This document shows positions 1 to 64,000 of a DNA stretch of 64,000 nucleotides, in pieces; within the stretch, counting starts at the first letter, position 1, and each line of letters starts with the position of its first letter. This stretch comes from Richelia sp. CSU_2_1. Lineage in GTDB: Bacteria; Cyanobacteriota; Cyanobacteriia; Cyanobacteriales; Microcoleaceae. The stretch is from contig JAAUPF010000006.1 in assembly GCA_012034575.1 (NCBI GenBank), forward strand, positions 1-64,000, in the 5' to 3' direction. Position numbers and translations under genes: made by a program. Below the pieces are notes generated by a model. It was not told the DNA's origin. It saw only the letters and a program-made list of their open reading frames with translations, and did no database searches.

Positions 1-494
1 TAGGAGTAAGGGAATATTTTCAGTACGACCCATCGGGAGATTATTTGAATCCGATTTTACAGGGATTGCGGTTAGTAAATGGAGAATACGAGCCGATACC
101 CGCTAACAATATCTCCTTCGATACGCTATGGTTGTACAGCGAAGTGTTGGAATTGGAATTACATTTAATCGGAGGAGAATTGAGATTTAGAGACCCGCAA
201 ACAGGGGAGTTTTTGAAGACTTATAAAGAGTCGGAGCAAGCGAGATTGGCAGAACAACAAGCAAGATTAGCCGAGCAACAAGCTAGACTTGCAGCAGAAT
301 CAGCGTTTACAGAGTCGGAACAAGCAAGATTAGCTGAGCAACAGGCAAGATTGGCTGCGGAACAAGCGAGATTGGCTGCGGAATCTGCTTTAAGCGCGAT
401 CGCAACTCAACTCTTAAACTCTGGCATGAATTTAGAACAAATAGCACAAATGATGAATTTATCTATCGATGAAACGCAGCGGTTGCTAGGATAA
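1..494 (+). CDS. Uma2-family (DUF820) protein, 3' part only
   Basis: The reading frame is open from base 3, so the gene begins before the window and only its last 163 or so residues are visible. The start resembles the end of the Uma2/DUF820 PD-(D/E)XK nuclease-like fold (VREYFQYDPSGDYL, then LRLVNGEYEPI), which is very abundant in cyanobacteria. After the fold comes a coiled coil built from a seven-residue unit (ARLAEQQ or ARLAAES) repeated about eight times, then a short tail (MNLEQIAQMMNLSIDETQRLL) like the Rpn/Uma2 tails that read as a small helix-turn-helix. The function of Uma2 proteins is not established. The catalytic part lies outside the window. Confidence 0.8.
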   Translation, partial: GVREYFQYDPSGDYLNPILQGLRLVNGEYEPIPANNISFDTLWLYSEVLELELHLIGGELRFRDPQTGEFLKTYKESEQARLAEQQARLAEQQARLAAESAFTESEQARLAEQQARLAAEQARLAAESALSAIATQLLNSGMNLEQIAQMMNLSIDETQRLLG

Positions 495-513
495 AATCGA
501 TAGTCGATCGCAC

Positions 514-1539
514 TTAAAAATTTGGTAAGGAAGAAATAGTCTCGCTATAGGTCCTGACTGTTATTTCCCTGCCTAAATCCCGAGCTAGTAGATCGATACC
601 GTTAATAACTCGATCGGGCTGGGCGATACTCAAAATATCGTAGCATTTTTCTCGATACTCGGGACGATCTTGGAAATACTGAATCGCTCGATTCAGCGGT
701 TCTATAACTTGATAAGCTGCTTCAGCTTTGTCAATCGCCTCTTGGGGAATCGGACTTGCTAACCTTTGAATCGCCAAATCTATTAAATCTCTAGAGTTTA
801 CCCCATCGCTCGGCCAGCGATCTGCATTTGCTAGCAATTTTTCGGCAATAATATCGGTTTGATTTAAACAAGGAACTGGCGACCAATTTGGATAATTTGG
901 TTCGCCAAACTGAATTCTACCTTCACAAACCATCTCGAATTTAATATTAGTGTCGCCCACAATCACAGGAAATCTAATTCCGTACTGGTTTGCTTGAATA
1001 TCATTCGGGAGCATAATACCATCGCGACTAGCAAAAATCGCATCATAGCCTTTTTCTGTCACTTTTCGCCGCAGGAGACGGTAGCCACCATCCATAGGAC
1101 ACATAAAGTCAATATCTTGGCTCAAACGATATTCTCCGTGCTCCATACTTACCAGCGTTCCGCCACCAAAATAAGCGCTGCATTCCTGCAAAAACTCGAC
1201 ATTTAAGTGCCTGAGGACAGTTAATATTTTTTGATGAATTTCGCGTTTAAACATTGCTCGAAAACTTGGCAAATTTCCTGTGATTTTTGGCAGGGGACAA
1301 ATGTTTTGTACTTCCGCTACCAGCCAAGATTGATAGTGTTGACCGATCTGTTGAATAAAAGCTAGTTCTTCCAAACTGGGTTTTCCCAAAACTTCCCGAT
1401 AATGCCAGCCGGATTCATAGCGATTCAGCATTTCCTTGCAACTCAGATGTTTGACATTAGTAACTTGCCAACAAATGGCTTGAAGAAATGGCAGTCGATC
1501 GGGAATTGTAAAGGCGGTCGATCCTTCTTTATCATTCAT
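514..1539 (-). CDS. AbiEii/AbiGii-type nucleotidyl transferase
   Basis: About 341 residues from the ATG at 1539, which follows a GGGAAG ribosome-binding site. The frame is open 126 bases further up, but that extension has no family character. The core carries a nucleotidyltransferase signature: FGGGTLV, then LSQDIDFM about 13 residues later, matching the GG..L....S.DiDf pattern of the AbiEii/MNT fold. A helical tail includes KLLANADRW and SRDLIDLAI, typical of this family. Such proteins act as toxins of type IV-like abortive infection systems or as metabolic nucleotidyltransferases. No AbiEi-type antitoxin is next to it; the extra 90 N-terminal residues are unassigned. Family assignment is good, the toxin role is inferred. 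Confidence 0.72.
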   Translation of the reverse strand: MNDKEGSTAFTIPDRLPFLQAICWQVTNVKHLSCKEMLNRYESGWHYREVLGKPSLEELAFIQQIGQHYQSWLVAEVQNICPLPKITGNLPSFRAMFKREIHQKILTVLRHLNVEFLQECSAYFGGGTLVSMEHGEYRLSQDIDFMCPMDGGYRLLRRKVTEKGYDAIFASRDGIMLPNDIQANQYGIRFPVIVGDTNIKFEMVCEGRIQFGEPNYPNWSPVPCLNQTDIIAEKLLANADRWPSDGVNSRDLIDLAIQRLASPIPQEAIDKAEAAYQVIEPLNRAIQYFQDRPEYREKCYDILSIAQPDRVINGIDLLARDLGREITVRTYSETISSLPNF

Positions 1540-1718
1540 CTGCTTCCCAAACTTGAAAATAGAACACAAGAAAAGCGAGGCAAAGCTTCTGTATCTGCTT
1601 GAGATTTTCGATTTGACAAGGGCGACATCACCCACAACCACCCCAACTATCAATTTGGATCGCAAAATTTCAGCCTAAATCACAAAATCCAAATCCTCAC
1701 TCGCCCGATAAATGCCAG

Positions 1719-2786
1719 CTAATTGCTGACAGCTAATTCCTGCCGGTAAGCCCTCAAATTTTCCCGGTACATGGCTTCGAGTTTGGGCAGCGACGATTCT
1801 ACAGAACCGCCAAAACGCCGAAAAGAAGGCCAAATATAAGCGAGTTTTCTCACAGCAGATTCAAACCGACCCGCTTCTACATCCCCCAAAGCACCTCGTT
1901 CTCGGATTAACTCTACAGCCATCCAATCTTGATTTTGCGGGCTGAAATCGCTGACACCAAATTTTTTGGCGAATCTGTCCCAAGTGGTGCTGAGAAACTG
2001 ATACCTGCCCGCAGCATCAGAACACAACCTTTTGCGGTAGCGGCGGCCGCACCTGATCTGTCTGGGATGGTCTTTAAAGCTGGTAAATTTGGTACCCGTG
2101 TACTGCGTGCGGTAGCCGTCTGGAGTAGCAGTGCCTTCAGCCTCCGCGATCGTGTCGAGAAAAGCTTTTACCCGCACGCGCGCGATCGCGCCTGCTTGAG
2201 GCTTCTCCAAAGACTCTTGCGGGGCGGGCATTTCGCCTGTTTGTGGCTTGCTGTTCGCGCCTGGTGTTTTGGGATCTGCAGATTCGATAGATTCGATCGC
2301 GCTAACTGCTGGCACTCGCGAGGGGGCTGGCGAATTTTCTGCCGAAACACTCTGCCCCCACAGTCTCGGCATCATCCGGCCCAAGATAGAGCACAAACAC
2401 AGGCACAAAATCCAGCAGACATAAAAGCGCAGGCGTTGGATAAATAATTTGCGCCGCCTGCGATGCACCGGCCACTGTTGCAAAGGAATCCTCAGCGGCA
2501 AAACTCCTGTTTGCTGGCCGAACGCAAACAGCGACATCAGCACTAGCAAAGTGTCCTTGTAGAAATGCGGTGACACTTTGCGAGATCTCATTGCCGCTGC
2601 GAAAGTCTCGACATCAGCCAGAGTTACTTGGGACAACGGCTTGCCTGCAAAAAACAGCCGGAAACGGTTAGCAGCATCCCTGCTAAAACGCTTGTGGCGG
2701 GGCGCTTTGCGCTCCGCCCACAGGCGAATTAACTCGCTGTCGCTCATGGGTAGCAGGTGCCTTCGGCGATGTTTTGGTGTGTACAA
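1719..2786 (-). CDS. Integrase-N-like domain / membrane anchor / muramidase fusion
   Basis: 355 residues with three parts. Residues about 15-105 look like the SAM-like core-binding domain of tyrosine recombinases (SDSELIRLWAERK, LADVETFAAAMR), but no catalytic recombinase domain follows. A basic stretch and one hydrophobic segment (about 116-138) come next, then a Ser/Pro/Gln-rich linker. Residues about 208-345 resemble phage lysozyme-type muramidases (GH24/GH104): a candidate catalytic Glu in IAEAEGT, YRTQYTG, SDAAGRYQFL and TWDRFAKKFG. The enzyme would be membrane-anchored and cut peptidoglycan. M14 is an alternative start. It sits between unrelated genes with no phage genes nearby. The muramidase call is firm, the N-terminal call moderate. 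Confidence 0.75.
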   Translation of the reverse strand: MYTPKHRRRHLLPMSDSELIRLWAERKAPRHKRFSRDAANRFRLFFAGKPLSQVTLADVETFAAAMRSRKVSPHFYKDTLLVLMSLFAFGQQTGVLPLRIPLQQWPVHRRRRKLFIQRLRFYVCWILCLCLCSILGRMMPRLWGQSVSAENSPAPSRVPAVSAIESIESADPKTPGANSKPQTGEMPAPQESLEKPQAGAIARVRVKAFLDTIAEAEGTATPDGYRTQYTGTKFTSFKDHPRQIRCGRRYRKRLCSDAAGRYQFLSTTWDRFAKKFGVSDFSPQNQDWMAVELIRERGALGDVEAGRFESAVRKLAYIWPSFRRFGGSVESSLPKLEAMYRENLRAYRQELAVSN

Positions 2787-2888
2787 GAATACCTCCCGAT
2801 CTCACTCTTGGTTGAAAGTTTCCAGTTAGAACAGAAGAGATCCACAGGGATCGAGAAAAACTGGTTTCAACCAGGATCGGTGATACCA

Positions 2889-4157
2889 TTAAGCGCTCAC
2901 CGGGTCAAGTTTCTTGGCAGATTGTTCGAGCAGTTGCGCGTAGAGTTGGCCGAGTTGGGCGGCGACACCATCCCAACTGAAATAGGTTTCGACGCGCTTT
3001 CTGCCTGCTTTTCCCAGTTGTTGGGCGAGTGCGGGGTCGAGTAAGATGCGATCGATCGCACTTGCGAACGCAGCTTCATTTTTCGGCGGTGCGAGCAAAC
3101 CTGTTTCTTCCGGGACTACGGTAAATTTCAGCCCTCCCACGTCGGAAGCGACTGCGGGAGTACCGCAGGCCATCGCTTCGATGGCGACTAAACCGAAGGG
3201 TTCGTAATGGCTGGGAACCACGCACACATCGGCGGCGGCGTAGTAAGCCGGGAGAATTTCGCGACTCAAACCGCCGGGAAAACTGGTAATTTCGCTCATC
3301 CCCAATTCTCGAACGATGCTGTCAATGCGATCGCGCTCTTTGCCATCGCTTTCCCCTTCGCGCCACCCGCCACCAATTATCAGTTTTAAATCTGCTCGAT
3401 CGCGCAGTGACGACAGATTTACGGCGCGAACTAAGGTTTCAATTCCCTTGCGGGGGTCAAATCTGCCGACATACAATACAACTTTTGCTGCTGGAGAAAT
3501 TCCCAATTTCTGCCGCGCTGCAGCGCGCGAAATTGAACCGAACAGTTGAATTTCCGTACCGCAGGGAATGATGTCAATTTTGCCTTTTGCCGACACCAAA
3601 TACCTCATGTGTTCTCTTTCTTGAGGGCTGGTTGCAACCACTCGATCGGCCGTTTCTAACAGTGTTTTTTCAACTTGCAATCTGGTTTTAGCAATCATCG
3701 GAATTGTCGGCACCGACTTGTATTTAACAGCTCCGAGAGAATGGTAAGTGTGAACTTGCTTTACTTGCTGCGATTTTTTTAACTCCATTCCCACCCAAGA
3801 AGATAGCCAGTAATTCGTGTGAACTAAGGGATATTGCCAGCCAGATTCTAACTGAAACTTCTGAAATTCTCTCACAAAAACTGGCAGATACCCGTAAAGT
3901 TCGTCGCGGGGAATAAATTCCTTCGGGCCTGCTGTCAGCCGAATCGTCCGGCAATTTGGACTGTGCTGTACGATCTTCTCTTGTTGCGAATCAGATGAGC
4001 GAGTGAACATATCAACCAGCCATCCCTGTTTTGCCAAAGATTCGCCTACCTGGCGCACGTAAACATTTTGTCCTCCCGCTTCTTCTTTGCCAATTTCAAC
4101 AGCAGGATCGCCATGTACTGAGATGAGGGCGATACGTTTTTTAGTTGGAGAAATCAT
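2889..4157 (-). CDS. GT4 family glycosyltransferase (sucrose-phosphate-synthase-like)
   Basis: 422 residues, complete GT-B fold. The N-terminal domain opens with ALISVHGDP and EEAGGQNVYV, the nucleotide-sugar pocket motif shared with sucrose synthase/SPS-type GT4 enzymes. The C-terminal domain has LYVGRFDPRKG and the GT4 E-x7-E motif in HYEPFGLVAIEAMACGTPAV. It would move a sugar from a nucleotide donor to an unknown acceptor in the cytoplasm. The similarity to sucrose enzymes is at fold and motif level only, and no sucrose phosphatase is nearby, so a role in glycan or glycolipid synthesis is equally likely. Confidence 0.85.
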   Translation of the reverse strand: MISPTKKRIALISVHGDPAVEIGKEEAGGQNVYVRQVGESLAKQGWLVDMFTRSSDSQQEKIVQHSPNCRTIRLTAGPKEFIPRDELYGYLPVFVREFQKFQLESGWQYPLVHTNYWLSSWVGMELKKSQQVKQVHTYHSLGAVKYKSVPTIPMIAKTRLQVEKTLLETADRVVATSPQEREHMRYLVSAKGKIDIIPCGTEIQLFGSISRAAARQKLGISPAAKVVLYVGRFDPRKGIETLVRAVNLSSLRDRADLKLIIGGGWREGESDGKERDRIDSIVRELGMSEITSFPGGLSREILPAYYAAADVCVVPSHYEPFGLVAIEAMACGTPAVASDVGGLKFTVVPEETGLLAPPKNEAAFASAIDRILLDPALAQQLGKAGRKRVETYFSWDGVAAQLGQLYAQLLEQSAKKLDPVSA

Positions 4158-4534
4158 GGTTGTTTACCAAACTTTTAAAAAAATTGGAGCAGGTTGCAAC
4201 TGCGATTCTGGCTACTGCTTCGGAAGTGAAACGCGAAAGCTAGTTTTATTAAAATCAAAATTTCCGATCTAGAAATCACCCCTCAGAGATAAATTGCTGA
4301 GGCATCAGGGAAAGACCACTTCCTTCTGCTGGCAGAGTCGCGCCGCATCTAAAACTCAAGATAATCAAAGTTGAAACTAACAAGGATGAAGGGAATCTCC
4401 CTCTACTCCCGATCGAGATCGAACTCGTACCTGCTGGCAACCTTGCCGCTTTAACCTGCGTTTGCATTGCAGTTCTAGAAGCAAGGTAAAGCCTGCGATT
4501 AGAGTTTAACCTCAAATTTCTCCGTTGTCTAATG
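4158..4534. other. Spacer without a supported gene
   Basis: About 377 bases between the GT4 gene and the YihY-type fragment. A 99-codon frame on the minus strand (4276-4575) has no recognisable domain, is Ser/Leu/Arg-rich and overlaps the 3' end of the YihY fragment. I see no RNA gene, clear terminator or repeat here. Confidence 0.4.
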
Positions 4535-4912
4535 TTAAGAATTGTTCCGAGAAATGGATGCAGAGGCTTCGCCATCTTTATCGTTTGGAAAATTTTTTCG
4601 CGATGTTCGCATTCGAGAACCGTAGCGGTTAGTCCAAACTTGGGTAAACTCTGCGCCTAAGAAGAGAATCTGCGCGGAATAATTGATCCAAAGCAAGATA
4701 ATGACGAACGATCCAGCCGCACCGTAGGTAGAAGCAATACCGCTACTTCCGAGGTAAATTCCAATTAAAGATTTGCCGATCGTAAACAAAATTGAGGTGA
4801 TAGCAGCTCCAATCCAAACATCATTCCAAGCCAGGGCGATCGCTTTTGGAAAATTGACGCCTTTTTTATCTGTTTTTTTGGCGTAGAATTTTTGATAAAA
4901 ACACTGTTTCAC
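4535..4912 (-). pseudogene. YihY/BrkB-type membrane protein, C-terminal fragment
   Basis: The 125-codon frame begins at a GTG and carries only the C-terminal third of a YihY/BrkB (formerly RNase BN) membrane protein: the last two membrane spans (AAITSILFTIGKSLIGIYLG and SFVIILLWINYSAQILFLGA), then the conserved GAEFTQVW. Family members are about 280-320 residues with six spans, so roughly 200 N-terminal residues are missing. Immediately upstream, on the opposite strand, lies another 5'-truncated gene, so the missing half appears to have been deleted at about 4870-4925. Translation and function are doubtful. Confidence 0.7.
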
Positions 4913-5656
4913 ACCAGGCGCAAACCCGGAGTAACTTGGTTTAATTTTGTCTTGAGGCGCTGGTATGAAGTATTTTTACTAATTCCGATTTGGCGGGGAT
5001 GGCGGCTTTTGCCAGTATTGGTACGCCTGCACAAATCCGGTTTGGTGAATCTCGATCGCGCCTTCGCTCAAATTACCTACGAACCCGTAGCTTATTTAGC
5101 CGATACCATGTCAGAATACATGATGGTGCGGTTTATCAATCAAGCTCAAAGTTCGATCGAACAGGGCGATGCAGCGCGGGTATTGTTACAGGAACAGCCT
5201 TACCTTCACGTCAATCAAGAAAATACGATCGAACAACTTACCAACCGCATTTTAGAACTCACAATTTACAAAGTTTTGCCGCGAGTGCAGCCCGGTTTGG
5301 AAGATTTGCTGCACCACAATTTAGAATCTACCATCAAACAGTCTGATTTCTATCAAATCCTGCAAACTTTTTCCCCGGTGAATATTTTGCCGAAGGAAAT
5401 GACCGAACAGCTAGCTAATTATTTGGCTAAAACTGCGGTTGACGTGGTAGCTAATACCTATGAAGACGATAAAGGTCGCAAAATTATCGATAATTTCAGT
5501 CAAGAATTCAATCAAAGTTTGCGAGAGGAATTGCAGGATGAGAAAACTCTGAGGGAATTGCAATCGCTGCTATCAGATTGGTTGGAAGAAGTGAAGTTAA
5601 ATTACGTTCAAGGTGGAGTACGGGTATCCGCAGTGTCCGGCAGTCACTCTATCTAA
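4892..5656 (+). pseudogene. Conserved cyanobacterial membrane-associated protein, 5'-truncated
   Basis: 254 codons from a TTG. The content looks like the C-terminal half of a cyanobacterial conserved hypothetical protein of roughly 500 residues: one hydrophobic stretch (VFLLIPIWRGWRLLPVLV) followed by a long helical region (RAFAQITYEPVAYLAD, LHHNLESTIKQSDFYQILQ, LQSLLSDWLEEVKLNYVQ). The start at 4892 overlaps the truncated YihY-type gene on the other strand, and no ribosome-binding site is evident. I read both genes as survivors of one deletion that removed their facing 5' halves. The family identification is from memory of similar proteins and has moderate weight. Confidence 0.55.
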
Positions 5657-5717
5657 ATCTCCAGCTAAAATAAAGATATGAGAAGCCAACATCAATCCTC
5701 TTAACTGTCAACTGTCA

Positions 5718-5856
5718 AATGAAGTCAGAAGTCAGAAGTCAGAAGTCAGAAGTCAGTAGTCAGTAGTTAGAAGTCAGAAGAACAACAATTATCAACTGTC
5801 AAACTGTATGCTGTCAACTGTCAACTGTCAACTATCAACTATCAACTATCAACTAC
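5718..5856. repeat. Heptameric short tandem repeats
   Basis: Runs of GTCAGAA/GTCAGTA (about 5720-5780) and TCAACTG/TCAACTA (about 5795-5856). These are classic cyanobacterial STRR heptamers. The second run abuts the TTG start of the next gene, so it may have replaced the original upstream region. Confidence 0.9.
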
Positions 5857-5857
5857 C

Positions 5858-6754
5858 TTGAACAACTTTACTTGCTGGGAAATAGAAGTTGCCGATACAT
5901 TGCTGAGGCTGACAGTGTTGCTGGCGCTAACCCTTTTAATCGCTTTTTTTGTAGCATCGGAACTAGCATTGGTATCGGCCTCCCGCTACCAAATCCGCCG
6001 GCTGGCAGATTTGTCGGATTCTCCCAAAACTGCGAAAACAGCCCAACTCGTCCAAAAAGCTCAAAACAACATACCGCATTACTTATCCGTGACTCAAACA
6101 GGCACAACTGCAGGGAGTTTGCTGTTGGGTTGGCTGGGTGAGGGGGCTACCGTGCACTGGATCGAACCGTGGATCGAAAAATTGCCGATCGGACATTTTC
6201 CTGCTATGCTAACTGCTCATTCGATCGCAGTTCCTGCAGCTTTTATCTTAGTAACTTATGTAGAAATAGTTCTGGGAGAACTGATACCCAAAGTATTAGC
6301 AACCCACGCCCCGGAACGCACCGCTTTATTGTTGATGCCAGCCCTGGAATTCTGCTCGAAATTACTGTGGCCGCTGCTGGCAATTCTCAACGGTACCGTC
6401 CGACTGCTAACTGGTTGGATTACCAACAAAGACTCTCGATCGTTACTGTCACCTTCCGAACCAACTATTGTCGAAATTGACCCTCATTCGGCACTAATTT
6501 CTGGAGTATGGGAAGTGACGGCTGTGAATGAAAAACTCGGATTAAATCTGCCGACTAGCAAAGCTTATCAAACTATAGCTGGATTTGCGATTAACTGTTT
6601 TGGGAAGATGCCAGATAAGGGCGATCGAACTTTATGGGGCGAGTTGGAAATAGAAGCAGCAAATGTCATAGAAGGAAGTTTGGAAACAGTGCTGCTGCGC
6701 CTGGTAACTCGACCTTTGTTCGAGCCGCAACAGCCAGAATTCGTGCTGAATTGA
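5858..6754 (+). CDS. CNNM/CorC-type transporter lacking the CBS pair
   Basis: 298 residues. The N-terminal part is a DUF21/CNNM membrane domain: a first span (LLALTLLIAFFVASELALVS), the QTGTTAGSLLLGWLGE loop and the VEIVLGELIPKVLA span. The C-terminal part is the CorC_HlyC domain (VNEKLGLNLP, YQTIAGFAIN, MPDKGD). In canonical proteins of 430-450 residues a tandem CBS module joins these two; here the CBS region is absent and the join is a short linker (SLLSPSEPTIVEIDPHSALISG). The family moves or senses divalent cations, with CBS binding nucleotides. The TTG start sits against a heptamer array, so the N terminus is uncertain. Possibly an internally deleted gene. Confidence 0.75.
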   Translation: MNNFTCWEIEVADTLLRLTVLLALTLLIAFFVASELALVSASRYQIRRLADLSDSPKTAKTAQLVQKAQNNIPHYLSVTQTGTTAGSLLLGWLGEGATVHWIEPWIEKLPIGHFPAMLTAHSIAVPAAFILVTYVEIVLGELIPKVLATHAPERTALLLMPALEFCSKLLWPLLAILNGTVRLLTGWITNKDSRSLLSPSEPTIVEIDPHSALISGVWEVTAVNEKLGLNLPTSKAYQTIAGFAINCFGKMPDKGDRTLWGELEIEAANVIEGSLETVLLRLVTRPLFEPQQPEFVLN

Positions 6755-6893
6755 GCGGCTGATTCAGAACGCCAACCTCTATCATATCGAGTCGGGTCGA
6801 TCGATCGCAATAGTATTAGTTCGTAGCGCGGACTTTCGTCCACAATTTGCTGCCCAAGGGATTCCGCACTACAAACCGTTTATTTTGATTTAA

Positions 6894-7355
6894 CTAATCC
6901 ACACAGTCGAATGTAGCTTTATTAAAATCAAGCCCCCTTTTCAATCCACTTTGAACGCAAGCTGCTTGTTCGCCGTTAAATGAATCTAGAGCGCGGATAA
7001 AACTGGTGTTTGCCCTAACATAGCAGGGAGCACCACCTGTTCCTGCCCACTTAATTCTTACCCAAGGCAAACCTTGTCGATCGCGACGAATAGGATTGCC
7101 TTCTAACTCGGAGTAAGTCGGTATAATAGATGCTGCGGGATATTGGGTGAGAATCGAATAGTTAGTACCGGGACCGCTGCGGCAGTTTAAATTACCCCTA
7201 CTAACAACAATCCAATTACTTGCCCAAGCAGAGTAGTTTCCCCCTGAATCAGGTTTTAGTTGAGCAAAAACAGCAGAGGGAAAGAGCGCAAATGCAGCCA
7301 AACTAATTGACTGACAGGCAACGATCGTTGTTTTAACAAATCTCTGAATCTTCAT
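6894..7355 (-). CDS. Secreted SH3-domain protein
   Basis: 153 residues. A signal peptide (KTTIVACQSISLAAFALF, cleavage near VFAQ) precedes a bacterial SH3-like domain with LNCRSGPGTNYSIL and GLPWVRIKW. These domains often bind cell-wall peptides. Four cysteines outside the signal peptide may form disulfides in the periplasm. It stands alone between the CNNM gene and a convergent-side sensor kinase on the same strand; no enzyme domain is present. Confidence 0.75.
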   Translation of the reverse strand: MKIQRFVKTTIVACQSISLAAFALFPSAVFAQLKPDSGGNYSAWASNWIVVSRGNLNCRSGPGTNYSILTQYPAASIIPTYSELEGNPIRRDRQGLPWVRIKWAGTGGAPCYVRANTSFIRALDSFNGEQAACVQSGLKRGLDFNKATFDCVD

Positions 7356-7518
7356 AGGAATTCTGCGGATTGTTTATACTAATTCAATGCAAAGTTCCTT
7401 GCTGGTTTTGCAACAAGGGTTTTGATGAATAATTATCTGTTTTGCATATAATACGAGGCTTGCAGGCGGCTTACCGGAAAAATTTACTGCCACAAAACTT
7501 ACGCATAAATTCGCTTAT

Positions 7519-7544
7519 GTAGGGTGCGCGCCGCGCGCCTTACC
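7519..7544. repeat. Palindromic repeat (GTAGGGTGCGC...GCGCCTTAC)
   Basis: A 26-base near-palindrome just downstream of the sensor kinase gene. The same family occurs twice at 20721-20746 and 20790-20815. It could act as a terminator hairpin but lacks a clear U tract. Confidence 0.7.
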
Positions 7545-7555
7545 GCATGGAACAC

Positions 7556-10465
7556 TTAAATTTGGGCCGTCGCACTTACATTAATTCCCAACAATTCAAC
7601 CCGCGCGGGCACGCGCACAGTAAAAATAGAACCGCACCCCAATTGGCTTGAAACTTCTATATCGCCGCCCATCATCAAACAAAAATGCCGGCTGATAGTC
7701 AATCCCAAACCAGTACCTCCATACTTGCGAGTAGTTGAGGCGTCACCTTGCATGAAAGCTTGAAATAAATTCTTCATTTGTTCGGGGGCAATTCCGATGC
7801 CCGTATCAGTTACTCGGAAAATAAAGTATGCGTCAGATGCGTCGCGATCGAGAATTTTTGACTTGTCATTTGTAATTTTTTCCACACTCAGACCGATCGT
7901 ACCGCGTTCGGTGAATTTCGCTGCATTACTCAGCAGGTTGAGCAATATTTGCCTCGTTTTAGTCATGTCAGCATACATCAATCCTAAATCGTCGGCGCGA
8001 TCGACTGCAAATTGATTGCCGTTTTTATCTATTAAAGGTTGGACTGTCTCAACTACTTCGTCAATCAAGTTAGCTGGATCGAAATTTTCTAGATGAAGTT
8101 CCATCCGACCGGCTTCGATTTTAGATATATCTAAAATGTCGCTAATTAAAGACAGTAAGTGTCTTCCTGCTGTTTGAATTTTGTGCAAATCGGGAATAAA
8201 ATCTTCGCAGCCCAAATCCTCAGCATCCTCTTTGAGCAAATCGCTGTAACCGATAATTGCGTTGAGGGGAGTGCGCAATTCATGGCTCATATTCGCTAAA
8301 AATGCGCTTTTTGCTTGGTTTGCGGCTTGGGCAGCTCGGGCGACTTTTTGAAATTCTTCTGCTAATTTGCGCTGGGTAATGTCTTCGGCAATGCCGACAA
8401 TACGGTAAATTTCGCCCGTCTCATTGCGGACTGGAAAAGCCCGATCGCGCACCCAACAAACTGACCCTCCAGCACCTACTACTCGGTATTCTTCATCGTA
8501 ATCGCCGCGCATTTGTTTGGCAAAAGCATTTTTGATGCGATCGCGATCGTCTTGATGAATTGCTTCCCAAAAAGATTCGGGTTCCGCACACAAACTTTCG
8601 CGGCTCAAATTCCAGATTTTCTCGCAAGCCGGACTCACGTAAACTATCTGCTGGCAGTTGGGTTCTCGAATCCAAAATACCTCGTGAATGTTTTCTGCTA
8701 ATTGCCGGAATCGCTCTTCGCTGGCCCGCAACTGCTCCACAGCCGAGTGAAATTCGGTCACGTCTTGCACCAGCGATGCCATCCCAATTACGCAGCCGTT
8801 GGCATCAACTAAAGTTGTATTGTACCACTCGCAAAGAATTAGTTTGCCGTCTTTCCTGACGTTCTCATGAATGCTGGTTGTTCCACCTCGATCGGATAAT
8901 AAATCTACAGCTATTTGCTTGGCTAATTCCTTGGCACTTTCGGGAACTATTAAGTCTAAGCCATTTTGTCCGATCGCTTCCATGCGGCTGTAGCCAAAGA
9001 TTCTTTCTGCTGATAAATTCCACTCCGCTACTTCAAAATTCAGATCCCATTCTATCGCGCCCAAGGGGGTTTGATGCAGGTGAAGAGCAAGTTTTTGCTG
9101 GGATTTTTTCAGAGTTCCAATTAATTTAGTTTTATCAGCCATCGCAGCTTCTACCCGTTCTTCGAGAGTAGTAAACGATTCTTCTAACTGACCGGCCATC
9201 GCATTAAAAGAACGGGCCAAAATACCAACTTCATCTTCTCGCTCTACAGAATCGGCCAAGCGCGTATCTACTGCTGTCCCGTCCCATTCCCCCCGCGACA
9301 AAGCTTCCGCAGCCTTGCTCAGGCGTTGCAGGGGTACGACAATCCACCTCGAAGTCAGACAGCCGAGAATTGTTGCCAAAACTAATCCACCCAGACACAG
9401 CAATATTGTGTAGCGCGTATTGGCGTTAATTTGTTCCATAAAATCGGCTTCGGGAACGGCCACAACAATCAGCCAGTCGAGTCCTCTGCCATCGGTAAGT
9501 GGGGTAACTTGCAAAAATTGGCGTTTTCCGGCGAGCGTAAAATCTAATTGGGAAGGGCTGCGAATTGTGCTTAAATCGCCAAATTGTTCTGTCAAATAGC
9601 GGGCGGTCGATCGCACTAAAACATTTTTGCTTTCAGTTGCTGCAATTCGTTTGGGAACGCCGTTGCTGATAACAAATGGCTGTTCTGGAGTGGAATTTGC
9701 TACCAATTCTCCCGACCTTTCGATAATAAAAGTTTCTCCCGACTTACCAATTTTCAAACTGTCTAAGAATTGATTGATTTGAGAGAGTACCAAATCCGTA
9801 GCCACGACTCCGAGCAGTTTGTCGCGATCGTCGTACACCGGTTTACCCGCCGTAATCGCCAGTTTAGGAACATCAAAATAAGTATAAATTTGACTCCATG
9901 CCGGTTTGCCTGCCTCTACCGGAGCAACGTACCAAGGTCGCACTCGGGGGTTGTAGTTGGGAGTAATTTTTAATAGTTTGGTTGGTTCTCCCAACTGAGA
10001 TGCTTCGTAACTGTGAAAGTTATAGCCTGTAGATTTGCCTGATTTCACAACTTTTAGTTTCCCGTTGTCGAGGCGTTCTACTCCAATAAACTCTTTTTGT
10101 TCGGAGCCTAATTGAATGTAGCTAACTTTATCGAAGGTTTTAAGTTGTTTGGAAAAATAGCGGGACAAACTAGCGGAATCTTGCGGGTTTAAAACACCAA
10201 GACGGATGGCGTCTATATTGAGTTGATTGATCTGATGGGGTGTCTCGATGTAACTGTTAAGGTGTTGCTGGATGCGGGCTGTGACTTCGGCCCGCAGTTG
10301 TGCGGCCACATCGTTGACGGCTTTTTGCCCGTTGCGCAGCGAGAACCACCCCGTCAGTCCCACAGCAGCGAATGTCTGGAGGGCAAAAGGTACGACGAGA
10401 ACGACCCGAATTGGCACTTTTCCCGACAATTTTAAAATTCGATCGGTGATAAATTTGATTGGCAT
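7556..10465 (-). CDS. Sensor histidine kinase: Cache-HAMP-PAS-PAS-HisKA-HATPase
   Basis: 969 residues. A membrane span near residues 20-45 and a second near 347-370 (TILLCLGGLVLATILGCL) enclose a periplasmic dCache sensor (PRVRPWYVAPVEAGKPAWS, VVATDLVLSQI). HAMP follows, then two PAS/PAC domains (GAIEWDLNFEVAEWNLSAE; FWIREPNCQQIVYVSPACE), then HisKA with the phosphoacceptor His in NMSHELRTPLNAIIG and a full HATPase domain (NLLSNAAKF, DTGIGI, GGTGLGL). There is no receiver domain, so it needs a separate response regulator, which is not adjacent. The Cache fold suggests a small-molecule ligand; the ligand cannot be told from sequence. Confidence 0.93.
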   Translation of the reverse strand: MPIKFITDRILKLSGKVPIRVVLVVPFALQTFAAVGLTGWFSLRNGQKAVNDVAAQLRAEVTARIQQHLNSYIETPHQINQLNIDAIRLGVLNPQDSASLSRYFSKQLKTFDKVSYIQLGSEQKEFIGVERLDNGKLKVVKSGKSTGYNFHSYEASQLGEPTKLLKITPNYNPRVRPWYVAPVEAGKPAWSQIYTYFDVPKLAITAGKPVYDDRDKLLGVVATDLVLSQINQFLDSLKIGKSGETFIIERSGELVANSTPEQPFVISNGVPKRIAATESKNVLVRSTARYLTEQFGDLSTIRSPSQLDFTLAGKRQFLQVTPLTDGRGLDWLIVVAVPEADFMEQINANTRYTILLCLGGLVLATILGCLTSRWIVVPLQRLSKAAEALSRGEWDGTAVDTRLADSVEREDEVGILARSFNAMAGQLEESFTTLEERVEAAMADKTKLIGTLKKSQQKLALHLHQTPLGAIEWDLNFEVAEWNLSAERIFGYSRMEAIGQNGLDLIVPESAKELAKQIAVDLLSDRGGTTSIHENVRKDGKLILCEWYNTTLVDANGCVIGMASLVQDVTEFHSAVEQLRASEERFRQLAENIHEVFWIREPNCQQIVYVSPACEKIWNLSRESLCAEPESFWEAIHQDDRDRIKNAFAKQMRGDYDEEYRVVGAGGSVCWVRDRAFPVRNETGEIYRIVGIAEDITQRKLAEEFQKVARAAQAANQAKSAFLANMSHELRTPLNAIIGYSDLLKEDAEDLGCEDFIPDLHKIQTAGRHLLSLISDILDISKIEAGRMELHLENFDPANLIDEVVETVQPLIDKNGNQFAVDRADDLGLMYADMTKTRQILLNLLSNAAKFTERGTIGLSVEKITNDKSKILDRDASDAYFIFRVTDTGIGIAPEQMKNLFQAFMQGDASTTRKYGGTGLGLTISRHFCLMMGGDIEVSSQLGCGSIFTVRVPARVELLGINVSATAQI

Positions 10466-10725
10466 GATGGAGTTGCATTATTACTAATCCACAACTTTTC
10501 AGTAAAGTGCCACCTGATTCAGAAGATTTTGGATCTCTATTAAAATTGCAATTTCTGTGGAAAACTTACAACTTTGTAGTTGACAGTTACTTTTTTAGCC
10601 ACAGTCACAGCTATCTTAGCGCGATCGCGTGTTTGTAGCACGAAGGCAAGCGAATTTTTACGGTTGCGGGAAATTGTCGCCAGCAAGCGGGCCGCACCTT
10701 TAGTGCTGTTTTTAGGGAATATTTG

Positions 10726-10940
10726 TTGACACTCCTCGCGCTCTTTGCGACGAGGATTCTTTAATCTCCGAGATAAATCTTAACATCGATCCTTACCGCC
10801 CTATAAATGCGGGAATTCTAAGTTCACTGTCAGAACTTGCACTGGTCTGGGTCGCCCCAAGTGCGTTACTTGAAGTCCGCCCGACCGTTAGTGACGTGGC
10901 AATTTATTTGCCACTGCTTACAATCAAAGTAATTACGGTG
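10726..10940 (-). mobile_element. IS200/IS605-type right-end (omegaRNA-like) remnant
   Basis: Read on the minus strand, the segment ends in a hairpin (10734-10755, CCTCGTCGCAAAGAGCGCGAGG) followed by AGTGTCAA, the layout of cyanobacterial IS605-group right ends. Upstream of it are stem-rich sequences (CACTTGGGGCGACCCAGACC; CGGTCGGGCGGACTTCAAG) like the structured 3' region of TnpB transcripts. No tnpB frame is present. A second remnant with a matching terminal hairpin lies at 44324-44343. This is an inference from motif layout, not a database match. Confidence 0.5.
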
Positions 10941-10960
10941 CAATTACGGAGGAATTCAAC

Positions 10961-11341
10961 ATGAAGCCAGTTATCTCTGCTTTTGGAACTGCTTTCGGAC
11001 TGAGTTCAATTTTAATTGGTTTGACACCTGCTGTTTGGGCGCAACAAATGCCGCAATCTGTAGCCCCAAATTCGGAAACAACTTTATCGGGGGATTCCCT
11101 TCAGAGTGTTGAAGGCAGGACGATAGATTCCGACTACTTAAACTCGATCGGTCCATCGGAAACGGCGGGCAATTCTGCTAGACGCGAAGACCGCTTGAGC
11201 GAGGAATTTCGCCTCAAGCTCAATAGCGAATTACAGTTTATTACTACTCCTTCGGATGCCGAGCGTCAAGCAAATCCCGTGCCTCCAAAACAAAACGACA
11301 GCGGTACGGAAGCGGGAGTTCAACTGCAACTAGGACTTTAG
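10961..11341 (+). CDS. Secreted hypothetical protein
   Basis: 126 residues with a good ribosome-binding site (GGAGG, nine bases upstream of the ATG). The N terminus is a signal peptide (FGLSSILIGLTPAVWA, cleavage near WAQQ). The mature part is short, acidic and polar (TIDSDYLNSIGPSE, SEEFRLKLNSELQ), with no domain I recognise. It lies between two IS605-like remnants, so it may have been moved or flanked by them. Function unknown. Confidence 0.65.
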   Translation: MKPVISAFGTAFGLSSILIGLTPAVWAQQMPQSVAPNSETTLSGDSLQSVEGRTIDSDYLNSIGPSETAGNSARREDRLSEEFRLKLNSELQFITTPSDAERQANPVPPKQNDSGTEAGVQLQLGL

Positions 11342-11379
11342 CCTTTTAGGCTCTTGGACTCAAAAACCTGGTTGCTGCG

Positions 11380-11609
11380 TCAATACCTGTAGCATCAACT
11401 AAGGACTACGAGAAGCGTCCCAGCAAAAGTTCTGGACGCTTACCTAGAAGCTGGGCTTGTCTTTGCGATCTGTGGTCTGCCGACTCTAGATTAGTCTAGA
11501 CACCCCCACCTCTAAAAAGGTGGGGTGAGCTTCATGTAGAAAGTAAACGAAGCTTAAAGTCCAATCTTGTCTAATCTTGGGTAACTTTGGGTAGGTTTTA
11601 TGTAACGAA
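11380..11609 (+). mobile_element. IS605-type 3'-end (omegaRNA-like) remnant
   Basis: Bases 11542-11608 nearly match 44183-44250, which follows a TnpB C-terminal fragment (shared: GTAAACGAA, then AAGTCCAAT, TTGGGTAACTTTGGGTAGG, TTTATGTAACGAA). A strong hairpin (11502-11528, CACCCCCACCTC/AAGGTGGGGTG) and the GTCTGCCGACTC segment correspond to GAGTGCCGACACC in the other copy. No tnpB coding remains upstream, and the terminal right-end hairpin is missing. I infer a decayed element whose structured RNA end survives. Confidence 0.5.
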
Positions 11610-12026
11610 AGATGACCGCTTCTCTATTGTCTCGATCGATACTAGCTTTTGACCTCTCGGGATGCCTCGCGCGTAATCTTCATTATTTCTTCTTTTTTTT
11701 GCGCGATCGTGTTTTCCTGATTCTTTCTTACTTCGTGCTTTTTTCCTCTACTATTTCTGGATTGTTAGAAAATATCAAGGGTTTTACATCCTCTGCGGCT
11801 GCGGGCCGGTTGTGCGATCGGGCACAATTGGAATCTCTATCTTAAAAATCTTGCTACCAACTTTCAACTGCAAACTGTTAACTGTCGAACTTTTTCTGCT
11901 GACCCTAAGTTGTTAAGATTGTTAAATTGGCAACAAACATATGAAATAAAAAAATCACAATAGATTCAGCTATTTAAAAATTTTTATCTTCCTCTCCGCT
12001 CCCTCAGAGTTTCGATATTGCTAGCA
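11610..12026. other. Spacer upstream of the LOV kinase
   Basis: About 420 bases. A 77-codon plus-strand frame (11612-11845) is Ser/Phe/Leu-rich with no domain and is probably not coding. A short heptamer remnant (TTTCAACTGCAAACTGTTAACTGTC) lies near 11865-11890, followed by an AT-rich tract (11915-11990) that could hold the promoter of the downstream kinase; no boxes are clear enough to name. Confidence 0.4.
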
Positions 12027-15000
12027 ATGACAACAGACTCCTGCCACTTATCTCTCCTCGAACGGGCGATCGCAGCATCTAGCAACGGCATCGCGATCGC
12101 CGATGCCCGCAAACCCGATCGACCGATTATCTACTGCAATCCGGCCTTTGAACAACTGACAGGTTACAGTCGCGAAGAAGTTCTCGGGCGCAACTGTCGG
12201 TTTTTGCAAGGTCCCGATACCGATCGCGCCGAATTGCAACGCCTCCGCAACAGCCTGCAATCGGGTAAAGAAGTGAAAGTAATTCTTAAAAATTACCGCA
12301 AAGATGGCACTCCCTTCTGGAATGAATTAACAGTCTCGCCGGTGCGAGACGATCGCGGAGAAATAACCCACTTTATCGGAGTTCAAAATGATATTACCCC
12401 AAGAGTCAAAGCCGAAACAGCCCTGCAAGAAAGCGAAGAAAGATTTCGGGCGATCGCGACTGCTACTCCCGTTCCCATCCTGATCTGCCGCTTGGCAGAC
12501 AGCACGATCTTGTATGCCAATCCCGCTTTCAGCAAAACTTTTGGCTTCAGTTACCGACAAATTGTCGGCAGGAAAAAAATCGACTTCTATGCTAATGTTA
12601 CCGATCGCGATCGATTATTCACATCTTTTCAAGCAAATGGTTGCTGCGGTAGCGAACAGATTTGCCTCAAAAAATCGGATGGCAGTTTGTTTTGGGTAAA
12701 AATGTCGGTGCGATCGATTAATTTCAATGGCGAATTAGCAACTTTATCTGCATTTTACGACATTACCGATCGCGTTGAAGCCGAAGCAGCACTGCGGGCC
12801 AGCGAAGCTAAATTTAAAAAATTAGCTGCCAATCTACCCGGAATGATTTATCAATTTCAGCTAGAAACTGATGGCACTATGTCCTTTCCCTACGTCAGTT
12901 CCGGCTGCCGCAAACTCTGGGAATTAGAACCCGAAGTCCTCAGAAGTTCAGCCATGCAGGCAATAGAAACAATTCATCCGGACGATCGACCGAATTTCGA
13001 GACAGCCGTTGCTACCTCTGCTAAAACCTTAAATCCTTGCCGCTGGGAAGGCAGGCTGGTTTTACCTTCCGGTAAAACGAAGTGGGTTAGTTGGGAGTCC
13101 CGTCCCGAAAAGAACGAAAATGGCGACATTATTTGGGATGGCTTGTCGATCGATATTAGCGATCGCAAACAAGCAGAATTAGCGCTGCAACAAAGCGAAG
13201 CCAAATTCCAAAAATTAGCAGCTAACGTGCCGGGAATGATTTATCAATTTTTGCTAAAACCTGACGGTTATAATGAGTTTGTTTACGTCAGTAACGGCTG
13301 TCGGGAAATGTACGAACTAGAACCACAAGAAATTAAAAATAACTCCGATGCAATCTGGTCGTTAGTGCATCCCGAAGACCGGAAACACTTAGAAGAATCA
13401 ATAGCTATTTCAGCAAAAACTTTAAAACCTTGGAAACATGAATGGCGGCACGTAACGCCATCGGGAAAACTGAAATGGATTCGCGGGATTTCCCGCCCGG
13501 AAAAGCAACCGGACGGCAGCATACTTTGGGACGGACTGACGATCGACATCAGCGATCGTAAGCTAGCAGAAATTGCCCTCGGTCAGTCAAAAATCGCCCT
13601 GCAACAAGTCAATCAAGAACTCGAACACCGGGTAAAAGAACGCACCAGGGCCTTGCAAGCTTCCCAGCAAATGTTGTGGCTCGTAATCAACAACATCCCG
13701 CAATTTATAGTTTGGAAAGACCGCAATTCCGTGTTCTTGGGATGCAACCAAAACTTTGCCAAAAAAGCAGGTTTCAACCACCCGGCAGAATTGATCGGAC
13801 TCTCCGATTTAGATATGCCTTGGAGGCCGGAAGAAACAGAATTTTTTAGAGCTTGGGACCAGCGCGTAATCGAGACAAACACTCCCGAATATCACATTAT
13901 CGAACCGCAAATGCAAGCCGACGGCACGCAACGCTGGCTCGATGCGAATAAAATCCCCCTGCACGACAGTCACGGCAATGCTGTCGGCATTTTATGCAGT
14001 TTTGAAGACATCACCGAACGGCTGTTGTTAGAAGCGAAAGTTACGGAAAGCGAAGAAATATTCCGCAAGATATTTGAAGATGCGCCGATCGGCATTGACT
14101 TAGCTAATTTAGAAGATGGCAAGCTAGTCCGAGTAAATAAAGCTTACTGTTCCATTCTGGGATATGACGCCTCAGAATTGTTAGGTAAAAAATTTACAGA
14201 TCTCGTCCATCCCGAAGATCTTGAAAAAACTATGCAAGCGGCAGCCGATTTGGCTCGGGGAGAAACATCCAGCTACAGGCTAGAAAAACGCCTGATTTCG
14301 GCTGCCAAAAACATTGTTTGGGTAAACGTAACAGCTACTCTGATTCAAGGCTCTGAAGGCAAGCCAATTTACAGTTTGGGGATGATTGAAAATATTACAG
14401 AACGCAAAGTTTCCGAAGCAGCGTTGATGGCATCGGAAGCTCAACTGAGAAAACAAACAGTTCAATTGCAAGAAGCTTGCGAACAGCTAAAACAAGCTCA
14501 AATCCAGTTAGTTCAATCCGAAAAAATGTCGAGCCTCGGTCAGATGGTTGCGGGAATCGCCCACGAAATAAACAATCCTGCAACCTTTATTAATGGCAAT
14601 ATTTCTCATACTCATCACTATTTTCAAGACTTAATAGATATTTTGAATTTATACCAGCAATCCTACCAGCAGCCAACCCCAGAAATTGTTGAAAAAATCA
14701 AAGAAGTAGATTTAGAATTTCTGAAAGAAGATTTGCCCAAAATGCTCAATTCCATGAGTAAAGGAGTAGAAAGAATCGGTAAAATAGTGTTGTCGCTGCG
14801 CAATTTTTCCCGGTTGGATGAAGCAGAAATGAAATTTGCCAACCTGCACGAAGGAATCGACAGCACGCTGTTAATTTTGCAGCATAGATTGAAAAATAAC
14901 AGTCAAAAAGACCGAATTAAAATTGTCAAACAGTACGGAGAAATACCGAAAGTTTACTGCTGTGCGGGACAGTTAAATCAAGTATTTCTCAACATTATCA

Positions 15001-15419
15001 GCAACGCGATCGACGTTTTAGAAGAGCAGCCGCAGCCTCGGACGATCGCCATTCGCACTTTCGCGATCCGCAAGCAAGCTGCTGCGGGTGTGGGCCAGCA
15101 CGCCCACATTCCGAGAGAATTCTCGGAATTGGCACCAACGGGAACACTCAAGAATTCAGACCCGATCGCGAGCAGCCTGAACCAATTAATCGAGTCCGAT
15201 CGCATCGTAATTTGCATCGCCGACAGCGGGCCGGGAATGACAGAAAACATCCGCAAGCGAGTGTTTGACCCTTTTTTTACCACCAAACCGGTAGGCTCCG
15301 GCACCGGTCTGGGATTGTCCATCAGCTATCAGATTGTGGTAGAAAAACATAGGGGGATGCTGCGGTGCATTTCCGCACCAGGCCAGGGCGCGGAATTTTG
15401 GATTGAAATTCCGCTTTAA
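12027..15419 (+). CDS. LOV and multi-PAS soluble histidine kinase
   Basis: About 1,130 residues from the ATG at 12027 (a TTG nine bases upstream is also in frame). The first PAS domain has the full LOV signature GRNCRFLQG, with the photoactive Cys codon at 12195-12197, plus NYRKDGTPFWNEL and FIGVQNDIT, so FMN-based blue-light sensing is expected. Five more PAS/PAC domains follow, two of them close duplicates (KFKKLAANLPGMIYQF and KFQKLAANVPGMIYQF). The C terminus has a coiled coil, an H-box (GIAHEINNPATFINGN) and HATPase motifs (NIISNAID, ADSGPGM, GSGTGLGLSI). There are no membrane spans, so it is cytoplasmic. No response regulator is adjacent; an adenylyl cyclase gene follows on the same strand. 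Confidence 0.93.
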   Translation: MTTDSCHLSLLERAIAASSNGIAIADARKPDRPIIYCNPAFEQLTGYSREEVLGRNCRFLQGPDTDRAELQRLRNSLQSGKEVKVILKNYRKDGTPFWNELTVSPVRDDRGEITHFIGVQNDITPRVKAETALQESEERFRAIATATPVPILICRLADSTILYANPAFSKTFGFSYRQIVGRKKIDFYANVTDRDRLFTSFQANGCCGSEQICLKKSDGSLFWVKMSVRSINFNGELATLSAFYDITDRVEAEAALRASEAKFKKLAANLPGMIYQFQLETDGTMSFPYVSSGCRKLWELEPEVLRSSAMQAIETIHPDDRPNFETAVATSAKTLNPCRWEGRLVLPSGKTKWVSWESRPEKNENGDIIWDGLSIDISDRKQAELALQQSEAKFQKLAANVPGMIYQFLLKPDGYNEFVYVSNGCREMYELEPQEIKNNSDAIWSLVHPEDRKHLEESIAISAKTLKPWKHEWRHVTPSGKLKWIRGISRPEKQPDGSILWDGLTIDISDRKLAEIALGQSKIALQQVNQELEHRVKERTRALQASQQMLWLVINNIPQFIVWKDRNSVFLGCNQNFAKKAGFNHPAELIGLSDLDMPWRPEETEFFRAWDQRVIETNTPEYHIIEPQMQADGTQRWLDANKIPLHDSHGNAVGILCSFEDITERLLLEAKVTESEEIFRKIFEDAPIGIDLANLEDGKLVRVNKAYCSILGYDASELLGKKFTDLVHPEDLEKTMQAAADLARGETSSYRLEKRLISAAKNIVWVNVTATLIQGSEGKPIYSLGMIENITERKVSEAALMASEAQLRKQTVQLQEACEQLKQAQIQLVQSEKMSSLGQMVAGIAHEINNPATFINGNISHTHHYFQDLIDILNLYQQSYQQPTPEIVEKIKEVDLEFLKEDLPKMLNSMSKGVERIGKIVLSLRNFSRLDEAEMKFANLHEGIDSTLLILQHRLKNNSQKDRIKIVKQYGEIPKVYCCAGQLNQVFLNIISNAIDVLEEQPQPRTIAIRTFAIRKQAAAGVGQHAHIPREFSELAPTGTLKNSDPIASSLNQLIESDRIVICIADSGPGMTENIRKRVFDPFFTTKPVGSGTGLGLSISYQIVVEKHRGMLRCISAPGQGAEFWIEIPL

Positions 15420-15672
15420 AAAAAAGGAAAAAAACTGCAAAGTTTTAAGATCGCTCCCCCAGACGCATAACTACCAAATCAACGGGGTTTTTCACCGAAA
15501 TTACCAGCTAAAATCCAATATTTTCGGAAAAACTCCGGTTCCTGCACGAATCCTCAATATGTAACTTTTAATTTCCGATGGCCGTTGGTTGTATGCCTTT
15601 TCCACTTGCGTCCAGTAAACCGGCAATTAGAGGCGTAGCGATCGATCCCCGGCCCCTATTCACGAGGCAAAT
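15420..15672. promoter_or_regulatory. Spacer between kinase and cyclase genes
   Basis: 253 bases without a coding frame. A purine-rich tract follows the kinase stop. The 250-base gap suggests the cyclase has its own promoter, but no convincing -10/-35 pair or CRP-like palindrome was found. Confidence 0.3.
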
Positions 15673-17547
15673 ATGTTGAAAAAATTACCATTACCCTGGT
15701 CTCGCTACATTCCAGCGGGGTTGACGCTGGTTTTGGGCGTCGGACTCTCGGCACTGACATTTGCCCTCGTTTGGGATTGGGAAGACAGGCGGCGCGACTA
15801 CGAAATGCACCGCCGGATCGATGACATCGCGATCGGACTCGAACGGCAGCTAAACACCGATTTAGACGTAGTTCTCGCCCTCAGCGATTACATGAAATCC
15901 TTTAATGCGGTCGATCGAGACTCGTTTTCCCGCTTCGTCGCCCGCCCCCTCTCAGTCCACCCCAGCCTGCAAACCCTTGCTTGGGCCCCGCGCGTCCCCA
16001 ATGGCGATCGATCCGACTACGAAGCCAAAGCCAAAACCCAAATCGACCCCAGTTTCGAGATTGCCGAACGCGGTACCCGAGGAGAACTGCGCAAAGCCGG
16101 CCAGCGTTCCGAATATTTCCCCGCCACTTACGTCGAACCGACAGCCGGGAACGAGACAGTATTGGGCTTCGACTTGGCATCCCATCCCAATATCCGCGCC
16201 ACTCTCGACAAGGCCCGCGATACAGGAGAAACGATCGTCACCGATCGGATCGGCGGCTTGCTTCAAGATAATGACGAACAGGGACTGCTAGCGATCGTCC
16301 CGATTTACGAAAACAATACTAAACCAACTACTCTAGAATCGCGGCGCGAATTACTGCAAGGATTTGTTCTCGGCGTATTTCGAGTCAAAGATGTTTTCCA
16401 AAGTTCTTTAAGGGGGCGCAATACCAAATACCTCAAAATTTATCTTGCCAGCGAAGCGCCAGAAGATCGAACAGCCTCCTCCCTTGCGCCCCAAACTCCC
16501 AGCCTCAGTTTCCCAGATGCAGCAGCAGCCAGTCAAATCCATCAATTTGCCGTACTCTTCCTCTCCGACAGCGAACAGATGATGGCTGTACCGGCTGATG
16601 TGGTAAAAGAACTGCGATCGCAATGCCCGATTCAAGACAGTTCCGACTCCGAGAATAATGCTTGCAGGAGACTGCTGAAAATTAGCGGCCGTCAATGGTT
16701 TCTCTACGTCGCAGCAACTCCGGAAATTCGTAAAACCCGCAGGCATTGGCGTTCTTGGGGGCTGCTGACAATGGGTTTGCTGTGGACTTTGATTCCGGTG
16801 ACATATATGCTGACAGCTTTGAGTCGCACAGCGCAAATCGAAAAACTGGCTTTGGATACAGCCCGCCAGGCCGACGAGTTGCAGGATGCTTACAAACTTT
16901 TGGAAGCCGAACAGGCTAAATCGGAACAGTTGCTGCTAAATGTTTTGCCCGGTCCCATCGCCCTGCGCTTGAAGCATAACGAACATAATATCGCCGAAAG
17001 TTTTGGGGAAGTAACTGTTTTGTTTGCCGATATTGTGGGATTTACAGAAATCTCGTCAAGAATTTCAGCAACGGCGGTGGTGGAAGTGCTCAACGGTATT
17101 TTTTCCGCCTTCGATCGCTTGGCCGATCGGCACGGTTTGGAGAAGATTAAAACTATTGGCGACGCTTACATGGTGGTGGGCGGTTTGCCGACGCCGAGAG
17201 AAGATCATGCGGAGGCGATCGCGGAAATGGCGATCGATATGCTGCACGAAATTCGCCTGCTCAGTTTAGATCGATCGGAGCCTTTTAGCATCCGCATTGG
17301 CATTAACACCGGCCCTGTAGTTGCGGGCGTCATCGGTCTGAAAAAGTTTATTTACGACCTGTGGGGCGATACTGTAAATATTGCTTCGCGCATGGAATCT
17401 CACGGGATTACCGGCTGCATTCAAGTAACAGCAGAAACCTATGAAAGATTAAAGGATAAATACGTTTTTCAGAGGCGAGGAGCAATTCAAGTTAAGGGTA
17501 AAGGATACATGACTACCTATTTGCTAACTGGTCGGAAAAATTGGTAA
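15673..17547 (+). CDS. CHASE-domain class III adenylyl cyclase
   Basis: 624 residues. A membrane span (GLTLVLGVGLSALTFALVW) leads to a periplasmic CHASE domain (about 60-330; WAPRVPNGDRSDYE, TLDKARDTGE) and a second span (about 363-383). A coiled coil then joins the cyclase domain (about 430-615). Metal-binding Asp residues are in LFADIVGF and TIGDAYMV. The Lys in EKIKTIGD and Asp in YDLWGD fit adenine specificity, and NIASRM holds the transition-state Asn and Arg, so cAMP is the expected product. CHASE domains sense small extracellular molecules; the ligand is unknown. It follows the LOV kinase gene, a possible but unproven functional link. Confidence 0.93.
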   Translation: MLKKLPLPWSRYIPAGLTLVLGVGLSALTFALVWDWEDRRRDYEMHRRIDDIAIGLERQLNTDLDVVLALSDYMKSFNAVDRDSFSRFVARPLSVHPSLQTLAWAPRVPNGDRSDYEAKAKTQIDPSFEIAERGTRGELRKAGQRSEYFPATYVEPTAGNETVLGFDLASHPNIRATLDKARDTGETIVTDRIGGLLQDNDEQGLLAIVPIYENNTKPTTLESRRELLQGFVLGVFRVKDVFQSSLRGRNTKYLKIYLASEAPEDRTASSLAPQTPSLSFPDAAAASQIHQFAVLFLSDSEQMMAVPADVVKELRSQCPIQDSSDSENNACRRLLKISGRQWFLYVAATPEIRKTRRHWRSWGLLTMGLLWTLIPVTYMLTALSRTAQIEKLALDTARQADELQDAYKLLEAEQAKSEQLLLNVLPGPIALRLKHNEHNIAESFGEVTVLFADIVGFTEISSRISATAVVEVLNGIFSAFDRLADRHGLEKIKTIGDAYMVVGGLPTPREDHAEAIAEMAIDMLHEIRLLSLDRSEPFSIRIGINTGPVVAGVIGLKKFIYDLWGDTVNIASRMESHGITGCIQVTAETYERLKDKYVFQRRGAIQVKGKGYMTTYLLTGRKNW

Positions 17548-17715
17548 TAGTTGACAGTTGACAGTTGACAGTTGACAGTTGAGAGTTGAGAGTTGAGAGT
17601 TGACAGTTGACAGTTGACAGTTGACAGTTGGTAATTCTCCCCTCTGCCTTCTGCCTTCTGCCTTCTGCCTTCTGCCTTCTGCCTTCTGCCTTCTGCCTTC
17701 TTCCTTCTTCCTTCA
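17548..17715. repeat. Heptamer arrays TTGACAG and TCTGCCT
   Basis: Two adjoining STRR arrays fill the convergent spacer between the cyclase and the Mrr gene: about eleven copies of TTGACAG/TTGAGAG (17548-17630) and about ten of CTGCCTT/TTCCTTC (17641-17713). A 67-codon frame through it is an artefact of the repeat. Confidence 0.95.
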
Positions 17716-19338
17716 TTATTTTTTAGCTCTTATCACTAGATCGATTAACTGTTCTCGTCCCCAGAGTTGTACGCCATTCGCTTGAGCCAGTTTGCAAGCA
17801 TTGGATGTAAAATTACTGTTGGTAATTACGATCGCATCCCGCGCCCCGTAATATTTAACCGCACCAACCACTTCTTGCACTGCAGAATTTCCCACTTTTC
17901 CTTGATAGCGTTTTGCCTGAACGACGGTTTTCTTGCCTCCTTTAGCAAGAATCAAATCCGCACCAAAATCTGCCGTTTTGGGTGTCATTTCGACGGCATA
18001 ACCGAGATTGCGGAAACAGCAGGCTAAAAATTCCTCAAACTCTTCTCCAGTCATTAGATCGACTCGATCGATTAAATACCCAATTTCTAGCGATTCTAAC
18101 CGCGTATAACCTGCTAAAATCTGCTTGAATGTTTTCAACAGAATAGCACTCAACTTATGAGAAGGCAGATGGGAAGATAAGCTAGAAGATTGCGATCGAC
18201 TCTCGCTTAAATTTTCATTATTTAACTCGGTTAACAGCTTAGAAAATTCTAAAACTTGCTTGATTTTTTTCAACATATTTGTATTTGAGTTAGTAGCAGT
18301 AGAATTAGCAGCAGAGGGAGATGGCGATGCAGCTTGAACTTGAGTTTCTGCCGCAGGTGTCGGTATCGCATCCTCGATCGAAGTTTGCTGTACTTGCTCT
18401 CGGGCTTGCTTTCTTTTGCTCAAAACAGCCCGTTGAATTTTCAACAAAATTTTCCCCTCTCGCTCGTTAATTTCACCGTCAGCCTCGATCGTGTCGGTGC
18501 ATCTTTTTAAAAGTGGTTCGGCAAAGTCGAGTTCGAGTTTTTCGAGTAAAACATCCAATTTGGGAGGCAATTGAGACTGATTTTTCACAGCTTCAATTTC
18601 AGCTAAAGATCGAGAGTTTAAATTCGCCGCTTGTAATTCTGGTAAAAACTCTTCCCATCGGGTGAATTTTTTGCTGCTATAGACGACATAGGTCAAAATC
18701 CAATCCATCACCGTTTGTTGCGCGATCGCTCTTGCTAAATATTCCTCACTTTCTGCTTGCAATACCTCTTGTAAATCTTCGAGTTTAGTGTCGATTTCCG
18801 AAGAATTGAGCTGCGCTTCATAAAACCGACAAGCACCGTATCCCAGGGCATAAATCATTGCTGCACTGGCGCTAGCATTAATTACTGCACCCGCCAAGGG
18901 AATATTGCTAACCAGCGTAATTCCAGCTTCGATCGCTAAATTGCTACCCAAAGATAAACCGAAAATAGCAACAACTTCTCCTTTGCGATCGCTCGATTGC
19001 AAATCCATGCCATAGGCGGCAGCAATTTGATAAACCAACTCGGCAGATAGCGCCGTCACTGCCATTAAATCCATGCCAACCAACGCCAAAGCAGCGCCAG
19101 GAACTAAACTGCTAGCCAAGCCACTTCCTGCCGCTAGCAAGGCTTTTTCCACCATTAAGCGATGTGCGATTTCTTGAGATTTTGCGTGAGGATATTGGCG
19201 CTGCAACTCTCGAACTTGCGCCTCGGCAGTCACTACATCAACAGTATCGATCGCGCTAACTAACCAGTCAATTTTGAACTTTTCAGTTAGTTTTTTCAAG
19301 ATAGAACTTTGGGAAATTAAACCGATGGTTGAACCCAA
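17716..19338 (-). CDS. Membrane-associated Mrr-type restriction endonuclease
   Basis: 540 residues. The N-terminal half has an alanine-rich membrane-like region ([45 protein letters not shown]), resembling DUF697/YcjF-type membrane domains. A linker with a charged helix (about 290-330) and a Ser/Ala-rich stretch follow. The last 110 residues are an Mrr_cat PD-(D/E)XK nuclease: [12 protein letters not shown], the catalytic Asp in FGADLIL and the QxK motif in VVQAKRYQG. Mrr nucleases cut modified DNA and act in restriction; the membrane-domain fusion is unusual. The start overlaps the stop of the upstream repeat-protein gene by 22 bases, so the two are probably co-translated. Confidence 0.8.
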
Positions 19339-19772
19339 AAATTGGGAACTTGCAATACTGCACTTCCCGCACTCACGGCTGCATTTCCTAGCGTACTAGC
19401 AGTATTTGCGATCGCACTTGTGGCACTCGCAGCAGTATTCGCGATCGCACTTCCCGCACTCGCGACAGCATTTTCAGCAGTATTTGCGATCGCACTTCCC
19501 GCACTCGCAGCAGTATTTGCGATCGCATTTCCCGCACTCGCGACAGCATTTTCAGCAGTGTTTGCGATCGCACTTCCCGCATTCGCTGCTGCATTTCCTA
19601 CCGCACTCGCACTTGCAGAAATAGTTCCGATAATAGAATTGAACCAATTAGATTTATCCTTGGATTGTGCCTGCGCTGTCGGTTCGGATGGCTCTTTTTC
19701 TGCTATTTCGGTTGGCGACCCAATTGCTTCTAAATGCGTGCTATCTGTTTCAATTTCATTGTTATCTGGCAT
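19317..19772 (-). CDS. Alanine-rich repeat protein with HIP1-periodic coding
   Basis: 151 residues. An acidic N terminus (about 1-40) precedes a long array of near-identical helical units: AGSAIANTA, AENAVASAG. The coding DNA has a HIP1 octamer in each unit at 19408, 19441, 19486, 19519 and 19564, with spacings alternating 33 and 45 bases, so the true period is 78 bases (26 residues). The amphipathic alanine-rich repeat recalls phasin- or LEA-like helices; no family can be named. It overlaps and precedes the Mrr gene, which suggests a joint role. The array may be expanded by recombination. Confidence 0.65.
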   Translation of the reverse strand: MPDNNEIETDSTHLEAIGSPTEIAEKEPSEPTAQAQSKDKSNWFNSIIGTISASASAVGNAAANAGSAIANTAENAVASAGNAIANTAASAGSAIANTAENAVASAGSAIANTAASATSAIANTASTLGNAAVSAGSAVLQVPNFWVQPSV

Positions 19773-19800
19773 TGGTTTTAATTGGAGTTATTTTGGGAAA

Positions 19801-19888
19801 TAAGGACTGAAGTCCTCACTACGAACAAGAGAAGGACTTCAGTCCTCACTACGAACCTGAAGAAGGACTGAAGTCCTGACTGCGAACC
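19801..19888. repeat. Triplicated AAGGACTGAAGTCCT element
   Basis: Three successive units of AGGACT(GA/TC)AGTCCT followed by CACTACGAAC or GACTGCGAAC between yebC and the repeat-protein gene. Each unit is a palindrome. A copy of the same element (GTAGGGACTTCAGTCCTGA) lies inside cobN near 34963-34981. Confidence 0.85.
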
Positions 19889-19903
19889 TCAATCTTTCAA
19901 CTT

Positions 19904-20671
19904 TTAAGCCATACTTAAAGACATCAATTCTTCGGTCATTTCAAAATTTGCTGTTACGCTTTGCACGTCGTCCAAATCTTCCAAAGCGTCCATTAATTTG
20001 AGGAGCGATCGAGCTTTTTCAGGATTGTCCATTTCTACTGTATTGCTAGGAATCCAGCGAGTCTCCGACTGCAAAACTGCCAAACCTTTGTGTTTCAAAA
20101 TACTCGCTAAATTTTCCAAATTAGCAACAGTTGTAAATACCTCTGCACCTTCAGTATCTTCATCAATTGAAATCAATTCGTAAGATTCGGCCTCGGCTTC
20201 TAGAGACGCTTCAAACAGTTGTTCTTCGTCGATAGAACCTTCTACCGTACACACTCCTTTTTGGTCGAACATCCAACCGACGCAGCCCGTTTCGCCGAGA
20301 TTTCCGCCATTTTTAGTAAAAGCTTCCCGCAAGTCAGCCGCCGTGCGATTGCGGTTGTCTGTCAGGGCTTCAATTAAAATCGCAACTCCGCCGACACCGT
20401 AGCCTTCGTAGCGGATAGCTTCTAATTCGGAATTCGCCCCCAACTTACCGGCACCTTTCGCGATCGCCCGTTCTATGTTTTCATTGGGAATACCTGCCGC
20501 CTTCGCTTTGTCAATTGCCGTCCGCAGTTGAAAATTACCCGCCGGATCGGGAACTCCACTGCGGGCCGCGACAATTATTTCGCGAGATACTTTAGTAAAA
20601 ATTTTGGCTTTAACGGCGTCAACTCTAGCTTTCTGGCGTTTAATATTCGCCCATTTACTGTGTCCTGCCAT
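19904..20671 (-). CDS. yebC: YebC/PmpR-family protein
   Basis: 255 residues, full family length. It opens with the hallmark MAGHSKWANIKRQKARVD, then NIERAIAKGAG, ALTDNRNRTAADLR and GNLGETGCVGWMF, and ends in a typical acidic third domain. YebC proteins act as transcription regulators in some bacteria and, by recent work, help translation of proline-rich stretches. It is monocistronic, with repeats on both sides. The identification is certain; the role in this organism is not. Confidence 0.96.
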   Translation of the reverse strand: MAGHSKWANIKRQKARVDAVKAKIFTKVSREIIVAARSGVPDPAGNFQLRTAIDKAKAAGIPNENIERAIAKGAGKLGANSELEAIRYEGYGVGGVAILIEALTDNRNRTAADLREAFTKNGGNLGETGCVGWMFDQKGVCTVEGSIDEEQLFEASLEAEAESYELISIDEDTEGAEVFTTVANLENLASILKHKGLAVLQSETRWIPSNTVEMDNPEKARSLLKLMDALEDLDDVQSVTANFEMTEELMSLSMA

Positions 20672-20692
20672 AACGATTTGAGATTTTCAACT

Positions 20693-20830
20693 TGAGATGT
20701 TCGATCGAACTCGCACAAACGTAGGGTGCGCAATGCGCACCTTACCGTTAAATAATAGCACTGAGATGTGCGATCGAACTTGCATAAACGTAGGGTGCGC
20801 AATGCGCACCTTACCGTTAAATAATAGCAC
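20693..20830. repeat. Tandem duplication of a palindromic element
   Basis: Two copies of a 69-base unit (start points 20693 and 20762) differing at a few bases. Each holds TGAGATGT, CGATCGAACT and the palindrome GTAGGGTGCGCAATGCGCACC, then GTTAAATAATAGCAC. It fills the spacer upstream of yebC. Short frames across it on both strands are artefacts. Confidence 0.92.
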
Positions 20831-20855
20831 TCTGATTCTTTGCCTTAACTCAACT

Positions 20856-21493
20856 TTAATTAAACCGGATAGCAGCTTCAGATTCTGTGAGATGGGAAGT
20901 ATCGCCATTAAGTTCGATCGACCATCCCGAATATTGTCGCACGACTTTCACCACACAGCACAAAGCGGCATTAATTTCAGTTTCCGCGACGCCCGCCAGT
21001 CCGATCGCGCATCCCAAAACTGACGCGCCGTGACCTACTAATAGTATATCTTCGGGAAACTCATTAGCGAGGCGTTTGGCAGTTTCTCCGGCCCGGTTGA
21101 GGCAATTTTCGGTAGTTTCTGGATATTTAGTAATGCTGCTTTTGTAAGTGCGATCGATCCTGGGAAAACGCTCGCATAAAGTTTCAAAAGACTCTGTTTC
21201 TGGCATTTCTGTCATCCATTCAGGATTCAGCCATTCGCACAATCCCCACTCTAGTTTAATTGGCAAATCGAGGGCGTTGGCGACATGATTTGCTGTTTGC
21301 ACTGTCCGCAAAAAGGGGAAGCGAAAATGTGGGAAATTTTTTCATTTTTGAGGCGATTTGCCAGTTGTTTTGCTTGAACGTGACCGTCTTCAGAAAGGTG
21401 CGGATCGTAACGCTTTTCTGCGGTGAGAAACCAATCGGGGTTTACGAAGTCGATGCGGTTTCCGTGTCGTGCGATCCAGACTGTTTGCGACAT
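20856..21493 (-). pseudogene. Histidine phosphatase-family protein, one-base frameshift
   Basis: Two overlapping frames make one protein of about 210 residues. The first (from 21493) has the catalytic TVWIARHGNRID and HLSEDGHVQAKQLA and runs to SHIFASPF; the second continues at RTVQTANHVANALDL and has the second catalytic His in LLVGHGASV. The break is in a short T run on the coding strand (AAAAA on the plus strand near 21311-21315): one extra T would restore FASPFLRTVQTA. This is a phosphoglycerate-mutase-like phosphatase of unknown substrate. The shift may be a sequencing error. Confidence 0.85.
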
Positions 21494-21954
21494 GAGAATT
21501 TGATTGTTTGGTTTCTTGTTGGGGATTATATCAAAGTTTAGGTATTTTTGGAACCGCAGATAATGCAGATGAACGCTGATTAACGCTGATGGATGGTGGA
21601 TTTTTTATGGGCGATGGGGGTGCGATCGTTTTTTTACCTTAAAGTCTTTTTTGCCAAATTTCTAAGGATAAATTAATTAAGAAATCTAAAAGATTAGCTT
21701 CATTTTTTTGCTGACTTATCTCGGCTACATGCCGAGCAAATTCTCTAAATGCGCTTCGACAAAATCTTCTAAAGCCTCTTCGCTGACAAATTCCCACTCC
21801 GATCCTATTTTCCTCAATGCGACATTGCTTAACATTTTGACACTGGTATCCAAAATAACAAACTTTTCCTGCAATTATCTACTATAGTGGAATTGCATTC
21901 TCAAAGATTGAATTTTAAATCTAAAAAAAGCTTAAATATTGAAGTTCAAAAAAT
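21494..21954. other. Spacer with a gene remnant
   Basis: About 460 bases. Near 21550-21590 is a copy of the GCAGATGAACGCTGATTAACGC element seen elsewhere. The rest contains a short remnant described separately and an AT-rich stretch before the DUF4864 gene. No complete gene is visible. Confidence 0.5.
21725..21835 (-). pseudogene. Remnant resembling the start of a DUF91/NucS-like protein
   Basis: 36 codons from the ATG at 21835 to a TAG. The sequence VALRKIGSEWEFVSEEALED, then FVEAHLENLLG, resembles the opening of cyanobacterial DUF91-type nuclease-like proteins, which normally continue for 200 or more residues. Here it stops at once. A different frame continues downstream (HVAEISQQKNEANLLDF, LINLSLEIWQKRL) to about 21630, so one or more deletions or shifts are likely. 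Family link is from memory and weak. Confidence 0.35.
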
Positions 21955-22311
21955 ATGCAAATTACTGAGACCGATCGCACTTCGATTCGCTCGATCGTAG
22001 AACAGCAACTGCTAGCCTTTCAGAGAGATGATGCAGCCGCTGCTTTTGCCTTTGCCAGTCCCGGAATTCAGCAGCAATTCCGCAAAGCAGAAAGCTTTAT
22101 GAAAATGGTGAAAATTGCCTATCAAGCTGTTTATAGGCCGCGATCGGTTTTATTTGAAGACCTCGCTAATATATCAGGAAATCCGGCTCAGCCAGTGTTC
22201 TTGTTAGATCCTAAAGGTATTCCCTCAATGGCAGTTTATCTGATGGAAAAACAGCCCGATCGCAGTTGGCGAATTAATGGCTGTTATTTAGTTCCTATCT
22301 CAGAGGAATAA
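21955..22311 (+). CDS. DUF4864 protein
   Basis: 118 residues without signal peptide. It matches DUF4864 in length and pattern: IRSIVEQQLLAFQRDDAAAA, FAFASPGIQ, SFMKMVKIAYQAVYRPRSV and the C-terminal WRINGCYLVP. The fold is predicted NTF2-like. Function is unknown. A heptamer array starts right after the stop. Confidence 0.85.
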   Translation: MQITETDRTSIRSIVEQQLLAFQRDDAAAAFAFASPGIQQQFRKAESFMKMVKIAYQAVYRPRSVLFEDLANISGNPAQPVFLLDPKGIPSMAVYLMEKQPDRSWRINGCYLVPISEE

Positions 22312-22315
22312 GGAT

Positions 22316-22391
22316 GGTCATTGGTCATTGGTCATTGGTCATTGGTAATTGGTAATTGGTAATTGGTAATTGGTAATTGGTAATTGGTGAT
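22316..22391. repeat. Heptamer array TTGGTCA/TTGGTAA
   Basis: About ten consecutive heptamers (GGTCATT then GGTAATT) immediately after the DUF4864 stop codon; an STRR array. Confidence 0.93.
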
Positions 22392-22427
22392 TGGCAGTTA
22401 CAGATTGCTGTTTAACAATTAGATTTC

Positions 22428-22583
22428 GATCCCCCTCAGCCCCCTTACAAAGGGGGGGACCGGAAGTGTTCTTCAAGTCCCCCTTTTTAAGGGGGATTTA
22501 GGGGGATCTAGACTTCAGCTTGCGAGACCGGAAGCGCTCTTCAAGTCCCCCTTTCTAAGGGGGATTTAGGGGGATCTAGACTT
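22428..22583. repeat. Duplicated CCCCCTTT..AAGGGGGAT palindromic element
   Basis: Two 58-base copies at 22458-22515 and 22526-22583, each with GACCGGAAG, TCTTCAAGTCCCCCTTT, TAAGGGGGATTTAGGGGGATC and TAGACTT. A degenerate half copy precedes them at 22428. The stems could form strong hairpins. Relatives of this element lie inside cobN (about 33125-33172), the kinase gene (about 40735-40775) and queG (about 49097-49126). Confidence 0.92.
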
Positions 22584-22728
22584 AGGTAAAAACGAGATTT
22601 TTCGAGAACTTCAGCTTTAAGTTGACACCTGCGGACACAGTATCAGCCGAAGGATTGTCGCGTCATGGCGAGGATTGTTCCATCGACGGATGTACTTCAT
22701 AAACCCGCGATCGGCTCTAATTCATAGC

Positions 22729-23418
22729 TTAGTTTTTTCTACTAATTTTCAGCATTTTATTGCCACCTTTTTGAAATTCGTAGGCTACCTCTTTAATTTC
22801 TACAAAAAATCCTCTGGCTTCTAATTCTTTGACAGTCGGCGACAGTCGATCGGATACTTCGCTGCTAAAACTCTGTAACAGCGGAAATATCCGCACTTCC
22901 CGAGCAATGCGACTCATTTCTAAAATAGAATTTAGGTGAAATTCTTCGGATAGCAAATGAGAATAAGTAAATAAAAAATGACTGCATAAAGCTAGGTCGA
23001 ATTTGCAATCTGGAAAAGGCAAAACTGGCAATTCAGCAGTGATGTAGCGCCCATCCTGAACGCCTGAGGGAAAATCTACTAAAAATTTTTGCATCGCCCC
23101 CATCCGCACTTCGCCTAAGTGTTCCGGTGATTTGATATCTGTCCACACAAAATCATCTAAAGTTGCTTTAACTCCATCCAGTACAGTTTGATAGGTTGCT
23201 TGAATGCGATCGCCAATTTCCGCTGCTGTAAACTGATAAACTGGATCGCAAGAAATTACTTTGTTACCTTGCTGAGTCATTTCCGCATTAAAGCTGGCCG
23301 GGCCGCCCGCACAATCAAGAATTGCTAGATCGAGCTCAGTTGCTGTTAAGCCAAACATTTTGATGTATTCATCCAAACACCGTCCCCAAGGAATTACTCG
23401 ATCGAGTTTAAATGACAC
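22729..23418 (-). CDS. Class I SAM-dependent methyltransferase-like protein
   Basis: 229 residues. The SAM-binding core begins at AILDCAGGPASFNAEM (motif I DCAGGP, with the acidic residue of motif II in VISCDPVY). Later motifs include LPFPDCKFDLALCSHFLF, which is motif IV-like, and the terminal KMLKI. This type is widespread in cyanobacteria; the substrate is unknown. It is alone on its strand between repeat-filled spacers. Confidence 0.78.
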   Translation of the reverse strand: MSFKLDRVIPWGRCLDEYIKMFGLTATELDLAILDCAGGPASFNAEMTQQGNKVISCDPVYQFTAAEIGDRIQATYQTVLDGVKATLDDFVWTDIKSPEHLGEVRMGAMQKFLVDFPSGVQDGRYITAELPVLPFPDCKFDLALCSHFLFTYSHLLSEEFHLNSILEMSRIAREVRIFPLLQSFSSEVSDRLSPTVKELEARGFFVEIKEVAYEFQKGGNKMLKISRKN

Positions 23419-23439
23419 TGTTTTTTACCTCTCGTGATA

Positions 23440-23605
23440 GTTGACAGTTGATAGTTGACAGTTGACAGTTGGGAATTGGGAATTGGGAATTGGGAATTGG
23501 GAATTGGGAATTGGGAATTGGGAATTGGTAATTCTTCCACTCTCCCCCTCCCCCACTCTCCCCTCTTCCTTCTTCCTTCTTCCTTCTTCCTTCTTCCTTC
23601 TTCTG
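23440..23605. repeat. Heptamer arrays TTGACAG, TTGGGAA and TTCCTTC
   Basis: In the spacer between divergent genes: TTGACAG/TTGATAG units, then about nine TTGGGAA units (to 23531), a C/T-rich tract and about six TTCCTTC units. All are STRR heptamers. Short frames here are artefacts. Confidence 0.94.
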
Positions 23606-23775
23606 ACTTACTTTACAATTTCTTTACAAGCAAAGTGTAAAATCGGGAAGCGCGATCGGGCAAATTTATCGTTTTAGCTATGGATTTTAGATCGCAGCAA
23701 GGCTAAACTTAACAGAGGCTAAACTTAACATCATAATTAATCTCGATCGCTGGCAGGCTGAACCGGAGCAAAACA

Positions 23776-25617
23776 ATGAAAAATACTGTGAAAAACGCTA
23801 CAACTATCAGTTTATCAGCACTTCTGCTGTTAGGCAGTTCGCTGCCGATCGCAGCCCAGCCCCGCCCCCCCAGAAATCCCGCACCAGCCCCGAATCAAAA
23901 CAGGCCCAGAGTACCTCCACCGCCTCCTCCCGGCAGTCTCCCGAGCGGCAATTTTGGTTCCTTCGGAGCAGAAGCAGCTTATACTTTAGGAGCGGGCGAT
24001 CGAGTTTCTTTGGATATTGTCGGTGTTCCTGAATTCAGCAAAGAATATCAAGTGCTGGTTGACGGCACGCTGAATTTGCCGATAATTCGCAGCGTGTCAA
24101 TTCAAGGTTTGACGCTGCAACAAGCCGCCGAAGTAATTACTAGGCGATACGAACCTTTTATTAACGTTCCCGTTGTCACATTAACTTTGATACTTGCTAG
24201 ACCTTTAAATATAGGTGTTGCCGGTGAAGTTACCCGGCCGGGTTCGTACAAAATTAATCCAGTTAGAGAAGGAACTGGAGGGGGAGTAAAATTCCCTACT
24301 TTGATGGAAATGCTGCAACTTGCAATGGGCGTGACACCAGCAGGAGATATGCGCAACGTGCAAATTCGCCGTCCCCGCAGAGGCGCACCGGAGCAGGTTG
24401 TTACTGTTAATTTGCAGGATTTTTTAGACACGGGAAATTTGCGCCAAGATGTGACGATTCGAGATGGAGATACTATTTTTGTCCCCACAGCAAGCGCCCT
24501 GAATACCCAAGAAGTGCGCGAAAGAGCGAGTGCTAATTTTTCTGCTGATATTACTAAACCAATTGGAGTAGTAATTGTTGGAGAAGTGAACCGTCCTGGA
24601 CCTTATACTGTATTTGCTTCTGATGTGCGATCGAGCAACCAACAAACAGAATTGAGTTTTGTATCGATAGACCAGCAACAAGGTGCTGTTGTAGGCTTGC
24701 CAACCATAACTAGAGCGCTAAAAATTGCTGGCGGCATTACTACAGAAGCTGACATTCGCCGCGTACAAATCCGCCGCCGAGTTCGAGGTGGTGAAGAACA
24801 AACTATTATGGTAAATTTGTGGGATTTGCTGCAAAAAGGTGATGCTTCTCAAGATATTTTGCTGCAAGAAGGAGATAGTGTTATTATCCCCACCGCAGCT
24901 ACCGTAGATTTAGCTGAAGTTTCGCAAGTTGCCACATCAAGCTTTTCTCCGAATGCGATCGCGATTAATATTGTAGGGGAAGTAATCAGACCGGGAGCGT
25001 TGCAAGTTCGACCCAATACATCGCTACACCAAGCTTTGTTAACTGCTGGCAGTTTCAATCAACTGCGAGCTAAAAAAGATCGGGTAGAATTGCTGCGTTT
25101 GAATCCCAACGGTACTGTTTCCCGCAGGACGATCGAAGTTGATTTCGCTCAAGGTTTGAATCCCAATAATAACCCAACTCTCCGCAACAATGATGTGATT
25201 TTAGTCGCTCGATCGGGCTATGCTAGAGTAGCAGACAATATCAACAGTTTCTTGCAGCCCGTGGTGGGAGTAGCAAGTGGTATCAGTTCTGTCGCTAATA
25301 TTTTGAGCGGGTTTGAAACAACTATCAGAACGTTTCAGAGGTTGTTTTTGGGAGGAGATTTCGAGCGGCGAAATCAACTCGACCAACTCCGCCAACAGCG
25401 CGAAGATAGACGAGAGCAACGTGAAGACAGACAGCTAGAAAGAGAGCGGCAAGCAGAAGACAGAGAATTGCAGCGTATAGACAGACAGCGAGCAGAAGAA
25501 GATCGAAGACTGCTATTAGAAGACAGACAGCGACAAATAGAGCTGGAAAACCAGCAGCTTCAAATTCAGCAGCAGCAACTGCAATTGCAAAATCAAAATC
25601 AAGGCGGTCAGCAGTAA
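23776..25617 (+). CDS. Polysaccharide export protein (Wza-like, SLBB domains)
   Basis: 613 residues. A signal peptide (ISLSALLLLGSSLPIAAQ) is followed by a Pro-rich stretch. Residues about 70-150 form the Poly_export domain (YTLGAGDRVSLDIVGVPEF; DGTLNLPII), then three SLBB repeats begin at LNIGVAGEVTRPGSY, IGVVIVGEVNRPGPY and IAINIVGEVIRPGAL. The last 100 residues are a highly charged Arg/Glu/Gln coiled coil. It should form an outer-membrane or periplasmic channel for capsular or released polysaccharide. The charged tail may contact an inner-membrane Wzc-like partner, which is not nearby. It has a GGAGC ribosome-binding site. Confidence 0.93.
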   Translation: MKNTVKNATTISLSALLLLGSSLPIAAQPRPPRNPAPAPNQNRPRVPPPPPPGSLPSGNFGSFGAEAAYTLGAGDRVSLDIVGVPEFSKEYQVLVDGTLNLPIIRSVSIQGLTLQQAAEVITRRYEPFINVPVVTLTLILARPLNIGVAGEVTRPGSYKINPVREGTGGGVKFPTLMEMLQLAMGVTPAGDMRNVQIRRPRRGAPEQVVTVNLQDFLDTGNLRQDVTIRDGDTIFVPTASALNTQEVRERASANFSADITKPIGVVIVGEVNRPGPYTVFASDVRSSNQQTELSFVSIDQQQGAVVGLPTITRALKIAGGITTEADIRRVQIRRRVRGGEEQTIMVNLWDLLQKGDASQDILLQEGDSVIIPTAATVDLAEVSQVATSSFSPNAIAINIVGEVIRPGALQVRPNTSLHQALLTAGSFNQLRAKKDRVELLRLNPNGTVSRRTIEVDFAQGLNPNNNPTLRNNDVILVARSGYARVADNINSFLQPVVGVASGISSVANILSGFETTIRTFQRLFLGGDFERRNQLDQLRQQREDRREQREDRQLERERQAEDRELQRIDRQRAEEDRRLLLEDRQRQIELENQQLQIQQQQLQLQNQNQGGQQ

Positions 25618-25815
25618 AGCCAACCTCACCCCCTTTAATAGTTGTTATTTTTGGGGGTTGGTAACAATAGAGATATTTTCGCTTTTTAATTTATAACCTT
25701 TGATTATTGTACTGACAAATTATCCGAACATGAAGTTGCGAGCGCGCGGAATATCTCCTCAGAATTCATCTTTGCCCGATTCTCAATCTGTTATAAAAAT
25801 ATCCCAGCTAAAGCC

Positions 25816-26963
25816 GTGATCAAAGAAATTAAAATCCAAAATTACAAATCGATTCACAAGCTGAAACTAGAATTAGGGCGAGTAACAGTTTTGATTGGCG
25901 AAAATGGTTCCGGCAAAAGCAATATTCTAGAGGCGATCGCCCTGGCTTCAGCAGCAGCAGATGATAAACTAGATAATGAGTTTTTAGCATCTAGGGGCAT
26001 CCGAGTTACAGAACCTCAATTGATGCGATCGGCTTTTGAAAAAGATGATTCTGCACGAGATATCAAACTCTCTTTATTGGGACAAAATTGCCAAGAATAT
26101 AGTTTTGTACTCCATAATGAAGGCCGGCCTTATTCTCAGTGGATTAATAAAGAAGCAGACCAGCTCATTATTCACAAGTTCAGAGATTTTGTGAAGGCAT
26201 ATAACGGCAATAGAGAAGAATTAATCGAAAAAATTTCAGACGATTTTTTTTTAAAAGTATCTTCAGAGAACCGCTTAGTAAAGTAATTGATTCATTCATA
26301 ATACACAATTTTTTGATATATTCTCCAGAAAATTACTCATTGCGGATATTTGAACTAGAAGAGCAAATTCAACCGCTAGGCATTTATGGTGAAGGTTTGT
26401 TTAAACTACTGCAAGTTTTAAGTTTAGAAGATAACCAGGAAAAAATTACAGAAATCAAGGATTTACTTCGATTAATAGATTGGTTTCAAGATTTTGAGAT
26501 TCCGCGCACCTATAGTGAATTTGAATACAAGCTTCAAATCAAAGATAGGTATTTAAACTCAGATTTAACTTACTTCGACCAAAGAAGTTCTAATGAAGGA
26601 TTTCTATTTTTACTATTTTACTTTACCTTGTTCATCAGTGACCTCACCCCGAAATTTTTTGCCATAGATAACATTGATGCTTCTCTCAACCCTAGATTGT
26701 GCCGCCGATTAATACAAGAACTAATCGAACTAGCAAAAAAACATGATAAACAAGTCATCTTTACAACTCACAACCCGGCAGTTTTAGATGGTTTGGATTT
26801 AGATGATGACGAACAGCGGCTGCTTGTAATTTCTCGCAACCTATTAGGTTATACTAAAGCGAGGCGCATTTTCAAACCTAAACCTTTAGATGGACAAGAA
26901 CCTGTGAAATTATCAGAGGCGTTTTTGAGAGGCTACATCGGCGGACTTCCTAAAAATTTTTAA
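25816..26963 (+). pseudogene. AAA (OLD/RecF-like) ATPase, frameshifted at a T9 run
   Basis: Two frames make one protein of about 382 residues. The first (GTG at 25816) has IKEIKIQNYKSIHKLKLELG and the Walker A GENGSGKSN, and ends at 26286. The true frame can be followed from the nine-T run at 26244-26252 as SIFREPLSKVIDSF, then IYSPENYSLRIFELEEQ, into the second frame, which holds the Walker B-like FFAIDNIDASLNPRL and the H-loop VIFTTHNPAVLDGLDL. The usual Walker B DE is DN here. This is an AAA_15/AAA_21 type ATPase. One base separates it from a TOPRIM-like gene, a defence-type arrangement. Decay, slippage or sequencing error could explain the break. Confidence 0.8.
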
Positions 26964-26964
26964 T

Positions 26965-27657
26965 ATGATTAGTTTTGGATTAGTTACAGAGGGAATTACT
27001 GACCAAATTGTAATTGAAAATATTTTAGCTGGGTATTTTAATACGCCAGATCTAGATGTCGAACCACTGCAACCTGAAAGAGATAAAGACAATAAAAATC
27101 ACTCTAAATATGCTGGTTGGACTCTAGTTTTTGATTATTGCAAGTCAAAAGATTTTCAAGAATCCTTTCAATCTATTGACTATATAATTATCCAAATCGA
27201 TACTGATGTTTTGGTGGATTCAGAAAATTATAATTATAATATTCCCAGTCGAGATGACAATGGTAATGATTTGACTCCCCAGCAGTCGATCGAAAAAGTT
27301 ATTGAAAAATTTAGAGATGTCATAGGTGAGGATTTTTACGATAAATATCAACAGAAAATCCTGTTTGCAATTTCTGTTAATTCAATAGAGTGTTGGTTTC
27401 TCCCACTATATTATACAGATAGTAGAAAAGCTAAAGTTAAAAACTGTCTCGATACTTTAAATCAGCAACTTGCGAAAAAACACAAGTTTACGATCGACCC
27501 TAATGCTAAGAATCCTGAATATTATCGAGAAATTTCAAAACAATATAGCAAGCAGAAATTTTTGATGAAGCATTATGCAGAAAATCCCAGCCTAAAAGAT
27601 TTTATAGAACAGCTTCAAAGCAGAGATATTCAGATTGCTGCTGAAGAGAATTGGTAA
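26965..27657 (+). CDS. TOPRIM-like protein partnered with the ATPase
   Basis: 230 residues. The N terminus FGLVTEGITDQIVIENIL holds the Glu of a TOPRIM fold, and YIIIQIDTDV its DxD, so a nuclease-like active site is plausible. A third block has VNSIECWFLPLYY. The start follows the ATPase stop by one base, so the genes form an operon. OLD proteins join these two activities in one chain and PARIS (AriA/AriB) in two; this pair resembles the split form, but family membership is not proven. Local sequence is AT-rich compared with flanking genes, which fits transfer. Confidence 0.65.
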   Translation: MISFGLVTEGITDQIVIENILAGYFNTPDLDVEPLQPERDKDNKNHSKYAGWTLVFDYCKSKDFQESFQSIDYIIIQIDTDVLVDSENYNYNIPSRDDNGNDLTPQQSIEKVIEKFRDVIGEDFYDKYQQKILFAISVNSIECWFLPLYYTDSRKAKVKNCLDTLNQQLAKKHKFTIDPNAKNPEYYREISKQYSKQKFLMKHYAENPSLKDFIEQLQSRDIQIAAEENW

Positions 27658-27730
27658 GCGATCGGGCCTACACTGCGCGCCCTAAATAAAATCTAAAATC
27701 TAAAATCTAAAATCCCAAATCTAAAATCGA

Positions 27731-28651
27731 TTAATTTCGGTGGTTGTTAGCATAGCGAATTCTCGCCCCAGCCCATTGAAGTTTTTCCCTCAAAGTACCG
27801 TAATAAGAATAGTTTTCCCGCAAAATGATAAATTTGGCATCGCAATTTGCCATCCGCACATCTACGCGCTGTCCCGGCCAAATTGCTGTACCTAAAATGC
27901 CGTCCGTCCAGAGTTTTGTACTGAGTTCGTAATCTGCTAAAGGCCAAATGCTGACGACGGAACCGGCCGGCAAAACTACCGGGCGGCTGGACAAACTCAA
28001 AGGGCAAATTGGAGTAACTGCGATCGCATCCATTCCGGGGTGAATAATCGGTCCGTTAGCAGAAGCGGTGTAGCAAGTCGAACCCGTCGGAGTTGCTACA
28101 ATTAAACCGTCGCCTTGATATTGATCGACTACTTCGCCGTCAACTTCCATTTCAATAATCGAAGTCGGCATTCGATCGGCCGAAGCAGGTTTAACGCACA
28201 TTTCATTGAGTGCTAAAAACCTCTCGCTTTCAGGTTCGAGATTGGTTCTGCTACCCTCAAAAATTGCTGCCTGCAACATCATCCGCTTTTGCACTGCATA
28301 CCTGTCTTCAGCAAGTCTGTCCCAAACTTCTTCAGTATTTTGGAAATCATCAAAAGATTCGGTTAAAAAACCGAGGTGTCCCCCCACATTTGCTGCTAAA
28401 ATCGGGATGCCGTCGGCGGCTAAATTTCGCGCTGCGGCGAGGGCTGTGCCGTCGCCTCCAAGTACCACGGCTAAATCGATCGGGCTGTTGCTAGAAGCTA
28501 AAAATACTGGATAGGGATTATCTTTTGGACCCGACGGCCCCATTAAAACATGACAACCGCGATTTTCTAACTGTCGGGCGCATTGTTCTGCCCAGCGCTG
28601 GCTGAGGGGATCTCTGGCTTTATGGGCAATAATTACTTGTTTTAGTTGCAC
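27731..28651 (-). CDS. nadK: NAD kinase
   Basis: 306 residues, complete. The diagnostic GGDGT motif is in AVVLGGDGTALAAARNLA, and the NAD-binding conserved region in ATPTGSTCYTASANGPI, with HPGMDAIAVTPICPLSLSSR after it. The enzyme phosphorylates NAD to NADP with ATP in the cytoplasm. Cyanobacteria usually have two NAD kinases; which one this is cannot be told. It is followed by an AAATCTA heptamer array (27690-27728). Confidence 0.95.
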   Translation of the reverse strand: MQLKQVIIAHKARDPLSQRWAEQCARQLENRGCHVLMGPSGPKDNPYPVFLASSNSPIDLAVVLGGDGTALAAARNLAADGIPILAANVGGHLGFLTESFDDFQNTEEVWDRLAEDRYAVQKRMMLQAAIFEGSRTNLEPESERFLALNEMCVKPASADRMPTSIIEMEVDGEVVDQYQGDGLIVATPTGSTCYTASANGPIIHPGMDAIAVTPICPLSLSSRPVVLPAGSVVSIWPLADYELSTKLWTDGILGTAIWPGQRVDVRMANCDAKFIILRENYSYYGTLREKLQWAGARIRYANNHRN

Positions 28652-29238
28652 GATCGAACGATTTTAGATTTTAGATTTTAGATTTTAGCTTTTAGCTTTT
28701 GGAGATTGGAGATTGGAAATTTCAGGATCGCTAAAAAATTTGTAGATGCGGAGCGGAGCTATTAGACACCTGCACAAACTCGGTTCTCGTCTATACCTCG
28801 GCTATACAAAGTCAGGGTTTCAGATTCTTTTTTGGAGATGTCTATTGGTTTATAGCATCACGATCGTGCTTTTATTTTACCCTAAAATATCACAGGTCGA
28901 ACATTAAAATAAAATAAAAAAATTCCGAAAAATAGGTCTTTAAACGATCGCGCTCAACTAATGATATTAAACATAAATGTTCTCCAGCGCTCTCAAAATT
29001 CCTTCGCAGGTAAGGTCGTGGTTTGCAACTAGAGTCACTCGAATTCGATTTATGGTTCACCTTAGCTGTCTGCGATTTCTTGCAGAGAAATATTCTTGAG
29101 AAACCCGAGGCAGACTACAAGGAACGATTCTCGATGCAACGCGAGGCAGAGCCTCTGGATCTGCGTTCTCAGGCAGAGCCTGAGAACGAGAGACTCTCCC
29201 ACTCTCCCCCTCTCCCCCTCTCCCACTCTCCCTCTCGA
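28652..29238. other. Spacer with repeats, no gene supported
   Basis: About 590 bases. GATTTTA heptamers lie at 28665-28700. A palindromic element with GCGTTCTCAGGCAGAGCC/TGAGAACGAGAG spans about 29162-29193, and a CTCTCCC tract follows. Plus-strand frames at 29023-29476 read through the repeats and the antisense of the next gene and have no domains. Confidence 0.5.
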
Positions 29239-30851
29239 CTATCCGTCGTTGCTACGAGATCTGGGACTCGGCCAGGGAATGCTGTCATCGGCTGCGATTT
29301 GGCGGGCAACGGCGATCGCCCCGAAACGGTTGAGGTGGCTGGGATCGACAAAAAAATCGTTGCGATTGGGCCAGCGCTGCGACAAATCGCGGAAAAAGAA
29401 GCCCTGCGATCTCGACAGGCGCTGCATTCGCTGCCGGAATTGCTGTTCCGCCCAGCGGCGGGTGCCGTCTAAGTAGTCGTCGGTAACGGGCAAACTGACC
29501 AACACTAGGGGAATTTTGCGAGTTTTGGCGAAAGCGACTACTGAATTAAAGGCTTTTGCCTGTTTCCCTCCGAGGTTAAAGTCTTCGTAATCGCGATCGT
29601 ACCTGCCTGAAACGTAGGCGCGCTGCCGGTAATAGGTGTTGGGATTGTAGCGGTCCGATAGGGACATGAAACCGTTGGAGTCGATCGAATCTGCTAATTC
29701 GCTAACTTGCCTTATTGCCACCGGGCCTGACGGCGCTAGGGGAATCAATTGTCCTCTTTGGGCTGTTACAGAAGTTGCGATCGGTTGGAACTGGTATGTG
29801 GCAACGGGCCCTGCAACGGGCAAAATGCCTGGTGGTGAATACATCCAGTTACTGTTGATGCCGGTATCTAAATCCTGAAACGAACTGCTGGCGGTCGCCT
29901 GAGCTCTGTGAAAAGAGGGACTGCCGCAAGGTTCCGGGAAGCTGTAACACTGGGAAGCAACATTGGGCCCATTTGAAGGCAGTTTGGGGCGAACGCCGGC
30001 AACTAAAAGTTTATTCCCATCAGAATCGACGATCGAATCAAAAGTGCGATCTTCCCTGCCGCTGTTGAATGCCCGCACCCCGTCTGCCCAGATAATCATT
30101 TGGGGCAAATGATCCGGTTTCAAAAGCCGCCGCAGTTGAAAGTCAACTACTTGTGCCGTTGCGCCGTTGACTCCAAAATTAAATATTTGTAAGCCCGGAC
30201 GACCGTTAGCTGCCAAAGATTGTTTGAGTCCTTTGGGATCGATACCCTGCAGGCGCGGGAACTGCCAACGATCAGCACGTCTGGCGGACCGACGGCTGCA
30301 ACGTAGGACAGGTAAAGCTGTAGCTGCTCGTCGAGCAAATCGCTGCTAAAACTGACTGTACTGGCGGACGATCGACTGCTACCTGCTTGCTGTTGCGAAT
30401 ACACCAGGTTCCTCATGTATTCCACCACTTTTTTCTCGGCAAAAGCCCGCCGGGGATTGCCGGGGGGAACGGCTTGCATCCAAGCAACTGCTTGCACCCA
30501 CAAAGCTGCTACTTCGTCCCAATCTTGTTTGGAATTTGCCGATTGAGCCAAATTCGCGGCTTGGGTGGCAAAGTTAATTGACTCAGCAAAGGGGTCGTTT
30601 TGGGTGCAAGAAGGAGCGCTGACAGATTTTTGGGGTTTGTTGGGGTTTTTCGCTTCCACAGCCCGAGATAGCTGATTTTGCTCCACGGGTGCGATCGGGC
30701 TGGATGTGGTGGTGTTAATAGGCGGTTTGGGAGGGGAACATCCACCAGTTAAGACAAGTACGGCTGCGGCGGCGCAGGCGCGTTTGAAGATGTTGGTGCT
30801 GAGGTTAGCAATGTAGCGGCGAATCATACACTTCCACCGATCGCGAAACAT
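29239..30851 (-). pseudogene. SGNH-fold lipoprotein, one-base frameshift
   Basis: Two frames make one protein of about 535 residues. The first (from 30851) has a lipoprotein-type signal (AAVLVLTGGCSPP) and reaches DVLIVGSSRA, the block I Ser of an SGNH/GDSL-like fold. About one base is missing near 30258; the other frame continues LQGIDPKGLKQSLAANGRP and ends with the catalytic-type DPSHLNRFG. It resembles the DltD/AlgX/DUF1574 group, which acts on cell-surface polymers in the periplasm. A true gene with a sequence error and a recent pseudogene look the same here. Confidence 0.78.
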
Positions 30852-30992
30852 TACTAGATATTACCGAAAAATTAGGCTCAGCGAAGCGGAGGGGTTAAAA
30901 CTCCGTCCTTCGATTTGAGATTTGAGATTTGGGATTTGAGATTGTTAGAGTTTTTAGCGGATATCTAGTGAGATTCGATGGCTGCTTATGCT

Positions 30993-32456
30993 TCAAAGGC
31001 GATCTAGCCGATCTATCGGACTCTCAACCACATCTTTGTTCGCGACAAATCGCTTAACACGATTCACTAACAAATAGCACGACAAACCAGCTATAGCTGC
31101 TATTACAATTACCCTTAACAGCTTTAAGACTAACAGGATAGTATCCAAAAATGAAAGGCGTATTGTCGCCGAACTATAGCCAACAATTTTATTATATATT
31201 GGTTTTAAAGTATAAACTAAAGCATTAAAAAATGAATTCGGGTGCGTTTCACCAACTGCAACAAAAGGAGCCATTACGCCCACAAAAGAGACAACAACAG
31301 ACACACAACTTACAATTATAAAAGCTTGTCTCACCCTCTTGGAGCTTTTCACATCATCGCTTACCTGCGCTAGTGGCAGGCAAAGCAAAAACATTAAATT
31401 AGCATACCACCTGACTCCGTAAGAGTGACCGCTATAATTGTTAGAACGCAGAATATACATCAGGACATAAGCGGAAGATGCTAAAAAAATTAATAAATAT
31501 TCTTGGCGATATTTAAATTGTTTATTCGCTAAAACTTTAATAAATCCCCAAATCGAAAATACCAGGATAGGAGTGTAGGAAATCAACCCGCGATAGCCTA
31601 TTGTCATGTGAAAGAAATAATTGATCTGACTCGAAAGATTTGAGTGAGATGCTACACCAGATAGGGTATTTGAATCGAACGATGAACCGGGATAGTCCCA
31701 CAGAGATGTATTCATGGAGGGCGGGCGCAGGCTGCCTGAGAGGTAAACATTTAATTGAAAGTAAACAATCAGCACTACAGCACAGGCTAAAGCAAAAACT
31801 ATCTTTGATTTCAGGGGTTTATTGAAAAAAACGACACCGAAGAAGGGAACAAAAATAAAAACAGTTATGTCTATACTACCTGCAAGTGTAATTAGCAGCC
31901 CTGAAAGCAGAGAATATGTGACACCTTCTTGAACTCTTAGCAAATAGTAAAATCCTGCAATCAGAAGACTTGCACTGACGACATGATTGCTGAACACGGT
32001 TGAGTAAGGCAGGAGCAAAGTGCCGGTACCTGCTATTATTAACAATACATCGATCCACTGTTCCTTTACTCCCATAAACTGGAGAGTTTTGTAGAAGTAA
32101 ACTATACCCAGTGCTGTTGATACTCCTACAACTAATACGGTCAGTAACCAAATAGACAGATCGAATCGATCGCTAAAGGAAATACCAAATACCTTCAGCA
32201 AGGCGTAAAAAAAAGAAGCATATATAGATAAAATAGGAGGTTTGTCCGAGTAAAAGTGTCCCTGGTAAAAGTATTTATCGACCGTCCATACAAATTGGGA
32301 ATTATCAATGATGAACGTGTGGAAGTCAACAAGAGATTGGACGGTAGCTAGCCTGGAAGCCTCATTGTGGCCTGCTGTCGATCTTGTCAGTAGGGCAAAC
32401 AGACCTAAAAATATGGAAAATATTTGCCATTCTTTTTGAATTCTCATGCTTTGCAT
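30993..32456 (-). CDS. Multi-pass membrane protein, GT-C glycosyltransferase-like
   Basis: 487 residues with roughly eleven hydrophobic segments. Near the N terminus are TRSTAGHNEASRLATVQSL and YQGHFYSDKPPILSIYASF, the loop pattern of PMT/ArnT-like GT-C enzymes that use lipid-linked sugars (acidic residue and DKPP). The tail is a charged cytoplasmic stretch. The coding region is notably AT-richer than its neighbours, which suggests transfer. Substrate and acceptor unknown; the assignment rests on topology and the DKPP loop. Confidence 0.6.
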   Translation of the reverse strand: MQSMRIQKEWQIFSIFLGLFALLTRSTAGHNEASRLATVQSLVDFHTFIIDNSQFVWTVDKYFYQGHFYSDKPPILSIYASFFYALLKVFGISFSDRFDLSIWLLTVLVVGVSTALGIVYFYKTLQFMGVKEQWIDVLLIIAGTGTLLLPYSTVFSNHVVSASLLIAGFYYLLRVQEGVTYSLLSGLLITLAGSIDITVFIFVPFFGVVFFNKPLKSKIVFALACAVVLIVYFQLNVYLSGSLRPPSMNTSLWDYPGSSFDSNTLSGVASHSNLSSQINYFFHMTIGYRGLISYTPILVFSIWGFIKVLANKQFKYRQEYLLIFLASSAYVLMYILRSNNYSGHSYGVRWYANLMFLLCLPLAQVSDDVKSSKRVRQAFIIVSCVSVVVSFVGVMAPFVAVGETHPNSFFNALVYTLKPIYNKIVGYSSATIRLSFLDTILLVLKLLRVIVIAAIAGLSCYLLVNRVKRFVANKDVVESPIDRLDRL

Positions 32457-32550
32457 CCAAATTTTCTAGATTAAACTATAGTCCGATCGTACCCGATGCC
32501 CAATGGTCAATGCGCGTGCGGAATTTATTAGCAATTACCCCGACATGATA

Positions 32551-35500
32551 TTACTTCGACTCGATGATTGCTTCGGCTTCAAGGGCGATCGCTCTTAATT
32601 TATCTAATATATCTTGCTTCGCACTTTGCCACAACCCCCGTTGCTGGGCTTCTAACAATCTTTCCGCCATATCCCGCAGCGCCCAAGGATTATTTGCTTG
32701 AATAAATTCTTGCACTTTTTGATCGAAAATGTAAGCCTCGGCAATTCCTGCATACATAAAATCTTCTACACAATTTGCCGTAGCATCGTAAGCAAACAAA
32801 AAATCTACTGTCGCCGCAATTTCAAACGCACCTTTATAACCGTGGCGCATCGCCCCTTCAATCCATTTCGGATTCACCGCCCGACTGCGATAAACCCGTG
32901 CAATTTCTTCTCGCAATTGTCGCACTTTGGGATTTTCGGGAATTGAGTTATCGCCGAAATAAGTTGCGGGATTTTTGCCTTGTAAATTGCGAATTGCGGC
33001 TGTCATTCCGCCTTGAAATTGATAGTAATCGTCGGAGTCGAGAATGTCGTGTTCGCGATTATCTTGGTTGTGCAAAACTATTTGCATTTGACTGAGGCGT
33101 TTGGTGAATGCTTCGGGCGCGCAACACCCCCATTCACCCCCCCTAACCCCCCCTTGTAAAGGGGGGGGACAAGAGTTAGAATCACCCTGTTTTTGTAGGG
33201 GCGGTGCCCCCGTGCCCGCCCCGGTTGGGGGGGTATTTGTATAGGCGTAACTGCTCCAATTAATGTAAGCTGTTGCTAAATCCGCATCATCATTCCAATT
33301 TTGAGATTCAATTATGCCTTGAAGTCCGGCACCGTAAGCACCGGGTTTTGAACCGAATACTCGAAATTGCGATCGCCCTTGCGCTTCTTCTTTACTTAAA
33401 CCCGCCAATTCCCAATCTAAAATCTCTTGCTTAACTTGGGCTGCTAAAGGATTGTTTTCTGGAGTTTCATCTAATTTTGCCACAGCTTTTACCGCGCTGT
33501 CAAACAAATCGATTAAGTTGAAAAAAGCATCGCGAAAAAATCCCGAAATTCGCAAAGTAACATCGACTCGAGGTCTTCCCAAAACTGAAATTGGCAAGAT
33601 TTCAAAATCGACAACCCGGCGCGACGGGCCGTCCCAAATTGGTTGAACTCCAAGCAATGCTAAGGCTTCAGCGATGTCATCTCCGCCCGTGCGCATGGTA
33701 GATGTTCCCCACACTGACAAACCTAAAGTTTTGGGATATTCGCCGTTTTCTTGAGTGTATCTTTCGATTAAAGTTTCGGCGGCAACTCTGCCAACTCTCC
33801 AAGCAGTTTCTGTCGGGATGGCGCGGATATCTACTGAGTAAAAATTGCGTCCGGTGGGCAATACATCGGGTCTACCGCGGGTGGGTGCGCCGGATGCGCC
33901 GCTGGGTATGTGTCGCCCATCTAAGCCGCGCAATAAGTTAGTAATTTCTCGATCTGTTTGGAGGAGTGATGGTAAAAGATTGTTTTCGATCCAGTCTAAT
34001 TCTGGTTGTGTGGCTTGTCCTATTTTTGCAACCGCAGATGTAGCAGATGAACGCGGATGAACGCTGATGTTTGCAACCGCAGATGGTGCGGATGAATGCG
34101 GATGAACGCGGATGGTTTTTAGGAGGTTATAGACTATTTCGGTGGCTATTTTTTCGATTTCTTCTGTTAAATCGTTGGCGGTGGTTAAGGGGTCGAAATC
34201 TAAGTTTAAGTCTTTAGTTATGGCGCGGGTTAGGCCGATGCGATTTGTGCTGGGATGGCGCGCGATCGCAATTATTAAGTCCCTCAATTGTCGCCCTTGC
34301 GGGCATTGTCCGAATACGTGCAATCCGTCGCGAATTTGGGATTCTTTGAGTTCGCAAAGATAGCCGTCTGTGCGACTGATAAATTCGGTGAATTCTGATT
34401 TTTTGAATTCGATTCCTAAGTCTTTATCTAAGTTTTCTTGGTTGGTGAGATTGATGATGCGATCGCGAATTGCGGGCAATCTGGAAGGATCTAAACTTTG
34501 GGCTTCGCAATATTCGTCGATTAAGGTTTCTAATTGTTGCAAAGGTCCGTAAAGTTCGGCGCGCGTCATCGGCGGTGTCAGGTGGTCGATAATGACTGCT
34601 TGCGATCGTCTTTTTGCTTGCGAACCTTCTCCCGGATCGTTGACAATAAATGGATAAAAATTAGGCATCGCACCCAATGCAATTTCTGGATAACAATTGC
34701 TAGATAAAGCAACACTTTTACCCGGAAGCCATTCTAAATTCCCATGTTTTCCAGCATGAATTATTGCTTGAGTTCCGAACTTTTGGCGCAGCCAATAATA
34801 GTAAGCTAAATAATTGTGAGTTGGTTCTAAATCCGGTGCGTGATAGTTCAAACTCGGGTCAATTTCATAGCCCCGCGATGGTTGAATTCCCACAAACACA
34901 TTCCCAAACTGAATCCCCGGAATGGGAAATAGATTCGCATCCAAGTTCGCCTCCTGCTTCGTAGTAGGGACTTCAGTCCTGATTTCCCCCTGCGCCACCC
35001 CCCATCTCTGACAAATTCCCTCTTGTACTTGCTGCGGCAAAGTAGCAAAATACTCTTGATATTCCGCCAAATCCAAATATTGATGTACAGGCTGCAATTC
35101 GCGTCCTTCCGGGTCATTTGTTACGCCAGAAACCAGCAGTTCAATTAACTCTGAACTGTTGGCTGGTATGTTTTCAACGTGATAGCCGGCTTGCTGCATG
35201 GCTTTGAGGATTTCGACACAGCTAGCGGGCGTATCTAAGCCTACTCCATTGGCTAATCTGGCGTTGCGGGTGGGATAATTGGCGAGAATTATGGCGATGC
35301 GCCTGTCGGCAATTGGTGTTTGTTTTAAGCGTACCCAATTCGCGGCTAAATCTGCTACGAATTGAATGCGATCGACCGCTGCTACATAGCCTACTACATC
35401 TGTTTCTAATTCGCTATTCCAAGTTTGTACTGCTTTGAAAGAAACTGCCCGAGTAATGATTTTGCCGTCTACTTCCGGTAAAGCTACATTCATCGCTACA

Positions 35501-36528
35501 TCGCGGGGCGAAAGTCCTTGCAATTCCTTTTCCCACTGTGCAAAAGTGCCACCGCTAAATATTGCTTGCAATATGGGAATATCTAAGGATTGCAGGCTGT
35601 TTGTTTCCGATTCTTGACTGTTGAATCCCGAGACTGCAAAACTGGTGGTGTTGATGAGTAATTGAATTGGTTCGGCGTCTTTTGGTTGGAAATATTGCAG
35701 CAATTCTACTTGCAAATCCGGTTCGCGCAAAGATGAAATAAATATGGGAACTGGCAGCAACTTTCTATCGGATAGAGCTTGACAGAGAGAGTCGATCGGT
35801 GCTAAATTTCCTGATAAATAATGAGCGCGATAAAATAAGATTCCGACTGGATATATAGTTTGAGAAGAGGAGCGATCGAGCGATAAATTGGTTGTATTAT
35901 TAGTAGGATTAGGTACGATCGATTCTGTAGGGGCGGTGCCCCCGTGCCCGCCCTCCCCGTATTTTCCATCCGCGTGTCCAGCCCAATCGTAGATTCCCAC
36001 GCGAGAAACTGTTTGCGGAAGCGGCGGATTAAAAGCAGTTTGCAAACAAGTATCCGCAGCAAACAAAAGTGCATTCACAAAGTTTTGCACGCCGCCTTCT
36101 GTGAAATAGCGCCACAGTCTATTTACCGCCGACAGCGAGACAGTTGAATGACTCATTAAATCCGGATCGGGACTGTCATCTCCCGGCATTAGAATCAAGG
36201 ATGCTTGAGTTTTCTGCACCGTTTCTCGCAAAACTTCCAATCCGTAAGACCAATAAGAACGCCCCCCCAAAAGCCTTAAAATTATGACTTCCGCCTTTTC
36301 TAAAACTTCTTCCGCATAGGTATCAATTGTTAATTCTTGCTGCAATTGCAACAAATTAACGGCGCGAATTTTGGGAAAATCAAGCGGCATTTTTGCAGCC
36401 GCCGCCATAGTTAAAATATCAGTATCAGCAGCACTAATAAATACAATTGGTGCAGGATTCTGCTGAATAAAAATTACTCCCGATGTTTGAGGGTTCCAAC
36501 CTCCCGGCGTAGCAGCTATTTTGTGCAT
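32551..36528 (-). CDS. cobN: Cobaltochelatase subunit CobN with repeat insertions
   Basis: 1,325 residues, somewhat longer than cyanobacterial CobN usually is. CobN signatures run through it: IQPSRGYEIDPSLNYHAPD, LEPTHNYLAYYYWLRQKFG, IIHAGKHGNLEWLPGKS, IVNDPGEGSQAKRRSQAVII and VSVWGTSTMRTGGDDIAEAL-type blocks. It is the large subunit that, with CobS/CobT-like AAA partners, inserts cobalt into hydrogenobyrinate diamide for cobalamin; ChlH is its chlorophyll paralogue. Four stretches match repeats found in spacers: residues about 187-201, 515-525, 800-840 and 1093-1138. All stay in frame. A bare 100-base upstream spacer shows no cobalamin riboswitch. Confidence 0.93.
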   Translation of the reverse strand: MHKIAATPGGWNPQTSGVIFIQQNPAPIVFISAADTDILTMAAAAKMPLDFPKIRAVNLLQLQQELTIDTYAEEVLEKAEVIILRLLGGRSYWSYGLEVLRETVQKTQASLILMPGDDSPDPDLMSHSTVSLSAVNRLWRYFTEGGVQNFVNALLFAADTCLQTAFNPPLPQTVSRVGIYDWAGHADGKYGEGGHGGTAPTESIVPNPTNNTTNLSLDRSSSQTIYPVGILFYRAHYLSGNLAPIDSLCQALSDRKLLPVPIFISSLREPDLQVELLQYFQPKDAEPIQLLINTTSFAVSGFNSQESETNSLQSLDIPILQAIFSGGTFAQWEKELQGLSPRDVAMNVALPEVDGKIITRAVSFKAVQTWNSELETDVVGYVAAVDRIQFVADLAANWVRLKQTPIADRRIAIILANYPTRNARLANGVGLDTPASCVEILKAMQQAGYHVENIPANSSELIELLVSGVTNDPEGRELQPVHQYLDLAEYQEYFATLPQQVQEGICQRWGVAQGEIRTEVPTTKQEANLDANLFPIPGIQFGNVFVGIQPSRGYEIDPSLNYHAPDLEPTHNYLAYYYWLRQKFGTQAIIHAGKHGNLEWLPGKSVALSSNCYPEIALGAMPNFYPFIVNDPGEGSQAKRRSQAVIIDHLTPPMTRAELYGPLQQLETLIDEYCEAQSLDPSRLPAIRDRIINLTNQENLDKDLGIEFKKSEFTEFISRTDGYLCELKESQIRDGLHVFGQCPQGRQLRDLIIAIARHPSTNRIGLTRAITKDLNLDFDPLTTANDLTEEIEKIATEIVYNLLKTIRVHPHSSAPSAVANISVHPRSSATSAVAKIGQATQPELDWIENNLLPSLLQTDREITNLLRGLDGRHIPSGASGAPTRGRPDVLPTGRNFYSVDIRAIPTETAWRVGRVAAETLIERYTQENGEYPKTLGLSVWGTSTMRTGGDDIAEALALLGVQPIWDGPSRRVVDFEILPISVLGRPRVDVTLRISGFFRDAFFNLIDLFDSAVKAVAKLDETPENNPLAAQVKQEILDWELAGLSKEEAQGRSQFRVFGSKPGAYGAGLQGIIESQNWNDDADLATAYINWSSYAYTNTPPTGAGTGAPPLQKQGDSNSCPPPLQGGVRGGEWGCCAPEAFTKRLSQMQIVLHNQDNREHDILDSDDYYQFQGGMTAAIRNLQGKNPATYFGDNSIPENPKVRQLREEIARVYRSRAVNPKWIEGAMRHGYKGAFEIAATVDFLFAYDATANCVEDFMYAGIAEAYIFDQKVQEFIQANNPWALRDMAERLLEAQQRGLWQSAKQDILDKLRAIALEAEAIIESK
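33115..33250. repeat. Repeat cluster inside cobN (GGGGGT and GGGGCGGTGCC types)
   Basis: Contains CCCCCCCTAACCCCCCCTTG with its stem partner, and GTAGGGGCGGTGCCCCCGTG. On the coding strand these give APPLQKQGDSNS and PPPLQGGVRGG. The same elements occur in spacers and other genes (22428-22583, 35929-35967, 40735-40775, 49848-49873). Confidence 0.88.
34018..34125. repeat. Repeat inside cobN (GCAACCGCAGAT type)
   Basis: Two tandem copies of TTTGCAACCGCAGAT followed by GCGGATGAACGC-like units. They encode HPHSSAPSAVANISVHPRSS on the coding strand. The same family is in the spacers at 21560-21590, 36552-36590 and 39945-40083. Confidence 0.88.
35929..35967. repeat. Repeat inside cobN (GGGGCGGTGCCCCCGTGCCCGC)
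   Basis: A GC-rich near-palindrome read on the coding strand as GEGGHGGTAPTE. Another copy lies in the same gene at about 33196-33228 and a degenerate one in the spacer at 49848-49873. Confidence 0.85.
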
Positions 36529-36629
36529 TAACTTTCCCTCAAATTATCTGCGTTCATCAGCGTTCATCCGCCCTCATCAGCGGTTGCAATCTCAACCCAA
36601 AATTTTATGCAGAAACCATTATAACGTTA

Positions 36630-37478
36630 TCAAAAAACTCCTCCAATCATAATAGCAGCACCCAACAATCTTTGCTGAATATCTTTTTCCTTAAATATGA
36701 AATGACCGAAAACTACGCCCATTAAAACACTGGTACGCTTCAGGGCTACTACTTGCATGACTAAAGTCATTGTCAAAGCTTGCATCTGAAAAATGACTCC
36801 TAAAGCATTGAAAAATCCCATTGCAGCTAACATGGGTAAATTCCGCGCAATTTTGCGGCTGGGGTTGGGAGTTTTGTGCAGTAAAATTGGCAGCAGCAGT
36901 ACAGTCATCGATGTAAATAAACCGAACAACCAAAAAATTGGTGAAGAGTTTTGCACGCCTATTTTGTCAAAATTTGAAGTGATACTCCAGAGAAATGCTA
37001 CGATTAACATCAATTTCGGTCCCGGTTGGTACAAAAGTGCTTTAAAGGGCGCTAAGTATCCTTGAGATTTTTCTTTGATGTTTAATAGATAAGAACCGAT
37101 AACTATCAGAAAAATCCCCATACAGTCAAACAAATTGGGATATTCACCGACAATTAACGGTGAAGTCAGCAACATGAATAACGGCGTCACTGCTACCAGC
37201 GGTACGGTGAGAGATAAATCCGATAATTTGATAGCTTTAATGTAGAGGACAGCGGTGACGGCGTTGATACTACCTCCGATAGATAGCGCCAGCCAAAATT
37301 GCAGGTTTAATGAAGGTATCCCGGTAAAAATTACCAAGGGAACTAAAAAGATTGCTGAAAAAAATGAGAGCGACCAAGCTACGACATATTCGTCGTTTTT
37401 TTTCAGGTTTTGCTTGCCAAAAACATCTTTGACAGCTTCAAAAAAAGCAGTCAAAATTCCAAAGATTAACCAAATCAA
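36630..37478 (-). CDS. EamA/DMT-family permease
   Basis: 282 residues from a TTG that overlaps the livF stop (TTGA), so the two are probably coupled. Ten hydrophobic segments in two EamA halves: LIFGILTAFFEAVKDVFGK and SLTVPLVAVTPLFMLL in the first, FLWSITSNFDKIG and TLVMQVVALKRTSVLMGVVF in the second. These inner-membrane carriers export or import amino acids and other metabolites. Pairing with Liv-type ATPase subunits is suggestive but not diagnostic. Confidence 0.83.
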   Translation of the reverse strand: MIWLIFGILTAFFEAVKDVFGKQNLKKNDEYVVAWSLSFFSAIFLVPLVIFTGIPSLNLQFWLALSIGGSINAVTAVLYIKAIKLSDLSLTVPLVAVTPLFMLLTSPLIVGEYPNLFDCMGIFLIVIGSYLLNIKEKSQGYLAPFKALLYQPGPKLMLIVAFLWSITSNFDKIGVQNSSPIFWLFGLFTSMTVLLLPILLHKTPNPSRKIARNLPMLAAMGFFNALGVIFQMQALTMTLVMQVVALKRTSVLMGVVFGHFIFKEKDIQQRLLGAAIMIGGVF

Positions 37479-38212
37479 CCTAAATACGCGCTCCTCACTC
37501 GATCGTCCTTTAGCAAATCTGATGCAGCGCCTGTCAGAGTCATGTTACCAGCTTCTAGTACATAACCTCGATCGGCAATTTGCAATGCTAAACTGGCGTT
37601 TTGTTCGACTAACAGAATTGTAACGCCTGTGGAGCGCAAATGTTGAATAATTGCAAATATTTCTTTGACGATCGCGGGTGCTAAACCTAAACTAGGCTCA
37701 TCTAATAATAGCAGTTTCGGGCGCGACATCATGGCACGGGCGATCGCCAGCATTTGTTGTTCCCCGCCGCTGAGGGTTCCCGATAATTGATTGCGGCGTT
37801 CTGCTAACCTGGGAAATAGTTTAAATTGGTAGTCTAAATCAGCTTTGATTTCTGCAGAGTTCGATCGCGCGTAGGCCCCTAATTCTAAGTTTGCCAATAC
37901 GGTTTGTTGCGCTAAAACCCGCCTGCCTTCGGGACTGTGGGCAATGCCTAATTTTACCACTTCGTGGGCCGGACGTTTGGTAATGTCGCGACCGCTGTAA
38001 ATAATTTGTCCTTGCCGCAAATTGATGATTTTAGAAATAGCTTTGAGTGTGGTACTTTTGCCGGCACCATTCGCACCGATGAGGCTGACAACTTCACCTG
38101 CATAAATGGTAAGATTGATATTTTGTAGCGCTTGAATGCCGCCGTAGTTTACACAGAGATTTTTGAGTTCTAAGAGGAAGTTTTCGGATGTTTGGGGTTG
38201 GCTGTCGTGCAT
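37475..38212 (-). CDS. livF: ABC transporter ATPase, LivF type
   Basis: 245 residues from the ATG at 38212; the frame is open another 84 bases up to an ATG at 38296, but the family starts near MHDSQPQTSENFLLELKNL. Walker A is GANGAGKST, the signature LSGGEQQML, Walker B LLLLDEPSLGLAP, and the H-loop VEQN. It matches LivF, one of two cytoplasmic ATPases of hydrophobic/neutral amino-acid ABC importers (NatA-E in cyanobacteria). The permease and binding-protein genes are not in this window. Confidence 0.88.
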   Translation of the reverse strand: MHDSQPQTSENFLLELKNLCVNYGGIQALQNINLTIYAGEVVSLIGANGAGKSTTLKAISKIINLRQGQIIYSGRDITKRPAHEVVKLGIAHSPEGRRVLAQQTVLANLELGAYARSNSAEIKADLDYQFKLFPRLAERRNQLSGTLSGGEQQMLAIARAMMSRPKLLLLDEPSLGLAPAIVKEIFAIIQHLRSTGVTILLVEQNASLALQIADRGYVLEAGNMTLTGAASDLLKDDRVRSAYLG

Positions 38213-38483
38213 TTTCTCAACTTTCTGTAATGACGGTATTGTTGCAGTTATTGGAGTCTTGATGTCAGGTATTGATGTCAGGATCGATCGTCCCAATTTA
38301 TCAGAAAACTGGGTTCAAAAACCCATCGATCCAAATTTTAGGTGGATGCAGGCGATTTGTGGGGGTGAGGGCGGGTTTTTGAAATTGTCAATTTGTGGCA
38401 ATAATTATCGGTGAACCCGCCCCTACAAAAATTACACAAATGATTTATGCTAATTATATCAGCTATCAAATCTTAACTCTCAA

Positions 38484-39299
38484 CTATTTTTCATCTCCTA
38501 AATAAGCCTCAATTACAGCCCGATCGTTCCTGACAACAGCAGGTTCACCCAAGGCAATTAGTTGACCGAAATGCAAAACAGCAATGCGATCGCACAATCC
38601 CATAACTAGCGGTACGTGATGCTCGATTAAGATGACAGTTAAATTGAATTGCTGGCGCACTTCCCGGATAAATTCGCTTAATTTATGTTTTTCATTTGGA
38701 TTCATTCCCGCCGCAGGTTCATCTAACAGTAATACCTGCGGTTCTAAGGCTAAAGCGCGGGCAATCTCCAAGCGTCTTTGGTCGCCGTAGGGCAGGTTTT
38801 TGGCTTGTTCGATCGCTCTTTCTGCCAATCCAACTAATTCTAACAATTCTAAAGCTTTGCGATAAGTTTTGCGCTCCATTGCATTAGAGGATGGCAAGGC
38901 AAAGATACCCGCCAGCAGCGATAAAATTGGATTGCCCGATCGACTGTGAATGTGACGCGCGATCGCCACGTTTTCTAATACGGAAAGTTCCCCAAACAAT
39001 CGGATGTTTTGAAAAGTTCTAGCAATTCCTATATTAGCAATTTGGCAAGGTCGATTTTGGGAAATATCTTCATCTCGATAAATCAGTTGTCCGCTATCCG
39101 CCGGTATCATGCCAGTCATTAAATTAAATAGAGTAGTTTTGCCCGCGCCGTTAGGTCCGATCAGTCCGAATATCTCGTGTTGTTCCACTGCAAAAGATAC
39201 GTTATTGACAGCAACCAAACCGCCAAAGCGGCGAGTCAATCCTTTGGCTTCTAAAACAGGATGAGTTTTTGCAAGGGTTAGGGGTTCGGAAATCATCAA
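38484..39299 (-). CDS. livG: ABC transporter ATPase, LivG type
   Basis: 271 residues. Walker [10 protein letters not shown], the LivG-specific signature [15 protein letters not shown], Walker [13 protein letters not shown] and H-loop [17 protein letters not shown]. The second Met (39296) is an equally good start. It is the partner of LivF downstream on the same strand, across a 270-base spacer that includes a palindromic GGGGGTGAGGGCGGG-like tract. Confidence 0.9.
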
Positions 39300-39347
39300 A
39301 TATGTTACAATAGCAATTATCTAATTATGCCTGAGACTTCATTATAA

Positions 39348-39647
39348 ATGGAAGCAGAGGAAATTAAATCAAAAGTTCGGCAAAATTTATATGTTTATAC
39401 ATCTCATGGAGACATAGAGCGTGAGGCTGATGGGTTAACCTTAAATCAGGTTGAGGAAGCTTTACTCAATGGAGAGATCCTCGAACAATATCCTAATACC
39501 GGTCGAGGTGAAAGTTGCCTAATATTAGGTTATGCAGGTGAGATTCCCATTCATATAGTCTGTGGGTGGCGGGGTGAAAGAGTAGCAATTGTAACTGTAT
39601 ACATTCCCGGCCCTCCTAATTTTATCAACCCTACAACTAGAGGATAA
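39348..39647 (+). CDS. DUF4258 protein (possible toxin)
   Basis: 99 residues. HGDIEREADGLTLNQVEEAL, NGEILEQYPNTGRGESCLIL and the C-terminal IHIVCGWRGERVAIVTVY fit DUF4258, a RelE-like fold often paired with zinc-finger antitoxins. The next gene starts four bases after its stop. Role as a ribonuclease toxin is inferred from the pairing. Confidence 0.8.
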   Translation: MEAEEIKSKVRQNLYVYTSHGDIEREADGLTLNQVEEALLNGEILEQYPNTGRGESCLILGYAGEIPIHIVCGWRGERVAIVTVYIPGPPNFINPTTRG

Positions 39648-39650
39648 ACC

Positions 39651-39899
39651 ATGCAAGAAATTAGATGCAATACCTGCGGTAGCGATCGTTATGAGCAACG
39701 TAGAATCAACTACCTTTACAGCCATAAAGGTAAATACTTGCTAGTTCCTAACACGCCTGTTGAGATTTGTCTCGATTGCGGTACGATTTATTATGATGCA
39801 GCAGTTCTTAAAGAAATTGAGCGCCGATTTTTTGCTATTCACCAGCAGCAGGAAATGCCGGATTCATATATCCAAATTCCCAGCAAAAGTTACACGTAA
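39651..39899 (+). CDS. YgiT-type zinc-finger protein (possible antitoxin)
   Basis: 82 residues with two CxxC pairs (CNTCGSDRYE and CLDCGTIYYDAAV), the MqsA/YgiT-type zinc finger. Downstream of a DUF4258 gene by four bases; together they look like a type II toxin-antitoxin pair. No helix-turn-helix follows the finger, so autoregulation is uncertain. Confidence 0.8.
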   Translation: MQEIRCNTCGSDRYEQRRINYLYSHKGKYLLVPNTPVEICLDCGTIYYDAAVLKEIERRFFAIHQQQEMPDSYIQIPSKSYT

Positions 39900-39944
39900 A
39901 GGACTCACGCAAAAAGTAGTTTGACACGTTATTAGTAGTGCCTA

Positions 39945-40083
39945 TCAACTTGCAACCGCAGATCGAGGCGGATTAACGCAGATTAACGCAGATAGATTCG
40001 ATCGATTCTCAACTTTCAACTTTCAACTTGCAACCGCTGATTGAGGCGGATTAACGCAGATTAACGCAGATAGATTCGATCGA
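39945..40083. repeat. Tandem GCAACCGCNGAT...GATTAACGCAGATT repeat
   Basis: Two copies (39945-40005 and 40023-40083, offset 78) separated by TTTCAAC heptamers, followed by TCAACTG heptamers to about 40128. Same family as the element inside cobN at 34018-34125. Confidence 0.92.
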
Positions 40084-40150
40084 CCCTCAACTATCAACTG
40101 TCAACTGTCAACTGTCAACTGTCAACTGTAATTCTCTCCTCACACCAACC

Positions 40151-41523
40151 ATGAGTTACTGTCTGAATCCCAACTGCCAAAAACCCGCCAACAACCCCGC
40201 AGGCGCTAAATTTTGCCTCAATTGCGGAACTAGCTTGCTGTTGGGCGATCGCTACCGTCCAACTAAGTCTATAGCTAGAGAAGGTTTTGGCGTTGCTTTG
40301 CTGGCGCGAGATGAATTTAAACCCTCACAACCTCCCTGCGTCATCAAACAGTTTTTACCCTTAGAACACAATAATGCACCGAAAGCAATTGAATTATTTC
40401 GCCGGGAAGCAGTCCGTTTGGAAGAGTTGGGAAAACACCCGCAAATTCCCGAACTTTTAGCGCATTTTGAAGAGGGCGATCGACTTTATATCGTCCAGGA
40501 ATTTATTGATGGCAAAACTTTAACTCAAGAGTTAGTTCAAAACGGCTTGTTTCGCGAACAGCAAATTCGCGATCTGCTGCAAGATTTATTGCCAGTGTTG
40601 CAATTTATCCACAACGGACAAGTAATTCATCGCGATATTAAGCCGATAATATTATCCGCAGAAAATCCTCCACTTACCAAGAAGGGGCTAAGATGAATAC
40701 CAATCCTTATCGAGGGGAGGTTAATTCCAACTCTTGTCCCCCCCCTTTGCAAGGGGGGGTTAGGGGGGGTCTAGTTTTAGTTGATTTTGGTGCAGCAAAA
40801 TATGTTACTGCGACTGGTGGTGAAACTGGAACGACGATCGGGAGTGCGGGTTATGCGGCTCCGGAACAAACAGTTGGTAAAGCTGTAGTTGCCAGCGATA
40901 TTTACAGTTTGGGCGTTACTTGCATCCACTTGCTGACGGGAATGGAACCCTTCGATTTGTACGATGCTAGCGAAAGTAAGTTTGTCTGGCGCAATTATTT
41001 AATCGACAATCCTGTGAGCGCCGAACTGTCGCGAATTTTGGATAAAATGCTAGAAGTTCCGCTGAAAAATCGCTACAAATCTGCTGATGAAGTTTTGCAA
41101 GATTTAAATTCTTTAGTGAGTCAGCGACAAACACCCGTGTTGCAATTGTACCAGCAGCAACAAGGCCGATCGAACTTACCAGCAAACTTAAATTCCCACA
41201 GCTTTTTTCATTCAGCAAAATCTTGGTTGGCGGCAGGAATGCTGGTGATGTTGGGATGGGGAGGACATCAATACTGGCGGCTGACAAGGTGGAATTTAGA
41301 GGAAAATACTGACAGAATCGGTGCTGACTATAGCAATACGTTCATTAGCAAACCCGATCCAGATTTGTGCAAGCAAATCTGTGCGGTTGACGAACAATGT
41401 CAAGCTTTTACTTACGTGAGGCCCGGAATTGAGGGCGATCGAGCTCGGTGTTATTTCAAAAATGGCGTGCCTTCACCAAGTTTGAGAGAAGGTAGGAGTT
41501 CGAGTGTTAGACCTAGATGGTAA
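40151..41523 (+). pseudogene. Serine/threonine kinase (4-Cys prefix, PAN tail) broken by a repeat
   Basis: Frame one (40151-40696) has the 4-Cys prefix (CLNPNCQKP, FCLNCG) and a kinase N-lobe to VIHRDIKP. Frame two (40693-41523) resumes at LVLVDFGAAKYV, GSAGYAAPEQ and DIYSLGVTC, then a membrane span and a PAN/apple-like tail with CKQICAVDEQCQAFTYV. Between them lies roughly 120 bases including a CCCCCCCTTTGCAAGGGGGGG repeat. The insertion shifts frame and removes the EN of HRDIKPEN, whose Asn binds metal. The first frame therefore encodes no complete kinase. A four-base ATGA overlap could still allow a split protein, though an active kinase is unlikely. Confidence 0.85.
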
Positions 41524-41628
41524 AAGAAAGAGGGAAACGAAATGTTCTTAAATAGGTTCTATATTATCCAAAAAAAGCGATCGCACTCTTTAGCCAACAG
41601 CCAAAAAATGCGATCGTCCTGTTTATTG

Positions 41629-42813
41629 CTATCGATCGACCGAACCCATAATAATGTCGATACTGCCCAAAATCGCCACCAAATCCGCAACCTTCACGCC
41701 GCGCAAAATGTGAGGCAAAACCTGCAAATTATTAAAATCCGCCGCCCGAATCTTCCAGCGCCAAGGAAACACGCTATCGTCACCGATAATATAAATTCCT
41801 AACTCGCCTTTACCGCTTTCAACCCGCACGTAATGTTCGCCCTTGGGAATCTTAAAAGTCGGCGCAACTTTCTTGCCGATAAACTGATAGTCAAAACCGT
41901 TCCACTCAGATTTCGGTCCGCCTGACAAGCGCTTCGCTTCCAAATTCTCGTAAGGGCCGCCGGGGAGTGCTTTTAATGCTTGACGGAGAATCTTCACCGA
42001 CTCGCGCATCTCGCGAATCCGCACCAAATATCTGGCCAAACAATCGCCACCAGATTCCCAGCAAACATCCCAATCGAGTTCATCGTAACACTCATAACTG
42101 TCTACCTTCCGCAAATCCCAACTCACGCCAGAACCGCGCAGCATCGGACCGGAAAGTCCCCAATTAATCGCTTCTGCGCGAGAGATTGTACCCAAACCTT
42201 CAATCCGGCGGCGGAAGATAGGATTGTTGGTAATTAAACGTTCGTATTCATCAATTTTGGGAGTGAAGTAATCGCAGAAATCTTCGCACTTATCTACCCA
42301 ACCGTAGGGCAAATCTGCCGCCACTCCACCGATGCGAAAATAGTTGTTATTCACCATGCGGTAGCCCGTAGCAGCTTCCCACAAATCGAGAATCGGCTCG
42401 CGATCGCGCATAGTATAGAAAAACGGAGTTTGCGCGCCCACGTCTGCCAAAAACGGCCCCACCCACATCAAGTGGTTGGCAATCCGGTTCAACTCCAGCA
42501 TGATGACCCGAATGTAACTCGCCCGTTTGGGAACTTTGATATTCGCCAGTTTTTCCGGTGCGTTTACCGTCACCGCCTCGTTAAACATCCCCGCAGCGTA
42601 GTCCCAGCGGCTGACGTAGGGCACGTACATCACATTCGTGCGGTTTTCAGCAATTTTTTCCATCCCCCGGTGCAAGTAGCCCAAAACAGGCTCGCAGTCC
42701 ATCACATCTTCCCCGTCCAGGGTGACAATTAACCGAAGTACCCCGTGCATGGAGGGGTGGTGCGGCCCCATGTTGAGTACCATCGGTTCGGTTCTAGTCT
42801 CAATTCTTGACAT
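41629..42813 (-). CDS. ndhH: NAD(P)H-quinone oxidoreductase subunit H
   Basis: 394 residues from the ATG at 42813 ([14 protein letters not shown]). A longer in-frame extension upstream is heptamer repeat and not family sequence. Core motifs: [52 protein letters not shown] and [12 protein letters not shown] at the terminus. It is a hydrophilic-arm subunit of NDH-1, which takes electrons from ferredoxin to plastoquinone in respiration and cyclic flow at the thylakoid. It is alone here, as usual in cyanobacteria where ndh genes are scattered. Confidence 0.97.
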
Positions 42814-42825
42814 AATTGATAATTG

Positions 42826-42872
42826 GGGGTTGGTAATTGGTAATTGGTAATTGGTAATTGGTAATTGGTAGG
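42826..42872. repeat. Heptamer array TTGGTAA
   Basis: About six TTGGTAA units just upstream of the ndhH start codon, between it and its likely promoter. Confidence 0.92.
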
Positions 42873-43002
42873 TCGTTTGACATTTTAGGACTGGGCAGTT
42901 TTGCCTGACCCCTAACATCTGACTGCTTAAGTTTCCCACTCACCAGTTCCGATCGCGCACTACTTACTGCTGATTGTTGATTTTTGTTTCGCTTTTAAAA
43001 TT

Positions 43003-43907
43003 ATGAAGGATATCGAGCCTTCTGAGAAGGATTTTTCTGCATCAGATGCGAGTATTGACAGCTATCACGTCCCGGTTTTGGGAGACGAATTAATTGCGGG
43101 TTTAGCCGTGATTTCGGGCGGGCATTATTTGGATGCGACGGTGGGAGGCGGGGGTCACACTAGCTTAATTTTAGCTGCTGCGCCAGATGTGACGGTCGTG
43201 GCGATCGATCGCGACGCCCAAGCCATCCGTTTTGTCAAGCCCGATTTGTCGGCCAACCCGTCGAATTTTGGCAGGGCAATTTTGCTGACTATAAGTCGCA
43301 AAACGCCAAATTTGATGGTATCATAGCAGACTTAGGCGTCAGCTCCGCTCAATTCGATATCCCGGAACGGGGCTTTAGCTTTCGCCATGAAGCTCAACTA
43401 GATATGCGTATGAACCAACAGCAATCCTTAACCGCAGCAGAGATTATCAATCACTGGGAAGAAGCTAAACTAGCAGATATTATTTATCAATACGGCGAGG
43501 AAAGATATTCCCGGCGGATCGCGAGAAGGATTGCGGCACAGCGTCCTTTTCAAACTACAACAGAACTTGCCGGGGCGATCGCCTCCTGCTTCCCACCGCA
43601 GCAGCGCCACGGAAGAATCCATCCCGCCACCCGCACCTTCCAAGCATTGAGGATAGCTGTCAACTCGGAACTAGCATCCCTAGAAACTTTCCTCCAACGC
43701 GCCCCCGACTGGCTTAAGCCCGGTGGTAGGCTCGGAATCATCACCTTTCACAGCTTAGAAGACAGACCCGTCAAGCACCAACTCAAATCCACACCCAGTT
43801 TGCAGGTACTGACCAAAAAGCCAATTTCACCGCAGCCTGCGGAAATCGCTAGAAATCCCCGCGCTCGTTCTGCTAAGCTCAGACTGTCAGAACGATTAAG
43901 CTCGTAA
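43003..43907 (+). pseudogene. rsmH: 16S rRNA m4C1402 methyltransferase RsmH, frameshifted
   Basis: Two frames make one protein of about 300 residues. The first has HVPVLGDELIAGL, the SAM motif [15 protein letters not shown] and [12 protein letters not shown] frame change at about 43255-43265 follows, and the other frame continues [55 protein letters not shown] and [13 protein letters not shown]. RsmH methylates C1402 of 16S rRNA in the ribosomal P site. The gene is almost universal, so a one-base sequence error is more likely than real loss. Confidence 0.9.
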
Positions 43908-43957
43908 AGTCCAGCTAGCGATCGATCGATTTTTCTAATGACAGCATTACAAGCTGC

Positions 43958-44140
43958 TTGTGGGTGTACGATCGGACAAAACACACAATTCGACTCGCAA
44001 CTAAAAAAGAAACACTCGGATTATCTGAGCGAGTGTTTGAGTGCAGTAATTGTGGCTCGGTCATTGACCGCGATTTAAACGCAGCGCGATCGATCTGTCA
44101 AAAACCGATCTGTCAAAAACCGTCACTTAGGCGGGGCTAG
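43958..44140 (+). pseudogene. TnpB (IS200/IS605 nuclease) C-terminal remnant
   Basis: 60 codons. KETLGLSERVFECSNCGSVI, followed by DRDLNAARSI, matches the end of TnpB: half of the zinc finger and the third RuvC Asp in DRDLNA. The first CxxC of the finger and everything upstream are missing. ICQKP is doubled near the end. It is followed directly by a structured 3' region, so a decayed IS605-group element is clear. Confidence 0.85.
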
Positions 44141-44352
44141 CCTGTGGACTGGTGAGTGCCGACACCGCCCGGATGAAGCAGGAAGTAAACGAAACCTCAA
44201 GTCCAATATTGTCAAATTTTGGGTAACTTTGGGTAGGCTTTATGTAACGAATTGCAGCCGTAGGGCATACGGTCAAGATGCTTTCTGAGGGTAAATTCAT
44301 TGGAATCCCGATGAAGAAAGAATCTTCGTCCTCCAGGACGAAGAATGTCACA
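44141..44352 (+). mobile_element. IS605-type right end with omegaRNA-like region
   Basis: Follows the TnpB remnant. It contains GAGTGCCGACACC, a 67-base segment (44183-44250) nearly identical to 11542-11608, and a terminal hairpin (44324-44343, CTTCGTCCTCCAGGACGAAG) ending in AATGTCACA, the usual layout of a right end. TnpB guide RNAs come from this region of the transcript. The element end lies 33 bases before the next start codon. Confidence 0.65.
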
Positions 44353-44384
44353 CCCGATCGATTCGCCTAGGAGTAAGGAATAGC

Positions 44385-46057
44385 ATGAGTCGGGGAGACG
44401 GAAGCAAGCTGAAACTGATGGTAGTCGATGACGAACCCGACAACCTCGATTTACTGTACCGGACGTTTCGACGCGACTTTCAAGTTTACAAAGCAGATAG
44501 CGCCCTCAGCGCCCTGGAAGTTCTTGACGAACAGGGCGAAATGGCGGTGATTATATCTGACCAGCGGATGCCGGAAATGAACGGCACCGAATTTTGGGCA
44601 AAACAGTCGAGCGCTTTCCCGATACGATTCGCATTCTCCTGACGGGATACACAGATGTTGAAGATTTGGTTGAAGCTATCAACTCGGGTCAAGTTTTCAA
44701 ATACATCACTAAACCGTGGAACCCGGAAGAACTGAAATCGGTTATCAATCAAGCCTCAGAAACATACAAATACTACAAGCAGCGCAGCGTTGCACTGCGC
44801 CGCGCCCTGCGCCGAGAATCTCTGTTCAACGACGTGATGAGCGCGATTCGCGGCTCGCTAGATTACTCTAGTATGGTACAAACTATTGTCCAAACCGTAG
44901 GTCAAACTTTTGAGGCAGATTACTGCGCGCTCAGGCCGGTAGAGGGCGATCGCTTGTTGCCGAGTACCTTCCCCTACCAAGCCCAAACAGAATCACCCAG
45001 CAGTTTTTCTTTTGATGAAGGCTTGCTGGTTGAGGCCGTAGCGAGCAGCAAATCTCAGGTGCACCAAAGCAGTCATAATGGGGTCAACTCGGTTCAGATT
45101 GTCGTGCCGCTGACTTACCAACAAGAACTGCTCGCGGTATTGGCCCTGTGCCAGCAAGGCGGCAGCAACCCTTGGTCTGCAGAAGATATAGAGTTAATAG
45201 AAGGTGTAGCGGCTCAAGCTGCTCTTGCCCTCTCTCAAGCCAAACTCTACCAGCGGACTCTGGATTTAGCCCAGCAAATGCGCAACGAGTTGGAAGTGGC
45301 CCGCCAAATCCAAACTAACTTGCTGCGCCAAAGTTGGCCGGATTTTGAAACAGTCAAGGTGCAAGCTTGCTGCTATCCGGCGCGGGAAGTCGGAGGCGAC
45401 TTTTTTGAAGTCTACGTCCACTCGCAAGGTGATATTTGGATAGCGGTGGGAGATGTTTCGGGTAAAGGAGTTCCGGCGGCGTTATTTATGGCTAGCGCCA
45501 TTTCGGTGATGCGGCGGGAACTGAGCCAAGAAAATTCTCCCGAACCCGGTCAAGTCATGCAGAATTTGAACAGCAGTCTGTCCGACGACTTGATCGGCAA
45601 CAATCATTTCATCACGATGGTTGTGGCTCGTTACACGCCGTCAACGGGACACCTGGCCTATGCCAACGCCGGTCACATCTACCCAATTGTTTGGTCTCAC
45701 TCGGAGGTGAAAGCTCAAGCCGCTGTGGGTTCGCAGCAAGCAGAGCCGAATTTCCTGAAAACTCGCGGCATTCCGTTAGGAATCCTGCCGGTGTGGAAGG
45801 GCAAAGCGGGTACGATCGAACTTAAGTCAGGGGATGTATTTCTACTGACAAGCGATGGCATCACCGAAGCTAGCGTGACCGTCGAGGCTGTCGGAGGCGG
45901 TCAAGAAACCCGTACTATGCTCCAACAAGAAGGGCTTTGGCAGCTCTTGATTCAGGAGCCAGGTTCCTTAAACTTGGACAACTTATTAGCTCGCATCCGA
46001 GCTGACAATCCAATTCAAGAAGACGACCAAACCATACTCTCTTTGGAGGTTCTCTGA
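44385..46057 (+). pseudogene. Response regulator-GAF-PP2C phosphatase (RsbU-like), frameshifted
   Basis: Two frames make one protein of about 556 residues. The first has the receiver start LMVVDDEPDNLDLLYRTF and the phosphoacceptor Asp in VIISDQRMPEMNG. One T appears missing in the TTTT at about 44592-44595; adding it gives TEFLGKTVERFPDTIR and restores the rest: ILLTGYTDVEDLVEAI, KYITKPWNPEEL, a GAF-like domain, then a SpoIIE/PP2C domain (VGGDFFEVYVH, VGDVSGKGVPAALFMA, TSDGITEA). RsbU-type phosphatases act on anti-anti-sigma factors. The next gene is the matching kinase. Confidence 0.9.
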
Positions 46058-46061
46058 ATCT

Positions 46062-46484
46062 ATGAATACTGAGCTTCACGTACCAAGCGACTTGCGGTTT
46101 TTGACAATAGTCGAAAATTGGCTGCTGAGCAGTTTGGAAGTTGAGCTAGGTGAGCACGTCGATTGGCCTCGCCAGTCGAATCGTTTGCGCTTGGTGCTAG
46201 CAGAAGCCTATTCCAACGTGATCCGCCACGCCCACAAAGACCAGCCCAATTTACCAGTTTTGATTCGCTTGGAATTAAAAAATCGGGATATTGCTTTAGA
46301 AATCTGGGATTACGGTAAAGGCTATGAAATGGATACTTACAAGCCTCCTAGGCCGGAAGCCAAACAGGAAAGCGGCTACGGCTGGCTAATTATGAGTCGG
46401 CTTATGGATCGGGTAGACTATACTTTGCAAATAGACGGTCGCAACTGTCTGAAGTTGGAAGCAAGTTTGCCTGAAAAATCTTAG
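46062..46484 (+). CDS. RsbW-like anti-sigma factor kinase
   Basis: 140 residues, a HATPase_c_2 domain. The N-box is RLVLAEAYSNVIRHAHK and the G1 region EIWDYGKGYEM, with GYGWLIMSRLMD as the G2/G3 part. Such proteins phosphorylate anti-anti-sigma factors and bind sigma factors. It starts four bases after the PP2C gene, so the pair forms a partner-switching module. The antagonist STAS protein and sigma factor are elsewhere. Confidence 0.88.
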   Translation: MNTELHVPSDLRFLTIVENWLLSSLEVELGEHVDWPRQSNRLRLVLAEAYSNVIRHAHKDQPNLPVLIRLELKNRDIALEIWDYGKGYEMDTYKPPRPEAKQESGYGWLIMSRLMDRVDYTLQIDGRNCLKLEASLPEKS

Positions 46485-46493
46485 TTAGTTGAT

Positions 46494-46565
46494 AGTCGAT
46501 CGTTGACAGTTGACAGTTGACAGTTGACTTTTCGACTGCGCGGCGGTTGGTGAGCGCAGTCGAAT
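46494..46565. repeat. TTGACAG heptamers and a TCGACTGCGC hairpin
   Basis: Heptamers at about 46502-46528, then the inverted repeat TCGACTGCGC (46532-46541) and GCGCAGTCGA (46554-46563) around a 12-base loop. It could end the RsbU/RsbW transcript, though no U tract follows. Confidence 0.7.
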
Positions 46566-46782
46566 AGCCCGGCATCGCAGTTGATAGTTGAGAGTTGGCA
46601 ACAGCCAGAAGTCAGCAGTCAGAAGTCAGCAATGCGAGCGTCGGAGTTTGCGAATGCAATCATTAGTCAAGAGAAAGAAGGACGAAGGAAAAATTAACTC
46701 AGAAAGTTTTTCGGGAAACAAACTGCGAAACTTTTTGAAGGAGTTAATTTTCTTGACTTTGACCTTCTTTTTTCTGTTTTGA

Positions 46783-47220
46783 TTAATCCTTAAATTTAGA
46801 GTGCGATCGCAAGTTTAGTAACTCTTGGGGAGAAGCTAAAAGTTTGACAGTAACAGCCAGGATTTTTTGTTGGGAATTCAGCACGAACAGCCATCCCACA
46901 TTAACTGTAAATACAGAAGTTTTGACTCGACCGCTGACTTGAATTTCTAGTTTGCTATCTTCTTCTAAAATTCGGGTGGCGGACTGCTGGGGATGGAGCT
47001 GCATTTCTCGGGCTTCTGCTTTTAGATAAGCTTCGATCGCGCTTTGACCGACTATGGGATCTTCAAATGGCGCGTTGAGAACTCCCTCGGCATCAAACAA
47101 ATCGGCTGTGGCTTCAAAATTCCCCGCATTGAAAGTTTCAAAGTAATCCAGGATAACAGGCTCTTTAATTTCTGTTGGGGCGGTACTGTAAGTTAAAATA
47201 GGTTGGGTTGTTGCGGTCAT
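46783..47220 (-). CDS. OCP C-terminal-domain homologue (CTDH)
   Basis: 145 residues with the NTF2 fold of the OCP C-terminal domain: VILDYFETFNAGNFEATADL, FDAEGVLNAPFEDPIVG, ATRILEEDSKLEIQVSGRVK and VTVKLLASPQELLNL. CTDHs bind or deliver carotenoids and quench singlet oxygen. There is no cysteine at all, so it lacks the redox-switch Cys of some CTDH clades. It lies downstream of ocp on the same strand, separated by 380 bases of repeats. Confidence 0.87.
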   Translation of the reverse strand: MTATTQPILTYSTAPTEIKEPVILDYFETFNAGNFEATADLFDAEGVLNAPFEDPIVGQSAIEAYLKAEAREMQLHPQQSATRILEEDSKLEIQVSGRVKTSVFTVNVGWLFVLNSQQKILAVTVKLLASPQELLNLRSHSKFKD

Positions 47221-47336
47221 AAAATTACACTACGATCGTACATAACATTGTATTAATGTAGTAATTTTATCCAGACCGCACACTCTGCCAAAGGATGTAT
47301 ATAGCCTTTGGGGCCGATCGATGAGGTACGCTTTGG

Positions 47337-47432
47337 GAATTGGGAATTGGGAATTGGGAATTGGGAATTGGTAATTGGTAATTGGGAATTGGGAATTGGG
47401 AATTGGTAATTGGGAATTGGGAATTGGTAATT
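47337..47432. repeat. Heptamer array TTGGGAA/TTGGTAA
   Basis: About 13 heptamers between ocp and the CTDH gene, followed by a GGTCTGGGTTTC stretch. Frames through it are artefacts. Confidence 0.94.
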
Positions 47433-47502
47433 GATAAGTTATTTAAAAGGATATAACCCAGACACCTTCGGGGTCTGGGTTTCTGCACGCTGGTGCGTGA
47501 CT

Positions 47503-47646
47503 CGATCGAATTGTAGAATCTGGCACTCTATTTGCGGATCGAGTTGAGCAGTTCCTTAGGAGATACTAGCAAGTCGATCGAATCGCAGAATCTAAAACTC
47601 TATTTGCGGATCAAGTTGAGCAGTTCCTTAGGAGATGCTAGTAAGT
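47503..47646. repeat. 72-base tandem duplication of the ocp 3' end
   Basis: Units 47503-47574 and 47575-47646. The inner one includes the last codons of ocp; the outer one, past the stop, reads on the minus strand as IDLLVSPKELLNSIRK then stop. The period is 24 codons and in frame with ocp, so it is a tail duplication whose outer copy is silenced by the inner stop. Confidence 0.93.
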
Positions 47647-48562
47647 CGATCGCGACAAAGAAAATTTTACCTTGCGGGTCGAGCAAAAACCGCCAAGCGA
47701 TATTCATGCCCACATTCGAGCCGAACCAAGGAGTTTCAACTTTTCCTGTAACTTTAACTTGTCTGTAACCATCTTCGGCTGGCTCCGACACGCCTTGCTG
47801 CGGCATCATTTTCAGTCCGACACATTCTTCCCGCATATAGTTGAGGATAGCTTCGCGACCCACGATCGGCTTTTGGAACGGCGGTTGCAGGGCACCTTCT
47901 TCGGCAAACAAACCGACGGCCGGGGTAAAGTCGAAGGCGTTCATGCAATCGATGTAGCTTAGTACGGTCTGCTCGCTGATACCTTCAATCTGGGTTTTTA
48001 CCCGATCCTCGGCGGCAGTGGGAGTATTGCGGGGAGCAGGGCGTTTGGCGTAATCTTGGCTGAAATCCGGATCGTAGCCCATGTTGACTACGGTGTTGCG
48101 GAGTACGGTAATTTGCTGGCCAGGATCGAGGCGCTTGATGGTGTCGAGGACTGTAACGGCTTCAGCAGACATTTTATAGTCCGCCGGAATGGGAGCGACA
48201 ATGCCTTGCTTCATCAATTGGCCCAATTCGTACCAAAAGCCGAGTTTGGTGTTGACGCGCAAGGATGTGTATATCCGCCCGATGGGTGTGTCGGCGTTGC
48301 TGGCGAGGTCGTACATGGTTTTGCTTTGGGCCGTCGGCGACATTTGTTTGATTTCGCTGAGGACGCCTTCAACAAGGGCCATGCTGGCTACTCCGGGGGC
48401 CGCGGCAGTAATGGTGTTGCCCATTTCGGTGTAGGCAAACCACAGCAGTGCTAGTTGGTCGTCTACGCTGAGCTTGTAGAATGCTTCCGTGGTGGCTGGA
48501 ACAACGCTCGCAATCTCTGTGCTGGAGAAGATAGATTGGGCTGATTGAATGCTAACTGCCAT
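47600..48562 (-). CDS. ocp: Orange carotenoid protein
   Basis: 320 residues, full OCP1-type length. The helical N-terminal domain has LLWFAYTEMGN and KLGFWYELGQLMKQG, which hold the conserved Tyr and Trp around the carotenoid; the linker ends in VLRNTVVNMGYDP with the salt-bridge Arg. The C-terminal NTF2 domain has LSYIDCMNAFDFTP (carotenoid-binding Tyr), NYMREECVG and MNIAWRFLLD (partner Trp). It binds a ketocarotenoid, is activated by strong blue-green light and quenches phycobilisomes. No FRP gene is in the window. It is divergent from queG across a 281-base spacer. Confidence 0.97.
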   Translation of the reverse strand: MAVSIQSAQSIFSSTEIASVVPATTEAFYKLSVDDQLALLWFAYTEMGNTITAAAPGVASMALVEGVLSEIKQMSPTAQSKTMYDLASNADTPIGRIYTSLRVNTKLGFWYELGQLMKQGIVAPIPADYKMSAEAVTVLDTIKRLDPGQQITVLRNTVVNMGYDPDFSQDYAKRPAPRNTPTAAEDRVKTQIEGISEQTVLSYIDCMNAFDFTPAVGLFAEEGALQPPFQKPIVGREAILNYMREECVGLKMMPQQGVSEPAEDGYRQVKVTGKVETPWFGSNVGMNIAWRFLLDPQGKIFFVAIDLLASPKELLNLIRK

Positions 48563-48843
48563 GTGTGTACTTTGAGATTCGCGGTTTTATTTGGTACTTG
48601 AGCTAGCGAACCTTTATCTCCCTTAATTAAATTATGTAACGTTTCTGAAATTTTTGAGTTTATATTTTCCAATGTAAAGATTTACAAAATATTATAAATA
48701 TTGGGGTAAATTTGCGTCATATTTCTCGACAAATTGCGCTATTTGTGATATGCGGTTAGGCTGTATGAAAATACTAATTAATAACGATCGAACGGAAATA
48801 TAGCTGGACTAATAGCACTATTCATGCTATTGTCTTTAACCTT
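48563..48843. promoter_or_regulatory. Divergent promoter region ocp/queG
   Basis: 281 bases, AT-rich, without coding frames of its own. An ocp promoter must lie here because the gene faces away from queG; stress and light control are expected from its biology. No specific boxes can be named from the sequence. Confidence 0.4.
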
Positions 48844-49806
48844 ATGATTTCATCAATTAGTAGCGATCGAATTAAACAAAAAGCCCGAGAATTAGGATTT
48901 CACAAAGTCGGGATAGCCTCGGTCAACGAGAAAGCTGATACAGATGCCCAAAGATTGCAGGGGTGGTTGGACAAGGGCTACCAAGCAGATATGGCATGGA
49001 TGGCAAACCCAAAACGGCAGGATATTCGGTTGGTGATGCCGGATGTACAGTCTGTTATCTGTGTTGCTCTCAATTACTACAGCCCCCGGCCTGACTCCCC
49101 CAACCCCCCCTTAGTAAGGGGGGGCGATGATTATGCTAAGATTTCGCGCTACGGGTGGGGGCGGGATTACCACAAAGTGATGCACAAAAAGCTCAAAGAG
49201 TTAGCCCATTGGGTGCGATCGCAGGGCGAGGAAATTGAAGCGCGGTATTATGCTGATACTGGGCCGATTCAAGATAAAGTTTGGGCCCAGCGGGCGGGGA
49301 TTGGCTGGATTGCGAAAAATGGGAATGTAATTTCGCGAGAATACGGTTCCTGGGTGTTTTTAGGGGAAATTTTGACGAATTTGGAGTTAGAGGTGGATGC
49401 GCCCCACACCCAACATTGCGGTACTTGCACTCGCTGCATTGAAGCTTGTCCGACGGAAGCGATTGTCGAGCCTTTTGTGGTGAAGGCCGATCGGTGCATA
49501 GCTTATCATACGATCGAAAATCGCGCCGAAACATTGCCGGAGGAAATCGCATCTAATTTACAAGGTTGGGTAGCCGGTTGTGATATTTGTCAGGATGTTT
49601 GCCCTTGGAATCAGCGTTTTGCCCAACAAACGGATGTTGCAGAATTCGAGCCTTATCCTGAAAATATAGCGCCGACACTGGCAGAATTAGCAGAGATTTC
49701 TGATGAAGAGTGGAACCGCAGATTTACAGCTTCGGCGCTGCGACGAATTAAACCGGAAATGCTGCGGCGAAATGCGAGGGCGAATCAAGGAAAAGTTGAC
49801 AGTTGA
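48844..49806 (+). CDS. queG: Epoxyqueuosine reductase
   Basis: 320 residues. Two 4Fe-4S clusters are coded in CGTCTRCIEACPTEAIVEP and CDICQDVCPWN, and the cobalamin-binding domain in AWMANPKRQDIRLV and KISRYGWGRDYHKVMH. It reduces epoxyqueuosine to queuosine in tRNA with a B12 cofactor, so it depends on cobalamin like the cobN product helps make. Residues about 82-92 (RPDSPNPPLVRGGD) come from an inserted CCCCCAACCCCCCCTTAG-type repeat that stayed in frame. The last codons run into a TTGACAG heptamer array. Confidence 0.94.
   Translation: MISSISSDRIKQKARELGFHKVGIASVNEKADTDAQRLQGWLDKGYQADMAWMANPKRQDIRLVMPDVQSVICVALNYYSPRPDSPNPPLVRGGDDYAKISRYGWGRDYHKVMHKKLKELAHWVRSQGEEIEARYYADTGPIQDKVWAQRAGIGWIAKNGNVISREYGSWVFLGEILTNLELEVDAPHTQHCGTCTRCIEACPTEAIVEPFVVKADRCIAYHTIENRAETLPEEIASNLQGWVAGCDICQDVCPWNQRFAQQTDVAEFEPYPENIAPTLAELAEISDEEWNRRFTASALRRIKPEMLRRNARANQGKVDS
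49097..49126. repeat. Repeat inside queG (CCCCCAACCCCCCCTTAGTAAG)
   Basis: A shortened copy of the GGGGGATTTAGGGGGATC family inside queG, giving PNPPLVRGG. The family position normally has a short loop of different sequence between NYYxP and the AKISRYGWG motif. Confidence 0.8.
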
Positions 49807-49915
49807 CAGTTGACAGTTGACAGTTGATAGTTGACAGTCGATCGATTGGTAGGGCGGTGCCCCCGTGCGGGCCCTATACGTTGACAGTTGACATTTGATA
49901 GTTGACAGTTGTTTG
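49800..49915. repeat. TTGACAG heptamers with a GGGCGGTGCCCCCGTGC element
   Basis: Two heptamer blocks (49797-49840 and 49880-49911) flank a GTAGGGCGGTGCCCCCGTGCGGGCCC element (49848-49873), which also occurs twice inside cobN. It fills the convergent spacer between queG and dxs. Confidence 0.9.
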
Positions 49916-49985
49916 GGAGTTTTAAGTTTTGAGTTTTGAACACTCCTTAACTCAAAACTCAAAACTGAGAACTCAAAACTCCTTA

Positions 49986-51893
49986 TTACACGCTGACGGG
50001 CGATTGTTGGCGGCTGAATGTTGCCAAAATTCGATCGGCCATTTGTCGCGGAGTTAAACCCAATGTTGCAAAGGATTGTTCTGGCGTTGCATGATCTACC
50101 AAAGTATCAGGTACGCCCAGCCTCATAACGGGAACCAGCACGTTATTGTCTAGCAAAGATTCAGCTACAGCCGAACCGAATCCGCCCATCAGACAGCCTT
50201 CTTCCATCGTGACAACTTTGCCGATTCGCTGCGCTAAAGGCAAGATTAATTCGGTATCTAAAGGCTTGACAAAACGCGCGTTAATGACGGTTGCTTCGAT
50301 GCCGTGTTCGCTCAAAATTTCGGCGGTTTGCATTGCCGGATAAACCATCGAACCGTAACCTAAGATTAGCAAATCGTCGCCGTTGCGGAGAATTTCAGCT
50401 TTGCCGATCTGCACTTCTTCCCAACCTTCTTCCATTAAAGGCACGCCGTAACCGTTGCCGCGCGGGTAACGCATCGCGATCGGACCGCTGGTATGGTTGA
50501 TTCCAGTTACGATCATCCGCTGCAATTCGGCTTCGTCTTTTGGTGCCATAATTGTCATGTTCGGCAGGCATCGCAAGTAGGAAATGTCGTACATTCCCTG
50601 GTGGGTAGGGCCGTCAGCACCGACAATTCCCGCGCGATCGAGACAGAAGAAAACTGGCAAGTTTTGAATGCAGATATCGTGAATTATTTGGTCGTAGGCG
50701 CGCTGCAAAAAGGTTGAGTAAATGGCGACAACGGGGCGCATTCCTTCGCAGGCTAAACCTGCCGATAAGGTGACGGCGTGCTGTTCGGCAATTCCGACAT
50801 CGATGTACTGATGCGGCAGTTTTTCCTGAAGTTTATCTAGCCCGGTTCCGGTTGCCATTGCGGCGGTAATGCCGACAACTTTCGGATTGTCTTGTGCTAG
50901 CTTGACTAAGGCGTGGGCAAAGACTTTCGAGTAAGCGGGAGGTTTGGGTTTGGTGGAGGGAATGCCTTTGCCTGTGGCTAAGTTAAAAGGATTTTGGGCG
51001 TGATATCCTACTTGATCTTTTTCGGCGATCGCGTATCCTTTACCTTTCACTGTAACTGCGTGAACTAACACCGGCCCGTGGATGGTATGGGCTTGCTTGA
51101 AAGTGGCAATTAATTCTTCCAAATTATGTCCGTCTACGGGCCCCATGTAAGTAAAGCCCAATTCTTCAATTACGGCCCCAACTTTCGAGACGGCCAAGCG
51201 TTTCATCCCTTCTTTAAGCCTTTCCATTTCGGGAGTAAAAGTTTCGCCAACAAAGGGAATGTGTTTGAATTGTTCTTCTAAGTTATCTTTGAGAAACTGT
51301 ACTGGGGGCGACAAGCGCATCTTGTTCAAATAGCGGGTAATTGCGCCGACGTTGGGCGAGATTGACATCTCGTTGTCGTTGAGTACAACTAACAGATTTG
51401 TTTTGGGCAAATGACCGGCGTGATTGATGGCTTCGAGGGCCATGCCACCTGTCAGCGCGCCGTCGCCGATGACTGCTACGGTTTTAAAGTTTTCGCCCTT
51501 CAAGTCGCGGGCGATCGCCATTCCTAGCGCTGCGGAAATGCTTGTAGAAGCGTGACCGGCACCGAAATGGTCGAATTTACTCTCGCAGCGCTTGAGATAG
51601 CCTGCAACGCCGTCTTTTTGGCGCAGGGTGTGGAAGTCATTGTAGCGGCCGGTAATTAATTTGTGGGGGTAAGCTTGGTGGCCGACATCCCAGAGAACTT
51701 TGTCGCGATCGAGGTCGAGGGTTTGGTACAGTGCTAAGGTCAATTCGACTACACCCAATCCGGGGCCGAGGTGTCCGCCAGTCGCGGCAACGGTTTCTAA
51801 ATGCTTTTCTCGAATTTGTCGGGCAATTTGTTCGAGTTGATGGATCGAAAGACCGTGTAATTGGTTTGGGTGAGTCAATTCGCTGAGATGCAT
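49986..51893 (-). CDS. dxs: 1-deoxy-D-xylulose-5-phosphate synthase
   Basis: 635 residues, full length. Thiamine diphosphate motif [18 protein letters not shown], the [13 protein letters not shown] region, [15 protein letters not shown] in the pyrimidine domain, and the transketolase C domain ([18 protein letters not shown]). It joins pyruvate and glyceraldehyde 3-phosphate in the first MEP pathway step, feeding carotenoids (including the OCP pigment), phytol and quinones. Single gene, no operon partner. Confidence 0.97.
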
Positions 51894-52118
51894 ATTTTAA
51901 AATCCCGCTCCTGTGAATTAGGACGAATCCTTATCTGATAATCGTTTGAGCTTGCGACGACGCGCGCGCAAACTTACAATAGTTTACCTGGTATTTGGGG
52001 AAAACTGTTAGGAGCAAAATTTCTGCGATGCTGGCCTGGTAATTATATTAAGAAATTTGTCGCCAGTCAATCTAAGAAAATTTTGTGTAGCTAGCTGCTT
52101 GATACTAATTATCGATCG
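51894..52118. other. Spacer upstream of dxs
   Basis: 225 bases, no coding frame and no repeat. It should hold the dxs promoter. No box is clear. Confidence 0.35.
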
Positions 52119-53009
52119 TTATAAATTATTATCCCTCCCTTCTTTGGAATTAACTGCATCGGTAAAATTGGCAGTAGATCGATCGCTCGCTCCAGATAGA
52201 ACGGCTCCTGTAATGTCAGCTTTGGTAAAATTTGCACCTGTTAAATTTGCATTGGTAAATGTGGCACGATCGAGAATTGCTTCCTGAAAATTGGTATGAG
52301 ATAAGTTAGCGTTGTCAAAAATTGCACCGCTAAAATCTGCACCTGTAAAATCCTTTCCACTAAAATTCTTTCCACTAAAATTTGGATGGAATACATCGTG
52401 GTATTTTCTCCACTGATTCCAATAAGCTACACCTTGCTTGATGTTGTTAAGAGCTATTAATTGAGAAAGTTTTGCATCATCGTCCGCATAAAGATCTATT
52501 TCATCGAGAGTTTTCAAATCTAGTTCCAGCAAAGGCAATCCTTTGTCGTATTGCTGCCATTTACCCCTATGAAAACTCCCCACAGCAAAAACAAAAAATC
52601 CATGTTCGGTAGAAAATATGCCGCCGCGTTCGTACATTACGATTAGTGGTTCGTAGGGGTCAGGTAGAGTAAATTCACTTACTCTGGGTAAATTTTTCAC
52701 CTTCTCCCAATGACAGAACCACTTGCAGGTTTTCTCAATAGTTCCCGCTACATAAAACGGTGTTTGCAGGAAATGATTTTCAAGCTCATCTACTTCAGGA
52801 TCGCTGGCACGATCTAAAGGAAAAATGCGATCGGCTACATCAAAAAACGGCCATTCATCCGTACAGTTTAAAGCTTTTGCCCACAGTGTTGCACGTCTCA
52901 AATATTCTCGAAAAAGGACAATATGAGAGTTAACACGATTCTCATCAGGCTCCCATTTAATTGCTAAAATTCGCTCTAGGGCAGTAGCGGCGATCGTTTT
53001 TGCAGTCAT
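52119..53009 (-). CDS. Pentapeptide-repeat protein
   Basis: 296 residues. The first 210 are a mixed globular region (WAKALNCTDEWPFFDVADR, YVAGTIEKTCKWFCHWEKV) without a known domain. Residues about 213-285 are pentapeptide repeats on the A(D/N)LxX pattern: NFSGKDFTGADFSGAIFDNA, NLTGANFTKADITGAVLSGA. This fold makes a right-handed beta-helix, often for protein contact. The start ATGA overlaps the stop of a small upstream frame. Confidence 0.85.
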   Translation of the reverse strand: MTAKTIAATALERILAIKWEPDENRVNSHIVLFREYLRRATLWAKALNCTDEWPFFDVADRIFPLDRASDPEVDELENHFLQTPFYVAGTIEKTCKWFCHWEKVKNLPRVSEFTLPDPYEPLIVMYERGGIFSTEHGFFVFAVGSFHRGKWQQYDKGLPLLELDLKTLDEIDLYADDDAKLSQLIALNNIKQGVAYWNQWRKYHDVFHPNFSGKNFSGKDFTGADFSGAIFDNANLSHTNFQEAILDRATFTNANLTGANFTKADITGAVLSGASDRSTANFTDAVNSKEGRDNNL

Positions 53010-53095
53010 AGTTTTTCTTTAATAGCTTCAAGCAACTCATCAAGATTCGACAGATCCTCAGCAAGTGTCAGTCCTTCTGCTGACTTACCTATCAT
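53006..53095 (-). CDS. Small coupled ORF upstream of the pentapeptide gene
   Basis: 29 codons from an ATG at 53095 (MIGKSAEGLTLAEDL, ending LEAIKEKL), with its TGA inside the ATGA start of the pentapeptide gene, so coupling is likely. The frame is open further up to 53206 (NPFSHWVK, SPTPEHFGAHD) without a start codon, which suggests the 3' end of a truncated gene. Unknown function. Confidence 0.45.
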   Translation of the reverse strand: MIGKSAEGLTLAEDLSNLDELLEAIKEKL

Positions 53096-53337
53096 TTTAA
53101 CCCAGTGGGAAAATGGGTTGGGGCTGGCGGTAGTATTTGGAGCTATATCGTGCGCTCCGAAATGCTCTGGGGTTGGCGAGTAGACAAAACCTGATATCGG
53201 ATTCTCTTAAAACTCTCAGATGCTATTGAAATATTCTAGCCGATCGATTGCCAAGTAAATTAGATCGAGGAGCGATCGCGCTTGCAATCAAACTCGATCG
53301 CTCTTAGATGCGATAAAAAACCAGGTTTCACCAGCCC

Positions 53338-53934
53338 CTATGCGTAAGTTTTATCTAAAAATGTTGGGTATTCTCTGCGGTTATTTTCTCCAAAAACTTG
53401 CGAGTTTATGGATGCCACAGCCTCTCTCAGTTGACCTATCGTCTCTCGATCGGGCGATTCTAAAATGATATCTACAGATAGATGTTGGTGCCGGACTACA
53501 GTCTTGTGCACCTCAGTGACAGTTGCCTCAAAAGAAAAAACTCTATTTTCTAATTCTCGCTCCCCTGTAACTCCCACTTTCCAGTCTTCGATCCTGACGG
53601 TATCTCCCTCAATTAATTGCGGGTCAAATGTGTAGGTATCGATCCGAATTTTTCCCCCAGTTAAGGTATCTTCGCGATCGATCCGAAGATACAGATTGTA
53701 GTAAGCTACTCGAACGGGTTGGGTTGCAGATCGCTCGATTTTATCCTTCAAAATAGCTGTCACCTCGCTTTCTGGATCTGCCAGGTCAAAAGGATAAGGT
53801 TGGCTTGCAGTATCAGCATCGCGACGATCGAGCAAAACTTGCAGTGCCTGTCGAAATTCTTCCCGATCGTTTCTATGCTCTGAAATATAGTGTTTTAATT
53901 CTGCATTCGTCATATCCTGTAAGTTTTGCGTCAT
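53338..53934 (-). CDS. DUF6887-like N terminus fused to an unknown domain
   Basis: 198 residues from the ATG at 53934, chosen because it overlaps the previous stop as ATGA. The first 40 residues (MTNAELKHYISEHRNDREEF, RQALQVLLDRRD) match DUF6887, normally a free protein of about 70 residues that pairs with DUF6888. The rest (AYYNLYLRIDREDTL, VGVTGERELENRVFSFE, VHKTVVRHQHLSVDII) is a beta-rich domain I cannot name. It lies right behind a DUF6888 gene. Confidence 0.65.
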   Translation of the reverse strand: MTQNLQDMTNAELKHYISEHRNDREEFRQALQVLLDRRDADTASQPYPFDLADPESEVTAILKDKIERSATQPVRVAYYNLYLRIDREDTLTGGKIRIDTYTFDPQLIEGDTVRIEDWKVGVTGERELENRVFSFEATVTEVHKTVVRHQHLSVDIILESPDRETIGQLREAVASINSQVFGENNRREYPTFLDKTYA

Positions 53935-54113
53935 AAAACAAAGCTCCAATTTCCCTTTTCATCTATGAGTATTCCAATTTCATCCCTCACTCCAGCTTGA
54001 ATGTAGAGTGTTTTTAACTGGCGATCGTAACGAAAAACATTAATTGGTTGATACAAGTTTGAAAGCAACTGACAGAGGAATATTGCTGTGTTGGATTGTT
54101 TCTGCGTTGGCAA
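53931..54113 (-). CDS. DUF6888 protein
   Basis: 60 residues: NTAIFLCQLLSNLYQPINVF, YDRQLKTLYIQAG, IGILIDEKGNWSFVL. It fits DUF6888, which in cyanobacteria sits next to DUF6887, often thought to be an antitoxin-like pair. Its stop overlaps the start of the DUF6887-type gene by four bases. Toxin-antitoxin function is an inference. Confidence 0.72.
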   Translation of the reverse strand: MPTQKQSNTAIFLCQLLSNLYQPINVFRYDRQLKTLYIQAGVRDEIGILIDEKGNWSFVL

Positions 54114-54269
54114 GTCACAACTCCTAGTTTATTATAGCTAATTGTACTGTTCGGTACGGCAAGCGTGCAGAATGGCGAGAATTTTTAGCAGAGTTGAGGC
54201 CAGAGCGATCGCCCTTTTCGATTTATCGGTTTTCCCATTAAAACAAAAAAGGCGCTCGCTCCTGATAAA

Positions 54270-54503
54270 TTACAACATTCGCTCTAATTGAGACGTGCGA
54301 GGATCTGCCAATTTTTCAGCCCCTGTCGTATCAAAAACAATCGCGTGTTTGGTCGTCGGTAACAACCGCCGTAAAATTTGTAAATATCCGTCAGCATCGC
54401 CCCGGCGGTGGAAACGAGCAACTACCAATCGCTGCATATTTGGCAATTGCCGCACGATACACCAGGGATGAATGTTGGATTTGGACTTTGATGTTGGTAT
54501 CAT
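54270..54503 (-). CDS. Small conserved hypothetical protein
   Basis: 77 residues. The core WCIVRQLPNMQRLVVARFHR, then RGDADGYLQILRRLLP and AIVFD, has the look of a small cyanobacterial hypothetical with a beta-alpha-beta pattern; function unknown. It stands alone downstream of the XRE array on the opposite strand. Confidence 0.5.
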   Translation of the reverse strand: MIPTSKSKSNIHPWCIVRQLPNMQRLVVARFHRRGDADGYLQILRRLLPTTKHAIVFDTTGAEKLADPRTSQLERML

Positions 54504-54624
54504 AGGGTTATCTTGCCCCGCTGTTTGCGGGGCTGGCTAGAAAAGCGGTCGCCCTTAAGTTTTCGACGCTCGAAGGGCGATCGTTTTTAAGTGTACATAG
54601 TTATTATCGGGTATATATGCACCG

Positions 54625-54852
54625 ATGTCAAGCCAAATTATGGGCTACGTTAGATTGAGAATTAGAGAATTGGCACAACAAAGAGGTTGGACGTTTAAGG
54701 AAGTGGCCGATCGATCGGGAGTCAACTACAACACAGTAAAAAGTTATGGGAGGCGAGATTCTTTAAACACAGTCGATCTTTCTGCTGTCTACAAAATAGC
54801 GCGCGCTTTCGATGTGACGATGGAAGATTTAGTTGAGATTTTGGAAGATTGA
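54625..54852 (+). CDS. XRE/Cro-type regulator, copy A1
   Basis: 75 residues (or 70 from the ATG at 54640, which matches the start of copy A2). A small Cro-type helix-turn-helix: RIRELAQQRGWTFKEVADRS, GVNYNTVKSY, then DLSAVYKIARAFDVTMEDLV. First of four tandem paralogues. The short ending VEILED is shared with copy A2. Its own targets are unknown. Confidence 0.85.
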   Translation: MSSQIMGYVRLRIRELAQQRGWTFKEVADRSGVNYNTVKSYGRRDSLNTVDLSAVYKIARAFDVTMEDLVEILED

Positions 54853-54862
54853 GGGCTCACAA

Positions 54863-55076
54863 ATGGGGCGACTCAGGCTAAAAATTCGAGAGTTAGCAGA
54901 AGAAAAGGGCTGGACGCTGCAAGATGTGACCGAGTGCTCGGGAGTGAATTACAATACCCTCAAAGGCTATGCCAGACGCGATGATGGGATGAGTATGGTG
55001 GATCTGAGCGCCGTTGCTCAAAATTGCTCTTGCTTTTGATGTCACGATCGAAGATTTAGTAGAATTTTTGGAATAA
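54863..55076 (+). pseudogene. XRE/Cro-type regulator, copy B1, frameshifted
   Basis: Starts at the ATG at 54863 (MGRLRLKIRELAEEKGWTL). Near 55017-55023 one A seems missing: the frame runs into NCSCF and a stop, while the next frame reads IALAFDVTIEDLVEFLE to a TAA at 55076. Otherwise it matches copy B2. Likely a frameshift or sequence error. Confidence 0.75.
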
Positions 55077-55093
55077 TCAGGGCGATCGCGCTA

Positions 55094-55306
55094 ATGGGTT
55101 ACGTTAGATTGAGGATTCGAGAACTAGCACAACAAAGAGGTTGGACGCTAAAACAAGTTGCCGATCGATCGGGGGTGAATTATAACACCGTCAGAAGCTA
55201 CGTTCAACGCGATGCTTTGAACACAGCCGATATTTCTGCTGTCTATAAAATAGCTCGTGCTTTCGATGTGACGATGGAAGATTTAGTTGAGATTTTGGAA
55301 GATTGA
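55094..55306 (+). CDS. XRE/Cro-type regulator, copy A2
   Basis: 70 residues, nearly the same as A1 (MGYVRLRIRELAQQRGWTL, KQVADRSGVNYNTVRSY, ending FDVTMEDLVEILED). It is preceded by a HIP1-like GGGCGATCGCG. Part of an A-B-A-B array that arose by duplication of a pair. Confidence 0.87.
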   Translation: MGYVRLRIRELAQQRGWTLKQVADRSGVNYNTVRSYVQRDALNTADISAVYKIARAFDVTMEDLVEILED

Positions 55307-55316
55307 GGGCGCACAA

Positions 55317-55526
55317 ATGGGGCGACTCAGGCTAAAAATTCGAGAGTTGGCGGAAGAAAAGGGGTGGACATTGCAAGATGTGGCCGATCGCTCCGGAGTC
55401 AACTACAACACGGTAAAGAGTTATAGGAGGCGGGATGCTTTGAACGCAGTCGATCTTTCTACCGAATTTATTACTACAAACGTCAATGAGAAATTTATCA
55501 GATTTAGACAATTCACCGGAAATTGA
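55317..55526 (+). pseudogene. XRE/Cro-type regulator, copy B2, truncated
   Basis: From the ATG at 55317 the first 48 residues match B1 (KIRELAEEKGWTLQDVADRS, NYNTVKSYRRRDALNAVDLS). At about 55463 the homology stops: TEFITTNVNEKF replaces the normal AVYKIARAFDV tail. The new tail overlaps the start of the OmpA-like gene at 55486. A deletion junction is the simplest reading. Confidence 0.78.
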
Positions 55527-56226
55527 AGCAGAAGAAGACTCCAGCGTCTTGCTGTCGATCGGCGATTTAATGTCGGGTTTGCTGATGTTATTCGCCCTCC
55601 TGTTTATCACCGTACAAATTCAACTCAGCGCAAAGGTTAAACTGCTGGATGAAAAAATCCTGCAGGTGGAAAAACTGCGACAGGAATTGCAGCAGTATCA
55701 AAAGGCATTTGAAGCACTGCCACAAATTATTGTCAATACTTTGGAGGGGAAAATTGGAGGCAAAGATATCTTTACGGTTGACCCAATAACCGGAGATGTC
55801 AGCATTCGCGATCGCATTCTATTTGATAACAACAGTTCTGTTTTAAAACCGGAAGGAAAAAAGTTTTTGCAGGCCTTCATTCCCCTCTACAGCCAAGTAA
55901 TTTTTGCCAACAAAGAGTTGGAAAATCAGATTGCCCGCGTCGTTGTCGAAGGACATACCAGTTCCGCCGGTTCGGAACAAAGAAATCTAGAACTGAGTTT
56001 GCGCAGGGCACTAGCGGTTTCTAATTATATGTTTTCTAACGAGGTGAATTTTCCCAAAAAAGCTCAGTTGCAGCAGAAAGTATTAGTTTCGGGGCGGGGA
56101 GAATTAGAGGCCGATCGAACTCGCGATGCTGCGGGCGATCGTAAAGTAGTTTTTCGCTTCCAATTCCGCCGCGAAAACTTGAATGTGAATGTAGATTTAA
56201 ACCGCCCGTTGCCCTCAAACAATTGA
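55486..56226 (+). CDS. OmpA/MotB-like protein (ZorB-like)
   Basis: 246 residues. One membrane span near the N terminus, with an Asp just before it (SIGDLMSGLLMLFALLFITV), then a coiled coil (KLLDEKILQVEKLRQELQQY) and an OmpA-like peptidoglycan-binding domain (ARVVVEGHTSSAG, LELSLRRALAVSNYM, LVSGRGELEAD). This is the MotB/ExbD/ZorB plan: a proton-channel helix plus a wall anchor. Such proteins need a MotA/ZorA-like partner, which is absent here. The truncated XRE gene runs into its start, so the partner may have been lost. Zorya membership is not shown. Confidence 0.78.
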   Translation: MRNLSDLDNSPEIEAEEDSSVLLSIGDLMSGLLMLFALLFITVQIQLSAKVKLLDEKILQVEKLRQELQQYQKAFEALPQIIVNTLEGKIGGKDIFTVDPITGDVSIRDRILFDNNSSVLKPEGKKFLQAFIPLYSQVIFANKELENQIARVVVEGHTSSAGSEQRNLELSLRRALAVSNYMFSNEVNFPKKAQLQQKVLVSGRGELEADRTRDAAGDRKVVFRFQFRRENLNVNVDLNRPLPSNN

Positions 56227-56235
56227 GAATGTTAG

Positions 56236-56904
56236 CTAACTTTTCCAATCGACGAAACGGGCGTAAATGTAGGCAATGATTTCTCCGGTTACTGTGCGAA
56301 AACCTTCGCTGGATTTCCACCATTCGTGAGGATTGTAATCTTGCGGTTGGGCTGCTATGATGCCGACTTGAATTCCTGGATTTAGCACTTGTTTGAATAT
56401 TATCCAACTTCTGCGGGCGTGCGTGCCGAAGGAGTAAAGATTAATTGAATTGACTTTTGTAGGGGAAGCAGACAGCCAATCTCTCAGGGCTATCGCTGAA
56501 GCGGCGGTGCGGTGTTTGATAACGCTGGCGGCGGGTACGGCTACTATTTTGTCTCGATCGAATCCGAGGGCGATACAGGTGGCTGCTGTTAGTTCGGCAT
56601 AGTTTTTATATTCTGCTAGATAGTAGCCTTTGCTTAAGGGCAATCCTGTGGCGATCAGTTGGCGGTATTTGCCTGTTTTGAATTCCACGATCGCGCTTTC
56701 GATCGCGTAATCTGGCAGCCATCCTTCGACTACTAATATATCTGCTTTGACGGGAGAGTTTACTGCTAAAAATGGATGGATGTTTTTGATGATTAAGAGC
56801 ATTGATATTGTGAGTCCGATCGTGGCAATTATCCAACCTTGTCTGGTAATTGCCCAGCTTTCTCGGCGGCGGATTAAACTAATTTTAATTCGTGATTTTC
56901 GCAT
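56236..56904 (-). CDS. YdcF/ElyC/SanA-family (DUF218) protein
   Basis: 222 residues with one N-terminal span (WIIATIGLTISMLLIIKN). The DUF218 fold is seen in ADILVVEGWLPDYAIESAIV, FKTGKYRQLIATGLP and NLYSFGTHARRSWIIFK. The family is linked to envelope polysaccharide metabolism and vancomycin tolerance in E. coli (SanA/ElyC); the reaction is unclear. Convergent with the OmpA-like gene. Confidence 0.85.
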   Translation of the reverse strand: MRKSRIKISLIRRRESWAITRQGWIIATIGLTISMLLIIKNIHPFLAVNSPVKADILVVEGWLPDYAIESAIVEFKTGKYRQLIATGLPLSKGYYLAEYKNYAELTAATCIALGFDRDKIVAVPAASVIKHRTAASAIALRDWLSASPTKVNSINLYSFGTHARRSWIIFKQVLNPGIQVGIIAAQPQDYNPHEWWKSSEGFRTVTGEIIAYIYARFVDWKS

Positions 56905-57025
56905 CCTTAATAGCTAGTTGGGAATTGGTAATCGGTAATTGGTAATCGGTTGCTTGCTTGGTAAATAATTACCAATTACTGCTTACCCAAAATGCGATTC
57001 TCGCGCAACGAGTGCGCCAGAAGCG

Positions 57026-57676
57026 TTATTTTTTATTTTTGAGATATTCAAAAATGCTTTTGTCGCCGATATCTTGCGGTATTGGCTGCACGAACTTCCG
57101 CACGGCAAATATGATAAACAAAGCCGACCAAACTGCTAGCAAAAATTGTTCTTTATCGGTTGACAAAAAACCGCCAATGTGTCCTAATATTAACAGCGGA
57201 ACTGTGGGGGTCAAAAACTTAGTTTCTAGACGGTTGAAGCAGAATGCTTCTTTAAAATAAATTCCTGTTAAGGCAACAAAAGTGAAGCCAATTCCCCACA
57301 AAGTGGCGGGGCGATCGTACACTGCTAAAGCTAGAGGTTCCTTGAAGCTAAGGGCGACAGCAAGCGCTGCCGCGCCACCGATCGCCCAAAATACCTGCAG
57401 CAGTCTGTGCAATGCCACCATGTAAATGTGAATAGTTGCTAAGCTGATGCCTAAAGCTATCCAGAAACACGCAAAAATAGGTGTTAGAGCTTGGATGGCC
57501 GCAGGATTGTTGCCGTGTTGCAGCACGAGTGTAGTGCCGATCGCAAAACACAGCGCCGCTACTCCCAATCCGGTGCGGTAGGCGATCGTTCCAGCACGAT
57601 CGCTTTGAGTAATCGTAAATTCTCCGAATTGTCCTTGGTAGGTGAACGATTCATCAGGCGATTTCAGTAGTTGCAT
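57026..57676 (-). CDS. DUF2301 membrane protein
   Basis: 216 residues from the ATG at 57676 (MQLLKSPDESFTYQGQFGEF). The frame runs another 105 codons upstream, but that part is the translation of a 12-base repeat and not family sequence. Several hydrophobic segments (ALCFAIGTTLVLQHG, IFACFWIALGISLATIHI, LALAVYDRPATLWGIG) fit DUF2301, a cyanobacterial integral membrane family of unknown function. The end ISFEYLKNK-like tail is charged. Confidence 0.82.
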   Translation of the reverse strand: MQLLKSPDESFTYQGQFGEFTITQSDRAGTIAYRTGLGVAALCFAIGTTLVLQHGNNPAAIQALTPIFACFWIALGISLATIHIYMVALHRLLQVFWAIGGAAALAVALSFKEPLALAVYDRPATLWGIGFTFVALTGIYFKEAFCFNRLETKFLTPTVPLLILGHIGGFLSTDKEQFLLAVWSALFIIFAVRKFVQPIPQDIGDKSIFEYLKNKK

Positions 57677-57710
57677 GACAGCTTGCTCCTTGGTATTCAA
57701 ATACTCGATC

Positions 57711-57818
57711 GGACAATAAGTCAAACAATAAGTCAAACAATAAGTCGGACAATAAGTCAAACAATAAGTCAAACAATAAGTCGGACAATAAGTCGGACAA
57801 TAAGTCGGACAACAAATC
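57711..57818. repeat. 12-base tandem array, nine units
   Basis: Eight units of (GG/AA)ACAATAAGTC plus one degenerate unit, in the spacer between divergent DUF2301 and CcbP-like genes. The order of GGAC and AAAC variants (G A A G A A G G G) suggests past unit conversion. Unlike the heptamers, it is specific to this spacer. Confidence 0.95.
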
Positions 57819-57893
57819 CGACACGAATGCACTGCAGTCGAGATATACTCTGTTGGTAAACCCGTACACCGAGATCGAGTTAGAGATAAAGTT

Positions 57894-58571
57894 ATGCCTA
57901 AGTTTGACAAGCCTAAATTAAACAAGTCTAAATTAAACAAGTCTGAATTTGACGGGTCTGGCTCTAACGACGATGGGCCGGATCGGAGCAAATCTCTGCC
58001 CGCAACAGCACAACTTCCTCCGGTTCAACTTGATGAAACTATTGTAGCAGGCCCCCGACCGAAAAAACTCAGTCAGCTCGAACGGCTGCTGATGGAAATG
58101 CCCAACTTTCACATCAGCCCCTTGGGAATCCCTGCTGATTTTGCTGGCAATGATTCTTTTGAAGTCAAAGAATTTGAAAGTAAAATTAGCAAAATTCTGA
58201 ATGTAAAAAATATTGATGTTAATGTTAAGAAATTAACTAAATATCTAGAATACCTCAAGCAAAATATTAAGCTTCCCTGTCGCGTTACCGGGAGAGAAGA
58301 GTTTGTCTGGGAGGAAGAATACGTTTTCGGTTCCGGTAGCAAGAAAGAATATGAAAAATTGAAAAAAACTCACCCTTCTTACACTGATACTTTCACAATT
58401 TTACAGTTCGAGGACGTTTTCGATCTGGACGAAGGTATTGTGGCCCGAGTGCTGCGATCGAGCGACAAGAAAGAGTTTCTCCTGCCTTTAGCAGACTTAG
58501 AAGCTTGCGATGAAAGCTCTCCAAACTACGAGTTTTTGGATGATTATGGTATGTGGTTTGCCAATTATTAA
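57894..58571 (+). CDS. CcbP-like calcium-binding protein
   Basis: 225 residues. The C-terminal 130 match the cyanobacterial calcium-binding protein family (CcbP): VKKLTKYLEYLKQNIKLPCR, VTGREEFVWEEEYVFG, VFDLDEGIVARVLRSSD and the end VDYGMWFANY-type motif (DDYGMWFANY). The N-terminal 30 residues are low complexity, from a 15-base repeat (KLNKSKLNKS). In Anabaena CcbP buffers calcium and must fall for heterocyst formation; whether this organism does that is unknown. Confidence 0.85.
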   Translation: MPKFDKPKLNKSKLNKSEFDGSGSNDDGPDRSKSLPATAQLPPVQLDETIVAGPRPKKLSQLERLLMEMPNFHISPLGIPADFAGNDSFEVKEFESKISKILNVKNIDVNVKKLTKYLEYLKQNIKLPCRVTGREEFVWEEEYVFGSGSKKEYEKLKKTHPSYTDTFTILQFEDVFDLDEGIVARVLRSSDKKEFLLPLADLEACDESSPNYEFLDDYGMWFANY

Positions 58572-58647
58572 GAGATTGTTAACAGAGCGATCGGGGCAGG
58601 CATGGGGGCGTTGCCCCCTAAAATTTGCGTTCCGATCCTCCCTGTTT

Positions 58648-59403
58648 TTAAATTGAGGCAAAAACGCGCGATCGTTCTACCTTAGCTAAGGCTTCAACCA
58701 AACTGCGAACGGCCGCTACCATCGCCACTTCGCTGTTAAGTTGGCTGACAGCAGATCCGACGCCGATACCCGCAGCACCGGCCCCGATAGCTAGCGGTGC
58801 GGTGACGCTGGAGATGCCGGAAGCGCAAAGTACCGGCACGGATACGGCGCGGGAAATTTCAAAAGCGGCGGCCAAAGTAGGCGCTGCTTTTTCAATTAAT
58901 CCTAAGGTGCCGGCGTGAATTGGTTGGGCGCTGGTACCGCCTTCTGTTTGAATGATATCGGCACCGACTTTGACTAATTCTGTTGCTAATTGCACTTGTT
59001 TGTCGAGGGACAAAATGTGGGGAACTGTTACAGAAAGTGTGATGTTGGGCAGGATCGATCGGGTTTTGCAAGTTAATTCCAAAACTTCCTCAGCTTCAAA
59101 ACGGCGGCCTAAAGCATAGAAAGAGTCGAAGTTGCCAATTTCGATTAAATTAGCGCCGGCTTCTACCGCTGGTAGGAACTTTTCCGGCTCGACAGCAGAT
59201 ACGCAAATTGGCAAATTTGTCAACTGTTTTGCCATCAATACCAAATCTCGATCGGCCGCAATATCGACAAAAGAAGCACCGCCGAGATCTGCAGCTTTGA
59301 CAACCGCAGCTACTCTGGCAGCATCAAAATTATTCAACCCGCTGATAATTTTCAGGGCCCGACCTCGATCGAAGGCTTGCTGCAATTTAGGTTCTACACT
59401 CAT
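58648..59403 (-). CDS. ycf23: Ycf23 (DUF561) protein
   Basis: 251 residues from the ATG at 59403 (MSVEPKLQQAFDRGRALKII). TIM-barrel features: KAADLGGASFVDIAAD, VEAGANLIEIGNFDSFYAL, GADIIQTEGGTSAQP and GIGVGSAVSQLN at a phosphate-binding end. Ycf23/DUF561 is kept in cyanobacteria and red-algal plastids; its reaction is unknown. The frame is open up to 59487, but the family start is at MSVEP. Confidence 0.92.
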   Translation of the reverse strand: MSVEPKLQQAFDRGRALKIISGLNNFDAARVAAVVKAADLGGASFVDIAADRDLVLMAKQLTNLPICVSAVEPEKFLPAVEAGANLIEIGNFDSFYALGRRFEAEEVLELTCKTRSILPNITLSVTVPHILSLDKQVQLATELVKVGADIIQTEGGTSAQPIHAGTLGLIEKAAPTLAAAFEISRAVSVPVLCASGISSVTAPLAIGAGAAGIGVGSAVSQLNSEVAMVAAVRSLVEALAKVERSRVFASI

Positions 59404-59581
59404 GTTAGTTTTCCAACTTAGAAATTTTCTTAGAATTATTCTGACATGGATCGGCACAGTTTGAGAGTTTTTATAATTACTTAACACTCACAAAATTCAT
59501 GAATCAGGAATCAGTAGTCAGAATTTAGAAGTTTGAATTCAGAATTATATTCTGTATTCTCCCAAATCTCCAGTCTAAAAT

Positions 59582-60391
59582 CTAAAATCTTTTTCGCTTT
59601 GGTTGTTGAAATTTGCAAACATCTTCAATAACTTTTACCCAAGCACCGGAGAGAGATTCGAGAATGATGTCGCCCTTTTCTTTCGTCGCCGCCGTGGCAT
59701 CTCCCAACACTCCACTGACAGTTAATTCTCCAGTCAGCCAAGCAAAAGGCAAATTACCTTCCATACTCAACAAACTATCAGTGGGCAATCCCTGCGGGTA
59801 CTCGCAAACCGCTCGCTCCATTTTCACCTGTTCCGGCAAAATTGACAGCAGCAAACTTGTTTCTGCATCTCCCGCATGAATTCCCAATTCTAACTCTTTC
59901 GCAGTCAATAATTGGGCAGCAACATTCGGTACCCGCCACACAAACAGCGGAAAAATAGAAAAATCTTCGTATTTTTGATGGATGTCCCGCGCGGCAATTT
60001 CCATTACTTGCGGCTGTCCTCCGTGAGCGTTTAACAACACTAACTTGCGAAATCCAGCTTGATAAATACTGTCTGCCATTTCGCAAATTACCCCTAATAA
60101 AGTTTGAACGCTGAGCGCGATCGTACCGGGAAAATGGCAGTGTTCGTTCGATTTGCCATAGTAAAGAGTTGGCAAAGCATAGGCTGGAATATTAACATCT
60201 AATTTTGCTAAAGCTTTACCCGCAACTGCCTCGCTAATTGCCGCATCAACGATTAAAGGCAAGTGCGGGCCGTGTTGTTCGATCGCTCCGAGCGGCTGAA
60301 TTATAACTGTATTTTCCTTATCGGGCATCGACTGAATTTCTGTCCAGGTAAGATAAGGAAAAAAGCGTTCTGGTGGAGTAAAATTGTGCAT
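59582..60391 (-). CDS. Creatininase-family amidohydrolase
   Basis: 269 residues from the ATG at 60391. Metal ligands of the creatininase fold are in GAIEQHGPHLPLIVDAAI (Glu, His, Asp), in LLNAHGGQ and in HAGDAETSL. The family hydrolyses cyclic amides or acts in cofactor synthesis; the substrate is unknown. It has its own spacer and no operon partner. Confidence 0.9.
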   Translation of the reverse strand: MHNFTPPERFFPYLTWTEIQSMPDKENTVIIQPLGAIEQHGPHLPLIVDAAISEAVAGKALAKLDVNIPAYALPTLYYGKSNEHCHFPGTIALSVQTLLGVICEMADSIYQAGFRKLVLLNAHGGQPQVMEIAARDIHQKYEDFSIFPLFVWRVPNVAAQLLTAKELELGIHAGDAETSLLLSILPEQVKMERAVCEYPQGLPTDSLLSMEGNLPFAWLTGELTVSGVLGDATAATKEKGDIILESLSGAWVKVIEDVCKFQQPKRKRF

Positions 60392-60532
60392 GAAATAATT
60401 ATACAACGACGATTCAGCAAAATCGAGAGTAAAATTTCCGCACAGATTCGATCGTCCTTGCAAGAGTTTATGAATATTATTTTATCTCTTTTTGAAAGCG
60501 AATTTATTCCTTGACTTAATCCCTAAAACAGA

Positions 60533-60554
60533 AGACCCCCAAAGGTGGAGGTCT
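60533..60554. terminator. Hairpin, possible terminator
   Basis: Inverted repeat AGACCCCC/AAAGG/TGGAGGTCT between the creatininase and WGxxGxxG genes. It lies just downstream of the latter gene (minus strand). No clear U tract, so it may be only a repeat. Confidence 0.45.
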
Positions 60555-60633
60555 GATGATTCCTATTAAAGCTTGGACTGGTTAAAATGCCGCATCCCAT
60601 TCTGGTACTCATAGTCCAAAGACTAGAGCAGGA

Positions 60634-60957
60634 TTAACGGTAGTCCGTGCGAACCGCGGGGTCGCGATCGCCCGTGTTAGTAGTAGTATAGCGGACAGGT
60701 TCTTCGCGCTTGCGGGGAATCAAACCGAGCAAACCGGACAAACCTAGCAAGCCCAACCATCCCCAATCAAAATCGCGATCTGTCTCAGCATTGTAAACGT
60801 CGGAGCGAGGAGTTGTGGTAGTTGTAGTGGTGTCTGTACTGTTAGTGCCGGGAGCTGTATTTGTCTGAGCCGAAGCAGGCAAATTAGCAGGTAGAATTGC
60901 TAAACCAGCAGCTATAACGCCTGCACCGATTGCTTTAGATAAATTTGAACGCTTCAT
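60634..60957 (-). CDS. WGxxGxxG-family exported protein
   Basis: 107 residues. A signal peptide (AIGAGVIAAGLAILPANLP, cleavage near ASAQ), a Thr-rich linker, then DFDWGWLGLLGLSGLLGLIP and a basic RKRE, which is the WGxxGxxG tail that sorts or anchors proteins much like a CTERM signal. A charged extension of 26 residues follows. Function unknown. Confidence 0.85.
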   Translation of the reverse strand: MKRSNLSKAIGAGVIAAGLAILPANLPASAQTNTAPGTNSTDTTTTTTTPRSDVYNAETDRDFDWGWLGLLGLSGLLGLIPRKREEPVRYTTTNTGDRDPAVRTDYR

Positions 60958-61379
60958 AATCCTAAAATGCTCTCTGTTGGCAAAATGTTTGCAAAATCTT
61001 TAACTATCACCACTGTATCGATCGCCCGCTAGATTAAAATCCACCTATAGCAGTAAATATGACTCGATTCCAGCTATTACTATAGATCGATCGAAACTCG
61101 CATTCTAGCCTAAAAGCCCGGTATAGATAGGGACACAGTGCTGGAACATAAAGCAGAGCGCGCTAGGCGATTTTGGATGTGAGATTTTATATTTTAGATC
61201 GTAAAATCGCCATCAAAAATTGCAAATAAAACTTGAACTCAACTCAAAGGGATGTCAGTAGATGTGAGAAAGTTAAAATAATCTTCTAGTTGCATAATTG
61301 AATCCTCCCTTTACTAAGAATAACATAAACGATCGCTATCAACGATCGACTGTCAACTGTCAACTGTCAACTATTTAAC
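60958..61379. other. Spacer without a supported gene
   Basis: About 420 bases. TCAACTG heptamers occupy about 61350-61376, and a partial TTTTAGATC repeat lies near 61190. No coding frame, RNA gene or other repeat is evident. Confidence 0.4.
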
Positions 61380-62711
61380 TTATTTCTTGCGTTTCGGTGA
61401 TTCTTTTCTCAATTTTTCCAGAATCGATTGACCGATATAATCGCTAAAAATTGCTTCTCCAGCTTTATTGTAATGGCAGCAGCTATCTACGTAAACAATA
61501 TCTTTAGTCTTGTCAAAAATATTCACTCCATTCAACACGTTCACGTTATTTTTTTTCAAATTAGGTAACTTCTCAAACAACGCCGGATAGCCGAGTTTCA
61601 CAGATTTATCGTAGGGAGTTTCTGGATTAAAGGCAATTTTCTTTTCTGCCTCGCTAAACACCCGTTTAGTCGGATAGTATTGATTCGGCTGGATGACATG
61701 GAAATAAGGCACGTTGCTGGAGGACAAAACTTTGTTCATAAAAATCGAACTCTTCGCCCAATTCCACGCCATTCGATCGAAAGCAATATCGTCCTTTAAA
61801 ACAGCCGGATTAGTATTGATGAAAACGGCACTACCGCCATCAGTTTCTGTCGTTTTCCCGCGTTCTTTTTCAAACCAAAGTACATCTTTACGGTAGTTGT
61901 TGACTAATTTTTGCAGGTAAACAGAGGTTACAGCATTGCAGGCTGCTAGCTTGCAGTTTTGCAAATCTTCCAAACCTCGATTGATTTTCGCCTTATTCTC
62001 TTGAATGGCGATCGTGGTTTTCATCGCTTGTAGAGAGAGGCTGTTGTTTGCTAAGTTAGTCAGCGGCAAGATATGCTGCACGCTGGGCATTGCTAGATCT
62101 ATTTTATTTTGATTGTTTAAATTCGCCAGCGCTACTTCGTTAAAACCGTCGATATTGACGACCATATCGAACTCTTGACCTAGAGCTAGAAAGTAGTTTA
62201 AAATTAATAATTGCTGCGGTTGTTTGTAGCCGCCAGTCGCAAACGATAAAATTACAAATTCCTTATCTTGCAAACCCGGTAACTGTTTGAGGTATTTTGC
62301 CAAAACTTGATTTTGGACTTCAAAAATTGCATAGCCAGAAGCAACCGAACCGCCAAAGACACCGATAATAAATTGATTGGGCTTGGTTTTTTTGAACGGG
62401 TAATCGTGAGGAGAAATAAATCCATAATTGTTAACTTTAAATCCGGGGCGAAAATCGGAACTCGGTTTTTGAATGAATCCAAAATAAGGGTGAAATCTTT
62501 CCACGATCGACTGATTCAACCGCACTCCTTCTAAATTAATCCCCAGGGCTGAATTGTCTTGCGGCTTTTGTCTGGTGTAGAAAATTTGCTTGTGTTTGAC
62601 ATAGTACCATCCCAAAGAACCGAGTTCGATAAAAACTAGCAACAACACTAAGTTAATCGCAGCAATTTTCAAGATTTCGGGAATGTTTTTGAGAAATTTT
62701 AAATCTTTCAT
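61380..62711 (-). CDS. SGNH/GDSL-like membrane-anchored protein, copy 1
   Basis: 443 residues. One N-terminal span (IAAINLVLLLVFIELGSLGW), then a periplasmic SGNH-type domain: Ser in IIGVFGGSVASGYA, Asn/Gly in VVNIDGFNEVAL, and the Asp/His pair likely in VYVDSCCHYNKAG. Family members of this kind modify surface polysaccharide by acyl transfer or removal. A close paralogue lies just upstream on the same strand. Confidence 0.78.
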   Translation of the reverse strand: MKDLKFLKNIPEILKIAAINLVLLLVFIELGSLGWYYVKHKQIFYTRQKPQDNSALGINLEGVRLNQSIVERFHPYFGFIQKPSSDFRPGFKVNNYGFISPHDYPFKKTKPNQFIIGVFGGSVASGYAIFEVQNQVLAKYLKQLPGLQDKEFVILSFATGGYKQPQQLLILNYFLALGQEFDMVVNIDGFNEVALANLNNQNKIDLAMPSVQHILPLTNLANNSLSLQAMKTTIAIQENKAKINRGLEDLQNCKLAACNAVTSVYLQKLVNNYRKDVLWFEKERGKTTETDGGSAVFINTNPAVLKDDIAFDRMAWNWAKSSIFMNKVLSSSNVPYFHVIQPNQYYPTKRVFSEAEKKIAFNPETPYDKSVKLGYPALFEKLPNLKKNNVNVLNGVNIFDKTKDIVYVDSCCHYNKAGEAIFSDYIGQSILEKLRKESPKRKK

Positions 62712-62717
62712 AAACTT

Positions 62718-62800
62718 CTAAGTAGGTTGTAGGTGTTAGGTTGTAGGTTGTAAGTTGTAGGTTGTAGGTACTAAACCTCAAACCTGAAACCTAATACCTA
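62718..62800. repeat. Heptamer array GTTGTAG and AAACCT
   Basis: About six GTAGGTT/GTTGTAG units, then AAACCTCAAACCTGAAACC, in the 86-base spacer between the two SGNH-like genes. Confidence 0.9.
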
Positions 62801-64000
62801 TTTTGATTCTCTGAGTATTTGGACGATCGAACTTGCAACATAATTTGCCAAGATTTCATCACCTACCGAATTATAATGACAGCAGGCATCTTTGTAAACA
62901 GTTTCTTTGGTATTGTCCAAAATATTCACTCCGCTAAAGATATTAACTCCGGCTTTTTGCAAGTCGCCGACTTTGGACAGCAATACCGGGTAGCCTTTTT
63001 TTACTCCTTCGATGTAGGGACTGTCTTTACTAATTGCAATTTCCTTTTCTTTGTCAGTAAATACTCGTTTGGTAGGATAATACTGATTCGGCTGGATGAA
63101 GTGAAAATACCCAATCTTTCTACTTGCTAAAATTTGATTCATCGCTACTGAAGACTCATACCACATGGCTGCCATTTTGTCAAAAGCGGCGGCATCTGCT
63201 AACACAGCATCAGCTTTGGGAATGTAGACTATACCGCTATTTGTTGCCTCAGAGTCGGAGTTTTTGACTTGCTTGTCGTACTTAACCACTGCTTGCTGGT
63301 AACTGCTAACTAACTGTCTTACTTGTAGCGACATTACTGCATGGCACAAAGCTAGCTGACAAGTTTGCAATTTGTCAACTGCTGTTTTCAACTGTTTTTT
63401 CTTGTCGCTAATTTCGACGATAGAACCCATTAATTCCGGCGATAAGTTATTGTTAGCTAAACCCGTCAGCGGCTGGATGTGTTGCACGCTGGGCATTCCG
63501 ATATCGAGTTGGGCTTTGTTGTTTAAATTTGACAGTGCCACTTCGTTAAAGCCGTCAAGATTGATGGCTAAATCCAATTCTTGACCTAAAGCTAAAAAGT
63601 AATTTAAAATTAATAGTTGTTGCGGTTGTTTGTAGCCGCCGTTGCCGAAATTTAAAACAACAATTTCTCGATTTGCAAATTCGGCATAACTCTTTAATTT
63701 TTGCGACAGTCTTTGATTTATGTATTCATCTACGGCAAAGTTGTTAGCTACCGAACCGCCGAATACTCCGATAATAAATTGATTTTTGTTAGTTTTGACA
63801 AACGGATATTCGTACAGGGAAAAAAAGCCGTGTCGGTTAACTTTTAACTTTAACCTTTCATTGGTAAAAGCACCTTGTTTGAGCACGTAGCCGAAAAACG
63901 GATGCAATCTTTCGACTATAGATTCATCCAACCGAATACCCGCCCGATCGATTTCTTCTACGATTTTTTCTTGAGTTTTAGCCCGCGTGTAAAAAAACTG
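62798..64000 (-). CDS. SGNH/GDSL-like membrane-anchored protein, copy 2, cut by window edge
   Basis: The frame stays open to base 64000, so the start lies outside. 401 codons are seen. It is a clear paralogue of copy 1: IGVFGGSVANNFAV for FGGSVASGYAIF, INLDGFNEVALSNL for NIDGFNEVALAN, DACCHYNSVGDE for DSCCHYNKAG. The part beyond 63931 (QFFYTRAKTQEKIVEEIDRA) aligns with KQIFYTRQKPQDNS in copy 1. The missing piece is the N-terminal span. They probably arose by tandem duplication. Confidence 0.85.
   Translation of the reverse strand, partial: QFFYTRAKTQEKIVEEIDRAGIRLDESIVERLHPFFGYVLKQGAFTNERLKLKVNRHGFFSLYEYPFVKTNKNQFIIGVFGGSVANNFAVDEYINQRLSQKLKSYAEFANREIVVLNFGNGGYKQPQQLLILNYFLALGQELDLAINLDGFNEVALSNLNNKAQLDIGMPSVQHIQPLTGLANNNLSPELMGSIVEISDKKKQLKTAVDKLQTCQLALCHAVMSLQVRQLVSSYQQAVVKYDKQVKNSDSEATNSGIVYIPKADAVLADAAAFDKMAAMWYESSVAMNQILASRKIGYFHFIQPNQYYPTKRVFTDKEKEIAISKDSPYIEGVKKGYPVLLSKVGDLQKAGVNIFSGVNILDNTKETVYKDACCHYNSVGDEILANYVASSIVQILRESK

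Follow-up and report, generated by a model that had tools for sequence, protein, structure and literature searches.

Short mobile DNA repeats seem to contribute extra amino acids to four loops of the B12 enzyme subunit CobN in a Microcoleus-group cyanobacterium

Mobile repeats inside genes are already known as intragenic REPs (PMC3733652) and as Rickettsia palindromic elements. The part of PMC3733652 used here describes copies of GTAG-type REPs inside genes, including those for tRNA synthetases and DNA ligase, and REPs at about the same recB site in two Xanthomonas species; it was suggested for such intragenic copies that loops may tolerate REPs. The same part names the cyanobacterial families GTAG-12, GTAG-15, and GTAG-16, with Anabaena, Nostoc, and Cyanothece as hosts.

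The locus compared here with these systems is cobN, the gene for the cobaltochelatase subunit CobN (1,325 aa), at positions 32551 to 36528 on the minus strand of the window, which is the whole analyzed stretch of 64,000 nucleotides from contig JAAUPF010000006.1 of Richelia sp. CSU_2_1. The open reading frame (ORF) is uninterrupted over its full length. Its product was assigned to CobN by TIGR02257 with 1,612 bits (cutoff, 822) and also matches PF02514, and the start region is conserved in the homologue consensus, which comprises 47 of 50 homologues (L019, L025, and L029 left out) plus the window gene. Dispersed repeat families are located at four places in CobN, sites A to D, every one of them in frame. 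The initial annotation of this DNA had claimed four in-frame repeat copies inside cobN, which is confirmed by the copy counts in the window and the genome compared to controls, and its figure of about 100 repeat-derived residues was also reproduced.

Family A (GTAGGGGCGGTGCCCCCGTGCCCGCCC) belongs to the GTAG-type REPs: it is a short palindrome that has GTAGGGGC at one of its ends. One copy at positions 35926 to 35953 (plus strand), read from the minus strand as GGHGGTAPT, is part of the site A loop (residues 183 to 227; positions 35848 to 35982, minus strand), a run varying between 15 and 165 aa in the 18 full-length CobNs of the genus. The second copy at positions 33194 to 33221 (plus strand) in site D is identical and read in another frame as GTGAPPL. 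When up to 3 mismatches are allowed, the window contains just this pair (chance, 0) and the genome contains 120 copies, compared to 0 for the reversed-pattern control; with up to 2 mismatches, 5 to 117 copies per genome occur in all 29 of 29 genus genomes. Site B at positions 34961 to 34980 (plus strand) is a palindromic repeat of family B (GTAGTAGGGACTTCAGTCCT), read as RTEVPTT. For family B, a search of the window allowing up to 3 mismatches yielded 3 copies (chance mean, 0.01), and a genome search allowing up to 2 yielded 96 (reversed-pattern control, 0). Two ATCCGCGTTCATC repeat units of family C (HPHSSAPSAVANISVHPRSSATSAVA) form site C at positions 34018 to 34125 (minus strand). Of the seven pattern matches of family C in the window (chance, 0), two overlap; the genome has at least 42 matches with site C itself counted, a number obtained by scoring 40 of 152 first-look candidates and without a reversed-pattern control. 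Another family C repeat is located immediately 5' of the cobN start codon (positions 36545 to 36589, minus strand) and was not found in the 200 bp upstream of cobN in 17 of 17 relatives examined. Site D at positions 33115 to 33250 (minus strand) is a composite insert (GAGTGAPPLQKQGDSNSCPPPLQGGVRGGE) of the second family A REP and a copy of the D1 palindrome CCCCCCTTNNNAAGGGGGG (positions 33138 to 33166, plus strand); pattern searches yielded 3 D1 copies in the window (chance, 0) and 38 in the genome (reversed-pattern control, 0).

A predicted model of CobN, which covers only residues 126 to 1325 and is of middling quality with a mean pLDDT of 69.2, has averages of 52 in the repeat-holding blocks and 71.5 elsewhere. 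Values below 50 were found at residues 186 to 221 (site A), 515 to 528 (site B), 808 to 832 (site C), and 1102 to 1132 (site D), and also in many other stretches.

In its own genome, family A adjoins the gene of a tyrosine transposase (RAYT). The RAYT protein contains the Y1 transposase domain PF01797 (29.4 bits; cutoff, 23), and its score of 61.5 bits for NF047646 (REP_Tyr_transpos) is below the cutoff of 80, with an E value of 7.7e-17. Of the 51 RAYT matches listed, 30 had loci; among these, family A was found beside all five of the nearest RAYTs, the own one included, but beside none of the 25 more distant ones. The paired family A REPs beside the RAYT of this genome, 61 nt in length, fold with a z score of −4.19, which was equaled by 0 of 200 shuffled sequences. 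A hairpin is also predicted for a single family A insert with an unexceptional energy (z = −1.10), and the hairpin energies of single inserts in CobN are in general not exceptional (z between −0.82 and −2.15). Most likely, family A is moved by the RAYT transposase of the same genome. The genomes with a close RAYT contain 117, 97, 29, and 56 family A copies versus a median of 27 for the remaining 25 genomes (P = 0.013, or P = 0.047 without genome G000). As a predictor of family A copy number, RAYT presence is only weak: some family A-rich genomes are without a RAYT match, among them G016, which with its 91 copies is a clear exception.

The repeats had been labeled as spacer-type, and for families B and C, which are mostly located outside ORFs, the label largely fits. 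It does not fit family A because 29 of the 40 scorable copies of the TGTAG form are within ORFs, where these copies are no rarer than random positions. A total of 75 of the 117 family A copies with up to 2 mismatches were examined for ORFs of at least 150 aa, excluding both CobN copies and after removal of two double entries: 37 are inside ORFs, 32 outside, and 6 too close to an end. All five stop-free frames are used. The hosts include CysRS, ValRS, an aminotransferase, and RsmE, in which one loop contains family A in two frames (12 aligned loci). Similarly, the statement that the families otherwise sit in spacers of the window is only partly correct, since family A has no other copy there and the two other D1 copies are in or at genes, those for QueG (positions 49095 to 49123) and a split kinase (positions 40740 to 40768).

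Judged by the cited part of PMC3733652, these repeats resemble intragenic GTAG-type REPs in the GTAG end, the hairpin, the many copies, the RAYT neighbor, and the copies within genes. Family A is not mainly extragenic, as GTAG-type REPs are expected to be; this is a departure in degree because PMC3733652 allows intragenic copies. Compared to the REPs in that part of the paper, the same loops of a single enzyme here accommodate several unrelated families throughout the genus, the TGTAG form is not depleted in ORFs, and tandem growth is marked. A likeness to Rickettsia palindromic elements had been proposed and applies to the way these elements work, as mobile palindromes inserted in frame into unrelated genes (PMC10969869, in part). 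The elements themselves are different: those of Rickettsia are about 150 bp in length with a conserved peptide, while the units here are about 20 to 60 bp, have another sequence and a cyanobacterial host, and are read in five frames in the case of family A, a GTAG-type REP beside a RAYT. The REPIN/RAYT systems, as far as described in the cited part of PMC3116915, share the paired inverted REPs next to a transposase, but their REPs were chosen as predominantly extragenic, whereas family A is often in ORFs.

The cobN relatives were aligned without L064, which is ChlH, and the duplicate fetches L065, L066, and L068. In the 28 Microcoleus-group rows, sites A to D vary: some contain other repeats or additional tandem copies, and some contain no repeat. 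Repeat matches numbered 123 in 4,524 loop residues versus 7 in 31,456 residues outside, and all 7 are in the broken rows L030 and L032, being misaligned repeat tails on inspection. Compared to the sister genome G007, the window gene has an exact extra 45-bp unit at site C (positions 34070 to 34114, minus strand), also missing in G008 in the DNA alignment, and the composite insert at site D replaces the SSNSSNLSGDAAGIKQ loop of the sister. Repeat blocks occur at site D in 6 of the 18 full-length genus genes. A core tree was built from 6 rows of other genera and the 28 genus rows, which do not include the fragment G027 and represent each of five broken loci by a single piece. On this tree, the minimum number of state changes was 7 at site D (scored in 26 of 28 rows), 7 for family A at site A (27 of 28 rows, with the variant GGHAPSTAPT of L005 and L032 scored as not family A), 6 for D1 at site A (28 rows), and 4 for family B at site B (27 of 28 rows); the tree is weak, with 13 of 31 inner branches open, and the repeat states were scored by eye.

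These observations, namely, the repeats with their places and frame, the differences from species to species, the conservation of the protein core, and the REP-RAYT neighborhood, are as a whole very probably best explained by the entry of mobile palindromic repeats, of which the in-frame copies in four loose CobN loops were tolerated. Short mobile palindromic repeats would keep entering the genome of this cyanobacterium, in the case of family A presumably by RAYT-driven transposition. In-frame landings in the four structurally loose loops would be tolerated, copies elsewhere in cobN or out of frame would be selected away, and established units apparently increase in number through in-frame tandem duplication, as with the 45-bp unit at site C. 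The inserts are probably translated, and the enzyme activity may be normal. The dN/dS ratio of the CobN core had a median of 0.095 (range, 0.066 to 0.157) in 28 comparisons with the window gene, and the standard deviation of the length was 61.5 residues for CobN (n = 18) versus 4.0 for the paralogue ChlH (n = 21). Because the loops vary, the core is conserved, and the length of ChlH is nearly constant, the inserts look tolerated and neither ancient nor a sign of decay. The suggestion of the initial annotation that CobN has loops able to take inserts agrees with the differences between species at the same four sites and the low model confidence there.

Alternatively, the loop variants may have arisen a few times and then been exchanged among strains through homologous recombination, in which case the many insertions would be only apparent. 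Near-identical SSSSSNLPGDVAGVKQSEWG loops and repeat loops at site D in both main clades point in this direction, as does the loop replacement at site D between sister genomes, which is not a pure insertion. Nevertheless, different families and tandem numbers at one site and the loop matches in other genera (G037, G046, and G055) require several separate insertions, and such shuffling as the main process is rather unlikely.

Decay of cobN, with the inserts as marks of a lost function, had also been considered and is highly improbable. Among the 28 genus rows, G001 has a frame break within a site B repeat, G009 has one outside the repeats, and in G010 a stop codon interrupts the frame near residue 124, but the low core dN/dS contradicts decay, the window gene is intact, and the 18 genus genes open over their full length all contain at least one repeat match in a loop. 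The frame breaks of the relatives are also no proof of out-of-frame insertion, as only that of G001 is inside a repeat; of the other broken rows, N gaps account for L030 and L031, a break outside the repeat for L025, and a stop codon for L012. Misjoining of repeats into cobN in draft assemblies is still less probable. The draft assembly G000 is contaminated to 6.6%, the ends of several cobN contigs coincide with insert sites, and N gaps interrupt site A in G017 and G003, but an artefact was rejected because chromosome-sized contigs (G012, 7.48 Mb; G020, 6.76 Mb) also carry D1-type repeats at site A. Least probable of all is that the stretches are ancient CobN sequence and the source of the dispersed repeats: one site C unit is present in most genus rows and G037, which belongs to a different taxonomic family, carries a comparable stretch at this site (HPRLSAFIRG, a family C match), but the loops are short or unrelated in nearly all other-genus rows, the repeats exist in tens of copies outside cobN, and in the solved CobN 9uk9, sites A and D coincide with breaks, site B is gapped, and site C has an unrelated sequence. 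The same stretches in distant relatives, as predicted for ancient sequence, were thus mostly not found, with site C of G037 as the exception; this match may be read as a separate insertion, and site A of G037 contains five family B matches. G055 has one repeat match outside the loops, two residues from site C.

For tolerated insertion of mobile repeats, no report was found in open-licence papers of one enzyme's loops refilled by several repeat families, of the present REP-RAYT pair, or of repeats in cobN. A 2008 study by Elhai on small dispersed repeats of Nostoc reportedly, by its title, concerns very small mobile repeats of cyanobacteria. The case described here is a clear cyanobacterial one: mobile repeats seem to have become protein sequence within a conserved enzyme, and the related genomes are numerous enough for insertion, tandem growth, and swapping to be followed. 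Both the tolerance of individual loops to inserts and the creation of new protein segments by REP transposition become open to testing, and the repeats explain odd peptides such as GGHGGTAPT, VGAVPPCPP, and PPLQGG in proteins of this group. More tentatively, and with somewhat less than even confidence, a few loops, those of CobN sites A to D and the RsmE loop, could be shared landing loops for unrelated repeats, with the RAYT-linked REP entering genes about as freely as spacers. If this is true, the genus would steadily add and swap protein segments in housekeeping enzymes, which would represent a natural insertion-tolerance experiment.

The gene cobN (32551-36528, minus strand) was an intact open reading frame (ORF) of 1325 aa in which all four stretches of interest were copies of dispersed repeats. 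Site A (35848-35982) contained a copy of family A, a GTAG-type REP or short palindromic repeat, site B (34961-34980) one of the palindromic family B, site C (34018-34125) two units of family C, and site D (33115-33250) copies of family A and of the palindromic family D1. Patterns reversed as a control gave 0 matches for A, B and D1; the count for family C stands without such a control. The closest solved structures were those of CobN, 9uk9 and 7c6o, followed by ChlH 4zhj, and the phmmer alignment with 9uk9 was interrupted at A and D, gapped at B, and showed unrelated sequence of similar length at C. A further family C repeat (36545-36589) lay upstream of cobN, its near edge 16 bases from the start codon, and was absent within 200 bp in 17 of 17 relatives; in G007 and G008, a family B-like repeat was seen by eye at this place. 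Repeat counts in the genome, a 7.27-Mb draft with 86% completeness and 6.6% contamination, may include those of a second strain because two RsmE genes were present.

The core of CobN is under purifying selection, with a median dN/dS of 0.095 (range 0.066-0.157) in 28 comparisons against the window gene. Among 28 rows from the Microcoleus group ("genus"), the four loops differed strongly and the remainder of the protein varied little. Repeat matches in this set numbered 123 in 4524 loop residues versus 7 in 31456 residues outside, all 7 being in misaligned tails of the broken rows L030 and L032. The rows not in this set yielded 14 matches in 2918 loop residues versus 7 in 36086 outside, 6 of the latter in the fragments L060 and L062 from genus genomes and 1 beside site C in L021. 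The length of ChlH, a paralogue with the same fold used as control, had a standard deviation of 4.0 residues (21 genomes) versus 61.5 for CobN (18 genomes). In the ChlH of G004, PPQPPLTKGGPGG occupied the position that corresponds to site E, a fifth CobN loop near residue 705 that was filled in some genera, and a short GGLPLQ lay close to the counterpart of site A. A CobN frame of 1879 aa in L055 (G034) carried about 450 residues of SSSEKDSNFLWYSEQNQEKFV-type tandem units at site E.

The loop contents differed between species. Site A harbored family A, D1-type blocks (about four in tandem in G016), both, or neither; site B was occupied by family B or by a GRDTAMPC-type palindrome, or had neither of them. 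At site C, most genus rows had a single family C unit and the window genome two. At site D, 11 of 26 scored rows possessed PPxPPYQGGANSNSCPPP-type blocks and 15 of 26 a SSSSSNLPGDVAGVKQ-type loop. In the 18 full-length genus proteins, the longest run at site A had 165 residues and the longest at site D had 103. The nearest row, G007, shared the inserts at A and B with the window but not the second site C unit, a difference of exactly 45 bp, and had the other loop at site D. In other genera, the loops were mostly short or unrelated; same-family pattern matches occurred in a few loci (L021, L036, L039, L041, L052), among them one to family C at site C of G037, and peptides of other simple repeats were seen by eye in some rows. 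A structure model of residues 126-1325 (mean pLDDT 69.2; best structural match CobN 7c6o, TM 0.62) had a pLDDT below 50 at residues 186-221, 515-528, 808-832 and 1102-1132, all coil except for a short helix at 524-528. The mean pLDDT was 52 in repeat-bearing blocks versus 71.5 in other blocks, with low confidence also present elsewhere in CobN, which agrees with, rather than proves, that the insert sites may be loose loops.

A Y1 transposase gene of the window genome (L306, 563-1345, 260 aa) had two family A copies directly upstream and a near-copy within its 3' part; its product scored above the PF01797 cutoff and below that of the NCBIfam model for RAYTs (REP-associated tyrosine transposases). 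In a comparison of 30 loci out of 51 matches listed, family A was present in the fetched flanks of 5/5 nearest RAYT loci and 0/25 others. These five RAYTs, including that of the window genome, were 65-100% identical, one coming from another family (G039). Family A occurred in 29/29 genus genomes, 0/7 other genomes of the family and 2/23 of the remainder, and a close RAYT was not found in most genus genomes with family A. There is strong circumstantial evidence that family A and this RAYT form a REP-RAYT pair, in which the RAYT would transpose family A.

Family A was not restricted to CobN. Of 75 copies, 37 were inside ORFs that were 150 aa or longer and left 30 aa or more on either side of the copy, 32 were not and 6 were too close to an end, an ORF alone being no proof of a gene. 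All five stop-free frames were used, giving VGAVPPCPP (14 copies), AGTGAPPLQ (10), GGHGGTAPT (6), GRARGHRPY (4) and RGGAPVPAL (3). When scorable copies were grouped by the preceding base, 29 of 40 with a T were in ORFs versus 8 of the 29 without (Fisher p 0.0003); random positions in surveyed loci were in ORFs in 771 of 1150 cases. Of 16 scanned host ORFs, 7 scored above the cutoff for a family model of a whole protein (CysRS, ValRS, TIGR03032, beta-ketoacyl synthase, LL-diaminopimelate aminotransferase, RsmE, LanM) and 2 more above that for a short TPR domain only. Family C was in ORFs at 2/29 loci and family B at 0/9. Among 12 loci (L353-L364), a single RsmE loop contained family A in two frames and, judged by peptide, D1-like blocks, in different species. 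In the window, QueG (48844-49806, plus strand) had an in-frame D1-like copy, SPNPPLVRGG (49095-49123), within its DUF1730 match. A Ser/Thr kinase (40151-41523) was divided between two ORFs that overlap and use different frames, with a D1 repeat (40718-40770) at the frame change between HRDIKP (by eye) and DFG motifs. At 19365-19631, 33-bp tandem repeats containing GCGATCGC were situated within overlapping ORFs.

Intragenic REPs and the idea of loop tolerance are already described in PMC3733652, and Rickettsia palindromic elements are reviewed in PMC10969869. As far as the literature searched shows, two findings are new: that several repeat families have repeatedly filled the loops of CobN, and that family A is paired with a RAYT in Microcoleus. 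Mobile repeats would insert widely in the genome, copies in frame within tolerant loops would persist, and surviving inserts may expand in tandem and be swapped. Because five of the six family A frames are open, stop-poor repeats should help in-frame survival. The cobN of G001 had a frame break within a repeat. The reading frame would be kept by selection and not by targeting.
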